From an uncultured Trueperaceae bacterium (GTDB lineage: Bacteria; Deinococcota; Deinococci; Deinococcales; Trueperaceae), in the NCBI GenBank assembly GCA_913062675.1, contig CAJXWR010000002.1, positions 31,570 through 95,569 of the forward strand: DNA of 64,000 nucleotides. Reading direction: 5' to 3'. A program made the translations under genes and the position numbers. This document shows positions 1 to 64,000 of the stretch, one piece after another. Each line of letters begins with the position of its first letter. Positions within the stretch are counted from its first letter, which is position 1. The notes under the pieces were generated by a model. The model made no database searches. It saw only the letters and a program-made list of their open reading frames with translations, and was not told where the DNA came from.

Positions 1-1394
1 GCGTCGCTGCGGCTCACGTCGGTCCAACTGACGCCACCATTCGTGCTTTCCTGCCACTGGTACGCATAGTTGAAGGTGGCTCCCGTGGGGGAGACGCTCA
101 CGCTGAAGACGGCGTTCGTCCCGGCCACTGCGTCGACGTCCTCAGGTGAATCTTCGGTGAAGACGAAGTCCGCCGAGACGGGGCTGACGGTGACGAGGAC
201 GGGACTGGAGCCGAACTGCACGGGTCCGGTGCTCGCTTCCTCTTGACCGGCGGTGATCCAGGCACGGTAGCGCTTGCCGTCGTCCGCCTCCTCCGTTTCG
301 GAGATGGTGAGCGTGTAGAACCACTCGGTCCCACTCGCCTCGGTCGAAGACGTCACGTTTCCGCCGAAGGTCACGTTGCTCCAGGAGGTGTCATCGCTGT
401 CACTGACTTGCCACGTCACGGCGATGTCCGTCGTGCTCGCAATTTCAACCGTCACGTCGACGGGTGACGATTCCCGCACAACCGCAGGCGTCGGTACGCT
501 CGTTGCGGACGTGGCGGGTGCCGTCGTTGGCGTCACCGTCGTGCTGGACACGAGCGTGTACCCGGTCGACGCGTCGTTCTCGAACCATGCCCAGACGGCG
601 ACGTTGGCTCCGTTGGTGAGGTTGGGGACCGTCCCGGCACCGTCACTCATGGCTCCACCTGAGCCGATGTCGAAGGTGAAAAGCTGCTGGCCGTTGCCCT
701 GGTAGTACTCGGTCCAGAAAGCGACGTCGACGGGGCTCGTGGCGTCGTTGTATTCCACGACCACGCCCGCGCCAGAGTCACCCGTGCCCGTAGCCCAGTT
801 CGTCCCGGTCACGGTGATGGGGAGGTTCTTCACGAGTCCGACCGGCGCATCGTCGTAGCCAAGACCGCTGAAATTGACGGAGCCTGCACCATTCCCGGTG
901 TCCGTTCCCGGCCAAATCTGATTGCTGGCCGCGATGACGGAACCGTCGGTCAGCGAGGTCGTCGTCGTTGGGAGGGCCTCGGTGGCGGAGACAATGAAGA
1001 GTTTCATCGGGTGCGTGCCGAACTGGAGTTTCGCGTCCCCGGTGTCGGTGGCACTTGCGACGGTGTCCAACGCCCAATCATCGGTGATCGAGATGCTGGT
1101 GTCTTCGCCCGTCACCGTCACGATGGCGCCCACGACCGGGATGTCGAGGTCGGTTCTCGATGCGAGCTGGTCACCGATGGTCAGCATGTAGCCAATCGTG
1201 TAGTCCGTTGTGGACGGGAACGTGATCCCCGTCGCGGAGATGGTGATGGGGGCTCCGTACACCGGCGTGTCGTCGGACACGCTGAGCACGGCCTGCGTCA
1301 CCCCGATGGATCCGACGAGGAGAATCGCAGCGGCGATGAATGCGCGCCACGTCCTCAATTTGGGCGAGGGGGTTCTGGTTTCGTTTCGCCGCAT
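1..1394 (-). CDS. Secreted/surface protein with N-terminal hydrophobic signal and Ser/Thr-rich Ig-like or beta-sandwich regions; C-terminus runs off the window
   Basis: Manual translation from ATG at 1394: MRRNETRTPSPKLRTWRAFIAAAILLVGSIGVTQAVLSVSDDTPVYG... stays open to base 1. Not in the ORF track because the stop lies outside the window. Confidence 0.75.
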   Translation of the reverse strand, partial: MRRNETRTPSPKLRTWRAFIAAAILLVGSIGVTQAVLSVSDDTPVYGAPITISATGITFPSTTDYTIGYMLTIGDQLASRTDLDIPVVGAIVTVTGEDTSISITDDWALDTVASATDTGDAKLQFGTHPMKLFIVSATEALPTTTTSLTDGSVIAASNQIWPGTDTGNGAGSVNFSGLGYDDAPVGLVKNLPITVTGTNWATGTGDSGAGVVVEYNDATSPVDVAFWTEYYQGNGQQLFTFDIGSGGAMSDGAGTVPNLTNGANVAVWAWFENDASTGYTLVSSTTVTPTTAPATSATSVPTPAVVRESSPVDVTVEIASTTDIAVTWQVSDSDDTSWSNVTFGGNVTSSTEASGTEWFYTLTISETEEADDGKRYRAWITAGQEEASTGPVQFGSSPVLVTVSPVSADFVFTEDSPEDVDAVAGTNAVFSVSVSPTGATFNYAYQWQESTNGGVSWTDVSRSD

Positions 1395-1604
1395 TGCGGC
1401 CACCTTCCTTTCGATAAGACTTGCAGTCAAGCACCCTATCACATACCGAGATTAAGATATCGTGATTGTCGATTTCCTCACACGCATGCAGGACGGTATT
1501 ACGCCCACGTTACACGTTGCCTGCGTGGGTCAATCCACACCACGAATGCCGGAAACGCGAGGCGAAGAGACCACCTCATACACAGGTTCCGGTTCGGCGA
1601 ATCG

Positions 1605-2378
1605 CTACGCAGGTTTCTCCAAAAACCAGACGATTTCACTTGGCCAGGACCTCGCCCAGGCAGCCGACACGAAGAATCGCGTCTCGTCGACGTCGCCCAC
1701 CGGCTCGGGTTCGCGCACATCGCGCACGCGGAACCCCACCTCGCGAAACAGGGTGAACCAAGCCTCGATCGGCATCGTGAACTCAATGCCGCCCGGATCT
1801 TCAGCCACCTCCGTCCAATCGAGTCGATGCAACCCGAAGTACGGCCGCTCCAGACGTTCCGTCGCCTCCGACCCGTCCAACGGGCTGCACACGCTCGCCA
1901 TGGGGTGGTGCGCCAGGAACACCAAGCGGCCCCCGGGCGCAAGGATGCGCCACGCCTCGGGAATCCAGGCGTATGGATCGCACCAGATGGCGGCCCCGTA
2001 CTCGCTGATCGCGAAGTCGAACGCTTCGTCCTCGAACGGTGTGGCCTCGGCGTTGCCATGCACGAAGGTGATGGCCGCCTCGTGCTCCGCCGCAAGCCGT
2101 TTCGCGGTGGTGAGTTGCGCTTCAGACAGGTCGATGCCCGTCACGCGTGCTCCCCGCTTCGCCATCCACCCGCTCACGTACCCCGTCCCGCAACCGAGCT
2201 CCACCGCTCTCAGCCCACGCATGTCCTCGGGGAGGAGAGGCAGCTCGTCGTTGGGCACACCCCAAATGCCCCACGAAGGCATGGGGTCAACCCAGTTGCG
2301 CTCTCCAGAGGCGACCCAATCGGGCGCACGCTCGTTCCAATAGCGACGGTTCTCCCGCGCATGTTCCGAATCCATCAT
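1605..2378 (-). CDS. Class I SAM-dependent methyltransferase
   Basis: VELGCGTGYVSGWMAKRGARVTGIDLSEAQL motif. Confidence 0.9.
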   Translation of the reverse strand: MMDSEHARENRRYWNERAPDWVASGERNWVDPMPSWGIWGVPNDELPLLPEDMRGLRAVELGCGTGYVSGWMAKRGARVTGIDLSEAQLTTAKRLAAEHEAAITFVHGNAEATPFEDEAFDFAISEYGAAIWCDPYAWIPEAWRILAPGGRLVFLAHHPMASVCSPLDGSEATERLERPYFGLHRLDWTEVAEDPGGIEFTMPIEAWFTLFREVGFRVRDVREPEPVGDVDETRFFVSAAWARSWPSEIVWFLEKPA

Positions 2379-2416
2379 GACGGCATCCTACGCAGCGAGA
2401 CCGTCGACCGTGCAAA

Positions 2417-3127
2417 CTAGCCCGAGGTCGCCCCAGCGTCACCCAGCGTCCACGCCACCGCCGCATCCGCATGAATCCGCGTCGTGTCGAACCGCGGCAC
2501 GCGAACGAGGTCGCCCAGCGACAGCAGGGTGATCTCCGTGCACCCCTCGATCACGCCCTCCGCGCCCCGCGCCACCAAATCCTCCACCACGTCCGCCACC
2601 TCGCGCCTCGACGCCTCACGCACCTCACCGAGCACCAACTCCTCGTAGATGATCCGGTGCACCGCCTCCCGCCCCGCTGAATCCGGCACGAGCACCTCGA
2701 GACCGTGCGACGCAAGCCGGTCACGGTAGAACGCCTGCTCCATCGTGAACCGGGTCCCCAGCAGGCCCACCCGCTCCACGCCCGCCGCCACGATCCGCTC
2801 CGCCGTCGCATCGGCCAGGTGCAACAACGGAATCTCCACCGTCGCCTGCACCCCGTCCGCCACCTTGTGCATCGTGTTCGTGCAAATCAACAGCCCCTCC
2901 GCACCCGCCGCCTCGAGGTGCCGCGCCTCGCGCGCAAGGGCTGCACCCGCCGCCGCCCAGTCGCCCTCCGCCTGCATCACCTCGATCTCCGCGAAGTCGA
3001 CGCTCACCATCACGATTCGCGCCGAGTGCAACCCACCAAGCCGGTCCCGCACCCCCTCGTTGATCCAGCGGTAGTACAGCGCCGTACTCTCCCAACTCAT
3101 GCCACCCAGCAGACCAATCGTCTTCAT
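2417..3127 (-). CDS. Aspartate/glutamate racemase family protein
   Basis: MKTIGLLGGMSWESTALYYRWINEGV, LLICTNTMHKVAD, IEGCTEITLL. Confidence 0.9.
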   Translation of the reverse strand: MKTIGLLGGMSWESTALYYRWINEGVRDRLGGLHSARIVMVSVDFAEIEVMQAEGDWAAAGAALAREARHLEAAGAEGLLICTNTMHKVADGVQATVEIPLLHLADATAERIVAAGVERVGLLGTRFTMEQAFYRDRLASHGLEVLVPDSAGREAVHRIIYEELVLGEVREASRREVADVVEDLVARGAEGVIEGCTEITLLSLGDLVRVPRFDTTRIHADAAVAWTLGDAGATSG

Positions 3128-3198
3128 GGCGTTACGCTACACCCCGCTCGCGGGTCCCACGCTCACGCCCGGGAAGCCCCGCCAAGGAAGGCCGCCCC

Positions 3199-3786
3199 AT
3201 GGAACTGCTGCTCAGCGCACTCTCCTCCGCCACGATTCTCCTGTTCGTGATGGACCCCTTCGGCAACCTCCCGCTCGTCCTCGCCCTCCTCAAGGACGTC
3301 GACCCTGCCCGTCGGCAACGCATCATCGCGCGCGAACTCGGCTTCGCACTCGCCGTCCTGCTGCTGTTCCTCATCGCGGGCCAGTCGATCCTCGGCTTCC
3401 TCGGGCTCGACACCGAATCGGTCACCATCGCCGGCGGCATCGTGCTCGGCATCATCGGCATCCGTCTCGTCTTCCCCCGCCCCGACGGTGCCATGGGCAT
3501 GCAACCGACCGGTGAGCCGTTCCTCGTGCCCCTCGCGATCCCGCTGATCGCCGGCCCCTCCGCCATGGCCACCGTCATCCTCTTCGGCAAGGCCGACGGC
3601 ATCCTGCACGGCGGTGTCGCCGTGCTCCTCGCCTGGACCGTCACCGCAGCCGTGCTCCTCGCAGCCCCGCTGTTCTACCGGCTCCTGCGCGAGCGGGGCC
3701 TGCAAGCGGTCGAACGCCTCATGGGCATGCTGCTCATCATGATTGCCGTGCAAATGGTGCTCGACGGCATCGCCGCCGCGCTCTAG
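3199..3786 (+). CDS. MarC family integral membrane protein
   Basis: FVMDPFGNLPLVLALLKDVDPARRQRIIARE; six-helix hydrophobic pattern. Confidence 0.88.
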   Translation: MELLLSALSSATILLFVMDPFGNLPLVLALLKDVDPARRQRIIARELGFALAVLLLFLIAGQSILGFLGLDTESVTIAGGIVLGIIGIRLVFPRPDGAMGMQPTGEPFLVPLAIPLIAGPSAMATVILFGKADGILHGGVAVLLAWTVTAAVLLAAPLFYRLLRERGLQAVERLMGMLLIMIAVQMVLDGIAAAL

Positions 3787-3791
3787 CGTCC

Positions 3792-4916
3792 TCAACCACC
3801 CGGTCGCAGGATTTCGCGTGCCGCCGAACGTCCCCGGTCCGTCAACGTGAGCACCCGCCCGTCGCGCTTCACCCAACCCTGATCGATGCAACGCGCCACC
3901 ACAGCGCGCGCCTTCGCATCCGGCCAGCGCAAATGGCCGCGAAGCGCCTCGAGCACGTTCTCCTCGCCCACGTCCGGATCCGCCTCGTGTTGACACAAGT
4001 GCACGGCCAACGCGCGGTTCTCCCCCACCTCCCGCTCACCCCGCCGACGCACCGCCTGCGCCACGATGCCGTAGCGCGGACCGAACGCCAACGCGCCCGC
4101 CAGGAAGACGCCCGTCATGACCGCCATCATCCCGCCAATCGACACGTCCCACGCCACCGCCACGAAATACCCAAGCACGCTCGAGGCAATGCCGATGCCC
4201 GACGCGATGAGCAGCACGCGGTGCAGCCGGTCGCTGAGCAGGTAGGCGGCAGCGGGAGGCACGATGGCGAAGGCCACGAACAGCACCACGCCCACCGCGT
4301 CGAACGACGCGACCGCCGTCACGCTCGTCAAGGTGAGCAGCGCCACCCCCAGCAGGCCCGGCGCGAACCCGAACGCCGCCGCCTGCGCCGCATCGAACGT
4401 GCCGAGCTCGAGTTCCTTGAAGAACGCGGTGACGAAGGCGAGGTTCACGAGGGTGACGAGGCCGAGCCAAACCATCGCGTCGGGCACCTGCACCCCCAGC
4501 ACGTTCACGGTGTCGAGCCACACGAAACCAATCTCGCCCAGCAGGACGGTATGTGCATCGATGTGGACCTGGCGCGCGAACAGGTTCAAGAGCAGCACGC
4601 CGAGCGAGAACATGGCGGGGAACACCAGCCCGATCGCCGCGTCGTTCTGCATGCGGCGCGAACGGGTCAAGGCGTTGGCCAGCAGCACCGTCGCCACGCC
4701 AGCGAGCGCGGCGCCAAGCAGTTGCACCGGTCCCGACGTCAAGCCGGTCGCCAGCCACACGAGCACGATGCCGGCCACGATGGCGTGCCCAATCGCGTCG
4801 GTGGCAAGCGACTCGCGTCGCAGCACGAGGAACGTACCCAGCAGCGACGCGGCCACGGCGACCAGCGCGCCGGTCGCGATGATCGTGAAGGGAATCGAGG
4901 CGAACAGGGCGTTCAC
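3792..4916 (-). CDS. Metal (Zn/Mn/Fe) ABC transporter permease with C-terminal winged-helix-like extension
   Basis: ABC-3 permease pattern (LRRESLATDAIGHAIVAGIVLVW) followed by ~85 aa ending VKRDGRVLTLTDRGRSAAREILRPGG. Confidence 0.88.
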   Translation of the reverse strand: MNALFASIPFTIIATGALVAVAASLLGTFLVLRRESLATDAIGHAIVAGIVLVWLATGLTSGPVQLLGAALAGVATVLLANALTRSRRMQNDAAIGLVFPAMFSLGVLLLNLFARQVHIDAHTVLLGEIGFVWLDTVNVLGVQVPDAMVWLGLVTLVNLAFVTAFFKELELGTFDAAQAAAFGFAPGLLGVALLTLTSVTAVASFDAVGVVLFVAFAIVPPAAAYLLSDRLHRVLLIASGIGIASSVLGYFVAVAWDVSIGGMMAVMTGVFLAGALAFGPRYGIVAQAVRRRGEREVGENRALAVHLCQHEADPDVGEENVLEALRGHLRWPDAKARAVVARCIDQGWVKRDGRVLTLTDRGRSAAREILRPGG

Positions 4917-6043
4917 GGGTGCGCCGCCTCCACCCCATGACCCGGCTCTGCGAGTGCCTCCCGACCCGCGTCGGTCAGACGCCAGTGCACCCCCTCCTCG
5001 GGGCGGTGACGCACCTGCTCCACCAGACCCGCCTCGTGCAGCGCGCGAAGCGCAGCCCCGCTCTTCACCCCCAGGTAGCCGTCGAGCAGGCCCTGCTCAC
5101 TCGCGTAGTTCGGGTCGTCGTGCCGCTCCGCAAGCTCATCGAGCAGCGCGAGAACCTGACGGTCCCGCAGCGCATGCCGCACCCGCCGACGGCGCCGTGC
5201 GGCCGCCACGAAACCGCGGTTGGGAGCGAACGTCAGCGAGATTGCCGTCCACACCGTCAACGTCAACACGATCAATGGACCCGTCGCCAGGCCACGCGCC
5301 GATGCGCTTGCAAGGGCGCCCAGCACGCCACTCAAGGCGGCGAAGACGGCTGCGAGGAGCACCATCAAGCCCAACCGGTTCGTCCACTGCCGCGCTGCGA
5401 CGGCAGGCGCGACGATCATGGCGGACATGAGCACCACCCCCACCATTTGCAGGCCCAGCACCACGGCGAGGGCGATCATGGCGGTCATCACCGCGTCGAG
5501 CAGCGCGACGGGAAGGCCCAGCGAAGCGGCGAAGACCGGATCGAAACTCGTGAGTTCGAACTCCTTCCACAACGCGACCAGCAGCACGAGGGCAGCCGTG
5601 GCCACCCCCGCCATGAGCCCCAGGTCGCTCCGCAAGATCGCGGCTGCCTGACCGAACAGGAACGTCTCGAGCCCCGCCTGCCCCGCGCCCGCACTGCGCT
5701 GTACCACGCTCAACAGCACCACGCCCACGGCGAAGTACACGCTGAGCGCAATCCCAATCGCCGCGTCGCTCTTCAAGCGACTGCGGCGCTGCAGCAACGT
5801 GATGGTCAGCGCCGCCGCGACGCCCGTCGCGAGCGCACCGGCAAGCAGGGCGGGCAGGGCGCGACCCCCGGCGATGAGAAAACCAAGCGCCACGCCGGGA
5901 AGGGCCGCGTGGGACAACGCGTCCCCCAGCAGGCTCTGGCGGCGCAGGACGGCGAAACTGCCGAGCGCCCCACTCGCGACGCCCAAGATGATCGCGCCGA
6001 GCGCCACGGTCTGCAGCGTGTAGTCCCCAAGCAGGGCAAGCAT
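4913..6043 (-). CDS. Metal (Zn/Mn/Fe) ABC transporter permease with C-terminal winged-helix-like extension
   Basis: LRRQSLLGDALSHAALPGVALGFL ABC-3 permease motif; C-terminal AALRALHEAGLVEQVRHRPEEGVHWRLTDAGREAL. Confidence 0.88.
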   Translation of the reverse strand: MLALLGDYTLQTVALGAIILGVASGALGSFAVLRRQSLLGDALSHAALPGVALGFLIAGGRALPALLAGALATGVAAALTITLLQRRSRLKSDAAIGIALSVYFAVGVVLLSVVQRSAGAGQAGLETFLFGQAAAILRSDLGLMAGVATAALVLLVALWKEFELTSFDPVFAASLGLPVALLDAVMTAMIALAVVLGLQMVGVVLMSAMIVAPAVAARQWTNRLGLMVLLAAVFAALSGVLGALASASARGLATGPLIVLTLTVWTAISLTFAPNRGFVAAARRRRRVRHALRDRQVLALLDELAERHDDPNYASEQGLLDGYLGVKSGAALRALHEAGLVEQVRHRPEEGVHWRLTDAGREALAEPGHGVEAAHP

Positions 6044-6045
6044 GG

Positions 6046-6828
6046 TCAGGATCCGTTCCCGACCGGTTCCACGCCCGGCGCGTCAAGCAGCGCGACGTTC
6101 CCACCGTACGCGGCATGCAGGTTCTCGCGCGTGTACACCTCGTCGACCGGACCCTGCGCGATCATCCGCACGTTGAGCAGCACCATCCAGTCGAAGGTGG
6201 TGCGCACCGTCTGCAAGTCGTGGTGCACCACGAGCAGCGTCTTGCCGTTCGACCGCAAGTCGCGCATCACCTCGAGAATCGCCGCTTCGCTACGCGCATC
6301 GACCCCCGCCATGGGTTCGTCGAGGAACAGCACGTCGGCGTCCTGCACCAAGGCGCGGGCAAGGAAGGTGCGTTGCTGCTGCCCACCGGAGAGTTGCGCG
6401 ATCTGCCGGTCGCGGTACTCGGCCATGCCCACCTGCTCCAACGCGGCTTCGGCCTGCGCACGCTCCCGTTTCCCGGGTCGGCGCAGCCAACCCAAGTTCC
6501 CGTACAGGCCCATCGTGACGACGTCGATCACGCGCGTCGGGAAATCCCAATCGACGCTGCTGCGCTGCGGCACGTAGCCGACCTTCCGTCGCTGCTCGCG
6601 GTACGGCTTTCCCTTCAGGTACACGTGGCCCGCCGTCGGGCGAATCAACCCCAGGATGGCCTTCAGCAGCGTTGACTTGCCCGCCCCGTTGGGGCCCACG
6701 ATGGCGGCCATCACGCCAGGTGGAACGTCGAGATCGACGTCCCACAGTGCCGGCTTCGCGCCGTAACTCACGGTGAGGTCCTCGACGTGAATCGCCAGGT
6801 CGGGTTCGTGCAGGTGTTCAGGAGTCAC
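6046..6828 (-). CDS. Metal ABC transporter ATP-binding protein
   Basis: Walker A GPNGAGKST, signature LSGGQQQRTFLARAL, Walker B VLFLDEP. Confidence 0.93.
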   Translation of the reverse strand: MTPEHLHEPDLAIHVEDLTVSYGAKPALWDVDLDVPPGVMAAIVGPNGAGKSTLLKAILGLIRPTAGHVYLKGKPYREQRRKVGYVPQRSSVDWDFPTRVIDVVTMGLYGNLGWLRRPGKRERAQAEAALEQVGMAEYRDRQIAQLSGGQQQRTFLARALVQDADVLFLDEPMAGVDARSEAAILEVMRDLRSNGKTLLVVHHDLQTVRTTFDWMVLLNVRMIAQGPVDEVYTRENLHAAYGGNVALLDAPGVEPVGNGS

Positions 6829-6845
6829 GTGGTTCGGTTGCCTCC

Positions 6846-7844
6846 TTACCGTGCTCCCGACCGTTCCCGCCAGGCATCGAGCTCGCTCGGCAGGTCGGGT
6901 AGGGTGCCGCCCAACGCCTCGACGATGGTGCGCGTATTCACGAACATCATGCCAAGGTACGACCCCGCCAGCGTACCTGCTTCACCCAGCGCATCGCCGT
7001 ACAGGTCGCCGCCAAGCGTCACGTGGCTGCCCTGGTCACGCGCCGCGTCGAGCACGGCCTGGAGGGTGCGCGGGGCAATCGTCGTCTCGACGAACACGGC
7101 CGGTACGCCCTGCTCCACGATGAGGCGGGTCACCGCGCGAATGTCCGCGAGGGAAGCCTCCGACTCGGTGCTGATGCCCTGAATCGCAGCGAGTTCGAGG
7201 GCGTAGGCGCGCCCGAAGTACTCGAAGGCATCGTGCGCCGTCACGAGCACGCGCTGACCCTCCGGAATCGTCGCAAGCGCGTCACGCATCCAGCCGTGCA
7301 GGGCGCGCAGCTCCATCGCGTAGCGGTCCGCACGCGCGTGCATCGCGTCCGCGCAACCCGGCGCACGCTCGGCCAGGGCGTCGGCGATCACGAACACCGC
7401 ATCGGCCCAGAGGCTGGCGTCCATCCAGACGTGCGGGTCGTACGCGTAGCCCTCGCTGGCTGCAATCCGGTTCGCGACCGGCACGGCACGTTCGGACACC
7501 GCCACGGTGGGCGTCCGCTGCGAGAAGCGATCGAGCACCTCACCGAGTTGCCCCTCGAGCGACAGGCCGGCGTACAGGATCAGGTCAGCGTTCTGCAGGT
7601 CACGCACGTCGCCCGACGTGGGTTGATAGAGGTGCGGGTCCACGCCGGGACCCATGAGGGTGGTGATCCGGCTGCACGGACCGGCGATTTCACCCGCGAC
7701 GTCACCAATCATGCCGATCGTGGTGACGACGTGAACGGGCTCGGTTTGCGCGTAACTGACGTGCCCAGGCGTGAGGAGCAGGAGGAGTACCACGACGGGC
7801 TGGACAACCCACCACCCCCACGATTTTTCGGCTTGCCTAAACAT
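6846..7844 (-). CDS. Metal ABC transporter substrate-binding protein (ZnuA/MntA-like)
   Basis: Signal peptide; VDPHLYQPTSGDVRDLQNADLILYAGLSLEGQL; DPHVWMDASLW; VLVTAHDAFEYFGRAY. Confidence 0.92.
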   Translation of the reverse strand: MFRQAEKSWGWWVVQPVVVLLLLLTPGHVSYAQTEPVHVVTTIGMIGDVAGEIAGPCSRITTLMGPGVDPHLYQPTSGDVRDLQNADLILYAGLSLEGQLGEVLDRFSQRTPTVAVSERAVPVANRIAASEGYAYDPHVWMDASLWADAVFVIADALAERAPGCADAMHARADRYAMELRALHGWMRDALATIPEGQRVLVTAHDAFEYFGRAYALELAAIQGISTESEASLADIRAVTRLIVEQGVPAVFVETTIAPRTLQAVLDAARDQGSHVTLGGDLYGDALGEAGTLAGSYLGMMFVNTRTIVEALGGTLPDLPSELDAWRERSGAR

Positions 7845-7875
7845 GGCGTGATGCTAGCGCCGAGTCAACACCCTG

Positions 7876-8748
7876 TCAAGCGCCACGGACGAGCCGCACC
7901 GACTCGCTCAACAACGGCTCCAACGCCCCATCGATCTTCAACGACGCCTCCCCATCCCCCCGCGTCACCCCACGATTCACGATCGCCACGGGCTTCCCAA
8001 GTTCCTTCGCGCGCCGCACGAACCGGTACCCACTGAACACCGTGAGCGACGAACCCAACACCAACAACGCATCCGCAGACTCCACCATCGACCAGCCCCG
8101 CTCCACCCGCTCACGCGGCACGTTCTCCCCGAAGAACACCACGTCCGGCTTCAGCGCACCCCCACACGCCTCGCACGGCGGCACCACGAACGACGCCGTC
8201 CACGCGTCAGGAATCTCGACGTCCCCATCCGGCGCCACGTCATCGAGCCGCACTTCCGCCGCGAACCCCGGGTTCGCCTCGGCAATCCGATCCTGCAACC
8301 GCGACCGCGCGCTCCTCGCGCCACACGTCAAGCACACCACCGTCGCGAGGCTGCCATGCAACTCGAGCACCCGCTGCGACCCCGCCCGCTGATGCAAACC
8401 ATCCACGTTCTGCGTCAACACGTCCTGCACCACGCCACACCGCTCGAGCTGCGCCACGCCATGATGCGTCGGATTCGGCTCGGCACGCGCCGTCACCGGC
8501 CACCCCACCGAACTCCGCGCCCAGTACCGCCGCTGCGCCTCCACGCCCGACAGGAACGTCTGGTAGCGCATCGGTTCACGCGGTGTCGCGTTCGGCCCCC
8601 GGTAATCGGGAATACCCGACGCCGTGCTCACCCCCGCACCACTCAACACCATCACCCGGCCACGCTCCAGGAAACGCGCGAGACGGTCCACGTCCTGCGG
8701 CGCCCCACCCTTCACGGCGCTCTCGACATCCTGCACGTTCCGCGGCAT
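7876..8748 (-). CDS. Sir2-family NAD-dependent protein deacylase
   Basis: VLSGAGVSTASGIPDYRG, LTQNVDGLHQRAG, paired CxxC, PDVVFFGENVP. Start trimmed from the 604-aa track ORF to ATG 8748, because the N-terminal extension is antisense to the adjacent kinase. Confidence 0.92.
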   Translation of the reverse strand: MPRNVQDVESAVKGGAPQDVDRLARFLERGRVMVLSGAGVSTASGIPDYRGPNATPREPMRYQTFLSGVEAQRRYWARSSVGWPVTARAEPNPTHHGVAQLERCGVVQDVLTQNVDGLHQRAGSQRVLELHGSLATVVCLTCGARSARSRLQDRIAEANPGFAAEVRLDDVAPDGDVEIPDAWTASFVVPPCEACGGALKPDVVFFGENVPRERVERGWSMVESADALLVLGSSLTVFSGYRFVRRAKELGKPVAIVNRGVTRGDGEASLKIDGALEPLLSESVRLVRGA

Positions 8749-8829
8749 CGACACGCCCCCAAGCCTAGCCAAAGGCGGCGCCAGGAAACTGCGGGCTAGA
8801 CGACCACCCGAACCCCGTATGCTCCGTGC

Positions 8830-9813
8830 GTGCCCACCCCAACCCCGAGTCCCCTCGCCAGGCGCGCAGCGCCCCTCTACGGCTTGCATCCCGATGCGCT
8901 CGAGCGTCTCGGCGCGTTCGAAAGCGAGGTCCTGCAGGCCCCCACCGCTGACGGGGAGATCATCCTCAAGGTCATCGACGTCAACCACCGAAGCCAAGAC
9001 CAGGTCCAGGCCGAAATCGATTGGCTCCTCGCCCTTCGTGAACGTGACCTCCCCGTCGCCCAACCCATCCCCACCCTCACGGGCCGGTGGACCGAACCCC
9101 TCGACGTCGAGGGAACGCACGCCGCCACCGCCGTCGCGTACCGAAAGAGCCCAGGCGAACACCGCCGCTACGACGCGTGGAACGACGATCACGCCCGAAA
9201 ACTCGGCACGCTCCTCGGGCAACTCCACGCCCACACGCGTAACTGGACGCCCCCAGGACCGACCCGTCCCGACTGGCGGGACGTCGACGTGCTCGACCAA
9301 GCGGCCACCGCCTACCCGGACGACGACGCCATGCAGAACGCCGTCGTGCGCCTCCTTCCCCACGCCAATGCGCTCACGACCCGCCTCCCGGACGTCGGCC
9401 TCGTGCACGCCGACGCGCACGCCTGGAACGTCCTCATCGACCACCACGACACCCTGACCCTCATCGACTTCGACGACGCCATCCGTGCCCCCTACCTGCA
9501 CGACCTCGCCATCGCCCTCTACTACCCCGTCGCCACGCGCCCCGACGAACCCGCGGCCCGCACCGCCGAGCGCTTCCTCGGCCCCTTCCTCGAAGGGTTC
9601 GACGCCGTCGCCCCCCGACCCCACGGCAATAGCGAGGACGTCGCCACGCTCCTCGCCATGCGCATCGCCGATCTCGCCATCGCCGTCCACCTCACCGTCC
9701 CACCCGGCGATTGGACCGACGATCTACGCACCACCGCCACGCGACTCCGCGACCGCACCGTCACGCAGCACGACCTCGTTCCCCTCGCAACCCTACGCAC
9801 GTTCTTCGATTAG
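8830..9813 (+). CDS. Aminoglycoside/choline-kinase-like phosphotransferase (APH fold)
   Basis: GLVHADAHAWNVLIDHHDTLTLIDFDDA catalytic loop. Confidence 0.85.
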   Translation: MPTPTPSPLARRAAPLYGLHPDALERLGAFESEVLQAPTADGEIILKVIDVNHRSQDQVQAEIDWLLALRERDLPVAQPIPTLTGRWTEPLDVEGTHAATAVAYRKSPGEHRRYDAWNDDHARKLGTLLGQLHAHTRNWTPPGPTRPDWRDVDVLDQAATAYPDDDAMQNAVVRLLPHANALTTRLPDVGLVHADAHAWNVLIDHHDTLTLIDFDDAIRAPYLHDLAIALYYPVATRPDEPAARTAERFLGPFLEGFDAVAPRPHGNSEDVATLLAMRIADLAIAVHLTVPPGDWTDDLRTTATRLRDRTVTQHDLVPLATLRTFFD

Positions 9814-9818
9814 CCGCC

Positions 9819-10904
9819 TCAACCATCCCCCACGTCGAGCGAGTCGGCATCCACACGATTCCGCCCCGCCCGCTTCGCGCGGTACAGCCGCGCATCCGCG
9901 CGACGCACCACGTCACTCCCCACGTCCCCAGGATTCCACTGCGACACGCCAAAGCTTGCCGTCACCGAACCGAACGGCCCCAAGTCCATGCCCTCGATCG
10001 CTGCACGGCACCGCTCCGCAACGCGAGCCGCAACGTCACAGCCAACCCCCGGCGCAATGATCAGGAACTCCTCCCCCCCGTAGCGCCCGAGCACGTCCCC
10101 CTCCCGCAGCGATTGACGCACGACCGTCCCCACCTTGCGCAGCGCTTCATCCCCCGCCTCGTGACCATGCGTGTCGTTCAGCGACTTGAAGTGATCGAGA
10201 TCGAAGGCAATCACCGCCACCGGCTCCCCCGTCCGGTTCGCCCTCTCGAGCGCATCGGTCATCGCCTCATCCAACGCCCGGCGGTTGGGCAGCCCCGTCA
10301 ACGCATCGCGGTACACCTCCACACGAAGCCGATCCTGCTCCACCTCCACCCGCGCCAACGCTGCCTTCTCGAGCCCCAGCAGGAAGAAGAAGGCGACGAG
10401 CACGAGCAGGAAGGACTGATGCTGCAAGAACGTGACGAACACCGTGGCATCGGATGCGCCAGCGAACCGAATGATGCCCATCACGCTCGTCACCGCCACG
10501 ATGCCCAAGCCCACCCCGAACGCCGTACGCGTCTTGAACGTGAATTGTGGCATCAGCGTGACCAGCACCAGCCCGAGCGTCACTGCGGGTGACAATGCCT
10601 CCATCGCCGAGCGGGCGTCCACCTCGAGGTACAGCGTCAACGCCATCCGCAACAACCACAAGAACGCAATCACCAGGGTCGTCACCCGCTCCACGAACGG
10701 CACCGACTTCGGGTACAGCAGCATCGAGAAGAACGCGGGCACGAGCCACGCCGTGAGCAACACGTAAGTGATGCGCAAGGCAGGATCGGACACGTTCAAC
10801 ACCGCGGCGATCACCATGACGGGCGCCGCAATCACCAAACTCCACAAGTAGATCAGGCGCCGGACGCGCAAGCGGTCCGACACGTCCTCCGCACTCCGCT
10901 TCAC
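9819..10904 (-). CDS. Membrane-associated GGDEF diguanylate cyclase
   Basis: N-terminal TM helices; DALTGLPNRRALDEAM; GRYGGEEFLIIAPG. Confidence 0.93.
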   Translation of the reverse strand: MKRSAEDVSDRLRVRRLIYLWSLVIAAPVMVIAAVLNVSDPALRITYVLLTAWLVPAFFSMLLYPKSVPFVERVTTLVIAFLWLLRMALTLYLEVDARSAMEALSPAVTLGLVLVTLMPQFTFKTRTAFGVGLGIVAVTSVMGIIRFAGASDATVFVTFLQHQSFLLVLVAFFFLLGLEKAALARVEVEQDRLRVEVYRDALTGLPNRRALDEAMTDALERANRTGEPVAVIAFDLDHFKSLNDTHGHEAGDEALRKVGTVVRQSLREGDVLGRYGGEEFLIIAPGVGCDVAARVAERCRAAIEGMDLGPFGSVTASFGVSQWNPGDVGSDVVRRADARLYRAKRAGRNRVDADSLDVGDG

Positions 10905-11575
10905 GACACCCGCTCCCCACGCACGACGGCTGCAAGCTCACAAGGCAACCGCCTGGCCTTTCCATCCACGTCGACGCGGATTTCTTCAGCCTCCGGATCG
11001 TTCGTCACGATGCGGAGCATTGCGCCTGGCGTCACACCCAACGCCGCCAAGTCGGTCAAGACCCTCGGATCTTGACTCCGAAGGCGCGCCACCCGCAACG
11101 TTGCCCCTTCGGGCAGCTCGAGCAGCGGTTCGTCCGGGGTGTCCGGCAGCGACCCATCCAACCGTGGAATCGGATCGCCATGCGGGTCGTGCGTCGGATC
11201 GGCCAGCAGCAGGGCGAGCCGCTCGGCGAACCGGTCACTCACCACGTGCTCGAGCGCCTCCGCCTCCTCGTGCACCTCATCCCAGCCGTACCCCAAAGAG
11301 CGCATCATGAACGTCTCGACGAGACGGTGACGACGCAGCAACCGCAGCGCTTCCCGCTCACCTGCCTCCGTCAACGTCGCCCCCCGGTACCGCACGTGCT
11401 GCACGAGACCCAACTCGCCGAGGCGCACGAGCATGCCCGATACGGATGCAGGCGTGAAGCCAAGCCACTCTGCAATCGCATTCGTCGAGGCGCGGCCCTC
11501 CCGACTCAAGGACCATATGGCCTTGAGGTAATCGCCCACGGCGTGACTCACGTCGGGATGCACTTCACCCTTCAC
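10901..11575 (-). CDS. DtxR/MntR-family metalloregulator
   Basis: VGDYLKAIWSLSREGRASTNAIAEWLGFTPASVSGMLVRLGELGLVQH..LTEAGEREALRLLRRHRLVETFM; C-terminal FeoA/SH3-like part. Confidence 0.93.
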   Translation of the reverse strand: MKGEVHPDVSHAVGDYLKAIWSLSREGRASTNAIAEWLGFTPASVSGMLVRLGELGLVQHVRYRGATLTEAGEREALRLLRRHRLVETFMMRSLGYGWDEVHEEAEALEHVVSDRFAERLALLLADPTHDPHGDPIPRLDGSLPDTPDEPLLELPEGATLRVARLRSQDPRVLTDLAALGVTPGAMLRIVTNDPEAEEIRVDVDGKARRLPCELAAVVRGERVS

Positions 11576-11728
11576 GATGCCAGCGAGTTTAGCGAATGTG
11601 CCGCGGACGCCCTTGGAGCAAGGCGTCTTGTGCGGTCACGGGCCTCCTCCCAGGTGGCGTCCATTGACGCAGTACGCGACGGAGTCACCACGCCCAGTTA
11701 CGTTCATTCGCGACGCGAAGCGAATCGC

Positions 11729-13201
11729 TCACTGCCCTTGGGCTTGTGAGAACCCCTGTTCTCCGTCGAACGCATACAAGTTCTCCGTCTTGATCACATC
11801 GATGCCAGCGTCCACGAGCCGGCCGAGCAGGTCCACCACCGCACGGTTCGACACGGTTCCCGCGTCGCTCGCCATGAAGCGGCACCGCCAGTGATCGGTC
11901 GTGAACGTTTCGGGCAGCCCCTCGGGCCACACCTTCACCCCGCGGTTCGTGATCACCTGCAGTTCCAGAGGGGCGGCTTGCGCCTGCAACGCCTCCGCCA
12001 GGCGGTCGGGATTGCGGTCGTGCTCGCGCCAGTCGGCGAACACGTCCACGCCCAGCAGGGTCTTCACCTGCGGCGGACGCGGCGTGGCACGCGGAACCTG
12101 CGCCACGGGACGGTTCGCGTAGCGCGCTGGGGCGAGATGCCGTGGCTCCTCACCAAGACGTTCGATGATCGCCTCGGTGAACCCCATGGTGTTCACCTGC
12201 TCCTTGCTGACCCCCTCGCGGTACACGTCCCCCGTATGTACGCCATCCTCGATGGTGGTCAACCAGGCGTTGTGCACCCGCTCTGCAGCATCCCCCGCCC
12301 CGAGGTGCTGCAGCATCATCACGCTCGCGAGCAGCAGGCCCGACGGGTTGGCGATTCCCCGCCCCGCGATGTCGGGTGCGGATCCGTGAATCGCCTCGAA
12401 CAGCGCGACGGTCTCCCCCACGTTGGAGGAGGGTGCAAGACCGACCGAGCCGGTCAACTGCGCCGTCACGTCACTCAGGATGTCGCCGTACAGGTTGGGC
12501 ATGACGACGAGGTCGAACGCCTCGGGCGTGTCGGCGAGACGCGCGGCCCCAATGTCGACGATCATCTGCTCGTGCTCGATGTCGGGGTAGGCCTCGGCGA
12601 CCTCCTCGAACACGCGAGCGAACAGCCCGTCGGTCATCTTCATGATGTTGTCCTTGACGAGCGCGGTGACCTTGCTTCGCCCCTGCGCACGCGCCTCCTC
12701 GAAGGCGTAACGGATGATCTTCTCGCTGCCGGGTCGCGTGATCAGTTTCAGGCACTGCACCACCTCGTCGGTTTGGCGGTGCTCGATGCCGGCGTAGAGG
12801 TCCTCCTCGTTCTCGCGCACGACGAGGACGTTCATGTCCGGGTGCCGGGTGGCGACGAACGGGTGGTACGAGACGGCCGGGCGCACGTTGGCGAACAGGC
12901 CGAGGCTCTTGCGAAGCGTCACGTTGAGCGACTTGTAGCCACCCCCACGCGGGGTGGTGATGGGCGCCTTGAGCAGCACCCCCCGGTCGCGCAGGACGTC
13001 CCAGGCCGAAGGGTCGATGCCGGAGGCGACCCCCGACTCGTAGACGTCCTTCCCGAGCCGCACGTGCTCGACGTCGAGATTCGCCCCCGCCGCCTCGAGG
13101 ATTTGCAGGGTCGCGTCCATGATTTCCGGTCCGATGCCATCGCCACGGGCCACGGCGATGCGCAGCGGTGTCGTCGTGTTCGTCACGTCAGGGCCTCCCA
13201 A
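11729..13201 (-). CDS. icd: Isocitrate dehydrogenase, Thermus-type with C-terminal extension
   Basis: GDGIGPEIMDATLQILEAAGA, MNVLVVRENEEDLYAGIEH, NLYGDILSDVTAQLTGSVGLAPSSNVGE; ~140-aa C-terminal extension. Real start may be GTG ~13186 (VTNTTTPLRI). Confidence 0.9.
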   Translation of the reverse strand: MGGPDVTNTTTPLRIAVARGDGIGPEIMDATLQILEAAGANLDVEHVRLGKDVYESGVASGIDPSAWDVLRDRGVLLKAPITTPRGGGYKSLNVTLRKSLGLFANVRPAVSYHPFVATRHPDMNVLVVRENEEDLYAGIEHRQTDEVVQCLKLITRPGSEKIIRYAFEEARAQGRSKVTALVKDNIMKMTDGLFARVFEEVAEAYPDIEHEQMIVDIGAARLADTPEAFDLVVMPNLYGDILSDVTAQLTGSVGLAPSSNVGETVALFEAIHGSAPDIAGRGIANPSGLLLASVMMLQHLGAGDAAERVHNAWLTTIEDGVHTGDVYREGVSKEQVNTMGFTEAIIERLGEEPRHLAPARYANRPVAQVPRATPRPPQVKTLLGVDVFADWREHDRNPDRLAEALQAQAAPLELQVITNRGVKVWPEGLPETFTTDHWRCRFMASDAGTVSNRAVVDLLGRLVDAGIDVIKTENLYAFDGEQGFSQAQGQ

Positions 13202-13292
13202 GGGACGGTGCGTTCAGGCTGTCCCCCGCACCGTCGAATGCCCATCAACATACCGAAAACGTGGCATGCGCCTGCTTGACCGTCACGCAAAG

Positions 13293-13328
13293 GGGAGCGC
13301 GATTCGGACCCTTCCGAATCGCGCTCCC
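13293..13328. terminator. Hairpin: 15-bp perfect stem, 6-nt loop
   Basis: gggagcgcgattcgg / accctt / ccgaatcgcgctccc, between the small lipoprotein and icd. Confidence 0.7.
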
Positions 13329-13352
13329 GTCTGTCTTGCTGGTGCGCCGAAC

Positions 13353-13565
13353 TCAGTCGCCGAGTTCGGGGATGGTGAGGGTCGCCGTGCTGCACTGGCC
13401 ACCCGTCGACGCGCCTTCAGCGGTGGTGCTGAAGCACAGGGTGACGGGCAGCGTGCGTGCGTCCGTCGCTGTGGGTGAGGCGCCACCACAAGCGACGAGG
13501 AGCACGAGCGTCACGAGGGTCAGGGCGAAAAGGCGAAGCGTGTGGGCGGGTCGAAAGGCGTGCAT
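13353..13565 (-). CDS. Small predicted lipoprotein
   Basis: Signal with lipobox LVTLVLLVACGG; shares TGATG overlap with the upstream GLUG protein gene. Confidence 0.7.
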   Translation of the reverse strand: MHAFRPAHTLRLFALTLVTLVLLVACGGASPTATDARTLPVTLCFSTTAEGASTGGQCSTATLTIPELGD

Positions 13566-16453
13566 CAGCGCACCTCCAGGATCACGATGAGGGGCGCGGT
13601 TGCCCCCGGAGCGAGGTTCGCATCGGGCCAGTACCAGGCGTCACCCGCTTTGGTCAGGGCGGTTCCGTCCGCACTGGTCTCGATGCCGAGAATCGTGCTG
13701 CCCGTCGCGCGAGGGGCAATCCAAACGTCCTGCATGGCGGTGGCACCGTCGTTGCGGATCACGGCGCGTGCGCGAATGCGGATCGCGCCATCCTCGCTGA
13801 CCTCGGTCGCCTCGACCGTCAGGGCGTTCCCATCGATCGTGACCGGGACGCTCGCCTGAGCGCGTGGCGTGACCGTCACCGCGCTGGATGCGGCACCCAC
13901 GCCCGCATCGGTCACGACGCGAAGCCGCACCGTGGCGGGCGTGCCGTTCGTCAACCCGTCGATTCGAACGGGTGACGTCGTCACCGAAGGGAGGAACGGT
14001 TGCCAGGCGCCCCCGTCGACGCGGACCTCGAGGTTGGTGAAGTCGACGTCGGGAGCCGTGAAGGTGATCCAGGCGGCACCGTCGTCGGGCAGCACCCCGA
14101 GGTTGGTGGGGGCGTCCGTGGTGGCGATGGCGCGCGCCACATCCACCTGGTAGCTGCGCGTCGTGGTGCCATCCTCGGCGGTGACGACGATGGGGACGCT
14201 GCGCGGGTCCGCGTCCACGGTCACGCGCGCCGTGGCGGTACCCGTGCCGCCCCCCACGCCGTCGATCGTGACGGTGGCCGCGTCGTCCATCGTGCGAACG
14301 GTAATCGTCACGCGGGTGACGTCGGCGGGAGCGTCGAGTGCGTAGCTCGTGCGGTCGGGTGCGAAGCTGGGCGTGAGCGTGCCGGCATCGACGGTGAGGT
14401 TCACGAGTCGAGCCTCGCTCGACAGGACGGGCGCCGGCTCCGTGACCGCAGAAACGCACGACGGTTTCGTCACCGTGCCCGGCGTGAAGCTGCCATCATC
14501 GACCACCTGCCAGAGGAGGAACGGGTCGCTCGACCCATCGCAGATACCCCACACGGCATCGGGATCGCTCGACCGCGCGCCGTTTGCAATGGCCCAACCG
14601 GCAGCCTCGAGGAACGCGTGGCTGCGAAGATCGGTCGTGGATACCCCCGTCCCCTCAACGGTCGGGTCTCCACTGCCCGCAGCTTGATTCGTGCGCTCCG
14701 TGTCCCAGAACGAATCGGTCGTGATGATCGTGGTGGTCTGCACTCTGCCGTAGAGGCCGCCTACGGTGCTGCCCGTTGCCTTGACGTCGCCTGTGGCGAA
14801 ACTACGCTCGACTTCCGATCGGTCCACGTATCCGATGAGGCCGCCGATGTCGGTTGCGGAAACGTCGGTCACGGACACGGATCCCGTGGCGTAGGTATCG
14901 CGCATGAACGATTCCTCCACGTATCCATGAAGCCCCCCCGCGTACCCGAGGGTGCCTGTCACGTTGCCCGTGGCGAAGGACCGTTCGACCGTTGACCGTC
15001 GCACGTATCCCCCGAAGCCACCTACCCATTCCGTGGCGGAGACCGTACCGAATGCGGCTGCGTCGATGAATGTCGAGGCTTCCGCGTCGCCGACGAGTCC
15101 GCCGACATGTTTAAGGGTGCCCTCGACCGACGCGTCGGTCGTTGCATGGTTCACCGTAGCCCGTTTCGCGCGTCCGATGAGGCCGCCAGCTTTTTCGCTT
15201 CCCGTGTAGATGGTTCCGGTGGACGAGACGTGCGCGATGAAAATGTCCTCGGCGTCCCCGACGAGGCCTCCAACCTCACTCGTGACGCTTGAGACCGTCA
15301 CGTTGGCGGAGGCATGCAGAATTCGGACGCCGTTTCGCGTCTCCCCGACGAGCCCACCCATGTTGCCGTCGCCCGAAGGGAGGCCAAGCACCGTACCGGT
15401 GAATCTAGCGTCCTGCAGGGTGGAGCCATCGCGCAATTTGCCCGCGATACCGCCGACGTGTTGACGGCCTGTGACCAAGCCTGACACGTTCACGCTTTCG
15501 ATGCGCACCGCCTTCGCCTCGCCGAAGAGCCCACCCACGGTCTCGGTTCCTCCGAACGTGACGTCGACGGTGGCGTCAGAGGAGTCGACTGCGCCGTGTT
15601 CCAGGTATCCGACGACACCACCAATCTTGCTACCGCTACCATCCGAAGGTGAAACCCAGAGGGTGGCCGTCGCGGTGACGTTGCGCAGTACCGTTTCCTG
15701 CGTGTGACCCACGACGCCACCCATCTCCGAATCGCCACCCGAAAGGGTGACGTCGACTGAAACGTCCCCTAGGGAGCCTTGCTCCATGCCTCCTGCGACG
15801 CCACCGACCGATGCCGACGTATCCGTCGCCGTGATGGTCGCGTGAACCGTCACGTTGCGAAACGTTGTTCGGCGCGCGTTGCCGACGAGGCTACCCACGT
15901 CCGAAGCATCGACCTCGACGTTCACGGGTGAGAGGGTGACGTCGCGGATCATGGCGCGTTCGGTTGCACCGAAGAAGCCATGGTCCGCCGAGGTTGCGGA
16001 CAGCGTGAGGGTGCCGATCGTGAAGTTGCCTCCATCGAACGTGCCGCGGAACGGTGCTCCACCCGTTCCGATGGGCGTCCACGGCGACGCGGTCGAAAGA
16101 TCCACGTCGTTGGTCATCTCGAAGTGCGCCTGCCAACACGCATCACTCGCACTCGACGTGAGGTTGCCGAAGTAGTCGGTCATGGACAGGAAGTGCGCCG
16201 GACTCGCGAGCTGATAGGGATCCGCTTCGCTACCCGTCCCGTTCGCCACGCCGCTCGACATCGACGCGCCAGACCACGCGGCGAGGGGCCCGCAGACCTC
16301 TTGGGCACTTGCGAAGGACGGTACGAACGATGCAATCAAGACGATGAACGAAGCGCGCAGCAGGCGGCCTTGGGTTGCGCGCGAGAAGACCGTCCGTGCG
16401 TCGCGCGAGCGTGAAGAATCGTGGGTGAGCGACGAAGGGTTTGAATGCGACAT
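13565..16453 (-). CDS. Large secreted GLUG-repeat protein with Cadherin-like/Ig-like C-terminal domains
   Basis: Signal peptide (..LIASFVPSFASAQE); about 14 GGLVG/GGLIG repeats with ERSFATGNV-type segments; C-terminal LVNLTVDAGTLTPSFAPDRTSYALDAPADVTRVTITV (cadherin-like beta sandwich). Confidence 0.88.
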   Translation of the reverse strand: MSHSNPSSLTHDSSRSRDARTVFSRATQGRLLRASFIVLIASFVPSFASAQEVCGPLAAWSGASMSSGVANGTGSEADPYQLASPAHFLSMTDYFGNLTSSASDACWQAHFEMTNDVDLSTASPWTPIGTGGAPFRGTFDGGNFTIGTLTLSATSADHGFFGATERAMIRDVTLSPVNVEVDASDVGSLVGNARRTTFRNVTVHATITATDTSASVGGVAGGMEQGSLGDVSVDVTLSGGDSEMGGVVGHTQETVLRNVTATATLWVSPSDGSGSKIGGVVGYLEHGAVDSSDATVDVTFGGTETVGGLFGEAKAVRIESVNVSGLVTGRQHVGGIAGKLRDGSTLQDARFTGTVLGLPSGDGNMGGLVGETRNGVRILHASANVTVSSVTSEVGGLVGDAEDIFIAHVSSTGTIYTGSEKAGGLIGRAKRATVNHATTDASVEGTLKHVGGLVGDAEASTFIDAAAFGTVSATEWVGGFGGYVRRSTVERSFATGNVTGTLGYAGGLHGYVEESFMRDTYATGSVSVTDVSATDIGGLIGYVDRSEVERSFATGDVKATGSTVGGLYGRVQTTTIITTDSFWDTERTNQAAGSGDPTVEGTGVSTTDLRSHAFLEAAGWAIANGARSSDPDAVWGICDGSSDPFLLWQVVDDGSFTPGTVTKPSCVSAVTEPAPVLSSEARLVNLTVDAGTLTPSFAPDRTSYALDAPADVTRVTITVRTMDDAATVTIDGVGGGTGTATARVTVDADPRSVPIVVTAEDGTTTRSYQVDVARAIATTDAPTNLGVLPDDGAAWITFTAPDVDFTNLEVRVDGGAWQPFLPSVTTSPVRIDGLTNGTPATVRLRVVTDAGVGAASSAVTVTPRAQASVPVTIDGNALTVEATEVSEDGAIRIRARAVIRNDGATAMQDVWIAPRATGSTILGIETSADGTALTKAGDAWYWPDANLAPGATAPLIVILEVR

Positions 16454-16543
16454 GCGCGTAGTTTGTCACACGCGTACCTGATATGTGACGAGTGAGGTGC
16501 GGCGCGACGTCGAAACGACCCCTACCAACCTAACGAGGTTGCG

Positions 16544-16927
16544 TTACCGTCCCAACCAAGCCCCCAGCAGCACGGCGACTCCCGCCAACGTCAATGTTCC
16601 ACCCACGTACAACGCGGCCTGAGCCGCACGATCCTGCTGAAGCAATCCCTGCACGTCCACACCAAACGTGGAAAACGTCGTGAGGGCACCGAGGAACCCC
16701 GTCGCGAGAAACAACCGCAGGGCGGGCGACGCCTCACTCCCCACCCCCCGCGCCAACAGGAACGCCAACGCGAACGTCCCCACCACGTTCACCACCAGCG
16801 TCCCCACCGGAAAACCACTCCAACGCCCCACCGGAACGCCCGCGAGTCCGACCGTGACGCCCCAGCGCACGAGTGCGCCCAACGCACCCCCACCCGCCAC
16901 CGCCAGGACGCTCCATGCAACGCTCAC
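16544..16927 (-). CDS. crcB: Fluoride channel/exporter CrcB
   Basis: GGALGALVRWGVTVGL, FPVGTLVVNVVGTFALAFL, ATGFLGALTTFSTFGVDV. Confidence 0.93.
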   Translation of the reverse strand: MSVAWSVLAVAGGGALGALVRWGVTVGLAGVPVGRWSGFPVGTLVVNVVGTFALAFLLARGVGSEASPALRLFLATGFLGALTTFSTFGVDVQGLLQQDRAAQAALYVGGTLTLAGVAVLLGAWLGR

Positions 16928-17889
16928 AGCATCACGCTCCGCGTTCCCTCCTGCACGAGTCGCAAGGGAACCTCCCGAAGATCCGACAACGCCTCCCGCA
17001 CCGCCGCCTTCTGCCCATCGGGCGCCACCACCATCACGAACGCACTGATCTTCCCGCCCGGAAGCTGCGCCTCCGCGCCCGTCGCGCGCACCCGCGCCAC
17101 CAGCGCCTCAACCTCCTCGTCCACGAACCGGCCCGGAAGCCGCTGCTTCAGTCGCTGCTGCTCACCGAACGCCTCGGCAATCCCCGCCAGGTCCCCCCGC
17201 GCGAACGCGTCCGCCAAGGTCGGCACCAACGCCCGAATGTCATGCAGCACTGGCAGCGCCTCATCCAAATGACTCGTCAACAGGTCGAGCGACGGTTTCG
17301 ACTTCAGGTGCCGCCCCGAATAGAACAGCAAGAACGCGTCCTCGAACCGCTCGACGATCCCCTCCGCGAGATCGAGCCCCACGTCCCGAACGCTCTCGCC
17401 GTCGTACCCCAGGCGGCGAATCCCACCCAGCGCGCAGATCGCCGGGTCGTGAAAGCCCGATGCGCCCCGCAGGCGGTCCACCTCCACCTCCGCCGCCTCG
17501 AGCAGAAGCGACCAAGGATCCACGTTCCCGCCCGTCAAGCGCCGCAAGGCATGCAGGATCGACACGGTCAACGCGCCACTCGTCCCCAACCCCGACTCGC
17601 CCGCCAAGTCCACGCGAAAATCCACGTCCAACGGCCGGTCGGCAAGCCCCGTGAGGAGCAACGCTTCACGCAGCAAGTCGTGCCGCACCTGCCGCCCCGC
17701 ATCGGTCCGCTCATGACTATCCCGATACCGCACGTCGAAACGACCATCGAGATCGTCCTTCACCGTCACGTACACGTACTTGTCGACCGTCGCGCTGATC
17801 GTCTCCCCACCGAACCGCGAGGCGTAAGGCGCGAGGTCACTCAGCCCACCTGCGAGCGGAATGCGAAGCGGTGTCTTGGCAAGAATCAT
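16924..17889 (-). CDS. GHMP-family sugar kinase (HddA-like)
   Basis: MILAKTPLRIPLAGGLSDLAPYASRFGGETISATVDKYVYV; DLAGESGLGTSGALTVSILHAL. Start trimmed to ATG 17889. Confidence 0.9.
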   Translation of the reverse strand: MILAKTPLRIPLAGGLSDLAPYASRFGGETISATVDKYVYVTVKDDLDGRFDVRYRDSHERTDAGRQVRHDLLREALLLTGLADRPLDVDFRVDLAGESGLGTSGALTVSILHALRRLTGGNVDPWSLLLEAAEVEVDRLRGASGFHDPAICALGGIRRLGYDGESVRDVGLDLAEGIVERFEDAFLLFYSGRHLKSKPSLDLLTSHLDEALPVLHDIRALVPTLADAFARGDLAGIAEAFGEQQRLKQRLPGRFVDEEVEALVARVRATGAEAQLPGGKISAFVMVVAPDGQKAAVREALSDLREVPLRLVQEGTRSVML

Positions 17890-18659
17890 GCGGTCTCCCT
17901 CCCCCCATTCACGCGCACGTCGGGTAAACCGTGAAGCGCACGAATGCGCGCCTCCACCCCGGCCACGTTCACCTCCGGCGTCGGCGCGGTCCCCCCAAGG
18001 TGCAGCCACTCGGTCGCTTCGACCCACCCCACCTCCAGACCCGCCTCGATCATGCGCTGCAGGTTGTGCAACATGCGAACCTCCCCATTCTCCGCGACGT
18101 CCGTCATGCCCGCCATCACGCTCCGCGGCAGTTTCCAAACGCCCACGTCGTACCGGTCGCTCGAACCCTGGAACGCCCGCACGATCCGCTCCCCCTCCAC
18201 GTCCACGCGTACCGTCGGGTTCTCCCCCGGGTGCGCCGGCGCGAGCGTCAACACGGTCTCGCTGGGGTGCGCCGCCAAGGCGGCGAACTGCTCCGCCTTC
18301 ACGTAGCCATCGGCAAGCCACATCAGCCAAGGCACGGTCGTTGCCTCCCCCCACCCCGCCGTCGCCTCCGCCGCGAGCGCCAAGGCATGCCCCGTCCCTC
18401 GTGGGTCCTCCTGCTCGACGTACGTCACCTCGAGCCCATCGACCTCACCGCCAAAGAAGGCTTTCACCTGCTCCCCGTGATGCCCCACGATCAACACCAA
18501 CCGGTCACGACCCGGCGTGACCGCACCACTCGCCAGCAGGTTCTCCACGCTGAACGCCAGGAATGGCTTCAAGCCAATCGGGTACATGCACTTCTGCAAG
18601 TACCGCCCGAGCTCCCCGAAGCGCGTGCCCTTGCCCGCCGCGAGGCACAACGCGTTCAC
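17886..18659 (-). CDS. Sugar-phosphate nucleotidyltransferase-like protein
   Basis: GTG start VNALCLAAGKGTRFGELGRYLQKCMYPIGLKPFLAFSVENLL. Confidence 0.87.
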   Translation of the reverse strand: MNALCLAAGKGTRFGELGRYLQKCMYPIGLKPFLAFSVENLLASGAVTPGRDRLVLIVGHHGEQVKAFFGGEVDGLEVTYVEQEDPRGTGHALALAAEATAGWGEATTVPWLMWLADGYVKAEQFAALAAHPSETVLTLAPAHPGENPTVRVDVEGERIVRAFQGSSDRYDVGVWKLPRSVMAGMTDVAENGEVRMLHNLQRMIEAGLEVGWVEATEWLHLGGTAPTPEVNVAGVEARIRALHGLPDVRVNGGRETA

Positions 18660-20122
18660 GACGCGCCTTCGTCCCGCTCCCGCACGGCACCCAACCAATC
18701 GAAATGCTCGAAGTCGCCCCGCGCGCCACTGACCCGCTCGAACGTGTGCGCACCAAAGTAGTCGCGTTGCGCCTGAATCAGGTTCGCCGGCCCTCGCGCC
18801 GTGCGGTAGCCATCGAAGTACGCCAGGGCGGCCGACAGGGTGGGCACCGCCACCCCGTGCTCCACGGCGCGCGCCACCGTCCGCCGCCACCCTGCCTGCA
18901 CCCGTTGCAGCGCATCTGCGAAGAACGGGGCGTGCAGCAAGCTCGGGAGGGAAGGGTCCGTCCGGTACGCGGCCGTGATGTCGTCCAGGAAGCGACTCCG
19001 AATGATGCAACCACCCCGCCAGATCGAAGCGGCGGCCGCCACGTCGAGCGACCAACCGTACGCCTCCGCCGCCCGCGCCAGCATCTCGAGGCCCTGCGCG
19101 TACGCCACGATCTTGCTGCCGTACAAGGCATCGTGCAAGTCGGCAATCACGGCCTCCGCATCGTCGTTAGTGTGCGTCTCAGGACCCGTGAAGAGCTGCG
19201 CCGCCGCCGCCCGCTGCTCCACCCGCGCCGAAACCGAGCGCGCCGCCACCGCCTCGGCCACCACCGTGAAGGGAGCGCCGAGCTCGAAGGCGGACACCGC
19301 CGTCCAGCGTCCCGTCCCCTTCTCACCCGCCGCGTCCAGCACGTCATCGACGAGAGGCTCGCCGGTCGCATCGCGCGTCGCGAGAATGTCGCTCGTAATG
19401 CGAATCAGGTAACTCTCGAGCGGCCCTTCGTTCCAGCGAGCGAACGTCGCAGACATGGCCTCCGCGTCGAGCGCCAGGCCGCGCCTCATGACGTCGTACA
19501 CCTCGGCGATCATCTGCATGTCGGCATACTCGATGCCGTTATGCACCATCTTCACGAAGTGGCCTGCGCCATCCTCTCCCAGCCAGGCGATGCACGGTGC
19601 GCCATCCGGCGCGCGGGCGGCCATCGACGCGAGCATCGGTGCGACGCGCGCATACGCCTCCTGGTCGCCCCCAGGCATGAGGCTCGGCCCGTGACGCGCT
19701 CCCTCCTCGCCCCCCGAGACGCCCACGCCCAGGAAGGCGAACCCGCGTTCGGCAAGGGTCTCGGCACGACGGCGCGTGTCGAGGTAGTGGCTGTTGCCCC
19801 CATCGATTACGAGGTCACCCTCGTCGAGGTGCTCCATCAGCATGGCGATCGTGTCGTCCACCACGTCGCCTGCCTTCACCATCAACAGGATCGTTCTCGG
19901 TGCCGGCAAGGCGTCGACGAGGGATGCGACGTCCGGGGCCACGTGCAGCTGCGCGTCGGCTTGCGCATGCTGCTCGAAGGAGTCACGCACCTCGGCGTAC
20001 GCGTCGTACGCCACGACGCGCACGCCATGGTCACGAGCGTTCAGCGCAAGGTTGCGCCCCATCACGCCAAGGCCCACCACCCCGAGCGTGGCGTCAGCTG
20101 GGGGCGTCGATGAAGCGCTCAC
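18656..20122 (-). CDS. gnd: 6-phosphogluconate dehydrogenase, decarboxylating
   Basis: LGVVGLGVMGRNLALNARDHG, LVIDGGNSHYLDTRRRAETLAERGFAFLGVGVSGGEEGARHGPSLMPGG, FVKMVHNGIEYADMQMIAEVY. Confidence 0.95.
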   Translation of the reverse strand: MSASSTPPADATLGVVGLGVMGRNLALNARDHGVRVVAYDAYAEVRDSFEQHAQADAQLHVAPDVASLVDALPAPRTILLMVKAGDVVDDTIAMLMEHLDEGDLVIDGGNSHYLDTRRRAETLAERGFAFLGVGVSGGEEGARHGPSLMPGGDQEAYARVAPMLASMAARAPDGAPCIAWLGEDGAGHFVKMVHNGIEYADMQMIAEVYDVMRRGLALDAEAMSATFARWNEGPLESYLIRITSDILATRDATGEPLVDDVLDAAGEKGTGRWTAVSAFELGAPFTVVAEAVAARSVSARVEQRAAAAQLFTGPETHTNDDAEAVIADLHDALYGSKIVAYAQGLEMLARAAEAYGWSLDVAAAASIWRGGCIIRSRFLDDITAAYRTDPSLPSLLHAPFFADALQRVQAGWRRTVARAVEHGVAVPTLSAALAYFDGYRTARGPANLIQAQRDYFGAHTFERVSGARGDFEHFDWLGAVRERDEGAS

Positions 20123-20504
20123 GCGCGAACCTTCAGATTGGGGACGAAAGGAATCGGCTTCACGTTCCCTAGCCTATCGCCTGCCGTGACGCCTCGGTCG
20201 TACCCGTCGTCCCCTTACCAAACGTTCGGGGGGTTCGCCAAGGTCACAGGACCCAGCACGTCCAAGGGGGCTTGCGTACCCTAGACGCCATGCGCGTCTC
20301 GACGTCCCTTCGGCGTTCCCACCATCCAGGCGGTCGAGCCTGGACGCCGCACGCTGAGCACCTCGACGCCTCGTCGATCGATTAGGCCTGCGCGTCTAGC
20401 CCCGTTGGACCGCGCACCGCGCGGCTCGTTCGCCCCCACAACCCGTTCCGTTCCCATCTCGCCTTTCCATCCCCAAGCCGCATCGCGGCTCCCTGGAGGT
20501 CGTC

Positions 20505-22277
20505 ATGGATCTACCCATTCTCGACATCCTCGCCATTCTCGTCGCCGCCTTCGTCGGCGGTCGACTCGCCCAACGCCTCGGCTACCCCTCCGTCCTCGGA
20601 GAACTCGCCGCCGGCATTCTGCTTGGCCCTCCACTCCTCGGACTTCTCGAGGGTGGTGAGGCCATTGCTGTGCTCGCCGAGGTCGGCGTCCTGCTGATGA
20701 TGCTGTACATCGGCATGGAGATCGACCCCCGCGAACTCGGTAAGGCTAGTCGGGGCGGCATTCTCGCTGCGCTCGGTGGCTTCATCGTCCCCTTTGGCCT
20801 CGGCTACTGGGTGGTCACCGCATCGGGTGGCACGCCCATCGCAGGGGTGTTCGTCGGCATGGCGATGGGGGTCACGTCGCTCGCCACGAAGTCCCGCATC
20901 CTCGTCGACCTGCGCATCCTCGACACCCGCATCGCGCACGTGATGATGGCGGGAGCGTTGATTGCCGACACCCTCTCGCTCCTCATCTTCGCGGGCATCA
21001 CGAGCGTCGTCGCGGTCGGCAGCCTCGACTTTGCGGGCGTGGCGTGGATTGCCTTCAAGGTCGTCGTGTTCTTCGCGGCGGCGTGGATCATCGGCGTGCG
21101 CGTTCTCCCGGCCGGTTGGCGCGCCCTGCAAAGCCGTGGCATGGACCGCTCGGCTGCCGTGCCCCTCGTCCTGCTCGTGGCCTTCGCTTTCGCCGAGGGG
21201 GCGCACCTCGCCGGGTTGCACGGAATTCTGGGAACGTTCGTCGCCGGTCTTGCGCTCCGGGAGGCGATTGGGGAGCGCCGCCTGTCGCACGACCTGACCG
21301 GTCTCGTGCGCGACGTGTCGCTCGGCTTCCTCGCGCCCGTCTTCTTCGTCACCGCAGGGTTCGAGGTGACGTTCGGCGTGTTCACCGAGGCGCCTGGTTT
21401 GCTGTTCGCCGTCATCGTGCTCGCCACGCTCGGCAAGATCTTGGGGACCGCCCTCGCCTACCTTCCGACCGGCTACGGCTGGCGGGAGGGGGTCGTGCTC
21501 GGGGCGGGCATGAATGGTCGGGGTGCCGTCGAGATCATCATTGCCGGCATCGGTCTGCAGGCTGGCATCATCGACCGCACCATCTTCTCGATTCTCGTCT
21601 TCATGGCCATCGCGACCACGGCGACCGTACCGCTGTTCCTGACGTGGGGCGTGCGTTGGCTTCAGGACCGGGGTGAACTCGTGCGCAGCGATGGCCGTTC
21701 GGGCACGATCGTCGTCGGCGCAGGTCCGCTGGCGCGGCACGTGGCGAGCCTCCTCGCGCGGGGCGGGTGCGTCACGGTGATCGATCGCAACGCCGAAGCG
21801 ATCGACGCAGCGCAGGTGAAGGGGCTCGAGGCGGTCCAGGGGGACGCGCTCGATGCGGTGGTGCTCCAGGAGGCGGGCGTCGAGGATGCCGGCCGGGTGG
21901 TGGCGCTGACCGCGAACCCGGAGGTGAACGTGTTGTCGGTGCAACGGGCGCGCGAACGGTGGCTCGTTCCGGAGGTCGTCGCCCTCCTCCCGAAGGAGGA
22001 GGATGGGGGCTTGTACAAGGTGATGGATGCGCTCGATGGGTACGTGGCGTTCGCACGCGCCACCGACGTCGCCGCCTGGGATGCGGCCGTGGCGTCGGGT
22101 GCGGTGCGGGAGACGGAACTCGACGTGGGGTCGAGCGAGGAGGACGTCGCAGCCGCCTCGCGCACGATTGCGGATGGTGAGGCGCTTCCGATCGTGGTTC
22201 GGCGTGGTGACGGGGTGATTCCGTTCGCTGGTCCGCTCGAGGCGGGGGACCGCGTGGTGCTTCTCGAACGCGTCTAG
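20505..22277 (+). CDS. Cation:proton antiporter (CPA2/Kef-type) with C-terminal TrkA-N domain
   Basis: LAQRLGYPSVLGELAAGILLGPPLLGLLE; C-terminal TIVVGAGPLARHVASLLARGGCVTVIDRNAEAID. Confidence 0.9.
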   Translation: MDLPILDILAILVAAFVGGRLAQRLGYPSVLGELAAGILLGPPLLGLLEGGEAIAVLAEVGVLLMMLYIGMEIDPRELGKASRGGILAALGGFIVPFGLGYWVVTASGGTPIAGVFVGMAMGVTSLATKSRILVDLRILDTRIAHVMMAGALIADTLSLLIFAGITSVVAVGSLDFAGVAWIAFKVVVFFAAAWIIGVRVLPAGWRALQSRGMDRSAAVPLVLLVAFAFAEGAHLAGLHGILGTFVAGLALREAIGERRLSHDLTGLVRDVSLGFLAPVFFVTAGFEVTFGVFTEAPGLLFAVIVLATLGKILGTALAYLPTGYGWREGVVLGAGMNGRGAVEIIIAGIGLQAGIIDRTIFSILVFMAIATTATVPLFLTWGVRWLQDRGELVRSDGRSGTIVVGAGPLARHVASLLARGGCVTVIDRNAEAIDAAQVKGLEAVQGDALDAVVLQEAGVEDAGRVVALTANPEVNVLSVQRARERWLVPEVVALLPKEEDGGLYKVMDALDGYVAFARATDVAAWDAAVASGAVRETELDVGSSEEDVAAASRTIADGEALPIVVRRGDGVIPFAGPLEAGDRVVLLERV

Positions 22278-22304
22278 CGACGCCGGGCGGAAGCCAACAA
22301 AGGT

Positions 22305-22348
22305 GCGAGCGCGCCGTGTGTCGGTCCTGAGGCACACGGCGCGCTCGC
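22305..22348. terminator. Hairpin: 16-bp perfect stem, 12-nt loop
   Basis: gcgagcgcgccgtgtg / tcggtcctgagg / cacacggcgcgctcgc, directly after the antiporter. Confidence 0.8.
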
Positions 22349-22465
22349 GTTGCGGAGAGAGAGGGAGAAACCGTCTCGTCTACGTCCCGTCCCTACGTGC
22401 GCGAGGGTAGCCGGGTTGGCTGCCGGGAGGCAGGGACGAACGTCCCTCACGCCCCACCTGCATGG

Positions 22466-23167
22466 TCAGCGGGGCGGGTGCACGGGGATTTCGAGCTGGC
22501 GACCCCCCTCGCCCGACAAGGCAGCGGCGCGGAAGGCACGGCCGATGGCGGCCGGCGTGATCCAGTTTTCCGGGCCAAACGTGGGCAGCTTCGCGCGGCT
22601 CGTGGGGCTGTCGACGTTGCCGAGCGGCGTGATGATGGAGACGGTGACGTTGCTGCCTGCAAGTTCAGCGTCGAGCGACCGCAGCAAGTTGGCGCCCGCA
22701 CCCTTGGCGGCGGCGAAGAGCGTTGCGCCAGGAAGACCCCCGTGGAACGCCTGGCGAGCGCCGAGACCGGCGATGAACGCTTCGGGTTGCGCGCGGAGGT
22801 GGGGGAGGAACGCCTGCAGCGTGTGGAAGAGGGTGCGCACGTGGCTGTCGAAGACCGCGTCGAAATCCTCGGATGCCGCGTCCTCGAGCCGTCCAGCGAT
22901 CACGTCGCCCACGAGGTGAATCAGGCCGTCGATGCGCCCCATGCGCTGCAGGGCCGCTTGGGCAGCGCGCTCGGCGCTCTCGCGCGTCAGCAGGTTCTCC
23001 TCGATGGCGAGCGTGCCGAACGACTGCGCGCGAGCGCGGATACGGACGGCGTCCCGGTCGATGAGGATGGGGCGCGCCCCATCCTCGACGAGGGCTTCCT
23101 CGACGGCGCCGGCGAGCGTGCCACCCGCGCCGGTGATGACGATGGCTTTGTCGCGAAGCGTTTTCAC
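22466..23167 (-). CDS. SDR-family oxidoreductase
   Basis: GTG start VKTLRDKAIVITGAGGTLAGAVEEALVEDGARPILIDRD. Confidence 0.85.
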   Translation of the reverse strand: MKTLRDKAIVITGAGGTLAGAVEEALVEDGARPILIDRDAVRIRARAQSFGTLAIEENLLTRESAERAAQAALQRMGRIDGLIHLVGDVIAGRLEDAASEDFDAVFDSHVRTLFHTLQAFLPHLRAQPEAFIAGLGARQAFHGGLPGATLFAAAKGAGANLLRSLDAELAGSNVTVSIITPLGNVDSPTSRAKLPTFGPENWITPAAIGRAFRAAALSGEGGRQLEIPVHPPR

Positions 23168-23190
23168 GCGTTTCTCCCGTTCTTGAATCG

Positions 23191-24798
23191 TCAGGTGCGT
23201 GCACCGGGGGCTGCAGCGAGCACCTCGGGTCTCACGTCGTTTTCGAACTGCTGGAAGTTCTCGCGGAACATGGCAGCGAGTTGGCTCGCCTGTTGGTCGT
23301 AGGCGTCGCGGTCGTCCCAGGTCCGGCGCGGGTCGAGTACCGTTGCGGGTACCGCCGGAACGTCGACGGGAATGTGCAGGCCGAAGGCGGGCTCCTGGCG
23401 GGTCTCGACGTCGTCGAGGCGGTGCTGGATTGCTGCGTTCAGCAATGCGCGGGTGTGCTGGATGGACATGCGGTGACCCACGCCGAACGGTCCGCCGCTC
23501 CAACCGGTGTTCACGAGCCAGCCTTGCGCGTCGTGCTCGCGCATCTTCTCGATGAGGAGGCGCGCGTACTCGGCGGGACGTCGCGGCATGAACGGCGCGC
23601 CGAAGCAGGCGCTGAAGGTGGCTTCGGGTTCGGTGACGCCACGCTCGGTCCCGGCGATCTTCGCGGTGTATCCCGAAAGGAAGTAGTACTCGACCTGTTC
23701 GAGGGTGAGTTTCGCGAGCGGGGGCAGCACGCCGAAGGCGTCGGCGGTGAGGAACACCACGTCGGTGGGGTGGCCGGCGTAGCCGACGAGGCTGGCGTTG
23801 CTGATGTGGCTGATGGGGTACGCGGCGCGCATGTTCTGCGTCTTGCTCGTGTCCTCGAGGTTCACGCGGCGGGTTTCGGGATCGATCACGACGTTCTCGA
23901 GGATCGTGCCGAACGCGCGCGTGGTACCGAAGATCTCCGGTTCCGCCTCGGCGGAGAGGTTCTCGATCTTGGCGTAGCAGCCCCCCTCGAAGTTGAAGAC
24001 ACCGTCGTCGGACCAGCCGTGCTCGTCATCGCCGATCAGCGTGCGTTCGTGCGTGGCGGAGAGCGTGGTCTTGCCGGTGCCGGAAAGGCCGAAGAACACA
24101 GCGACCTCGTTGTCGGGGCCGACGTTGGCGCTGCAGTGCATGGGCATGACGCCGCGTTCGGGAAGTTCGAAGTTCATCATCGCGAACGCGCTCTTCTTCA
24201 TCTCGCCGGCGTACTCCGTCGCGCCGATGAGGACGGTGCGGTCGCTGAGGTTCATGGCGACGACCGTTTCGGTGCGCGTTCCCATGGTGGCGGGGTCGGC
24301 GTGGAAGGAGGGCACGTTGAGGATCGTGTAGGCCGGGTCGTGCGTTTCGTAGGCGCGCCAGGTGGGGATGACGAACATGTTGCGAATAAAGAGGGCGTGC
24401 CAGGCGAATTCGGTGACGACGCGGACGGGCACGCGGAAGTCGGGGTGCGTGCCGACGAAGACGTCTTGGATGAACAGGTCGCGACCCTGCGTGGCGTCGA
24501 GGATGCCGCGCTTGACGGCGGCGTAGTGATCGGGCGTCATGGGTTGGTTCACGGCGCCCCAGTCCACGGTGGCATCGCTGCGCGCGTCACGCACGATGAA
24601 GCGGTCCTTGGGGGAGCGGCCGGTGTAGCGCCCGGTATCGACTGCGAGGGGCCCCAGGTGCACGAGTTGACCTTCACCCTGGAGAAGGGCGTGGGTGTAC
24701 AACTCGGCGGTGGTGAGGTTCCAGTGGATGGTGCCGGCATCGGTGATGCCGAAGGCTTCCAGAGATTCAGGTTTGGCGTGATGTCCTTGATGATGCAT
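23191..24798 (-). CDS. pckA: Phosphoenolpyruvate carboxykinase (ATP)
   Basis: GLSGTGKTTLSATHERTLIGDDEHGWSDDGVFNFEGGCYAK. Start trimmed to ATG 24798. Confidence 0.95.
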   Translation of the reverse strand: MHHQGHHAKPESLEAFGITDAGTIHWNLTTAELYTHALLQGEGQLVHLGPLAVDTGRYTGRSPKDRFIVRDARSDATVDWGAVNQPMTPDHYAAVKRGILDATQGRDLFIQDVFVGTHPDFRVPVRVVTEFAWHALFIRNMFVIPTWRAYETHDPAYTILNVPSFHADPATMGTRTETVVAMNLSDRTVLIGATEYAGEMKKSAFAMMNFELPERGVMPMHCSANVGPDNEVAVFFGLSGTGKTTLSATHERTLIGDDEHGWSDDGVFNFEGGCYAKIENLSAEAEPEIFGTTRAFGTILENVVIDPETRRVNLEDTSKTQNMRAAYPISHISNASLVGYAGHPTDVVFLTADAFGVLPPLAKLTLEQVEYYFLSGYTAKIAGTERGVTEPEATFSACFGAPFMPRRPAEYARLLIEKMREHDAQGWLVNTGWSGGPFGVGHRMSIQHTRALLNAAIQHRLDDVETRQEPAFGLHIPVDVPAVPATVLDPRRTWDDRDAYDQQASQLAAMFRENFQQFENDVRPEVLAAAPGART

Positions 24799-25045
24799 TT
24801 CCACCTCCGCACCCCGCGTGTTCGACGTCGTGACGTCCAGGCGACGCGGGGCTGCATCCGCCGTTGGGAATGCGAGACGTTGCCTGGTTCGGCGCTCAAG
24901 ATCGCGTTTGCCGCATGAGCGTACCGCAATCGCCGTGTGATTCTGCAGGGACGAACGGCCATGGCGTGGATGGGGAGCCGTGGAGTCGATAGAGGGACCG
25001 ACGTGACCCGTGGTCTCGAACGTGGATTCGTCGTACCGTCGTTGC

Positions 25046-26263
25046 ATGTCGCTACTTCTGGTCGCTCGCTGGGTCGTCAATGCAGAGGGTACGCAACTTC
25101 TTTCGGATCACGGGGTTTGGATCGATGGAGACACGATCGTCTCGGTCGGGCCCGTGTCGGAGCTACGGCCGAGCGCTGCTCGCGTCCTCGATCTTGGTGA
25201 GGTGACGCTTCTTCCAGGCTTCGTGGACGCGCATACGCACGTGTCGGTGCGACCCGGAGAGGGCGATCAGCATGGCCAGTTGGCGCGACCGCCGGCATGG
25301 TTGGCGTTTCGGGGCGCGCGGAACCTCGAGGCGATGCTCGCCTCCGGCGTGACGACGGCGCGCATCATGGGTGAGCCTGCGGCCATCGACTTCGCTGCGA
25401 AGGCGTTGGTCTCGTCGGGTGACTTGATGGGCCCTTCGCTGCGCGTGGCGGGGGAAGCCTTGTCGGCAACCCATGGGCATGGCGTTGCGTTGGGTGTTGC
25501 CGATGGCGTGGAGGGGGTTCGCCTTGCCGTTCGTCGCAACCTCGCGGCGGGTGCAGATCACGTCAAGTTCTTCATGACGGGAGGCGTGTCGAGCTCGAGC
25601 GGTCGTCTCTTCGACCACCATTATCGGCGCGAGGAGGTGCGCGCCATCGTCGACGAGGCGCATCGGGTGGGTCGACGCGTCGCGGTGCATGCGCATGGTG
25701 GGCCGGGCGTGTCGATCTGCGCCGAGGAGGGCGTCGATTCAATCGAGCACGGCAGCCTCCTAACCGACGAGAACGTGGCGTTGATGGTGAAGCATGGCAC
25801 GTCCCTCGTGCTGACGAAGTCGATCGCCCACCATCCTGAGGGCATCGAACGAGGGGACGCGTCGTCGCCTACCGTGCTCAGCAAGTTGATGGAGGCGCGC
25901 AAGGCGGATGAGGCGTCGTTCGAGCGGGTGCGCCAGGCGGGGTTGCGGTTTGCCTTAGGAACCGATGCGATGCACGGGTTCTTTGGCGAAGAGATTGGGT
26001 GGCTCGTGGACCGCGGGGTCCCGGCGCCCGAGGCGTTCCTTGCGGCGACGTGGGAGGGTGCGCGCGTGCTGGGGGAGGAGGATACGGTGGGTCGCTTGCA
26101 GGAAGGATTCAAAGCTGACGTGGTGGCGCTGACGGGCAACGCGTTCGAAGCGCCGCGTGAGGCGCTTGCGGGGATTCGGTGGGTGATGCGGGGCGGCCGA
26201 TCGTTCGACGTGACCGGCCGCCTTGGCGAAGGTCGGGTCTTACCGCGCCCAGACTTCGTCTAG
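25046..26263 (+). CDS. Amidohydrolase family protein (imidazolonepropionase/prolidase-like)
   Basis: VTLLPGFVDAHTHVS metal motif; SIEHGSLLTDENVALM; LRFALGTDAMHG. Confidence 0.88.
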   Translation: MSLLLVARWVVNAEGTQLLSDHGVWIDGDTIVSVGPVSELRPSAARVLDLGEVTLLPGFVDAHTHVSVRPGEGDQHGQLARPPAWLAFRGARNLEAMLASGVTTARIMGEPAAIDFAAKALVSSGDLMGPSLRVAGEALSATHGHGVALGVADGVEGVRLAVRRNLAAGADHVKFFMTGGVSSSSGRLFDHHYRREEVRAIVDEAHRVGRRVAVHAHGGPGVSICAEEGVDSIEHGSLLTDENVALMVKHGTSLVLTKSIAHHPEGIERGDASSPTVLSKLMEARKADEASFERVRQAGLRFALGTDAMHGFFGEEIGWLVDRGVPAPEAFLAATWEGARVLGEEDTVGRLQEGFKADVVALTGNAFEAPREALAGIRWVMRGGRSFDVTGRLGEGRVLPRPDFV

Positions 26264-27442
26264 GACGCGCATCGTGTTGCCGCCAATGACCTTGGCGATG
26301 TCGGCGTCGTCGTAACCGTGGGCGACGAGCCAACGCACGATGTTTGGGAACGACTCGGTGGGGTTCTCGAGGCCTTCGACGTGCGTGACTTTCTCGAACT
26401 CGAGGTGGCTGCGGGAAGCGCCCAGGGAGAGTTGCGCGGTGAGGGCGTCGTGCAGGCCGACGTGATCGCCGTAGAGCGCGTCGGGTCCGAAGGTGACGTG
26501 GTCGATGCCCACGAGGTTGACGCAGTACTCGAAGTGCTCCATGAACGACTCGATGGAGTGCTTGCGGTTCTTCTCGGTGAGTGTGGTGTGGGGCGCAGCT
26601 TCGATTCCGATGACGCCTCCCTTTTCTGCGCAGGCGCGAATGACGTCATCGGGTTTGAGGCGTCGGGAGTCCCATAGGCCGCGTGCACCGGAGTGGGTGA
26701 TGAAGACGGGTTGGTCACTCGTTTCGATGGTATCGAGGCTGGTTTGGTCGCCTGCGTGGGAGACGTCGATGGCCATCCCGAGTCGGTTCATGCGTTTCAC
26801 GGCTTGCCGTCCGAACGTCGTGAGTCCCCCGTCACGGGGCTCCTTCAGGCCCGAACCCAAAGCGTTAGCCTCGCTGTAGGCGATGCCGAGGCATCGAACT
26901 CCAAGACCGTACATGACGTCGATTCGGTCGAGCTCGTTCTCGATCATGGCGGCGCCTTCGATGGAGACGATGAAGGCGATGCGACCTTCTTCCTTGGCGC
27001 GTCGCACGTCCTTGGTGGTGGTGGCGAGGACGACCATGTCCTGGTGCGCGATGTCGGACAGGCGCATGCCGAGGTCGAAGATGATGTCGTCCCACTTCCA
27101 TCCGTTCTTGGAGGTGATCATCGCGGTGCCGTTCATGAGGTTGTCGAAGACGGCGTCGAGGCCGGCTTGGGCGAGTCCTGCGTAACCGGTCCAGTCCCTG
27201 CCTTGTCGGCGGAAGGCGAGAAACTCGTCGAGGTTCTCTGGAGCGACGAAGCAGTGGTCGTGGAGTGAGATGACGAGGTTGTCGCGGATGAGGTGGCGGA
27301 CGCGTTCCTCTTGCGCGTCGTCGACGGGGTAGACGAACGGTGGAACGCGGTCGGTTTGGCGGGCGAGGGGGTACGCGGTGTAGTCCTCGCCGGGGACGAG
27401 GTACGAGAAGCTTTCATATCCGTCGTAGCGTTTGTCTTTCAT
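26240..27442 (-). CDS. Peptidase M19 / membrane-dipeptidase family
   Basis: LVISLHDHCF, GMAIDVSHAGDQTSLDTIETSDQPVFITHSGARGLWDSRRLKPDDVIRACAEKGGVIGI. Confidence 0.92.
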   Translation of the reverse strand: MKDKRYDGYESFSYLVPGEDYTAYPLARQTDRVPPFVYPVDDAQEERVRHLIRDNLVISLHDHCFVAPENLDEFLAFRRQGRDWTGYAGLAQAGLDAVFDNLMNGTAMITSKNGWKWDDIIFDLGMRLSDIAHQDMVVLATTTKDVRRAKEEGRIAFIVSIEGAAMIENELDRIDVMYGLGVRCLGIAYSEANALGSGLKEPRDGGLTTFGRQAVKRMNRLGMAIDVSHAGDQTSLDTIETSDQPVFITHSGARGLWDSRRLKPDDVIRACAEKGGVIGIEAAPHTTLTEKNRKHSIESFMEHFEYCVNLVGIDHVTFGPDALYGDHVGLHDALTAQLSLGASRSHLEFEKVTHVEGLENPTESFPNIVRWLVAHGYDDADIAKVIGGNTMRVLDEVWAR

Positions 27443-27479
27443 GGGGTCTCCTCCCGAACTCAAGAACGTGCCCTTCTAT

Positions 27480-27504
27480 GAAACATCGTTTTGTTGAGCG
27501 ATAC
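27480..27504. promoter_or_regulatory. Predicted IclR-family operator, dipeptidase copy
   Basis: GAAACATCGTTTTGTTGAGCGATAC; reverse complement matches 19/25 with the racemase-operon site. Confidence 0.5.
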
Positions 27505-27537
27505 AAGCCTTTCCTCGACTCATGACGGGTGTTGCGT

Positions 27538-28305
27538 TTAGGTGGGCACCTGATCGACGAAGCCAAGTCGACGGGAGATGTCGTTGGCGGCTTCGATGGC
27601 GAGGTGCCGGTGCCGGTCGGTCGTTACGGCATCGAGCCGCGTGATGGGACCAGCCACGCTGATCGACGCGATGACCTCGCCACGGTGATTGCGAACGGGT
27701 GCAGCGATCGAAAAGGCACCGTCGTCCAGATCTTCCAAGGCCACGTGGTAGCCCTGCTGGCGGATCCTGGTGAGTTGCTCGCGCAGCACGCCCGCCTCCG
27801 TCACGGTAGCTGGGGTGAACGAGGGCAGGGGGCCGTCGAGCACGGCGGCTTGAATCTCCTTGGGCGCATGGGCGAGAAGGAGCGTGCTCCCTCCCCCGGC
27901 GTGTAGGGGTCCATGGCGTCCCACCTCTGCGTAGAGACGGAGATGGGCTTGAGATTGCTTGAGCGCGATGCAGATGCTTCTCGCTTGCTCGCGCACCACC
28001 AGGTGAACGTTCTCGCCGGTTGCCTGGGCGAGACCATCCATGATGGGTTGCGCCGTCTTGATCAGCGACGCCTGATCGCGTGCCCGCTCACCGACGTAGA
28101 GCGAGCGGTAGCCCAGACGGTAGTTGCGCGTGGCGGGATCCTTGAGGACGTACCCTCGCTGCTCCAAGGTGTGCAGTAGGCGAAAGGCATGGCTTTTCGT
28201 TGAGCCGATCAGCTCGGCAAGCCGCGTGACGCCGATGTCGGGATGTTCCGCAAGGGCTTCGAGAAGGTCGATGGCTCGATCGACCGACGTGATGGTGTAC
28301 GACAT
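27538..28305 (-). CDS. IclR-family transcriptional regulator
   Basis: VDRAIDLLEALAEHPDIGVTRLAELIGSTKSHAFRLLHTLEQRGYV; C-terminal effector domain. Confidence 0.93.
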   Translation of the reverse strand: MSYTITSVDRAIDLLEALAEHPDIGVTRLAELIGSTKSHAFRLLHTLEQRGYVLKDPATRNYRLGYRSLYVGERARDQASLIKTAQPIMDGLAQATGENVHLVVREQARSICIALKQSQAHLRLYAEVGRHGPLHAGGGSTLLLAHAPKEIQAAVLDGPLPSFTPATVTEAGVLREQLTRIRQQGYHVALEDLDDGAFSIAAPVRNHRGEVIASISVAGPITRLDAVTTDRHRHLAIEAANDISRRLGFVDQVPT

Positions 28306-28427
28306 GCATGACTCCCAAGGGTGGAATCGCTTCGCTCTAGTGTAGACCAGCGCATTCGTGTTGACACCGATGCAGTGCCCCGCTACACTTCATCATCACT
28401 TACCGGGACACTGAATAGTTATAACCG

Positions 28428-28452
28428 GAAACAGTGTTTTGCTAAGTGAAAC
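28428..28452. promoter_or_regulatory. Predicted IclR-family operator, racemase/SBP operon copy
   Basis: GAAACAGTGTTTTGCTAAGTGAAAC; core AAACA-G-TGTTT resembles the KdgR-type consensus. Confidence 0.6.
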
Positions 28453-28469
28453 ATTGCGGAGGAGGCGCC

Positions 28470-29219
28470 ATGAAGATCCTGTATCTCGTCCCTGGTCCAA
28501 TGTCACGTGGAGAAATGGGCCGAAAGGAGGTGGAACGTCGACGCGAAGTCCTGCAAAGCATGGCCTTCCCGGGAACGGAAGTGTCCATTCGCGACGTAGC
28601 GGACGGACCCCCTTCCATCGAGTCGGCCTACGACGAACTCATGGCCGTCCCAGCCACCTTGGATGGCATCATGCAAGCCGAGAAGGACGGATTCGATGCC
28701 GTCATCATCGGGTGCTTCGGCGACCCGGGACTCGAAGCGGCCCGCGAACTCGTCAGTATCCCGGTCATCGGTCCAGGCGAATCGTCGCTCCTGTTGGCCG
28801 CAGGCCTCGGACACCGGTTCAGCGTCGTCACGATCCTCGACAACGTAATCGCATCCCAAGAGCACCAAGCCCACAAGGCAGGTGTCCTCGACAAGCTCGC
28901 CTCGGTCGAGGCCATCGGCATTCCCGTGCTCGACCTGATGCGCGACCGTGAGCGCACTCTGCAGGGCGTCATCGAGGCCGGTCGCAGGGCCATCGAACAG
29001 CGACGCGCAGACACGCTCATGCTGGGCTGCATGACCCTCTCCTTCATGGGCATCGGTGCTGAAGCCTCCAACGTGCTCGGCGTCCCCGTCCTCGAAGCCA
29101 ACGCCGTGGCGCTCAAGGCCGCCGAGGCGCAAGTCTCCATCGGTATCTCTCACTCCCCCCTCGCCTTTCCCCGTCCGCCCAAACTTCCCGTCCCCAACAC
29201 TCCGGAGGTGGTCTCATGA
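28470..29219 (+). CDS. Asp/Glu/hydantoin racemase family protein
   Basis: LDGIMQAEKDGFDAVIIGCFGDPGLEAARELVSIPVIGPGESSLLLAAGLGHRFSVVTIL, LMLGCMTLSFMG; start ATG 28470 after GGAGG. Confidence 0.88.
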   Translation: MKILYLVPGPMSRGEMGRKEVERRREVLQSMAFPGTEVSIRDVADGPPSIESAYDELMAVPATLDGIMQAEKDGFDAVIIGCFGDPGLEAARELVSIPVIGPGESSLLLAAGLGHRFSVVTILDNVIASQEHQAHKAGVLDKLASVEAIGIPVLDLMRDRERTLQGVIEAGRRAIEQRRADTLMLGCMTLSFMGIGAEASNVLGVPVLEANAVALKAAEAQVSIGISHSPLAFPRPPKLPVPNTPEVVS

Positions 29220-30862
29220 AGCAATGGATGTCGCTTGCAGGATTCACGCTCGCCCTTGCGCTCGTCGCAGGAGCCTTCGCGCAAGGCGATCGCATTCGTT
29301 CGATCGAACTCCTGTCTCGGCCGCAAGCGGCCGCGCCGCAAGAGTTCCAAAGTGCGCAACTCATCGCCCAAGCATGGCGCGAGCTCGGACTCGACGTCAC
29401 GGTCAACGCCATGCCCTGGGAACAACTCGCCGACGTGGTCTGGTACGAGCGGGACGTGTGGGACGTGACGGCATGGCAAATGGTCGGTCGTCCCGAGCGT
29501 GGAGACCCAGACGAGATCGTGTTCAACCTGTTCCACTCCAGCACGGCTGAAAGCGGCTACAACTTCATCGGCTACAACAACCCCGCCTACGACGCCGTGG
29601 CGGAAGCCCAACGCGTGGAGACCGACCCCGACGCGCGTCAGGCCATCGTTGCCGAAGCACAACAAATCATCAATGCCGACCAGCCCTACATGTTCCTCGT
29701 ACACCCGCAAGTCGCGTACGCCTTCCGTAGCGACATCTGGAGCCCGGACAGCATCGTCGAGCAAAACGGGATCGGCATCAAGAACTTCTGGTCCTTCATC
29801 GGCGCGCAACCCGCCAGCGATCAGCGCGACATGATCCTCAACAGCGCCGACGTCGTGCAAGCCATCAATCCCTTCTACATCAGCGGCGCCGTCGACTCCT
29901 GGATCACCGAACTCATCTGGGATCGCCTCCTCCGCGTTGGCCCCGATGGCCTCCCGCAACCCTGGGCCGCGGAAAGCTACACCTGGGTCGACGACACCAC
30001 CATCGACGTCACCCTCCGCAGTGGCATGACGTGGCACGACGGTGAACCCGTCACCGTGGAAGACGTCGTCTTCTCGTTCGAAGCCCCGATGGGCGGCGAA
30101 GTGCCCATGTACGCCCCGTTCGTCTCCGGCATCGAGTCCGTGGAAGCCCTCGACGACTCGACCGTCCGTTTCAGCCTCAAGCAGCCGTCCGCCGCTTTCC
30201 TCGTCACGAGCCTCGCCAAGGTCAACCTCGTTCCAGAGCACATCTGGGGCCCCATCCTCGCCGACCTCGTCGACGATCCCGACAACGCCGAGTCGTACCA
30301 GGAAGACATGCCCATCGGCAGTGGACCGCTCTCCTTCGTCCGCTGGCGCGCATCGGAAGAGGTCGTCCTCGAAACCAACGCCGACCACTTCAGCGCCCCG
30401 AGCTACGACCGCTGGATTCTCCGCATCGTCCCTAACTCCGAAGCGGCCCTCGGCATGCTGCGGCGCGGCGAACTCAACTTCCTGAGCGCCTACGCAGGTG
30501 ACCCGCAAATCCTCGTCGACACCTCGCAAACCGAACCCATCAACGTCGTGGCCAGCACCGACATCGGATTCCGGTTCATCGGCTTCAACAACCGTCGCGC
30601 CCCGTTCGACGACGCAGCATTCCGCCGCGCCCTCTCCCTGGCCGTCAACCGCAACCTGATTGCGCAAGCGGCCTACCGCGGGTTCGCCGTGCCCTCGAAC
30701 TCGCCCGTTAGCCCCGCGCTTCCCTTCTGGCACGAAGAAAGCGTCATGAACTTCGAGACCGGCATCGACCTTGCCAAAAGCATCCTCGAAGAAGCCGGTT
30801 ACACCACCGACGGCTCCGGACGCCTCCTTTACCCTGATGGCGTGAGCGAGACGCTCGACTAG
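29216..30862 (+). CDS. ABC transporter substrate-binding protein, SBP_bac_5-like, apparently circularly permuted
   Basis: Signal peptide MKQWMSLAGFTLALALVAGAFAQ. aa ~26-165 read like a canonical C-terminal segment (GRPERGDPDEIVFNLFHSSTAESGYNFIGYNNPAYD). aa ~203-548 read like a canonical N-terminal and middle region (ITELIWDRLLRVGPDGLPQPWAAESYTW..LRSGMTWHDGEPVTVEDVVFSF) and end at EEAGYTTDGSGRLLYPDGVSETLD*. Confidence 0.9.
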   Translation: MKQWMSLAGFTLALALVAGAFAQGDRIRSIELLSRPQAAAPQEFQSAQLIAQAWRELGLDVTVNAMPWEQLADVVWYERDVWDVTAWQMVGRPERGDPDEIVFNLFHSSTAESGYNFIGYNNPAYDAVAEAQRVETDPDARQAIVAEAQQIINADQPYMFLVHPQVAYAFRSDIWSPDSIVEQNGIGIKNFWSFIGAQPASDQRDMILNSADVVQAINPFYISGAVDSWITELIWDRLLRVGPDGLPQPWAAESYTWVDDTTIDVTLRSGMTWHDGEPVTVEDVVFSFEAPMGGEVPMYAPFVSGIESVEALDDSTVRFSLKQPSAAFLVTSLAKVNLVPEHIWGPILADLVDDPDNAESYQEDMPIGSGPLSFVRWRASEEVVLETNADHFSAPSYDRWILRIVPNSEAALGMLRRGELNFLSAYAGDPQILVDTSQTEPINVVASTDIGFRFIGFNNRRAPFDDAAFRRALSLAVNRNLIAQAAYRGFAVPSNSPVSPALPFWHEESVMNFETGIDLAKSILEEAGYTTDGSGRLLYPDGVSETLD

Positions 30863-30874
30863 ACCCACGTTTCC

Positions 30875-30918
30875 GCGTGCCCCTCACGACGACCTTCCCG
30901 TCGTCGTGAGGGGCACGC
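30875..30918 (+). terminator. Intercistronic hairpin: 18-bp perfect stem, 8-nt loop
   Basis: gcgtgcccctcacgacga / ccttcccg / tcgtcgtgaggggcacgc between SBP stop and permease start; partial terminator or RNA-stabilising element. Confidence 0.8.
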
Positions 30919-30960
30919 ATCTACAGCTACGTCCGATTCGACCCGGAGGCCACAGAGTTC

Positions 30961-31941
30961 ATGCGGACAGCTCGACGCATCGCAAGTCGCTTCGCCCAAA
31001 TGGTTTTCGTCCTATGGGCGGTCGCAACCATCCTCTTCCTGGTGTTCCGATTGATGCCTGGCAACCCGCTCGTCGCCTACATCGATCCCACATTCACCGA
31101 AGAGCAGCAGCAAGAGCTGCTGCAACGATTCGGTCTCGACCGGCCCCTCCACGAGCAATACGTCATCTATCTTGGCAACCTACTCAGGGGAGACCTTGGC
31201 GACTCGTTCTTTTATCGTGACAGCGTCACGTCGCTCCTCTGGGATGTATTTCCGAACACCCTTGCCCTCACGATGGTGGCCCTCATCATCGCCTACGTCA
31301 TCGGTGTGCTCCTCGGCGCCCTGCTCGCCTGGCTCCGCACCTCCCGCTTCGAAGGCATCGCCATTCCACTCGTCCTCCTATCGAGAGCCGCCCCCGAATT
31401 CTGGTTAGGCATGATCCTCCTCGCCATCTTCAGCTTCCAACTGGGTTGGTTCCCGGCCGGAGGGGCATTCACGGCAGGATCGGAAGCGGCCGTCGGCCCC
31501 GGACGCTTCTTCTCACTCGACTTCCTGCGTCACCTCTTCCTACCCGCCTTAACGCTGGCGATCTACCTCCACGGACTGCCCCTCCTCCTCATGCGCTCCA
31601 ACATGCTCGAAACGCTCAAGGAGGATTTCGTCACCATGGCGCGGATGAAGGGCCTTTCCACTTGGTCCGTCCTCGTCCGGCACGCGGCGCGCAACGCGCT
31701 CCTCCCCGTGTTGACCGCTTTCGCTCTCGGAATCGGCTACTCGATCGGCGGCAACGTCGTCGTCGAAACCGTCTTCTCGTGGCCAGGCATTGGACGTCTG
31801 CTCGTCCGCGCAGTCTCAGCGAGCGACTACCCACTTGCGCAAGGCGCGTTCCTCATGATTGCGGCCGTGATGGTCTTCATGAATTTCGTGGCCGACCTCC
31901 TCTACAACGTTCTCGACCCACGGGTGAGCCAAGATGCCTGA
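30961..31941 (+). CDS. Dipeptide/oligopeptide ABC transporter permease (DppB-like)
   Basis: RIASRFAQMVFVLWAVATILFLVFRLMPGNPL; VLVRHAARNALLPVLTAFALGIGYSIGGNVVVETVFSWPGIGRLLV. Confidence 0.93.
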   Translation: MRTARRIASRFAQMVFVLWAVATILFLVFRLMPGNPLVAYIDPTFTEEQQQELLQRFGLDRPLHEQYVIYLGNLLRGDLGDSFFYRDSVTSLLWDVFPNTLALTMVALIIAYVIGVLLGALLAWLRTSRFEGIAIPLVLLSRAAPEFWLGMILLAIFSFQLGWFPAGGAFTAGSEAAVGPGRFFSLDFLRHLFLPALTLAIYLHGLPLLLMRSNMLETLKEDFVTMARMKGLSTWSVLVRHAARNALLPVLTAFALGIGYSIGGNVVVETVFSWPGIGRLLVRAVSASDYPLAQGAFLMIAAVMVFMNFVADLLYNVLDPRVSQDA

Positions 31942-32842
31942 GCAAACCGTTCGCATCCGCCCCTCACGCCGCCAGGCCTTCCTGCGAAGTCTTCGGGAGC
32001 TAGGCCACGTCCTGATTTCCGATCGGTACGCCTTCACAGGAGCCTTGGTCTACGTCGCCTTCATCGTCGTCGCTGCACTCGCCGGCGTCCTTGCACCGTA
32101 CGAACCCACCGAAATCCTCTTCACGCCCGACGGCATGCTCGCTGGCGACTTGCCACCCAGTGCGGATCATCCCCTCGGGACGACGAGCTTGGGGCGCGAC
32201 ATCTACTCGCAACTCCTCTACGGCACGCGTAGCGCACTCCTTGTCGGCCTCGTCGCCGCCTTCTTCGTTGTCGCCATCGGCACGCTCGTCGGACTGGTCG
32301 CCGGATACATGGGAGGCATCGTCGATACGATCCTGATGCGGATCACCGACATTGCCTTCGGCATTCCGTTCCTCCCGTTCGTCATCGTGCTCTCCGCCTT
32401 CCTCGAACCCAGCATCTGGAACGTCGTGCTCGCCATGTCACTCATCTTGTGGCGTGACACGGGTCGCGTCATTCGTTCCCAGGTTCTCACCGTGAAGCAC
32501 CGATCCTTCATCGAAGCAGCACGCGTATCCGGCTCCTCCACCGCCAGAATCCTCTTCGTCCACATTGCACCCAACGTGCTTCCCATCAGTTTGCTCTACG
32601 GCTCCATCGCCGTCGGTTGGGCCATCTTGACCGAAGCGAGCATTTCGTTCCTCGGCTTTGGCGCCACCGACCAGATCTCCTGGGGGTACATGCTGCAAGA
32701 CGCATACCTCAGCCAAGCCCTGTCCCGAGGTGCCTGGCACTGGTTCGTCCCGCCAGGGCTCGCTATCGTCGTCATCGTCGTCGCGGGCTTCTTCATCAGC
32801 CGCGGTTACGAAGACATTCTCTTTCCCAAACTCAAGGATTGA
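31934..32842 (+). CDS. Dipeptide/oligopeptide ABC transporter permease (DppC-like)
   Basis: HPLGTTSLGRDIYSQLLYGTRSALLVGLVAAF; RSFIEAARVSGSSTARILFVHIAPNVLP. Confidence 0.93.
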   Translation: MPEQTVRIRPSRRQAFLRSLRELGHVLISDRYAFTGALVYVAFIVVAALAGVLAPYEPTEILFTPDGMLAGDLPPSADHPLGTTSLGRDIYSQLLYGTRSALLVGLVAAFFVVAIGTLVGLVAGYMGGIVDTILMRITDIAFGIPFLPFVIVLSAFLEPSIWNVVLAMSLILWRDTGRVIRSQVLTVKHRSFIEAARVSGSSTARILFVHIAPNVLPISLLYGSIAVGWAILTEASISFLGFGATDQISWGYMLQDAYLSQALSRGAWHWFVPPGLAIVVIVVAGFFISRGYEDILFPKLKD

Positions 32843-32846
32843 AGCC

Positions 32847-33845
32847 GTGTTACTCGAAACGAACGACCTCACCATTGGATACCGCACCGCCAGCGGAGCG
32901 CTTCGCGCCGTCGAAGGCGTCAACCTCGCAATTCCCGAAGGCGAAATCGTCGGCCTCGTCGGGGAGTCCGGCTGCGGCAAGACGACGCTCGCCCGCTCGC
33001 TCATCGGCGTCATGGCGGGCAATGCGAGCATCGAGCGCGGCGAAATCCGGTTTCAGGGTCGCGACCTCGTGTCCTCGGGTGCTCGCTACTGGAAGGATCG
33101 GCGTTGGCGAGACATTGCCTACATCCCACAAAGCGCCATGAACTCGCTGGATCCCGTCTACCGCGTTGGAGATCAACTTCTCGAAGTCCTGATTCGCCGG
33201 GGTGGCATGGACCGCGCGAAAGCGAAACGCCGGGCAGCGGAACTCTTCGAACTCGTCGGCATCGAAGCCAATCGCCTTCGCGATTTTCCCCATGAGTTCT
33301 CCGGAGGTATGCGCCAGCGGGCGGCCATCGCGCTCGCGCTTGCACTCGATCCCAAACTCGTCATTGCCGACGAGCCGGTCACCGCACTCGACGTCATCGT
33401 TCAACGGCAGATTCTCGACACCCTCGACGACCTGCAAAAGCGCCTCGGAATCTCCGTCCTCCTCGTCACGCACGACATTAGCGTCGTTGCCTACGTGTGC
33501 GACCGGGTTGCCGTGATGTACGCAGGCAAGCTGGTCGAGGAAGGCTCCGTCGATACCGTCCTCGGAAGTCCCGTCCACCCCTATTCGATGGGCCTGATGA
33601 ACGCTTTCCCGGACCTGGGGCGTGCATCCAGGACGCTCGTTCCCATCGAGGGAGCACCACCCGATCTTCACGACCCGCCTGCCGGTTGCCGGTTCGCACC
33701 GCGCTGCCCATTCGTGGTCGATGCCTGCAGCGAGCCTCCCGCCATCGAGTCGGTCGATGAGACGCACCGGGCAGCCTGCTGGCGCATCGGTGAGGCGGAG
33801 GCGCTGAGGAAGGATGCGAGCGAGGTGACGACGTGGCAGACGTGA
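32847..33845 (+). CDS. Dipeptide ABC transporter ATP-binding protein (DppD-like)
   Basis: GTG start [69 protein letters not shown]. Confidence 0.93.
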   Translation: MLLETNDLTIGYRTASGALRAVEGVNLAIPEGEIVGLVGESGCGKTTLARSLIGVMAGNASIERGEIRFQGRDLVSSGARYWKDRRWRDIAYIPQSAMNSLDPVYRVGDQLLEVLIRRGGMDRAKAKRRAAELFELVGIEANRLRDFPHEFSGGMRQRAAIALALALDPKLVIADEPVTALDVIVQRQILDTLDDLQKRLGISVLLVTHDISVVAYVCDRVAVMYAGKLVEEGSVDTVLGSPVHPYSMGLMNAFPDLGRASRTLVPIEGAPPDLHDPPAGCRFAPRCPFVVDACSEPPAIESVDETHRAACWRIGEAEALRKDASEVTTWQT

Positions 33846-34822
33846 AGCCTTTGGTCGAAGTTCGTGGCCTGGCGAAGCACTACGAGCGGCGCGGAAATCC
33901 GTTCGTGCGGCGTCGCGGCGCGAGCGACGTCGTGCGCGCCGTCGACGGTGTCGATCTGACCATCCGTCGCGGTGAGGGTGTGGGATTGGTCGGCGAGTCG
34001 GGTTGCGGAAAGACGACGACCGGTCGACTCCTCCTGAACTTGATTGAGCCCACCGGCGGACAAATCGTGTACGACGGTGAGGACCTTTCCACCATGAACA
34101 CCACCCAAGTCAAGGAGTTCAGGAAGCGTGCTCAACTCGTCTTCCAGAACCCCTTCGACGCCCTCAATCCCCGCTTCACCTTGTACCGGTCGCTCGTCGA
34201 ACCGCTGGCGAACGCTGGGGTGCCCGAGGATGAGCACGAAACGCGGATCTTGCGGGCGCTCGAGCGCGTGCATTTGAGGGACGCGGAGCGACTGCTCGAC
34301 AAGTTTCCCCATCAGGTGAGTGGAGGCCAGCTCCAACGCATCGTGCTCGCGCGCGCGCTGGTGCTTGATCCTGAGTTCATCGTGGCGGACGAGCCCGTAT
34401 CGATGCTCGATGTGAGCGTCCGGGCTGGAATCCTGAACGTGTTGCGCGAAGCGAAGCAGGATCTCGGTTTGACGGCCGTGTACATTTCGCACGACCTGGC
34501 CTTGGTTCGGTACGTGTGTGAGCGGACGGTCGTCATGTACCTCGGTCGCGTGATGGAGGATGGTCCGACCGAGGACGTGGTCGAGCGGCCTGCACACCCC
34601 TACACGAAGGCGCTCGTTGCGGCCGTACCAACGCCGGATCCGCAGCAGGAGCATGTTGCCCTGCCCATCCTGCCAGGGCGACCCGACGCGACGGCGGTGC
34701 CGTCAGGGTGCCCGTTCCGTGATCGCTGTCCCGAGGCGCACGCGCGCTGCGCGGAGGAGGTTCCCGCGGCGCACGAAATTGCGCCTGGTCACGTCGTTCA
34801 CTGCCACCTGTTCGAGTCGTGA
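33833..34822 (+). CDS. Dipeptide ABC transporter ATP-binding protein (DppF-like)
   Basis: [70 protein letters not shown]. Confidence 0.93.
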
Positions 34823-35385
34823 ATCCCGTTGGTACGAGCGGTCGTGTGACGCCGTTCGACGTCCCCCTCGCGCAATTGACGGAAGCACCATCGAACGAGG
34901 ACGTCATTGCCATCCTCGAAGGGATCGAAGGCGTGTCGTCCGCCGCGAATCTGCAGCCATGGGCCGTTCGCATCCTCACCGCAGACGAGCGGGACGGTGT
35001 CGCCGAGGCGGCGCAGGACGCGCTGGGTCGGCCCCTGAAGAACCATCGAAGCGCCGCAATCCGTGAGGTGGCGTGTGTGATGGTCGTGGCCATGAACGTG
35101 GCACGCGCGAAGTGCAGGTTTGGGCTTCGGGGTTCCACGTTGTTCGGTATTCAAGACGTGGCAGCAGTTGCCGCCTCGATGCGTCAGGCCGCCTGGTCAC
35201 GAGGGGTCGCGAGTCATTGGGTGCGTGAAGTGGATTTGGACGTGCTTGCCGATCGGCTGGAGATGCGACCCAGGCTGGAACCTCAAATCGTCTTAGCGTT
35301 TGGGCGGGTGGCGGAGCATGCCGTGCTTGAGGCGCCCCCATCGCTCGCCTGGCAGGACGTCGTGGAGGGGTGGGTGGAACCGTGA
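34819..35385 (+). CDS. Divergent nitroreductase-like protein
   Basis: SSAANLQPWAVRILTADE resembles the NTR SGNxQPW motif; adjacent to a typical nitroreductase. Confidence 0.65.
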   Translation: MNPVGTSGRVTPFDVPLAQLTEAPSNEDVIAILEGIEGVSSAANLQPWAVRILTADERDGVAEAAQDALGRPLKNHRSAAIREVACVMVVAMNVARAKCRFGLRGSTLFGIQDVAAVAASMRQAAWSRGVASHWVREVDLDVLADRLEMRPRLEPQIVLAFGRVAEHAVLEAPPSLAWQDVVEGWVEP

Positions 35386-35918
35386 AGGCTCTCGATGCGA
35401 TTCGTGCGCGACGGAGCGTGCGTGCCTACAAGCCGGATGCCGTGCCGGAGGACGTCGTGATGGACGTGTTGGATGCGGCGCGCTGGGCACCGACGAGTGG
35501 GAATGCCCAACCGTGGACGTTCGTGCGCGTGAGGGAGCCGGAAGCACGTTCAGCCTTGATCGCGACGACCTACGGTGGATACGCGCGCACCGCGCCGGAA
35601 CAGGCGTGGCTGCATTCAGCCCCGGAGTTGATTCTCGTTTGCGTGGAGCCGCTGCGGACGATGGCACGCTACGGATCCGATGGTCGGGCCTATGCACGCC
35701 TCGACGTGGCGGCTGCGGTGCAGACGATGTTGATTGCCGCGACGGCGCATGGCCTCGGGAGCGCATGGGTGGGCGGGTTCGATGCGGATGAAGCCCATGC
35801 GGCCCTGCAATTGGCGCCCGATGCGGAACCGTTGGCCATCGTGGCTTTGGGGTGGTCTGCGGAGGACGTTGCGGAGCCTTACCGTTTGCCGCTGACCGAC
35901 GTTTTGCAGGAGCGTTGA
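35370..35918 (+). CDS. Nitroreductase family protein
   Basis: IRARRSVRAYKPDAVPEDVVMDVLDAARWAPTSGNAQPWTFVRV; likely start GTG 35382. Confidence 0.9.
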   Translation: MGGTVKALDAIRARRSVRAYKPDAVPEDVVMDVLDAARWAPTSGNAQPWTFVRVREPEARSALIATTYGGYARTAPEQAWLHSAPELILVCVEPLRTMARYGSDGRAYARLDVAAAVQTMLIAATAHGLGSAWVGGFDADEAHAALQLAPDAEPLAIVALGWSAEDVAEPYRLPLTDVLQER

Positions 35919-35923
35919 AACGT

Positions 35924-35955
35924 GTGTGCCGCTCGCCAGGTGGCGAGCGGCACAC
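35924..35955. terminator. Hairpin, 15-bp stem; convergent terminator candidate
   Basis: gtgtgccgctcgcca gg tggcgagcggcacac between the nitroreductase and the convergent M28 peptidase. Confidence 0.75.
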
Positions 35956-35982
35956 GGTCGTACCGGTGAGAGAGACGTTCGT

Positions 35983-37704
35983 TCAGCTCAGGACGTCCGC
36001 GACGGCATTGCGGGCAGCGCGCAGCGTGGCGACGATGCGGTTGCGGCCCCGGACGAGTGACGTGACGGCAAAGGCGCGCTCGTGTTCGTCCATGTCCGCC
36101 AACTTGTCGGCGTCTGCGACGTCGGGAAGTGGGGGAATCGTGAGGGCGGGATCATGGTCGAACCGCGGTCGCGTCGTGTAGTCGAGGGGAACGAGTTCGC
36201 GCGAAAGCTTCTTCAAGAGCGCGTTGGCGACGTCCGGATCAACCGTGCCGGCCTCGAGCTTCACGGCCAACTGATCGAGGCTTTCCTTCAGCCCTTGGGC
36301 CGCTTCCTTGGCTGGGGTGAGGTCGAAGTGCGATCCAGCCGCTTGCTGATAGCGGTCGAGGGTTGCGAGGTGTCCCTGGACGGCGTCGCGGAAATCGAGC
36401 GGGAGGTAGCGTGCCGTGGCGTTGCGGTACGCGGCGAGCGCGTAGATGCGGACGTCCTTCTCCAGAATTTCGCGGTCGGCGACTTCTAGGGTGTCGTGCT
36501 CGGTGTGCCAGGCGATGTTGCCGCCACAACCACCGACGCCGTAGTAGCCCTTTTCCTCACGCACGTCGTCGGGCATCGTGGAGAGCAGCATGAAGTAGCC
36601 ACTGAGGCCGAGGTTGTTGAACGAGTAGTCGCCCGCTTGGTGGGCGCGTTCGGCGAACAGGGGCTGGCCGACGGCGTCCTCGATGATGCTTGCCGCGAAG
36701 CGTTCCGTTTCGGCGGTGAGGGAGACATCCTTGTACTCCGTCGCCCAGCGGCATCCGGGGGAGTCGCAGTTGACTTGGGCGACGCAGTGCTCCACGAGGT
36801 CGACGGCGAAGGTGTCGGCGTACCAGGTGCTTCCTGCGTAGCGACCGGTGGAGTGGCCGGGCCACCATGCAATGCGGACGCCTCGCGTCAACTCATCCTT
36901 GCGGGCGTGCAGCAGGCGCGCAAGTTCGAGCAGGGTGGCGTCCCCGGTCGCGTTGTCGCCGACACCGACGTCCCAACTGTCGTAGTGGCCGTGGACGAGG
37001 ACGAAGTCGTCACTGTCCTTGCCGTCGATTCGGACTTCCGGAACGATGCTCTTGAACCAACCCGATTCCATCGTGACGGCGACGGTGACGGATTCACCGC
37101 GTTCTGCCATGGCTTTGAGGGTGTCGCCGTCAGGTCGATTGACGTTGATGGCTGGAATGTTTGGCGCGCCGTTGCGCTCGTCGTGACCAGGGGTGCCCCA
37201 CACGGACGTGCAGGTTCCCCAGTGCGAGTCGGCGCCGGGGTTGATGGCAATGACGGCGGCGGCACCGAGTCGCGCCAGATTGGTGACGGTCGCGGGACTG
37301 GCAAACCCTTCGGTGATGGCGATCTTGCCGGTCACGTCGGTGCGGGCGGCCGCTTTCGCGTCGAAGGTGTCGAACACGTCTTCACTACCAATGGCGAACC
37401 CGGCGGGGACGTAGACGAGCGGCGCGGTGACGCCGTCTTTTGCGTCGGCACACCCTGCGGGCGCTTTGCCGCCAAACGTGACGTCACCTGCGCGGACCTC
37501 GGCGTGGTGGGGAATGGTGAGGAAGATGGAAGCTTCGTGCATGAGGACGGGAATGCCGTGTGCGCGAAGTCGTTCGGCGATCATTTCCGCTGCCGCATTC
37601 ACGTCACGAGGATGGACGCGAGGATGCTGCGCGAAGGTTTCCACGAGTTCCCATGGAACCGTCATGTCAATGGCATCAAGAAGACGACGTTCTGCGTCGG
37701 TCAC
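35983..37704 (-). CDS. Peptidase M28 family metallopeptidase
   Basis: DDFVLVHGHYDSWDVGVGDNATGDATLLELARLLHA; GVRIAWWPGHSTGRYAGSTWYA; GTG start. Confidence 0.9.
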   Translation of the reverse strand: MTDAERRLLDAIDMTVPWELVETFAQHPRVHPRDVNAAAEMIAERLRAHGIPVLMHEASIFLTIPHHAEVRAGDVTFGGKAPAGCADAKDGVTAPLVYVPAGFAIGSEDVFDTFDAKAAARTDVTGKIAITEGFASPATVTNLARLGAAAVIAINPGADSHWGTCTSVWGTPGHDERNGAPNIPAINVNRPDGDTLKAMAERGESVTVAVTMESGWFKSIVPEVRIDGKDSDDFVLVHGHYDSWDVGVGDNATGDATLLELARLLHARKDELTRGVRIAWWPGHSTGRYAGSTWYADTFAVDLVEHCVAQVNCDSPGCRWATEYKDVSLTAETERFAASIIEDAVGQPLFAERAHQAGDYSFNNLGLSGYFMLLSTMPDDVREEKGYYGVGGCGGNIAWHTEHDTLEVADREILEKDVRIYALAAYRNATARYLPLDFRDAVQGHLATLDRYQQAAGSHFDLTPAKEAAQGLKESLDQLAVKLEAGTVDPDVANALLKKLSRELVPLDYTTRPRFDHDPALTIPPLPDVADADKLADMDEHERAFAVTSLVRGRNRIVATLRAARNAVADVLS

Positions 37705-37720
37705 GAAAAACCTCCAGTGC

Positions 37721-37745
37721 GTTCCGCTTAGCGAAACAGTGTTTT
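37721..37745. promoter_or_regulatory. Predicted IclR-family operator, M28 peptidase copy
   Basis: GTTCCGCTTAGCGAAACAGTGTTTT; 20/25 identical to the reverse complement of the racemase-operon site. Confidence 0.6.
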
Positions 37746-37884
37746 ATTCCACTCGATTGTATCACGAATCACGCAATTGTATCTTTTGCCACCTAGGGCG
37801 CCCATCGGGTCAATTGCGCTCTTTCGGCACCCTGATCGGGTGCAACCGAATCCAAGGCGAAATCGGTCATCGAGTCAAGAACCC

Positions 37885-37913
37885 TTGACGACCATACCCC
37901 TTGGGGGTATACG
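37885..37913 (+). promoter_or_regulatory. Sigma70-like promoter with CsoR/CstR-type operator in the spacer
   Basis: TTGACG - 17 nt - TATACG; palindrome ATACCCC-TTG-GGGGTAT at 37894-37910. Confidence 0.75.
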
Positions 37914-37954
37914 CTATGCGCAGAGAAACGCGTCTCAACCGGAAGGAGACCCCC

Positions 37955-39358
37955 GTGTTCTTCAAACACTTCTACGATCCCGACCTCGCCCAAGGCAGCT
38001 ACCTCATCGGTTGCCAAGCCAGCGGAGAAGCCATCGTCGTCGACGCGCGTCGCGACATCGACGTGTACCTCCAGGAAGCCGCCGCTCAAGGCCTCGAAAT
38101 CAAGCACGTCACCGAAACCCACATTCACGCCGACTACCTCTCCGGCAGCCGCGAGCTTGCCGAACGCACCGGCGCAAAACTGTGGCTCAGCGACATGGGC
38201 AACGCCGATTGGAAGTACGCCTTCCCCGGCACGAACCTCTACGACGGTGACGAGATCCAGATGGGTAAGGTCACCCTCCGCGCCGTCCACACCCCCGGCC
38301 ACACCCCCGAGCACCTGTCGTTCCTCGTCATCGACGGAGCGGCCAGCAGCGAACCCGTCATGTACCTCACCGGCGACTTCGTCTTCGTCGGCGACGTCGG
38401 ACGCCCCGACCTGCTCGACGAGGCCGCCGGCGGCATCGACACCCGCTTCGCCGGCGCGAAGGACCTCTTCGCCAGCCTCCGCGACCGCTTCCTCGCCCTC
38501 CCCGACCACGTTCAGGTGTGGCCCGCGCACGGCGCCGGCTCCGCCTGCGGCAAGTCGCTCGGCAGCGTCCCCACCACCACCATCGGCTACGAACGCGCCA
38601 GCTCCTGGTGGGCACACTACGTGCAGGACGGCGACGAGGAAGGATTCACGAAGGAACTCCTCGAAGGCCAACCCGACGCGCCGATGTACTTCGGCCGCAT
38701 GAAGCGCTGGAACAAGGAAGGACCCGCCGTCCTCGGCGAACGCGGTGAACCCAAGCGCCTAGACGGCGCCGACGTCGCGCAGCGCCTCGCCAACGATGAG
38801 ATCCTCTTCCTCGACACGCGCACCAAGGCCGAATGGCACGCGGACGCCGTGCAGGGCGCCCTGTTCATCCCCTTCGGCAACAACTTCGCCACGTACGCCA
38901 GTTACGCCATCGACCCCGAGCGCGACGACCAGGACATCGTCGTCCTCGCCAGCAACCCTGCGCAGGCAGCCCTCATGCGCGACAAGCTCGCCTGGACCGG
39001 CATCGACCGGTTCGCCGGGTACGTCACCGAGCTCGACGCCCTGCCCCGCGCCGCCATTCCCACGGTGACCCCCGGGGAACTCGAACGCGATTCGAACGCC
39101 TGGATCCTCGACACCCGCACCGCCAACGAGCACGCCGTGAGCCACATCGACGGGGCGCACCAGATTCACGCAGGCCGCGTCCGCTGGCAACTCGACGACA
39201 TCCCCCGCGACGCCGCCATCGTCTCGCACTGCGAGGCCGGTGGCCGCACCGCCGTCGCGGCTTCGGTCCTCCGTCATCACGGCTACGGCAACGTCGCCGA
39301 ACTCGACGGCGGCTACGCCGCCTGGCTCGCGCACCGCGAAGCGGTGCCTGCAGACTAA
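37955..39358 (+). CDS. Persulfide dioxygenase-like MBL-fold protein with rhodanese domains (CstB-like)
   Basis: GTG start after GGAAGGAG; THIHADYLSGSRELAERTGAKLWLS, HTPGHTPEHLSFLV, DFVFVGDVGRPDLLD; C-terminal rhodanese-like regions, ..VSHCEAGGRTAVAASVLRHHGYGNVAELDGGYAAW. Confidence 0.92.
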   Translation: MFFKHFYDPDLAQGSYLIGCQASGEAIVVDARRDIDVYLQEAAAQGLEIKHVTETHIHADYLSGSRELAERTGAKLWLSDMGNADWKYAFPGTNLYDGDEIQMGKVTLRAVHTPGHTPEHLSFLVIDGAASSEPVMYLTGDFVFVGDVGRPDLLDEAAGGIDTRFAGAKDLFASLRDRFLALPDHVQVWPAHGAGSACGKSLGSVPTTTIGYERASSWWAHYVQDGDEEGFTKELLEGQPDAPMYFGRMKRWNKEGPAVLGERGEPKRLDGADVAQRLANDEILFLDTRTKAEWHADAVQGALFIPFGNNFATYASYAIDPERDDQDIVVLASNPAQAALMRDKLAWTGIDRFAGYVTELDALPRAAIPTVTPGELERDSNAWILDTRTANEHAVSHIDGAHQIHAGRVRWQLDDIPRDAAIVSHCEAGGRTAVAASVLRHHGYGNVAELDGGYAAWLAHREAVPAD

Positions 39359-39373
39359 ACCCACGCCCGCGTG

Positions 39374-39406
39374 ACCACGGTCGGACCCTTCCCCTCCGAC
39401 CGTGGT
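39374..39406. terminator. Hairpin: 12-bp stem, 9-nt loop
   Basis: accacggtcgga / cccttcccc / tccgaccgtggt, then TTTC; between MBL-rhodanese and single rhodanese genes. Confidence 0.7.
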
Positions 39407-39465
39407 TTCATGACGTCACCATGTTCGCGTTCCTGCGGAGATTCCGCACCCGACGGAGAGACACC

Positions 39466-39786
39466 ATGATGAACCCCTACGGTTTCGAAGACATCGACCC
39501 CACCGAACTCCAACGCCGCGCCAGCGAAGACGGCGCCACGATCATCGACTGCCGCGAATCGTGGGAGTACGAAATGGGCCACGTGCCCGGCGCGATCCTC
39601 ATCCCCATGGGAGAGATTCCCGGCCGCGTCGACGAGATCCCCGATGGCGCCGTCATCGTCTGCGCTACCGGCAACCGCTCCGGCAACGTCTGCGCCTGGC
39701 TCGCCACGCAAGGCAAGGAGAACGTCGCCAACCTCGACGGCGGCACGCAAGCCTGGATGATGGAGGGTTTCGACGTCGAGCGCTAA
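39466..39786 (+). CDS. Single-domain rhodanese
   Basis: DGATIIDCRESWEYEMGHVPGAILIPMGEIPGRV; VIVCATGNRSGNVCAWL. Confidence 0.9.
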   Translation: MMNPYGFEDIDPTELQRRASEDGATIIDCRESWEYEMGHVPGAILIPMGEIPGRVDEIPDGAVIVCATGNRSGNVCAWLATQGKENVANLDGGTQAWMMEGFDVER

Positions 39787-41506
39787 CCGCGCCACCACCA
39801 CTCGGCTCGAACGCATCCTCCCCATCACCGGGTGGATCCGCCGCTACGACCGCAAGGACCTGACCGGCGACCTTTCCGCCGGCCTCCTCACCGCCGTTGT
39901 CCTCGTCCCGCAAGGCATGGGTTACGCCCTCCTCGCGGGACTTCCCCCCATCGTGGGCCTCTACGCCGCGACGATCCCCATCCTCCTCTACGCCCTCTTT
40001 GCCTCCTCGCCCCACCTCGCCGTCGGCCCCACGGCCCTCCTGTCACTCCTCACCCTCGCCGGCGTCAGCACGCTCGCCACGCCCGGCAGCCCCGAGTACC
40101 TCACGCTCGCAGCCACCCTGATGCTCCTCGTCGGCATCCTGCAGGCGGCACTCGGGTTCCTGCGCGCCGGCTTCCTTGCCAACTTCCTCTCGCACGCCGT
40201 CATCAGCGGCTTCACCAGCGCCGCAGCCATCATCATCGCGCTCAGTCAACTCCAACACCTCTTCGGCGTCCCCATCCACGGCGAGAACGCCATCGACACG
40301 TTCATCGCCGCCATGCGCGCCGCACCCGATGCGCACATCCCGACGCTCCTCATCGGCCTGTCGGCAACCGCCGTCCTGGCCGCCGGAAAGCGCCTCCCCA
40401 AACGCATTCCCGTACCCCTTCTCGTCATCGTTGCCTCCGGCCTCGCCGTCTGGGGGTTCAACCTCGATGCGCGCGGCGTCGCCATCGTCGGGGACGTCCC
40501 TGCAGGCCTACCCACCCTCGCCGCTCCCAGCCTCGACCTTGCCTCCCTCACGGCGCTCCTCCCCATCGCCCTCACCATCGCCCTCCTCGGCTTCGTCGAG
40601 TCGGTCGCCGTCGGCAGCGCCCTCGCCGCCAAGCACCGCCTCAAGCTCGACGCCAACCGCGAACTCGTCGGCCTCGGCCTCGCCAACGTCGTCGGCGCCT
40701 TCTTCCGCGGCTACCCCGTCACCGGCGGGTTTAGCCGCAGCGCCGTCAACGAACAGGCGGGCGCCCGCACGCCCATCGCCGGCGTCATCACCGCGCTCCT
40801 CATCATCATCGTCCTGCTCTTCCTCACCGACCTGTTCGCCCTCCTTCCCAAGGTCGTGCTCGCCGCCATCGTCATCGTCGCCGTCACCGGCCTCGTCGAC
40901 CTCGAGGAATCCTTCCGCCTGTGGCGCATCAAACGGGCCGACGCAATCACGCTCGCCGTCACCTTCCTCGCCACCCTTACGCTCGGCGTGGAGCTCGGCA
41001 TCCTCATCGGCGTCAGCTACTCCCTCCTCGTCTTCGTCGTGCGCAGCGCCTGGCCGCACCGCGCCGAACTCGGTTGGCTCGAACCCGAGCAGGTGTTCCG
41101 CAACGTCACGAGATACCCCCACGCCATTACCTGGCCCAACGTGTGGATCGCCCGCGTCGACGCCAGCCTCTACTTCGCCAACATGGCCGGCCTCGAACGC
41201 GCCATGCTGAATAACGTCGCCGACCGGCCCGACCTGCGCGCGATCATCCTCGACTTCACCGGCGTGAACGACGTCGACGCCGTCGCCATCGACACCCTCG
41301 AGAACCTCATCGACACGCTCGACGAGGCCGGCATCGCCGTCCACCTCGCAGGCGTGAAGGGACCCGTCCGCGACCTGCTCGCACGTGCGAAGTGGCCCGA
41401 ACGCTACGGGGAGCGCATCCAACACCTCACCGTCTCGCACGCCCTACGCGCCCTCCCCTTCGATCTCGATCCGCCCCTCCCCACCCCCGCCACCAACGGC
41501 ACCTGA
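39761..41506 (+). CDS. SulP-family anion permease with STAS domain; initiation site unresolved
   Basis: LPITGWIRRYDRKDLTGDLSAGLLTAVVLVPQGMGYALLAGLPPIVGLYAATIP; C-terminal STAS (AIILDFTGVNDVDAVAIDTLENLIDTL). The frame opens after TGA 39758-39760; first ATG is 39917, inside the first conserved segment. Confidence 0.85.
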   Translation, partial: WRVSTSSANRATTTRLERILPITGWIRRYDRKDLTGDLSAGLLTAVVLVPQGMGYALLAGLPPIVGLYAATIPILLYALFASSPHLAVGPTALLSLLTLAGVSTLATPGSPEYLTLAATLMLLVGILQAALGFLRAGFLANFLSHAVISGFTSAAAIIIALSQLQHLFGVPIHGENAIDTFIAAMRAAPDAHIPTLLIGLSATAVLAAGKRLPKRIPVPLLVIVASGLAVWGFNLDARGVAIVGDVPAGLPTLAAPSLDLASLTALLPIALTIALLGFVESVAVGSALAAKHRLKLDANRELVGLGLANVVGAFFRGYPVTGGFSRSAVNEQAGARTPIAGVITALLIIIVLLFLTDLFALLPKVVLAAIVIVAVTGLVDLEESFRLWRIKRADAITLAVTFLATLTLGVELGILIGVSYSLLVFVVRSAWPHRAELGWLEPEQVFRNVTRYPHAITWPNVWIARVDASLYFANMAGLERAMLNNVADRPDLRAIILDFTGVNDVDAVAIDTLENLIDTLDEAGIAVHLAGVKGPVRDLLARAKWPERYGERIQHLTVSHALRALPFDLDPPLPTPATNGT

Positions 41507-41538
41507 CCCCACCACGCCGGCGGTGTACCTTGAGGGGC

Positions 41539-43035
41539 ATGGACGTCCTTCGCTTTGGAACCGACGGTTGGCGCGACCGGATCGGTGAACGTTTCACCGT
41601 CGACAACGTGCGCCGCGCCGCGCACGCGACCGCCCTGCATCTTCTCGAGGCGGGAGGTCGAAGCGTCGTCGTCGCGCGCGACACGCGCTTCGGCGGCGCC
41701 ATGTTCGCTGACGCGGCGGCCAGCACGCTCGCGGCGCACGGACTCGAGGTGCACCTCGCCGAAAACCCGCTCCCGACCCCCGTCACCAGTTTCGCCGTGC
41801 GTCACGTCGGCGCCGACGCGGGTGTGCTCCTCACCGCAAGCCACAACCCGCCCGCCTGGAACGGCTTCAAACTCAAGGGCGCCTACGGGGGGACCGCCAC
41901 GCAAGCCATGTACGACGACGTGGCCGCCAAGTGCAACGCCACACCCGTGAACGCCGTCGCCACGCTCGACGCGCCCACCGCCACCCCCGGCGCCATCCAC
42001 CCCCTCGACGTACGGACCGCCTACTTCGACCACCTCGCGCAGCTGCTCGACCTCGACCTGCTCCGCACCCTCGACGGCACCCTCGTGCACGACGCCATGG
42101 GCGGAGCGGCTGGAGGTTGGATGCGCGCCTTCGCGAAGCATGCCGACCTCGAACTGCACGTTGAGGAGATTCGCGGCGCCCCCGACCCGCTCTTCTACGG
42201 TGCGCACCCCGAACCCATCCCCGAGCACCTCGCCCCCCTCACGAAACGCATGGCGACGAGCAACCACGACGCCTTGCCCCTCCTCGGCGTCGCCACCGAT
42301 GGTGATGGCGACCGGCTCGGCGCCGTCCTGCCCGGCGGGCGGCCGCTCAACGCGCACGAGATCTTCGCGCTTCTGCTCGATCAGCGCATCCGCAACGGCG
42401 CGTCGGGACGCGTCGTGAAGACCTTCACCGTCGCCCGACTGGTCGAACGCCTCGCCAGGCAGCACGGCCTCGACGTGACCGAAACTGCGGTCGGCTTCAA
42501 GTGGCTCGTCGAGGAGATGCTCGCCGGAGACGTGATGATCGCGGGGGAAGAGTCGGGCGGCATCGGTGTACCCGAGCACCTCCCCGAACGCGACGGCATT
42601 GCCAATGGCTTCCTCCTCCTGCAAGCGCTCGCCGAGGTGCACGCGGGTCGGGATGGACCCGACGGCGTGGCGGCAAGCCCAGGACCGAAAGGCGGTCCCC
42701 TCGCCTCGCGGCTCGCCGGCATCGAACGTGAACTGGACTGGCCTCACGCCTACGACCGGGTGGACCTCACGCTGGGTGATGACGCCGCAAAGGCGCGCGT
42801 CCTCGCCGAACTCGACGGCGCGCTCGATACGTTCCTCGGCCGGCCCGTCGAAGCGATCGAGCGTCGCGACGGCGTGAAGGTCAACTTCGCGGATGGCGCC
42901 TGGATCCTGTTCCGCGCGAGCGGCACCGAACCGTTGCTGCGCATTTACTGCGAGGCGCACACGGCAGACGACGTGGATGAACTCCTCGTCGCCGCGCGAC
43001 GCTTCGCGGAAACCGCTGGAGGGCGAACCTCATGA
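41539..43035 (+). CDS. Phosphoglucomutase/phosphomannomutase family
   Basis: MDVLRFGTDGWRDRIGERFTVDNVRR; VLLTASHNPPAWNGFKLKG; ATDGDGDRLGAV; FRASGTEPLLRIYCEA. Confidence 0.93.
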   Translation: MDVLRFGTDGWRDRIGERFTVDNVRRAAHATALHLLEAGGRSVVVARDTRFGGAMFADAAASTLAAHGLEVHLAENPLPTPVTSFAVRHVGADAGVLLTASHNPPAWNGFKLKGAYGGTATQAMYDDVAAKCNATPVNAVATLDAPTATPGAIHPLDVRTAYFDHLAQLLDLDLLRTLDGTLVHDAMGGAAGGWMRAFAKHADLELHVEEIRGAPDPLFYGAHPEPIPEHLAPLTKRMATSNHDALPLLGVATDGDGDRLGAVLPGGRPLNAHEIFALLLDQRIRNGASGRVVKTFTVARLVERLARQHGLDVTETAVGFKWLVEEMLAGDVMIAGEESGGIGVPEHLPERDGIANGFLLLQALAEVHAGRDGPDGVAASPGPKGGPLASRLAGIERELDWPHAYDRVDLTLGDDAAKARVLAELDGALDTFLGRPVEAIERRDGVKVNFADGAWILFRASGTEPLLRIYCEAHTADDVDELLVAARRFAETAGGRTS

Positions 43036-43958
43036 CGACGAACGGTCACCCCAATGGAGCGCCGAATCGCGGCGGAGCGGTCCTGCTCCCCCTTGCCCTG
43101 ATCGCGGCAGGCATCCTGCTTCTCCTCGCCAACCTCGGTTGGATCAGCGCATCGTTCCTCTGGCGTGCCGCGTCCGCCTGGCCGGTCATCCTCATCGCCG
43201 TCGGGTTGGACGTGCTCCTGCGCGGTCGCTTCCGCCTCGTCCTGGTCGCTGTAGCCCTCGCCATCCTCGCGATCTTCGCAGCCATCCCAGGCGTGGCTCC
43301 CGGTGGCACCGTCGAGGCGGGCAGCGAAGCCATTCAATACGAGCGCGGGGGCGTCGACAGGCTCGACCTTGCGCTCGAGCATGGCATTGGACGCCTCGAA
43401 CTCGGCGTCCTGCCTGCCGGTGACGCGCGACTCCTTGCCGGCACGGTTCGTACGGGTCGCGGGGAGACGCTCGACCGTGCCTTCACCGTCGACGGTCGCG
43501 ATGCGCGCCTATCGCTCGAGAGTGACCTTGAGGGTCCAACCTTCGTGCCCGATGGGGAGGAGCGCGTGTGGAATCTCGAGGTTTCCCCGGACGTGGCGCT
43601 CGATCTCGATCTCGACACCGGTGTGGGGCGCGCACACGTCGATCTGCGGGACGCACGGCTGAGCCGCATCGATCTCGATTCAGGGGTGGGTGAGGTGCTG
43701 CTCACCCTTCCGGGTTCGGGAGGGTACACCGCCGACGTCGATGCCGGCGTGGGGGAGGTCGTCGTCCGCATTCCGCGCGGAACGCCGGTCCGCCTCACGG
43801 TGCAGACCGGTCTCGGGCGCGTGGACGTGCTCGGTGCGTGGACGCGCGACGAGGATGTGTACACGAGCGATGGGTTCGCAGCGGCAGATGAGGATGCGCG
43901 GGCCGAGGTCGAGGTTCAGGGTGGGGTCGGCACGATTCGCGTGGAGATCGTGGACTAG
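43032..43958 (+). CDS. LiaF/DUF5668-like membrane protein with toastrack-type C-terminal region
   Basis: N-terminal TM hairpins ILLLLANLGWISASFLWRAASAWPVILIAVGLDVLLRG; repetitive beta segments (LDSGVGEVLLTLPGSGGYTADVDAGVGEVVVRIPRGTPVRL). Confidence 0.75.
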   Translation: MTTNGHPNGAPNRGGAVLLPLALIAAGILLLLANLGWISASFLWRAASAWPVILIAVGLDVLLRGRFRLVLVAVALAILAIFAAIPGVAPGGTVEAGSEAIQYERGGVDRLDLALEHGIGRLELGVLPAGDARLLAGTVRTGRGETLDRAFTVDGRDARLSLESDLEGPTFVPDGEERVWNLEVSPDVALDLDLDTGVGRAHVDLRDARLSRIDLDSGVGEVLLTLPGSGGYTADVDAGVGEVVVRIPRGTPVRLTVQTGLGRVDVLGAWTRDEDVYTSDGFAAADEDARAEVEVQGGVGTIRVEIVD

Positions 43959-43960
43959 CC

Positions 43961-44623
43961 TTAGGCGTCGGTGACGAGGAGAACCAACAGGGTGCGGGGT
44001 CCGTGGACGCCTGCGACGCGGACGAGTTCGATGTCGCTCGTGGCGCTCGGTCCGCTGATCCACGTGATGGGCGCACCCGCCTTCACGGCCGGCTCGAGTC
44101 GAGCGGTGGCTTCGGGGACCACGGCGACCACCTGTGAGGCATGCACGATGCACAGGTGAACGTCGGGAACGAGACTGGCGGCGCGCCTGCCTTGCCCGGC
44201 TCCAGCATCGAGCGCGATGGTGCCGGTCTCGGCGATCGCGACGGCGCACGTGCTCACGGTCGCGTCGGCCGCGTCGAGCTCGCGGGGCGACGCGTCGTCG
44301 GCCAGGCGTTCGCGTGCACCGACCCCGACGCCATACGCCTCCGGAAACCCGAGCGGAACGACGACCTTCGATGCGCGGCGGCGCGCCAACTCCTCGTCGA
44401 TCGCGCTCGCCACGTCGCTCGCGTGAAGCCTGGAGACGTCCACCCCGTAATCGACGAGACGCTCCTCGAACAGGTCGAGTCGCGCTGCGGCGTCGCGTTC
44501 GCCCACCTGGCGGTAGGGGCGCGTCAGGGCAGCATGGGCGGCCGCGGGGTCGTCGTCGCGCACGCCTTCGGTCGCCGCTTGGATCGCGTCCAGCATCGCG
44601 CGCCGTGCATCCTTGCCGCTCAC
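43961..44623 (-). CDS. lutC: LUD-domain lactate utilization protein C
   Basis: VDAADATVSTCAVAIAETGTIALDAGAGQGRRAASLVPDVHLCIVHASQVV; GTGA overlap with lutB. Confidence 0.88.
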   Translation of the reverse strand: MSGKDARRAMLDAIQAATEGVRDDDPAAAHAALTRPYRQVGERDAAARLDLFEERLVDYGVDVSRLHASDVASAIDEELARRRASKVVVPLGFPEAYGVGVGARERLADDASPRELDAADATVSTCAVAIAETGTIALDAGAGQGRRAASLVPDVHLCIVHASQVVAVVPEATARLEPAVKAGAPITWISGPSATSDIELVRVAGVHGPRTLLVLLVTDA

Positions 44624-46068
44624 GCGTCCATCTCCTGCTTCTCGTCCCGCTCGCGCCACCAGTCCCTAAACGCCTGCTTGGGAATGGCGCGCAGGTCACG
44701 CGCGTCGCTCCACCCGGCCAGCGGGCCCGGCAGGTTCTTCAGGACGCCTTTACGTACCCAGGGCGCCTGCCCGATGCGTGCCAGCCGCTGCGCCGCTTCG
44801 TAACGGCGGGGCGTGGCGAAGGCGACGGCAGCGCCACGGAGTGCCGCGTCGATCAGCGAGGTGGCTGGAAGACGGCTCTCGGCGCGCTCCTTGTGCACCG
44901 TGCGGCGCCGCATCTCCACCAGGATGGAGGGAATGTCGATCTTGACGGGGCACACCTCGTAGCAGGCGCCGCACAGCGTGCTGGCGTACGGCAGTTCGCC
45001 GTCCTGCTTCGCGCCACGCAGTTGCGGCGTGAGGATCGCGCCAATCGGCCCGGGGTACACCGAGCCGTAGGCGTGCCCACCGACCCGCTCGTAGATGGGG
45101 CAGACGTTCAGGCAGGCGCTGCAGCGAATGCAACGCAGCGTGTCGCGTCCCGCCTCGTCGCGCAGCGTGGCGCTGCGGCCCGCGTCGAGTAGGACGAGGT
45201 GGAAGGTTTGCGGCCCGTCCCCCTCGCGAACGCCGGTCCAGAAGCTCGTGTAGGGGTTCATGCGTTCCGCAGTGCTGCTGCGCGGCAGGAGTTGTAGGAA
45301 CACTTCGAGGTCCCGCCAGGTGGGCACGACCTTCTCAATGCCCATGACGGTGATGAGCGTGTCGGGCAGCGTGGTGCACATGCGCCCGTTGCCCTCGGAT
45401 TCGACGACGCACAGCGTGCCGGTGTCCGCCACCGCGAAGTTCGCGCCGCTCACCGCCACCTTTGCGGTGAGGAAGCGTTCGCGCAGGAAGCGGCGGGCGG
45501 CGCCCGCGAGGGCGGCGGGATCGTCGCTCAATTCGCTCGGGTCAAGGTCGAACGCCTCGAGGAACAGGGCGCGAATCTCGCTGCGGTTCTTGTGGATGGC
45601 GGGGACGAGGATGTGGCTCGAGGGTTCGTGGGCGAGCTGCACGATCAACTCGGCAAGGTCGGTCTCGATGGCGGTCACGCCGTCCTCGGCGAGCGCTTCG
45701 TTCAGGTGAATCTCGTCGGTGGTCATGGATTTGACCTTCACGACGTCGCGCGTTCCCGTCTCCCGCACCAGGTCACGAACGATGCGGTTCGCCTCGTCGG
45801 CGTCGCGCGCCCAGTGCACCGTTCCGCCTGCCGCGGTGACGCTCGCCTCGAGTTGCTCGAGGTAGTGCCCCAGGTTGGCGAGGGTATGCTCCTTGATTGC
45901 CTTGCCGGCGTCGCGCAGCGCCTCCCAGTCCGGCATTTCGCTGGTCATGGCCGCGCGTTTCTCGCGGATGCTGCTGGTGACGTTGGCGAGGTTGCGGCGC
46001 AACTGGCCATCGTCGAGCGCGCGCGGTGCAGCTTCGTGAAAGGGGAGCGGAATGCGTGCGTCGCTCAT
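44620..46068 (-). CDS. lutB: Lactate utilization iron-sulfur protein B
   Basis: CIRCSACLNVCPIYERVGGHAYGSVYPGPIGAILTP; LCGACYEVCPVKIDIPS. Confidence 0.93.
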   Translation of the reverse strand: MSDARIPLPFHEAAPRALDDGQLRRNLANVTSSIREKRAAMTSEMPDWEALRDAGKAIKEHTLANLGHYLEQLEASVTAAGGTVHWARDADEANRIVRDLVRETGTRDVVKVKSMTTDEIHLNEALAEDGVTAIETDLAELIVQLAHEPSSHILVPAIHKNRSEIRALFLEAFDLDPSELSDDPAALAGAARRFLRERFLTAKVAVSGANFAVADTGTLCVVESEGNGRMCTTLPDTLITVMGIEKVVPTWRDLEVFLQLLPRSSTAERMNPYTSFWTGVREGDGPQTFHLVLLDAGRSATLRDEAGRDTLRCIRCSACLNVCPIYERVGGHAYGSVYPGPIGAILTPQLRGAKQDGELPYASTLCGACYEVCPVKIDIPSILVEMRRRTVHKERAESRLPATSLIDAALRGAAVAFATPRRYEAAQRLARIGQAPWVRKGVLKNLPGPLAGWSDARDLRAIPKQAFRDWWRERDEKQEMDA

Positions 46069-46808
46069 GCGGGCACCCCTTCCTGGCTGGCGAGCACCTC
46101 GGCGAGGTGGAGGGTGCGGACCGCGGTGCGTTGCCGCTGCAAACCGCCGGCGATGTGCATGAGGCAACTGTTGTCGCTTGCCACGACCACCTCTGCGCCG
46201 GCGTGAATCACGTCGGCCACCTTGTCGGCGAGCATGGCGGCACTGATCTCGGCGTTCTTCACGGCGAACGTGCCACCAAAGCCGCAACACTCGTTGGCGC
46301 GCGGCATGTCCTTCAGGCGAATGCCGGCCACGTTGCGAAGGAGTTGCAGGGGCCGGTCGCCCACGCCGAGCAGGCGGGTGGCGTGGCAGGCGGGGTGGTA
46401 CGCGACGGAGTGCGGGAAGCTCGCACCGACGTCGGTGATGCCGAGATCGTCGACGAGGTACTCGCTGAACTCCTTCACGCGCGGCGTGAACGCGTCGACG
46501 GCTTCGATCAACGCCGGGTCGCCACTGCGTTTCGCCATGTCGGGGTACATGTGGCGGACGGTGGCGACGCAGGAGGCGGAGGGGGCGACGACGTGCTCTG
46601 CGTGCTCGAAGACGTTCAGGAAGTTGCGGACGAGGTGGTCGACGTCATCGGCGTACCCGGTGTTGACGTGCATCTGGCCGCAGCAGGTTTGGCTTCGGGG
46701 AAAGTCGAGGTCCACGCCGACGCGTTCGAGGACGCGCGTCATGGCAATCGCGGCTTCGGGGAAGAGCGTGTCGATGTAGCAGGGGACGAAGAGCGACGCG
46801 CGCGGCAT
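46065..46808 (-). CDS. lutA: Lactate utilization (Fe-S)-binding protein A
   Basis: LFVPCYIDTLFPEAAIAMTRVLERVGVDLDFPRSQTCCGQMHVNTGY; CCGFGGTFAVKNAEIS. Confidence 0.93.
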   Translation of the reverse strand: MPRASLFVPCYIDTLFPEAAIAMTRVLERVGVDLDFPRSQTCCGQMHVNTGYADDVDHLVRNFLNVFEHAEHVVAPSASCVATVRHMYPDMAKRSGDPALIEAVDAFTPRVKEFSEYLVDDLGITDVGASFPHSVAYHPACHATRLLGVGDRPLQLLRNVAGIRLKDMPRANECCGFGGTFAVKNAEISAAMLADKVADVIHAGAEVVVASDNSCLMHIAGGLQRQRTAVRTLHLAEVLASQEGVPA

Positions 46809-46959
46809 GAACACCTCCTGGTCAGCGGTTCGCTTCGCACCATAGCGTGCAGGCCGAACCTGCGTGTCCCGCTGGAGGGCGGGCTCGACCGCTTTTCCGT
46901 GGTCGAACACCTGTTCCCATGGCACGGTGGCGATGCGGTCGAGCGCGTACCGTAGGGCC

Positions 46960-47940
46960 ATGACGGAAAAGGAACGCTGGCAACGACTCGATCAGGACGT
47001 CCGCGCACACCTGGAGGCTCAGGCGGCCACGCCGCCTCCGCCCATCTGGGAGGTGCCGCTTGAGCAGGTTCGTGCGAACGACCGTCAAGCGTATGGCGCG
47101 ATTCCCAAGGTTCCGGTCGACGCGACCGAGGACGTCACGATTCCATCGGGGAACGGGTCCATCGCTGCACGAATCTACCAGCCGCTCCGTGAGGACGTGG
47201 AGGCGGCCGGCATGAACGGATCGCTCGGAATCGTCGTGTTGCTGCATGGCGGTGGATTCGTCCTTGGGGACCTCGAGACGCACGACCCGGCCGCACGCCG
47301 CATGGCGGCGGGTGCGGGCACGATCGTCGTGTCGGTCGATTACCGGCTGGCGCCCGAGCATCCCTTCCCCGCCGGCGTGGAGGATGCGGTGACGGCGACG
47401 CAGTGGGTGATGGACCATGCGGCGGACCTGCGGGGTGACGCAGACCGCGTCATCGTGTCGGGCGACAGTGCAGGGGGGAACCTCGCGACCGTGGTGGCGC
47501 GCCGATGGCGCGACGAGGACCGTCCGCCCCTTGCGGGTCAGTCGCTCATCTATCCCGTCACCGACATGCGGCCGACGAGTGACTGGCCGTCGCGTCGTGA
47601 ACTTGCCAGTGGATTCGGTTTGACGCGGGCGGTGATGAATTGGTTCGGGGAGCAGTACTTCACCGATGAGGCGCACCTCGCCCATCCCGACGCGTCCCCC
47701 ATCGTGGTGGAGGACCTGAAAGGTCTTGCGCCCGCCTTCGTACTGACCGCCGAGTTCGATCCGCTTCGCGACGAGGCGAACGCGTACGCCGAACGAATGC
47801 GTGATGCAGGCGTCGACGTGGAGCACCACGAGATTCCGAGCACCATTCACGGCGCCCTGACGAATCCAGCGGGATTCGCGAGCGGTGACGTGATGTGGCG
47901 ACGGTTGAACGACTGGACGCGCCTCGCGTTGACGCGCTGA
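46960..47940 (+). CDS. Alpha/beta hydrolase (HSL/esterase-lipase family)
   Basis: VVLLHGGGFVLGDLETHDPAARRMA; VIVSGDSAGGNLATVVARR. Confidence 0.92.
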   Translation: MTEKERWQRLDQDVRAHLEAQAATPPPPIWEVPLEQVRANDRQAYGAIPKVPVDATEDVTIPSGNGSIAARIYQPLREDVEAAGMNGSLGIVVLLHGGGFVLGDLETHDPAARRMAAGAGTIVVSVDYRLAPEHPFPAGVEDAVTATQWVMDHAADLRGDADRVIVSGDSAGGNLATVVARRWRDEDRPPLAGQSLIYPVTDMRPTSDWPSRRELASGFGLTRAVMNWFGEQYFTDEAHLAHPDASPIVVEDLKGLAPAFVLTAEFDPLRDEANAYAERMRDAGVDVEHHEIPSTIHGALTNPAGFASGDVMWRRLNDWTRLALTR

Positions 47941-48024
47941 TTCCGGTAGGAGGCATCGGCATCGCGCTGAGTGTGCCGTAAGGCAAACGTGCGTGTCCCA
48001 CAAGTCCTGAACCAATACAGGTAG

Positions 48025-48054
48025 TTGACCGGCGCGAGGGAGCGCGAGTACACT
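48025..48054 (+). promoter_or_regulatory. Probable tRNA promoter
   Basis: TTGACC - 18 nt - TACACT, about 11 nt before mature tRNA. Confidence 0.55.
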
Positions 48055-48065
48055 CGGGAGCGCTC

Positions 48066-48140
48066 GGGCGGTTAGCTCAGCGGGAGAGCACTCGCTTCAC
48101 ACGCGAGGGGTCACTGGTTCAATCCCAGTACCGCCCACCA
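48066..48140 (+). tRNA. tRNA-Val (anticodon CAC), CCA encoded
   Basis: GGGCGGT...ACCGCCC acceptor pairing, anticodon arm CTCGC-TTCACAC-GCGAG, T-loop GGTTCAATCCC, 3' ACCA. Confidence 0.95.
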
Positions 48141-48250
48141 AAGGAAAATCCGAGAGGGACGAGATCCGCCGATCATGGAATCGGCGGATTCTTCGTATCG
48201 CGCCCAGGCAGCGCGCGGCGTCAATCGTCGCGGTACGGTGTTTCGCAATC

Positions 48251-48700
48251 ATGCAGAGCGACTTCACGACCTTCCGGTCCTTCACGGTGAGCGACACGAC
48301 GCAACTCATCGATCTTTGGCACGTCTGCGGCCTCACGCGGTCCTGGATCGACCCGCAAGCGGAGATCGACGCGAAGTGCGCAGAGGACCCCGAGGGCCTG
48401 ATCCTTGCGGTCGCCGCCGACGCGGCAGGAGACGACCGGGTGGTGGGTTCGGTGATGGCCGGCTACGACGGGCATCGCGGCTGGGTGAACTACCTGGGCG
48501 TGCACCCTGATTGGCGGGGCAACGGGGTGGCGCGAAGGTTGATGGAGGAGGCGGAGGCGTACCTGCATGCGCGGGGAGCGCCGAAGATCAACCTGCAAGT
48601 CCGGCGGGGGAACGAGGGCGTGTTGGCGTTCTACGCGCGTCTTGGCTACGTCGATGACGACGTGGTGGGGCTCGGAAAACGCCTGAAAGCCCGTTCATGA
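48251..48700 (+). CDS. GNAT-family N-acetyltransferase
   Basis: WVNYLGVHPDWRGNGVARRLMEEAEAYLHARGAPKINLQVRRGNEGVLAFYARLGY. Confidence 0.92.
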   Translation: MQSDFTTFRSFTVSDTTQLIDLWHVCGLTRSWIDPQAEIDAKCAEDPEGLILAVAADAAGDDRVVGSVMAGYDGHRGWVNYLGVHPDWRGNGVARRLMEEAEAYLHARGAPKINLQVRRGNEGVLAFYARLGYVDDDVVGLGKRLKARS

Positions 48701-48751
48701 CCCTTGCGTCTTGCCGACGGGACCCTCATGGTATCGCTTGGAAAACTGCCT

Positions 48752-48814
48752 GCGAATGGTAGGGTAGATGTCAGGCGAATGGTAGTGTAAAAAGCCCGCG
48801 AATGGTAGTCTAGA
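48752..48814. repeat. Three direct repeats, exact 23-bp period
   Basis: GCGAATGGTAGGGTAGA (48752), GCGAATGGTAGTGTAAA (48775), GCGAATGGTAGTCTAGA (48798), ending 3 nt before the ATG at 48818. Confidence 0.9.
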
Positions 48815-48817
48815 ACC

Positions 48818-50092
48818 ATGCGTACGTACGTTCCGCGGATCGTCGATGACGAACTCACCGAGTTGTTAGACGGCGCACCCGCCATCGCGCTCGAGGGTCC
48901 GAAGGGCGTCGGCAAGACGGCGACCGCGCTCCGCCGAGCGGCCACCGTGTTCGAGCTCGATCGCCCAAGCCAGCGAGCCGTGCTCGAAGCTGACCCCACG
49001 CTTGCAGAGCATGGTGACCCTCCCGTTCTGCTCGACGAGTGGCAGCGCCTACCGCCGCTGTGGGACATGGTTCGCCGTGCGGTCGACCAAGATCCTGCGC
49101 CAGGCAGGTTCTTGCTCACCGGGAGCGCCGTCGCGAACGACGTCCCAATCCACTCGGGTGCCGGAAGGATCGTCAGCGTCCGGATGCGGCCATTGGCCCT
49201 AGCCGAACGGGGCGTTGCGCAGCCAAGCGTCTCGCTCGCTAGCCTGCTCGCCTGTGATGCCAGCGATCTAACAGGCGAGTCCGACGTGAATCTCGCGACG
49301 TACATGCACGAGATCGTCGCATCAGGCTTTCCGGCCGTTCGCGCCACAAGCGGACGCGCGCAGCGTGCTTTGTTGGACGGGTACCTCCAGCGCATCGCCG
49401 AACGCGACTTCCCGGATCAGGGAATCAAGGTTCGGAAGCCAGCAGCACTTCACGCCTGGTTGCGCGCCTACGCGGCTGCAACGGCGACCCACGCGTCATA
49501 CAACCGCATCCTCGACGCGGCCACACCTGGCGAGGCGGACAAGCCGGCGAGGTCGACCACGGAGGCGTTTCGACACGTACTCGCCAACTTATGGATTCTG
49601 GACCCGCTTCCCGCCTGGTCGCCGTCGGACAACCGCTTGCACCGGCTCGCTCAGGCGCCCAAGCATCACCTTGCAGATCCAGCGCTGGCGGCGCGTCTCT
49701 TGGGCGTCTCTGCCGAGGCCCTCCTTCGCGGGGGCGATGCCGGTCCCCACATGCTCCGGGACGGCACGCTGGCAGCGCGTTTGTTCGAGTCGCTCGTCGC
49801 ACTGAGCGTGCGCGTGTACGCGCAGGCGGCAGACGCCCGCGTCGGCCACTTCCGCACCCGCAACGGCGATCACGAGGTCGACCTCGTGATCGAACGTGAC
49901 GATAGGCGCGTGTTGGCGATCGAGGTCAAGATGGCGGCTCACGTCGGCGATGATGACGTGCGCCACCTCACGTGGCTTCGTGAGCGGCTCGGATCCGATC
50001 TGCTGGACGCAATCGTCTTGACGACGGGAAGGCACGCTTACCGGCGGAAGGACGGGATTGGGGTCGTGCCCGCTGCGCTCCTCGGGCCGTAG
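48818..50092 (+). CDS. AAA ATPase with DUF4143 (restriction-like nuclease-fold) C-terminus
   Basis: IALEGPKGVGKTATALRRAATVFELD, PVLLDEWQRLPPLWDMVRRAVD, FLLTGSA; C-terminal FRTRNGDHEVDLVIERDDRRVLAIEVKM. Confidence 0.92.
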   Translation: MRTYVPRIVDDELTELLDGAPAIALEGPKGVGKTATALRRAATVFELDRPSQRAVLEADPTLAEHGDPPVLLDEWQRLPPLWDMVRRAVDQDPAPGRFLLTGSAVANDVPIHSGAGRIVSVRMRPLALAERGVAQPSVSLASLLACDASDLTGESDVNLATYMHEIVASGFPAVRATSGRAQRALLDGYLQRIAERDFPDQGIKVRKPAALHAWLRAYAAATATHASYNRILDAATPGEADKPARSTTEAFRHVLANLWILDPLPAWSPSDNRLHRLAQAPKHHLADPALAARLLGVSAEALLRGGDAGPHMLRDGTLAARLFESLVALSVRVYAQAADARVGHFRTRNGDHEVDLVIERDDRRVLAIEVKMAAHVGDDDVRHLTWLRERLGSDLLDAIVLTTGRHAYRRKDGIGVVPAALLGP

Positions 50093-50257
50093 GGTTCGAT
50101 GACGCCGGTCAACGTGAAGTCGTCACGGTGCAGCTTCACGCGGCTTGGATACGCCGGCCAGATTCGGGTCGCAGTGTGAGGGTTGATTGAACGCGTCTCG
50201 CGTGAGCGTTTGAACACCCGACCATGCACACGTTCGTCTGTCGCGAGGGAACGATCA

Positions 50258-50279
50258 TGCATCATGATGCGATGATGCA
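50258..50279. promoter_or_regulatory. Inverted repeat abutting the antitoxin start
   Basis: TGCATCAT gatgcg ATGATGCA, perfect 8-6-8; ATG at 50283. Confidence 0.6.
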
Positions 50280-50282
50280 AAG

Positions 50283-50516
50283 ATGAAAAAGACGAGAACG
50301 ACCTTGAAGATCGACGCGCGTTTGTGGACCGCAGTGCGTGTTCGTGCTGCGAGGACCGGGAAGCGCGAGAGCGAGGTCATCGAGGAAGCGGTGCGGAAGG
50401 AACTCGGTTTCGACGCCTTGGACCGCATTTGGGAACGTGCCGACATGTCGGCTCCGGAAGCCATGGAATTCGCACTCGAGGCTCAGGAAAGCGTGCGACA
50501 AGATGCGGAGGCGTGA
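50283..50516 (+). CDS. Putative ribbon-helix-helix antitoxin
   Basis: KTRTTLKIDARLWTAVRVRAARTGKRESEVIEEAVRKELG. Confidence 0.75.
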   Translation: MKKTRTTLKIDARLWTAVRVRAARTGKRESEVIEEAVRKELGFDALDRIWERADMSAPEAMEFALEAQESVRQDAEA

Positions 50517-50932
50517 GATGCGTCTTCGACGTCAACGATTACTTCGCCGCCTCGTTGTCCCGTGATGGCATTCCCGCCCAGCTGATTCGACGCTGGCTCG
50601 ACGGCGCATTCGAGGTCGTGGTGAGCCCCATGCTCCTCACTGAGTTGTGGCGCGTGCTCGCCAATCTAAAGATTCGCCAGCGCGTATCCGAGGGCGAGGC
50701 AGCGCGGGTCCTCGCGCTCGTCCGTCAACACGCGGCGCACCACGAGGACCTCGTCGCAACCGTGCAGCCGATCGTCGAAGACCCGGAAGATGCGTACCTC
50801 GTGGCTTTGGCACGGGAGGCGCGTGCCGTCCTCGTCACGGGCGACCGGCACCTTCTCGCCCTAGCCGACACCCTTCCGGTTCAATCACCCGCGACGGTTC
50901 ATGCGTGGCTCGTGCGTCGCGGGGAGGGTTGA
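50513..50932 (+). CDS. PIN-domain toxin
   Basis: GTG start overlapping antitoxin stop; VRCVFDVNDYFAASL, MLLTELWRVL, DPEDAYLVALAREARAVLVTGDRHLLAL. Confidence 0.85.
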   Translation: MRCVFDVNDYFAASLSRDGIPAQLIRRWLDGAFEVVVSPMLLTELWRVLANLKIRQRVSEGEAARVLALVRQHAAHHEDLVATVQPIVEDPEDAYLVALAREARAVLVTGDRHLLALADTLPVQSPATVHAWLVRRGEG

Positions 50933-51030
50933 CGTCCAAGCTGCCCGCCACGCGTCGCACGGATTCGTTCGCGTGCAACACCTATGGGGTTCATTGAGGC
51001 ATGCAGTGCACCGTTCGGTACACGCCCCGG

Positions 51031-51207
51031 CTACGCCGTGGAAGGCATCCTGAACACGCCTTGTTGCGTGCGTGGCGTGATCGTCACGTCGAACGACAAG
51101 AGCGTCTGACGGTAGTCGTCGGCGGGGCGCAGGCGCACCTCGTTGAACGAATCCCATGCAGCGGATGCGTAGAAGTAGGTCGTGGTGTGATGAACGGCGA
51201 GACGCAC
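51031..51207 (-). pseudogene. Truncated transglutaminase-like protein, N-terminal fragment
   Basis: Manual translation below the ORF cutoff: VRLAVHHTTTYFYASAAWDSFNEVRLRPADDYRQTLLSFDVTITPRTQQGVFRMPSTA*; resembles bacterial transglutaminase N-terminal region (HxTxYxY..NEVRLRPRDD.RQ..L.F). Confidence 0.7.
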
Positions 51208-51402
51208 GGGTCAGGATACTCCGCCCAGGCCTCGAGCGGTTCTCAATTGCCCAAACGTCCATTGTCGCGACGCGTCCTTGTTTCGCATCGGTCCATCTCG
51301 ACGGCGACGCACCCCGGTTGGGTCCGTGGCGTGCGCTGCCGGGACGTGCGAGCATGGACGCATGCACCCCCCAGCGAGCGTCACGAGCACCAGGTTCGAT
51401 CC

Positions 51403-52548
51403 ATGACCCGTCGTTCGGCACTGGTCGTTGGGGCGGGCATTGGTGGCCTATCGGCCGCCATCGCGCTCGCGAATTCGGGGTGGACGGTTCGTGTGCTCGA
51501 ACGTCGGGCCCGAAGCGTGGCCACCGGCGCGGGATTGACGCTCGCTGCAAACGCGATGCGTGCCCTCGGCGAGCTTGGCGTGGCAGCCGCAGTGCGCAAG
51601 GTGGGGACGCCATTCACGCTCGGTGCCTTGCGACGCGCCGACGGTCGCGTGCTCATGGACGCCGACGCCAGCATGCCGCAGGGGGTGGCGGTTCGGCGAT
51701 CGGACTTGCATGACGTGCTGCAGGATGCCGTCCCGCCCGGAAGCGTCACGTGGTCAGCGTCGGTGGACGCGTTCGAAACCACGCCGGAGGGCGTGAGCGT
51801 GCGCCTGGGTGACGGCCGCACGATCGAGGGAGAACTCTTGGTCGTTGCCGATGGCCTTCGCTCACGCCTCCGCCGACGCATGTACGGCAGCGAGCCGCTT
51901 CGCTATGCCGGTTCGACCGTCTGGCGAGCACTCGTGCCATTCGATGTCGGTTCCCTGAGCAGCGAAACGTGGGGCTGTGGTCGGCGCTTCGGCATCGTCC
52001 CTCTCCGTGACGGATGGGCCTACGTTTTCGCCGTCGAGGTGACGCCGTCGGGTGGGCGTGATGCTGAGGGCGGCCGCCGAGCGCTCATTAAACGGTTCGC
52101 TGGTTGGCACGACCCGATCGCAGAGTTGATCCATGCTGCGGATGACGATGCCGTCATGCGGGACGACCTGTATGACCGTCCGCCACTGAGGACGCCATGG
52201 GGTCAGGGTCGGGTGACGATGCTCGGTGATGCGGCGCACCCCACGACGCCCAACCTCGGTCAGGGTGCAGCGCAAGCAATGGAGAGCGCAGTGATGCTGG
52301 GACGGGTCCTTCAGGAGCGGCCCGACGACGTGGTGTTGGCCCTGCGTCGCTACGAGGCGATGCGTGCACCGCGCACCGCCATGATCACGCGGACCTCGGC
52401 GCGGTTTGGATGGCTCGCGCAACGATCCTCCCCGGTCGCGTGCGCATTGCGTGACGCACTGCTGCAGCGGACGCCGTCACCCTGGCGGGAACGGCAACTC
52501 GCGGCCATCCTCGGGTACGACGTGACGACGGACCGCATCCGTCCCTGA
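51403..52548 (+). CDS. FAD-dependent monooxygenase (PHBH/UbiH-like)
   Basis: SALVVGAGIGGLSAAIALANSGWTVRVLERR; GRVTMLGDAAHPTTPNLGQGAAQAMESAVML. Confidence 0.93.
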   Translation: MTRRSALVVGAGIGGLSAAIALANSGWTVRVLERRARSVATGAGLTLAANAMRALGELGVAAAVRKVGTPFTLGALRRADGRVLMDADASMPQGVAVRRSDLHDVLQDAVPPGSVTWSASVDAFETTPEGVSVRLGDGRTIEGELLVVADGLRSRLRRRMYGSEPLRYAGSTVWRALVPFDVGSLSSETWGCGRRFGIVPLRDGWAYVFAVEVTPSGGRDAEGGRRALIKRFAGWHDPIAELIHAADDDAVMRDDLYDRPPLRTPWGQGRVTMLGDAAHPTTPNLGQGAAQAMESAVMLGRVLQERPDDVVLALRRYEAMRAPRTAMITRTSARFGWLAQRSSPVACALRDALLQRTPSPWRERQLAAILGYDVTTDRIRP

Positions 52549-52879
52549 CGTCGGTTTTCTGCCCTGCCGCCATGCCAAGATCGCGCGCGGCGCGTGGTTC
52601 ACCGAGATCCAGCGTGACCACGTCGACGCACCGATGCGTCGGCCTGTGCGCCACGGAACCGCAGCGACACCCCGCGCAGGCGAACGAGCGCGCCGCGTTC
52701 CGGTGAGAGCCGCTTCGCGACGGATCGTGGTGGCGCCCCATGGTGATGCGCTCGACGGCCCCCGTTCACCTGGCCCGATGCTGCGCTTGCACTTGCATCG
52801 GCGGGGATGCGCGCCGGAAGCGTTTGCGGGGTACGGGGCACGTCACGTGCTTCCTCGTCGCCCTGAAGGAGGAGGATGC

Positions 52880-53024
52880 AAGGTCATCTTGATCAGCCCC
52901 ACGCTCGAGCACGTGTCTTCCGTGTTGGGCCGTATCGCCGTGATGCGCGGCGGTGTTCTCACGACCCTTCGAGCAACGGCGGATTTGGCGCGTACGGCGT
53001 TCGTGGGTCTCATCATGGCGACCC
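52880..53024 (+). pseudogene. Possible relic of an RbsA-type sugar/nucleoside ABC ATPase C-terminus
   Basis: KVILISPTLEHVSSVLGRIAVMRGGVLTTLRATADLARTAFVGLIMAT matches the pattern LLISEELDEVFALSDRIAVMYRG...VGLLMAG; no Walker or signature motifs nearby. Confidence 0.4.
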
Positions 53025-53241
53025 ACCTTCGAATCATCCCAGCTTCGCGACCTGCGATCGCGGCTTGCGAAGCGGATCATCAGGTCAGGCGCAGGGGTGG
53101 AGGCATTTCGTGACACACCTTGGACCGACCGTCTACCGAAGGCGGTTCAGGTCGGGGCGTTCCCCGCTTCGTCGGTGACGCCATGCTCGGGGCTTGCCGA
53201 GCGCGTCAGGTCTCGATCGTTAAGCGTGCGCCCATGAGGGG

Positions 53242-53661
53242 TCAGTTCGTTGTGAACGGGTTCACGATTTCCATGCCGTCGATGACGTGCCCGTTATGAA
53301 GATCTTCGCTCAAGACGCGTTGACATCCGTGCCGAAGTGCCGCCGACAATATGAGCGCGTCGTAGAGGGAGTATCCGTATCGGTCGTGGATGTCGAGGCC
53401 GCCGTGGTAGAGCTCTGGAGACGGCGAGATCGTCCATAAGGGGACGAGGACGTCCCGAAACATGGCCCGGGCGTCCGAGGGTGAGGCTCCAAGCTTGCGT
53501 GTCATCGCGTTCAGGGTTTCTTGGACGACTTGGTAGCTGATGACGGCAGATCCTTGCCGCAGGCCCTGCTCGACGAGGCTGCGAGCCTTAGATCGTTTCG
53601 TCTCAGCGCGTTCATCGAGCATGTAGATGAGGATGTTCGTATCGAGGAAGTCAACGTTCAT
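53242..53661 (-). CDS. PIN-domain toxin (VapC-like)
   Basis: MNVDFLDTNILIYMLDERAETKRSKARSLVEQ; YSLYDALILSAALRHGCQRVLSEDLHNG. Confidence 0.9.
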   Translation of the reverse strand: MNVDFLDTNILIYMLDERAETKRSKARSLVEQGLRQGSAVISYQVVQETLNAMTRKLGASPSDARAMFRDVLVPLWTISPSPELYHGGLDIHDRYGYSLYDALILSAALRHGCQRVLSEDLHNGHVIDGMEIVNPFTTN

Positions 53662-53875
53662 TGAGTTGGTCTCGTGTGAACGTGCGTCCACCCGTCCGCA
53701 CGCGCGTGTGGATGTCGTCGATGGTGCGCATGGCGCGTTCCGCCTGCCAGTCCGCTCCGACGTACCGCTCGAGCCAGAGCCGAAACTGCTCGTTGAGCGT
53801 CGTTCTCTCTCGGCGCGCCCGTTCCCTCGCTGTTTCGATGAGGCGCTCGTCCGCGCTCAATGTCACGTTCTTCAT
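53651..53875 (-). CDS. Antitoxin of the adjacent PIN toxin
   Basis: MKNVTLSADERLIETARERARRERTTLNEQFRLWLERYVG; overlaps toxin start. Confidence 0.8.
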   Translation of the reverse strand: MKNVTLSADERLIETARERARRERTTLNEQFRLWLERYVGADWQAERAMRTIDDIHTRVRTGGRTFTRDQLNER

Positions 53876-53892
53876 GCCAACCTCCATAGGCA

Positions 53893-53915
53893 GTGTACAC
53901 GATGCTCGTGCACAC
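53893..53915. promoter_or_regulatory. Likely TA autoregulatory operator
   Basis: GTGTACACGA tgc TCGTGCACAC (9/10 complementary) 18 bp upstream of the antitoxin start. Confidence 0.6.
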
Positions 53916-54228
53916 GACGGAGTCGTTGACAATCGTTTGCGTGTGATTGGATCTGCGATTCCCCTCTTGATGCGCCAATCGAAGGAGGCTAGGACGTGGA
54001 TGCAGCACGTGCAACGATCGTACTGGGACGCTCCACACGGCGGTGTTGAAACGCGGTGACTCCTCGCGCTTCGGGCATGCCGACGCAATGGCAACGGTGA
54101 ACGATCGAGTTGTGGCTAGGCTCGCCCGTTACGCAAAGGAGGGTGAAACGGCGTCCACATGGAGCCGAAATCGGTACCAGCCAAGTCTCACTTGCGAACC
54201 CTCCATGTCACGCCAAGGGGCGGCATGA

Positions 54229-55089
54229 TCACCATGTCCCGTTCCGCTTCGGGTCAAGGGCATCACGAATCCCGTCGGCAATCAGTTGCAGCGACAGGGT
54301 GGACATGCCAAGCGCGAGGCCGGGTCCAAGCGCCGCCCACGGTTGCCGCATGAGGAGTGCGCGCGCGTCCTGCAGGACGTTGCCCCACGTGGGGGTCGGC
54401 AGCGAGACGCCCAGCCCAAGGTAGGACAGGGATGCCTCGACGAGGAGGAAGCCCGCCGCCGTCGTCGCGAGTTGCACAGTGAGCGGACCCAGGAACGTGG
54501 GTAACACGTGACGCAGCGACGTGCGGAGGGGACCTGCCCCGATCGCCCTTGCGGCCTGGACGTGATCAAGGTCGCGCGCCGTGCGCGCGAACCCCCGCAC
54601 CAGCCGGAAGTAGAGCGGCGTTCCAGCTACGCCAAGCGCCAGAATCGTCTGAACCGTCCCACCACCCAGCGCGGCCACCACGAGGAGAACCAGAAGGAAC
54701 CCCGGGAAGGCGAGCAGTGCGTCGAAAATCCGAACGAGGGCAGCGTCCCAACGCCCCCCCAACTGGGCAGCCACCAAACCTGCAAGCGTGCCGAGGAGCG
54801 CCGTTACGCACGTTGCGGTCAGCGCGATGACCAGGGAGACGCGACCCCCAGCCAGCGTTCGAGCGAACACGTCACGACCCAGGCCATCCGTTCCGAGCAG
54901 GTGCATGAACGAGGGCGCTGCGTACAACGCACGGTAATCGGGCTCGAGGGGATCGTGCGGCACGAGCCATGGGCCCACGATCGTGAAGAACAGAACCAGC
55001 GTGGCGAGCGCGAGGCCCCACTGCAACCGCGATGGTGGGCGTCGGCGATGACGTCGCGACGAAGGGGACCGTACCCGCGAGACCGTCAT
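54229..55089 (-). CDS. Dipeptide/oligopeptide ABC transporter permease (DppC-like)
   Basis: HLLGTDGLGRDVFARTLAGGRVSLVIALTATCVTALLG. Confidence 0.93.
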   Translation of the reverse strand: MTVSRVRSPSSRRHRRRPPSRLQWGLALATLVLFFTIVGPWLVPHDPLEPDYRALYAAPSFMHLLGTDGLGRDVFARTLAGGRVSLVIALTATCVTALLGTLAGLVAAQLGGRWDAALVRIFDALLAFPGFLLVLLVVAALGGGTVQTILALGVAGTPLYFRLVRGFARTARDLDHVQAARAIGAGPLRTSLRHVLPTFLGPLTVQLATTAAGFLLVEASLSYLGLGVSLPTPTWGNVLQDARALLMRQPWAALGPGLALGMSTLSLQLIADGIRDALDPKRNGTW

Positions 55090-56024
55090 GCCTCGCGCGC
55101 CCGCGGATCCCCGGCAGCGAGTGCCACGTCGGCCAGGAGGTTCATCGCGACGTACACCAAGACGGCCAACACCGTTGCGCCCTGCACGACCGGTACGTCG
55201 CGTGCCCCAATCGCACCGATCAACATCGCGCCCACCCCCGGAAGGCCGAACACCTGCTCCACCACGATCGTACCGGTCAGAAGACCACCGGCCTCCAGCG
55301 CAATCGGCGCGAACAGCCCAGGGGAAGCGTTCGCCGCCACGTGACGGAACTCAAGCGACGCCGGTCCCCCCTTGGCGCGGACGGTGCGCACCCAATCCGC
55401 TTGCCGGTGTTCAAGTACCGTGGCACGCGTCAGGCGCGCCAACTGCGCCGCGCGAGGAATCGCGAGCGTGATGGCAGGCAGGGTGAGGTGACGCAACCAG
55501 GCGCCGGCTCCACCCCCGTCCGGTAGGCCAATCAACGGAAGGACCGGCCAGGCGATGGCGAACACGAGAAGCAATACGAAGCCAAACCAAAACTCCGGTA
55601 AGGCCAAGCCGATCGTCGTGTACCCCAGCACGCCACGGTCGAAACGCGAGCCGGGCGTCATGCCAGCGAGGAAGCCAAGCCCGAGACCCAGCACGACCGA
55701 GAGGCTGAAGGCGGCGAGGGCCAAGGCTCCCGTGACGGGGAGGCGTTCGACCAGGATCGTGGTCACCGGTCGGCGTTCTCGAAACGAGTCGCCAAGATCG
55801 CCGCGCACGAGGTCGCCCCACCATTGGGCATAGCGAACGATCACGGGTGCGTCGAGCCCGAGCTCGCGGCGGGCAGCATCCGTTGCCGCCGCCGAAGCGT
55901 CGATCCCCGACCGCAGCATGGCGGCGTCGCCTGGCAGCGCCTCCATGGCGACGAACACCAGCGTCATCACCATGACGAACGTCACGGCGAGCGAGGCGAG
56001 ACTGCGGGCCAGGAATGCGACCAT
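55086..56024 (-). CDS. Dipeptide/oligopeptide ABC transporter permease (DppB-like)
   Basis: FRHVAANASPGLFAPIALEAGGLLTGTIVVEQVFGLPGVGAMLIGAI. Confidence 0.92.
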   Translation of the reverse strand: MVAFLARSLASLAVTFVMVMTLVFVAMEALPGDAAMLRSGIDASAAATDAARRELGLDAPVIVRYAQWWGDLVRGDLGDSFRERRPVTTILVERLPVTGALALAAFSLSVVLGLGLGFLAGMTPGSRFDRGVLGYTTIGLALPEFWFGFVLLLVFAIAWPVLPLIGLPDGGGAGAWLRHLTLPAITLAIPRAAQLARLTRATVLEHRQADWVRTVRAKGGPASLEFRHVAANASPGLFAPIALEAGGLLTGTIVVEQVFGLPGVGAMLIGAIGARDVPVVQGATVLAVLVYVAMNLLADVALAAGDPRAREA

Positions 56025-56096
56025 CGATATCCAGGATTCACCATCCGCGGCGGGATCCGACGTGGCCGTCGGATCCCGCCGCGTATGGTCTTGAGG

Positions 56097-57581
56097 TTAC
56101 TGGACGGTGACCGACCGGAAGTCGTACGAGTCGAGGAGGGGCGTCATCCAGAAACCCTCCACGTTTGCACGGTGGGCATGGCTGCGGTTGCTTGCACCGA
56201 AGTAAATGAAGGGCGTCGTGTCATGCAGCCGATGCAAGACCTCGCCGTACAGTGCAGCGCGCGCCGTCTGATCCGGCTCGGCGGCAGCTTCGGAAAGGAG
56301 GCTGACCGACGTCGGGTCGTCCCAACCCACGTACGTTGCATCGGGATCTCCATACCCACCGAGTCGACCGGTCGGGTCGAGTTTGCCGGTGTGACCAATC
56401 ACGGTGAGGTCGAAGTCACGGTCACCGCGGTACACCTCGCCGAGCCACACGCCCCACTCGACCACGCGAATCTCGACGTTCACGCCCACGTCAGCCAGCA
56501 TGTCCTGCACGATTTGGCCTGCCTGCACGTGCACCTCGTACGGTTGGGGGAGGGCCATGTCGAGCGTCCAGTCGTCGGGCACCCCGGCCTCATCGAGCAG
56601 GGCGCGTGCACGTTCAGGATCGTAGCCGTAGGGTTCCACGTCGCTCGGCAGCCACGGGTTGCCCGGCTCCATGAAACTGCCCGTCATCGTGCCACCGCCG
56701 TAGGCCACGTCGAGCACGGTCTGGGCATCGACGGCGAGGTTGAGCGCCTGGCGCACCCTGGCATCGTCGAGGTAGGGACGGCGGTTGTTGATGGAGGTGA
56801 CGAGCACCGTGCCGGAGGGCTCCTGCACGAGCGTGACGTCGTCGCGGTTCGCGATCGTGGCGAGATCCGCGGTGGCCACGCCTCCAATCACGTGGAAATC
56901 GCCCGACAGGAGGCCTTGAACTTGGACGGCGCTGTCCGTGACGAAGCGGAGGGTGACGCTGTCGATGCTGGGCGCGCCCTTGAAGTAGTCGGGGTTTGCG
57001 GTGAGTCGGAGATAACCGTCACGCACCCATTCGTCGAACATGAAGGCGCCGGTCCCGATGGGCTCGTTGGCGAAGTCATGGTTCGCGGCAATCTTCTCCG
57101 AGGGCAGCATCGCGCCCCAGCCCGACGCGAGGCTCGCAAGGAGGGCGGGGGTGGGTTGGTCAAGCATGACGCGCAGGGTACGCGCGTCGACCGCTTCGAT
57201 CTCGCGGATGGCCGTGAATTCCTCCGCCTTGGGGGATACGTCGGCATCCCGAAGGCGGTTCAGGCTCGCGATGGCATCGTCGGCATCGAAGGGCGTACCG
57301 TCGTGGAAGGTGGCTTCGGCGAGGTCGAAGGTCCACACCGTGCCGTCGTCGCTGATGCTCCAGCTCGTGGCGAGGAGGGGTTGGATCGTGCCGTCGCGAC
57401 CCACTTCCACGAGCGTGTCGTAGATCGACTTGGTGGACTGGAATGCGCTGGTGGCCGACGTGCCGTGCGGGTCGAGCATGTCGGGTTGCGCGCTGGTGGC
57501 CATCACGAGGTCTTGGGCGACCCCGATGCTCAGCGAGGTGGCGAGGAGGGCGGCGAGGGCGGAACGAACGACGTGATTCAT
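56097..57581 (-). CDS. ABC transporter substrate-binding protein, SBP_bac_5, canonical order
   Basis: Signal peptide, then DMLDPHGTS..IYDTLVEVGRDGTIQPLLATSWSISDDGTVWTFDLAEATFHDGTPFDADDAIAS; later QALNLAVDAQTVLD, ARALLDEAGVPDDWTLDM, QIVQDMLADVGVNVEIR. Confidence 0.93.
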   Translation of the reverse strand: MNHVVRSALAALLATSLSIGVAQDLVMATSAQPDMLDPHGTSATSAFQSTKSIYDTLVEVGRDGTIQPLLATSWSISDDGTVWTFDLAEATFHDGTPFDADDAIASLNRLRDADVSPKAEEFTAIREIEAVDARTLRVMLDQPTPALLASLASGWGAMLPSEKIAANHDFANEPIGTGAFMFDEWVRDGYLRLTANPDYFKGAPSIDSVTLRFVTDSAVQVQGLLSGDFHVIGGVATADLATIANRDDVTLVQEPSGTVLVTSINNRRPYLDDARVRQALNLAVDAQTVLDVAYGGGTMTGSFMEPGNPWLPSDVEPYGYDPERARALLDEAGVPDDWTLDMALPQPYEVHVQAGQIVQDMLADVGVNVEIRVVEWGVWLGEVYRGDRDFDLTVIGHTGKLDPTGRLGGYGDPDATYVGWDDPTSVSLLSEAAAEPDQTARAALYGEVLHRLHDTTPFIYFGASNRSHAHRANVEGFWMTPLLDSYDFRSVTVQ

Positions 57582-58411
57582 GCAGTACCTCCGAAGTGTG
57601 GATCACACCGCTCGATGGCGGTGGCGGTTCCTTGATCGATGTCGACGACCACCGCGCCCAGTACGGCGGGTCCGTCTGCGAAGGCGCCGTCCAGGGCGCT
57701 TGGAATGCGGTCGCGCATGCGCGCGACGAAGAGGGTTGGATCGTAGCCCTGCATGCCGCCATCCGGCCCGGTCATGCCGACGTCGGTGACGTAGGCCGTG
57801 CCGCCTGGAAGGATGCGGGCGTCCATGGTGGGCACGTGCGTGTGCGTGCCGACCACGGCGGCGGCTCGACCGGCCACCGCCCACGCGAAGATTTGCTTTT
57901 CGCTGACCGACTCTGCGTGAAAGTCGACGAAGATCGCGTCGACGTCGTCGCCCCACGCGTCGCGCACGTGCTCGAACACGTCGATGGGGTGATCGGCGAG
58001 CGGTAGGGCGCTGCGTCCCACGAGGTTCATCACGCCAACCCGGCGGCCTGCCACGTCGAGGGTGGCGATGCCCGTGCCCGGTGCGCGCGTGCCGTAGTTG
58101 TGAGGGCGGAGCACGCGTGCATCCTCGTGCACGGCTGCGGCGTGTGGCCCGTCCCACGAGTGATTGCCGCCGGTGATGAGGTCGACGCCCGCAGCAAAGA
58201 GTCGTTCGACCGCGTCGGGCGTAAGGCCGCAGCCCTGTTGTGGGGTTCGGCCGTTCATGGCCACGTTCTCGGCATTCACCATGATGGCGTGAGGTGCGTA
58301 GCGTTCACGAAGGCTGGGCAACCATCGTTCTAGGTTCGCGAGACCCGCGTGCGGACCATCGTCCCCGACGAGGTCACCGATGAAAAGAAGGCGGAGCGAG
58401 GCTTCATTCAC
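57578..58411 (-). CDS. YmdB/TIGR00282-family metallophosphoesterase
   Basis: LLFIGDLVGDDG, AENVAMNGRTPQQGCGLTPDAVERLFAAGVDLITGGNHSWD, FVDFHAESVSEKQIFAW, VVGTHTHVPTMDARILPGGTAYVTDVGMTG. Confidence 0.93.
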   Translation of the reverse strand: MNEASLRLLFIGDLVGDDGPHAGLANLERWLPSLRERYAPHAIMVNAENVAMNGRTPQQGCGLTPDAVERLFAAGVDLITGGNHSWDGPHAAAVHEDARVLRPHNYGTRAPGTGIATLDVAGRRVGVMNLVGRSALPLADHPIDVFEHVRDAWGDDVDAIFVDFHAESVSEKQIFAWAVAGRAAAVVGTHTHVPTMDARILPGGTAYVTDVGMTGPDGGMQGYDPTLFVARMRDRIPSALDGAFADGPAVLGAVVVDIDQGTATAIERCDPHFGGTA

Positions 58412-58700
58412 GGAGGCAATCTAGCGAGGGTGCGTCATGACGTCGTCAATCGATGCCTCGCTACCGCCATGGTGGACCGGAGCGATGCGTTCGAGAGTCC
58501 GTTGCGATTCGGGTGTGCGCCCCGGCACCGCTCCCCAGGGCGCACGGTTGCCTGCAGCCGTCCTCGCTTCCGTCAAGGGAGTCGCCTCGGGATGGTCCTC
58601 GTCACGACGGTGGCGTAACGACGCTTCATGGGGGTACGTGACGTTCGAGCCCATTAGCAGGGTGGGTGTACCTTCGCTCGGGACTCAGGCGCTCAAGCGT

Positions 58701-59150
58701 TTAGGTTGCCGTGGGTCGTAGGCGCGCGGATGAACGTTCGTCGACGACCCCGTCGAAATACTGCTCGAGAACGGCTCGGAAGGGCGCATCGTCGACGGCG
58801 GTGAGTGCGAACAGGGTCATGCACGACCGTAGCTTCAGATCGTCGGGACTCCCGAGCGCCTCGCGGGCCGTCAGGGTCGGGTCGTCACGACCGGCATCGA
58901 GGAGGGCTTCGCAGCACGTCAGCAGGCGAGGGCCGAGCACCTCGTGCGCGAGGTAGGCGCGCGCCTCCTCCACGCCGTGAATGGCGTACCGCTGCGCCAT
59001 GGCGCTGTGCCCGAGCCCCTGCAGCTGCGGGAAGATGAACCACATCCAGTGCCCCCGCTTCGCACCCGCCCGCAGTTCCCGAAGGGCCTGCTCGAAGACG
59101 CCCTCTTGCGCCATGAGGAAGCGGGTGAGGTCGAACGGGTCACCCGTCAC
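58701..59150 (-). CDS. DUF1810 family protein
   Basis: DLTRFLMAQEGVFEQALRELRAGAKRGHWMWFIFPQLQGLGHSAMAQRYAI. Confidence 0.88.
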   Translation of the reverse strand: MTGDPFDLTRFLMAQEGVFEQALRELRAGAKRGHWMWFIFPQLQGLGHSAMAQRYAIHGVEEARAYLAHEVLGPRLLTCCEALLDAGRDDPTLTAREALGSPDDLKLRSCMTLFALTAVDDAPFRAVLEQYFDGVVDERSSARLRPTAT

Positions 59151-60046
59151 GCCTGGACGAGCCGTTTCGCCATTCCCTCCACGTCGCCCCACAGCGAGAC
59201 GCGGGTGCGCCACACGGAGGGGATGGCGTCCACCCCGTAGTACGCGCCGGCGAGCTGCCCGTAGATCGCGCCGGTCGTGTCGGCATCGAGTCCGAGGTTG
59301 ACGACGGCGAGGGCGCCGCTCCGAAAGTCGTCGGTCCGTGCGAAGGCCCAGAGAGCCGCCTCGAGGCTCCGCGTGACGTGTCCCGCCCCGACGATCTCGG
59401 GTGGATTGCGGTGCAGAAACGACCCGGCCGCCACCTCATCGATCGTATCGACGAGTGGTTGTGCTTCCCAGATGCCGGGGGCGGGTTCGAAGCGTGGGGC
59501 GAGCAGCGTTTCCTTCGGCACGCCCTGCATCGCGCCCACGATCAGCCCGGCGTAGTAGCGGCAGGCGTCCACCGATTCGGTCGCGCCGTGCGTGGTGCGT
59601 GACATCTCGCCGGCGAGCTTCACCGCGCGTACGGGATCGTCGCGGTAGGCCATGGGGATCGGTGCGAGCCGCATGAGGCTGCCGTTGCCGGCCGTCATGG
59701 GGCCGGTCGGTCCGGCGAACGGGTCGCCCGTCCGCTCGAACCGCTCGAGCGCCTCGCGCGTCGTACGACCAATGTCGAAGCATCGTCCGGTGGGGGAGTG
59801 GTGGCCGTCGCGGTACCAGCGCAGGTACCGCTCCATCTGATCGACGGGATCGAACTCGCCCCGCTCGACGAGGCTCTCGGCCAGACACAACGCCATGCTC
59901 GTGTCATCGGTCCACATGCCGGCATGCAACCGGAACGGGCCACCGCCCACCATGTCGTCGATGGGGTCGAACGAGTCGGGTTGCCGAAACTCGAGCGTCG
60001 TTCCGAGCGCGTCGCCCACGGCGAGCCCTACGAGTGCGCCGATCAC
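59147..60046 (-). CDS. ADP-ribosylglycohydrolase family protein
   Basis: VIGALVGLAVGDALGTTLEF, GMWTDDTSMALCLAESLV, GNGSLMRLAPI, NLGLDADTTGAIYGQLAGAYYGVDAIP. Confidence 0.93.
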   Translation of the reverse strand: MIGALVGLAVGDALGTTLEFRQPDSFDPIDDMVGGGPFRLHAGMWTDDTSMALCLAESLVERGEFDPVDQMERYLRWYRDGHHSPTGRCFDIGRTTREALERFERTGDPFAGPTGPMTAGNGSLMRLAPIPMAYRDDPVRAVKLAGEMSRTTHGATESVDACRYYAGLIVGAMQGVPKETLLAPRFEPAPGIWEAQPLVDTIDEVAAGSFLHRNPPEIVGAGHVTRSLEAALWAFARTDDFRSGALAVVNLGLDADTTGAIYGQLAGAYYGVDAIPSVWRTRVSLWGDVEGMAKRLVQA

Positions 60047-60441
60047 GCCGACAGCGCTCCGTCGTTCACCCACAGGTTGAACAGTTCTTCGGTGACGGTC
60101 TGCTCGGGCGTCATGACGTGGACCGGGATGCGGCGCAACCGGTGCGCGTTCTCCATCGGGTTGTGCAGGTGGCTGCGCGCCCAGGCGTGCACGGCGTCGT
60201 TGGGTTGCTCGTAGATGGTGAGGACGACGCCGCCGACGTGCGGCGCAATCCAGTAGGAATCGCGGGTTCGCACGATGCGCAGCATGACACGTGGGTGTTG
60301 CGGGTGCCGGCCGTGCAGGTCGATGCCGAGGCCTTGCTGAAAGGCATCGCGGACGCATGGGGGCAGTTGACGCTGGGCGGCACGCTCGTGGGCGTGGTGG
60401 GTGAAGTCGAGGGCGAGGGACGGGGTGGCGGTGTGGGACAT
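60043..60441 (-). CDS. Hypothetical protein, possibly DUF4258-like
   Basis: HHAHERAAQRQLPPCVRDAFQQG..VMLRIVRTRDSYWIAPHVGGVVLTIYEQ; overlaps the downstream ADP-ribosylglycohydrolase start. Confidence 0.55.
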   Translation of the reverse strand: MSHTATPSLALDFTHHAHERAAQRQLPPCVRDAFQQGLGIDLHGRHPQHPRVMLRIVRTRDSYWIAPHVGGVVLTIYEQPNDAVHAWARSHLHNPMENAHRLRRIPVHVMTPEQTVTEELFNLWVNDGALSA

Positions 60442-60569
60442 GGTGAACCTCCTGACCCATAGGATAGGCTCCACGTGCGTCAGTTAAAGACGCAATGTGA
60501 TAGGCTTGGAAACAAGCAAACGACGTGCTGAACGCACGCCTAGCATGTGTACTTCTGAAGGAGATGGCC

Positions 60570-61523
60570 ATGGAGCGAACCCGCAGCCGCGTCGAACGCC
60601 TCCGCCTCATCGAGGAGACCCTCGAGAACCGCTGGATGCGCGCCACCGAACTCGCCGCAATGACCGGCATGGGGCGCCGCGCCATCGAACGCGACCTTGC
60701 CTACCTCGAGACGCAATACGGAGAGCGCCTACGGCGCAACGACAAGGCCGAGTACCGCCTGGGCTCCCGCGCCTCCGCCCTGAACGACGTCGAGGCGCTC
60801 GCGATGTACATGGCCGCCCGCATGCTCACCCACACCGGGATTGGCGAGCGCCACTACCGCTCGACCATGCAGAAACTCGCCAAGCAGGTGCCCGAACCCG
60901 CCCAAAGCGCACTGCTGAAACGCGTGGAGGCACTCAAGACACGCGACCGCGACCGTGTGCTCGACCTCGTCGCACAAGCCTGGTTCAACCGCCGCATCCT
61001 CGTCTGCGACTACGCTTCCGCAAGCGGCAAGACCAAGAAGCGAAAGCTCGCCGTGTACTTCGTCGAGGTCGGCCGCCGAAACCACGAACCGTACGCCCTC
61101 GCCGTCGACCAGGGCTCGCCCCACCGATCGGTGCTCGTCTTTCGCTTCAGCCGCATGAAGCACGTCCGCCTCGCCGAAGAGACGTACGAAATCCCCGAGG
61201 ATTTCGATGCCGAAGCTGAGATTGGGGACGCCTTCGGCGTGATCCTCGGCCCGACCGTCGAGGCTCACATCCGCGTGAAGGCGGGGGCCGTGACCGCCTT
61301 CCGTGAGGTGGCGGGCGACTCGCTACGATCGCTGGACCTTGGCGAAGACGGCAGCGCCGACGCCATCGTGGCCGCCACGCTCGATAACCAAGGGAGGGCG
61401 CTCGAACTCATCCCCTGGCTGCTCACCTGGGGGGACGCCATCGAAGTCGTCTCGCCCGCGAACCTGCGTGACGCCGTCGCCGACGCGCACCGCAACGCCG
61501 CCGCCGTGTACGCCTCCGGTTAG
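60570..61523 (+). CDS. WYL-domain transcriptional regulator with N-terminal HTH
   Basis: RVERLRLIEETLENRWMRATELAAMTGMGRRAIERDLAYLETQYGERLRRNDKAEYRL; C-terminal WYL-like region; RBS AAGGAG. Confidence 0.87.
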   Translation: MERTRSRVERLRLIEETLENRWMRATELAAMTGMGRRAIERDLAYLETQYGERLRRNDKAEYRLGSRASALNDVEALAMYMAARMLTHTGIGERHYRSTMQKLAKQVPEPAQSALLKRVEALKTRDRDRVLDLVAQAWFNRRILVCDYASASGKTKKRKLAVYFVEVGRRNHEPYALAVDQGSPHRSVLVFRFSRMKHVRLAEETYEIPEDFDAEAEIGDAFGVILGPTVEAHIRVKAGAVTAFREVAGDSLRSLDLGEDGSADAIVAATLDNQGRALELIPWLLTWGDAIEVVSPANLRDAVADAHRNAAAVYASG

Positions 61524-61951
61524 GTCTGTTCCGCTTCGCGAAGCCGAATGAGCGCGTCGGCGCTGCGCGCCCGCTGCGCGATGGACACCGCGAAAATCGT
61601 CATGCCAACGAGGAGCCCCACGCTCCCCAGCAGCATCACGTACCGGGCTGGATCCCCACCGCCCAAACGCCACCACGGGTCGCCCACCAACCGTAGGAAA
61701 AGCCCTACGTGGAACGCCCACAACCCAATCCGTTCGCGGATGGGGAAGCGGCGGCCACCGGGCCGGGGCATGAGCCAGTACGCGACGCCCATGACGAACG
61801 AAAGGAAGAAGCCCATCAAGCCGGCATGGAAATGCACGACGCGCAGAAAGCCCGTCCATGCGGGATTCCAGATCATCGCCGTGCCGATCACCGCGGTCAG
61901 CACCAGATACGCCACGGCAAGCCGGATGAACGCCACGTGGGTGCCACTCAT
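61520..61951 (-). CDS. Small heme-copper-oxidase-subunit-I-like membrane protein
   Basis: VVHFHAGLMGFFLSFVMGVAYWLMPRPGGRRFP; four predicted helices. Confidence 0.65.
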   Translation of the reverse strand: MSGTHVAFIRLAVAYLVLTAVIGTAMIWNPAWTGFLRVVHFHAGLMGFFLSFVMGVAYWLMPRPGGRRFPIRERIGLWAFHVGLFLRLVGDPWWRLGGGDPARYVMLLGSVGLLVGMTIFAVSIAQRARSADALIRLREAEQT

Positions 61952-62299
61952 CGGTCCATCACCATGCCGTAGGTTTGCTCCCTCTCAACTTGCGCACAAG
62001 GGGCAGCTGTCCACACGTGGCCTTGACACCCCTTGCGCTCCCACGATCCAAGGCTGGGCCAATTGGGCGACCCGGTGCACGTCGGGGGAGTTGATGGTGT
62101 GTCTCGTACGCAGTGTCGGCGTGTCTCGTTACCGCGCTCGTCACGAAGTGCGTCCCGGTTGTTGCCCTAGGCCCTGCCCTGGTGCAGGGATCGCGTCGAT
62201 TCCGAAGCCTTGAAGGCAATTGCGGAGATTGGACGCATGCATCCACCCCTAGTGTTGCGCCGCCGACTCGAACGAGGTTTCGGTCGGTCAGCAGCCAAC

Positions 62300-62983
62300 C
62301 TATTTTTCGGTCTCAACATCGGACGGATCTACGGGACTCGTTGCACGGAGCGCCATAGCAGCCCGAATGATGTGTTTGCGCATGGCTTCCTCAGCTTGAT
62401 GAGCATGGCCGGCAGCGATGAGAGCAATGATCTCATCGTGTTCATCAAGCGCCTCTTCGTGCCGCTGAGGGTTGCGTAGGCGGACCGAGGCCATGATGAG
62501 CTGCGCTTGGTTCGAGAATCGTTCGGCGACTGCTTGAAGAACGTCATTGCTTGAAGCTGTCCACAGCAGCTGGTGAAATGCGAGATCTGAATCTCCACTG
62601 CCAAGGCGATCCTCGGCGAGCCATTGCTCGCGCTGACGTTGCTGCACCTTCTCAAGGCTTTGAATCAACGCTTTGGACCGGTGCTCCGTTGCTTGTCGTG
62701 CAGCGAGACCCTCGACGACAGCGCGTATCTCGTAAACGTTTGCGATCTTCTTCGGGTCGGGGTTTGCGACGATGTAGCCTCGTCTTGGTCGTGACGTCAC
62801 GAGTCCGTCACGCTCCAGAGCTACAAGCGCCTCTTTGAAGGGCGTAGGCGACAACCCGTAATTCTCACAGAGTTCGCGGACGATGATTCGTTCGCCCGGC
62901 TGAAGTTCGGAGGAAAGGATGAGGCGCCTAAGCGTGTCATACGCTTCCTTTGACAGGGTTGGGGTAGAGATCGGGGTTTTCAA
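62300..62983 (-). CDS. GntR-family regulator (FCD type)
   Basis: TTG start LKTPISTPTLSKEAYDTLRRLILSSELQPGERIIVRELCENYGLSPTPFKEALVALERDGLVTSRPRRGYIV; helical C-terminal domain. Confidence 0.9.
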   Translation of the reverse strand: MKTPISTPTLSKEAYDTLRRLILSSELQPGERIIVRELCENYGLSPTPFKEALVALERDGLVTSRPRRGYIVANPDPKKIANVYEIRAVVEGLAARQATEHRSKALIQSLEKVQQRQREQWLAEDRLGSGDSDLAFHQLLWTASSNDVLQAVAERFSNQAQLIMASVRLRNPQRHEEALDEHDEIIALIAAGHAHQAEEAMRKHIIRAAMALRATSPVDPSDVETEK

Positions 62984-63087
62984 GCCACTCCTTTCGCTTG
63001 AGGTGCGAAATAAGATGGAAAATAAAATATAGTTTGAGGGCAAGTGCCCATGCTGCCGCAACCATATCAGCCAAGGAGGCCCTGAAC

Positions 63088-64000
63088 ATGCGACCTTTGT
63101 CCCCCGAGATGCTAAGGACCGAGCCGAAGATTGGGACCGAAATCGTCCATGCAGAACGGTCATTCTCCGTGCATTCGCCCTATTCCGGTGAGGTGATTGC
63201 CAATGTCGCCGATTGTGGCGTCCGCGAGGCAAGATTGGCTCTTGATGCTGCGGATGAAGCGTACCGGTCTTGGTCGCGGATCACACCGTTCGAGCGCTCA
63301 GGAATTCTTATGCGGTGGCACGATGCAATCGTCGCACGAGCTGAGGAGTTAGCCAGCATCATGACACTGGAGATGGGAAAGACGATTCGTGAGTCGCGTG
63401 GAGAGGTTCTCGGACCGGCAGCTGGGTTCGTGAGTTGGTATGCCGAAGAGGCGAAGCGCGGGTATGGTCAAGTGATTCCGACGCACGCCGAACGAAAGCG
63501 ACTTTTCGCCTTCCGAAAGCCAATTGGTCCCGTCCTGGCCATCACCCCTTGGAACTTTCCGGCTTCGATGGTGACGAGGAAGGCATCTGCCGCGCTTGCT
63601 GCAGGGTGCACGGTGATTCTCAAGCCAGCGGAGCAGTCCCCCCTCTCGGCACTGCTTCTTGGGGCATTGTGGGACGAAGCGGGAGGACCACCGGGCACAC
63701 TGCAAGTCATCCCTACGAGTCGGCCGGGGGACGTGACTCAGGCGCTGATCGAGGAACTTCTACGTGGCATAGATCCCACCACCGTTGTCGGGCTACGTGA
63801 CACAGTGCTACTCCATCTCGGGTATGAGACCATGCGCCGACGCTCCGAGCTGGTTCGTTTTCGGTTCAGCGATCTGCGCCAGTCCGAACACAGACAACAG
63901 GGTGTGTGGATGCAAAGTTCCAAGACGGATCAGGCGGGGCAGGGTCGGATCTTGGTGATTTCTGACACCTTGCATCGGCAATTGATGCATTGGTATCAAT
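63088..64000 (+). CDS. Aldehyde dehydrogenase N-terminal domain fused in frame to a tyrosine-recombinase catalytic domain; open at window edge
   Basis: Manual translation of frame 1: FRKPIGPVLAITPWNFPASMVTRKASAALAAGCTVILKPAEQSPLSALLLG then GLRDTVLLHLGYETMRRRSELVRFRFSDLRQ..GVWMQSSKTDQAGQGRILVISDTLHRQLMHWYQ; no stop to base 64000. Confidence 0.85.
   Translation, partial: MRPLSPEMLRTEPKIGTEIVHAERSFSVHSPYSGEVIANVADCGVREARLALDAADEAYRSWSRITPFERSGILMRWHDAIVARAEELASIMTLEMGKTIRESRGEVLGPAAGFVSWYAEEAKRGYGQVIPTHAERKRLFAFRKPIGPVLAITPWNFPASMVTRKASAALAAGCTVILKPAEQSPLSALLLGALWDEAGGPPGTLQVIPTSRPGDVTQALIEELLRGIDPTTVVGLRDTVLLHLGYETMRRRSELVRFRFSDLRQSEHRQQGVWMQSSKTDQAGQGRILVISDTLHRQLMHWYQ

Follow-up and report, generated by a model that had tools for sequence, protein, structure and literature searches.

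The gene at 29216-30862 of the window, by which we mean the whole 64,000-nucleotide stretch of DNA analysed here, raises the question of how a substrate-binding protein (SBP) can carry the usual C-terminal part of its family ahead of the usual N-terminal part, and of where such a protein came from. The initial annotation had read it as a naturally circularly permuted peptide-binding protein. We confirm that the 548-aa product is a natural circular permutant: both of its segments are homologous to one canonical parent, and their order is exchanged. The frame is open over 548 aa on the forward strand and begins with an N-terminal signal peptide. The features on which the argument turns are the following:

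29216-30862, forward strand: circularly permuted SBP_bac_5 (Cluster C) substrate-binding protein, 548 aa, from Pfam, AppA, HMM and structure model
29216-29281, forward strand: signal peptide, residues 1-22, MKQWMSLAGFTLALALVAGAFA, Sec type by eye, read from the sequence; residues 1-9 and 16-21 have low pLDDT
29285-29800, forward strand: residues 24-195, C-terminal in canonical members and here first (canonical-HMM profile 351-490; Pfam profile 298-365)
29801-29827, forward strand: linker, residues 196-204, in which the former C-terminal end runs into the former start of the mature chain with no signal peptide between them; conserved throughout the clade
29828-30859, forward strand: residues 205-548, the N-terminal and middle part in canonical members and here last
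56097-57581, reverse strand: canonical-order SBP_bac_5 paralogue, used as a control, one collinear stretch

In its natural order the protein matches the Pfam SBP_bac_5 profile (PF00496) at 240.3 bits against a cut-off of 32.4 (E 4.6e-71), and judged by its sequence it is a homologue of this family, yet a permuted one. The match consists of two stretches that are out of order. The better one places residues 247-535 on profile positions 2-284, and the N-terminal part taken alone (29285-29830) matches positions 298-365, so that the stretch behind the signal peptide is the C-terminal part of the family, as had been proposed. Without rotation no end-to-end alignment in canonical order is obtained; a collinear match over the whole profile is absent in the natural order and appears only after rotation. 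When the chain is rearranged as residues 200-548 followed by 24-199, a single stretch (48-436) covers profile positions 2-365 of 368 and the score is 249.3 rather than 240.3 bits. The best solved relative, AppA of Bacillus subtilis (1xoc), behaves in the same way: residues 205-542 align on chain positions 23-357 and residues 48-169 on 378-494, while the rotated protein gives one stretch, 16-495 on 33-494. Joining end to start thus restores the canonical order, as the initial annotation had predicted, and its placement of the canonical N-terminus at about residue 203 (29822) was right to within a few residues. In tblastn searches with the rotated protein, single segments in canonical genes of the phylum span the artificial joint.

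The order is shared by homologues, which had been suggested as a search and were found in other genomes. An order-test HMM built from canonical proteins only found the C-terminal profile segment ahead of the N-terminal one in all 44 homologues examined, and each of the 44 gave one continuous match after rotation. Five additional homologues are likewise reversed in natural order, so that 49 of 49 checked are swapped; they come from Deinococcota, Alphaproteobacteria and haloarchaea, finished replicons included. Every one of the 21 canonical control proteins, namely Escherichia coli DppA, the window paralogue at 56097-57581, which had been cited as the example of normal order, and 19 others, gave one collinear match. 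We regard the swapped order in the 548-aa protein as close to certain.

Structure prediction, another check that had been proposed, agrees. An AlphaFold2 model built on an alignment of 38 permuted proteins is confident (pLDDT 91, pTM 0.87), and the 50 best matches listed by Foldseek are all proteins of the DppA/OppA/AppA/NikA type (Cluster C), headed by AppA, NikZ and DppA. Foldseek keeps chain order in its comparison, and the model aligns with AppA over 371 columns only (TM 0.44, E 1e-18), whereas L105, the closest relative of canonical order, for which a model was made by the same procedure as a control (pLDDT 85.7), aligns over its whole length (518 columns, TM 0.85, E 3e-41). Once the rotation is allowed for, helices and strands follow one another in the same sequence in both models. 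After the point that corresponds to the break, L105 has strand 356-362, helix 366-382, strand 385-391, helix 393-400 and strand 414-420, then helices 450-461 and 465-482 and strand 485-498; the matching series stands at the start of the window protein, as strand 30-34, helix 41-56, strand 61-65, helix 68-77 and strand 84-89, then helices 123-134 and 138-155 and strand 158-171. The protein is accordingly predicted to have the Cluster C fold. No solved structure covering it in natural order was found by PDB sequence search or Foldseek.

To place the permuted proteins among their relatives, 36 of them, rotated, were analysed with 45 canonical proteins in IQ-TREE; the tree is unrooted and drawn from its midpoint. 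The permuted set forms a single branch (support 100/99) that is present in all 200 bootstrap trees, with one label change, and by this tree its bacterial and archaeal members together are monophyletic. Joined to it on a supported branch (98/98) are four canonical sequences from Deinococcota (L105, L109, L117 and L123). When a tree is made from each half of the protein alone, the permuted set groups with the same four both times. The true sister may lie elsewhere, since the canonical comparators come almost wholly from two phyla. The linker carries a record of the old ends: the canonical C-termini of two of these relatives (GILNKFSFLP and GIINKRSFLQGQ) align on the permuted linker GIGIKNFWSFIGAQP, and the canonical mature N-terminus AQQLVLAIPADEG aligns on ASDQRDMILNSAD, just after it. 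The linker is conserved out to the haloarchaea, and no remnant of a signal peptide was found in it. The single clade, the same parent group for both halves and a linker made of the old ends together suggest that a single gene lineage was rearranged once, long ago, most likely by duplication followed by trimming.

We therefore consider it very probable, as an overall explanation, that the gene is a real, inherited circular permutant of one ancestral DppA-like Cluster C gene. The C-terminal third of that ancestor would have moved ahead of the N-terminal two thirds, with the old C-terminus fused straight to the start of the old mature chain and a helix-strand loop of the C-terminal lobe opened to give the new ends. 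The residues 205-548 segment ends in the helix/strand loop that matches about positions 371-375 of E. coli DppA, and the new termini lie in this loop, between a helix (EAGY) and a strand; its length varies among canonical members. The equivalent of the break in OppA lies, we presume, inside domain III. A break there would keep both lobe crossings and the cleft and would shift the ends from the N-terminal to the C-terminal lobe, and the domain halves, the two-crossing hinge and the binding cleft should thus survive.

Permutation by duplication is a known route for natural permutants, and it would be the likeliest one here. A tandem in-frame copy may have arisen first, after which the N-terminal part of the first copy past its signal peptide, the second signal peptide and the C-terminal part of the second copy would have been lost. 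No extant tandem-duplicate intermediate was seen; a 1070-aa frame (G000:C5) considered as a candidate proved to be one canonical SBP with an open upstream stretch. The gene might instead have been split and its pieces rejoined in the other order with no tandem stage. A linker free of any second signal-peptide trace is expected by this route too, and the data do not separate it from duplication. It requires two breaks and a new signal peptide, however, and no split SBP genes were seen. On balance we hold fission and refusion to be an unlikely route, though the one competitor that deserves some weight.

A chimera, in which two segments of two different SBP genes were fused, could have drawn on ample raw material, as such genomes carry many SBP_bac_5 paralogues. 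It is disfavoured because the separate-segment trees share the same four relatives, and the ends of these canonical proteins, C-terminal and N-terminal, are both matched by the linker; we consider such an origin improbable. Still less credible is that the swapped order is ancestral and the canonical SBP_bac_5 order derived: an unrooted tree drawn from its midpoint leaves room for it, but the permuted proteins are one narrow clade sharing a supported branch with four canonical sequences only (98/98), and the rest of the proteins sampled, E. coli DppA among them, are canonical. What we continue to favour is a permutation within one canonical gene lineage.

The spread of the swapped order is wide. 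It is found at 69-86% identity in other genomes of the window's family, one of which (G012) is a single 4.3-Mb contig. Alphaproteobacterial homologues have 50-67% identity, and 17 named alphaproteobacterial contigs carry one at 60-67%. In a sample of alphaproteobacterial genomes, 13 of 386 had a swapped homologue, one of these 13 being a fragment at a contig end. Finished plasmids of Nitratireductor, Neorhizobium, Microvirga, Roseomonas and Ketogulonicigenium carry swapped homologues, and distant members (25-33% identity) lie on finished plasmids of Halalkalicoccus, Haladaptatus, Natrononativus and Halorussus. In each of seven alphaproteobacterial genomes, just one of the 4-26 family matches (E <=1e-10) is a full-length permuted copy. 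In a profile search of 399 Pseudomonadota genomes, limited to three scored candidates per genome and hence giving a soft absence, a match crossing the linker was seen only in the seed genome; a plasmid search with the divergent member L092 gave no match at 1e-60. The idea that two adjacent SBP genes were wrongly joined in a draft metagenome assembly has next to no probability: the window's genome is indeed a 196-contig draft, but the order recurs at 60-86% identity in independent genomes, including the one-contig G012, and in finished plasmids, with linker and breakpoint conserved, which agrees with the earlier view that the order is no misassembly.

Some members of the clade have features of their own. 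The divergent alphaproteobacterial proteins L077 (1447-3348, reverse strand) and L092 (1426-3237, reverse strand) are longer, by about 50 residues behind the leader and by about 30 past the usual end. A plasmid of Nitratireductor sp. OM-1 encodes two different permuted SBPs (L168, 8001-9512, and L062), one of the core and one of the outer group, each with importer genes of its own. The Aquamicrobium copy (L041) and one Neorhizobium galegae copy (CP090555) appear frameshifted or split, unlike their close relatives.

Natural permutation of a binding protein has a precedent in another cluster. TpMglB-2 (Tp0684) of Treponema pallidum is a circularly permuted glucose-binding protein, assigned to 'Cluster Bc', with a fourth hinge crossing and no more than 13% identity over the moved part (PMC4990184). 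Like the window protein, it is a natural circular permutant of an ABC importer binding protein and is conserved in a clade. It is, however, a Cluster B sugar binder, whereas the window protein belongs to Cluster C by Pfam and fold and so is not a 'Cluster Bc' member; moreover, the moved part of the window protein is clearly homologous and its crossings should stay at two. With canonical DppA, OppA, AppA and NikA of Cluster C, the window protein shares family by sequence, fold, DppBCDF-type partners and a signal peptide, but it differs from them in its swapped segments, in its new ends (about DppA 371-375) and in its joined old ends. EppA of Chelativorans sp. BNC1, an EDTA-binding protein, is also of Cluster C, with the usual topology and a two-strand hinge (PMC7312458). 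A Chelativorans species is among the hosts of permuted proteins; for EppA itself, permutation is not reported (PMC7312458).

A search of the open-access literature found no description of a permuted SBP_bac_5 (Cluster C) protein, in agreement with the view that no such lineage had been described; the nearest precedent in the literature searched is TpMglB-2 of Cluster B. No curated NCBIfam model reaches its cut-off on the window protein, and database records of permuted homologues read only 'ABC transporter substrate-binding protein', a plain label that hides the permutation and holds a lesson for annotation. Engineers permute binding proteins to make sensors, and natural cases are few. Here a permuted form of a very common family has been kept in both Bacteria and Archaea, and canonical relatives exist to set beside it, which makes testable how chain order, the position of the termini and the anchor lobe bear on folding, export, ligand capture and docking. 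The leaders of permuted members are, by eye, of Sec type, Tat-like (RRTFL, RRAFLKG) or lipoprotein-like (haloarchaeal, ..AGC), and where they are of the lipoprotein kind, the anchor to the membrane would emerge on the opposite lobe. A bolder reading, in which one ancient permutation gave rise to a Cluster C lineage of its own ('Cluster Cc') in Bacteria and Archaea alike, with leader or anchor leaving from the C-terminal lobe and importer docking co-adapted, is one that we put forward as doubtful.

What the protein may do is indicated by its neighbours, which in the window are:

25010-26263, forward strand: amidohydrolase (Amidohydro_1)
26240-27463, reverse strand: membrane dipeptidase, peptidase family M19
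27538-28305, reverse strand: IclR-family regulator, 50% identical to an annotated IclR gene of the Nitratireductor locus
28446-29219, forward strand: gene of the Asp/Glu/hydantoin racemase family, sharing ATGA (29216-29219) with the start of the SBP gene
30961-31941, forward strand: DppB-type permease (Pfam BPD_transp_1; locus comparison)
31934-32842, forward strand: DppC-type permease (locus comparison)
32658-33845, forward strand: DppD-type ATPase, an open frame whose true start is probably further in (locus comparison)
33833-34822, forward strand: DppF-type ATPase (ABC_tran and oligo_HPY)
34819-35385, forward strand: nitroreductase family
35370-35918, forward strand: nitroreductase family
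35983-37704, reverse strand: M28 peptidase with PA domain, a conserved neighbour

The signal peptide, the ATGA overlap with the racemase gene at 29216-29219 and the intact downstream dppBCDF frames were all found as first described, so that the 548-aa protein has both a signal peptide (by eye) and linked DppBCDF-type importer genes. Where enough flanking sequence is present, genes of the dppB, C, D and F types adjoin the permuted SBP at nearly every locus. In the core group the order is M28 peptidase, IclR, racemase, SBP, dppBCDF, then a quinone reductase or a hydantoinase/oxoprolinase, and it is common, with variations, to the window's family and Alphaproteobacteria. Near distant members stand creatininase, M20 hydrolase, dipeptide epimerase or D-aminoacylase genes. 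Since its gene adjoins dppBCDF-type genes, the permuted SBP is probably a working binding protein of a DppBCDF-type importer, an assignment made from sequence and gene order; it would most likely capture a small amide, dipeptide or hydantoin-like solute and pass it to the adjacent importer. The substrate is perhaps to be sought among hydantoin-like compounds, N-carbamoyl or N-acyl amino acids and D-amino-acid dipeptides. The ligand is not readable from DppA contacts, because the permuted sequences have a gap opposite R383, a ligand residue of E. coli DppA, although 36 of 44 carry an acidic residue at the D436 position; R92 and R95 are near-invariant in the permuted clade and are a feature of its own. 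In E. coli, residues E41-R42 of the DppB scoop loop contact the ligand site of DppA (PMC12136057); like DppA R383, they are not conserved in the permuted systems, the DppB partners in the window (30961-31941) and at L062, L063, L064 and L165 having no scoop-loop E41-R42. The nitroreductase tandem just past dppF (34819-35385 and 35370-35918) occurs also at the same-genus locus L147, and was not seen at the other loci of the clade.
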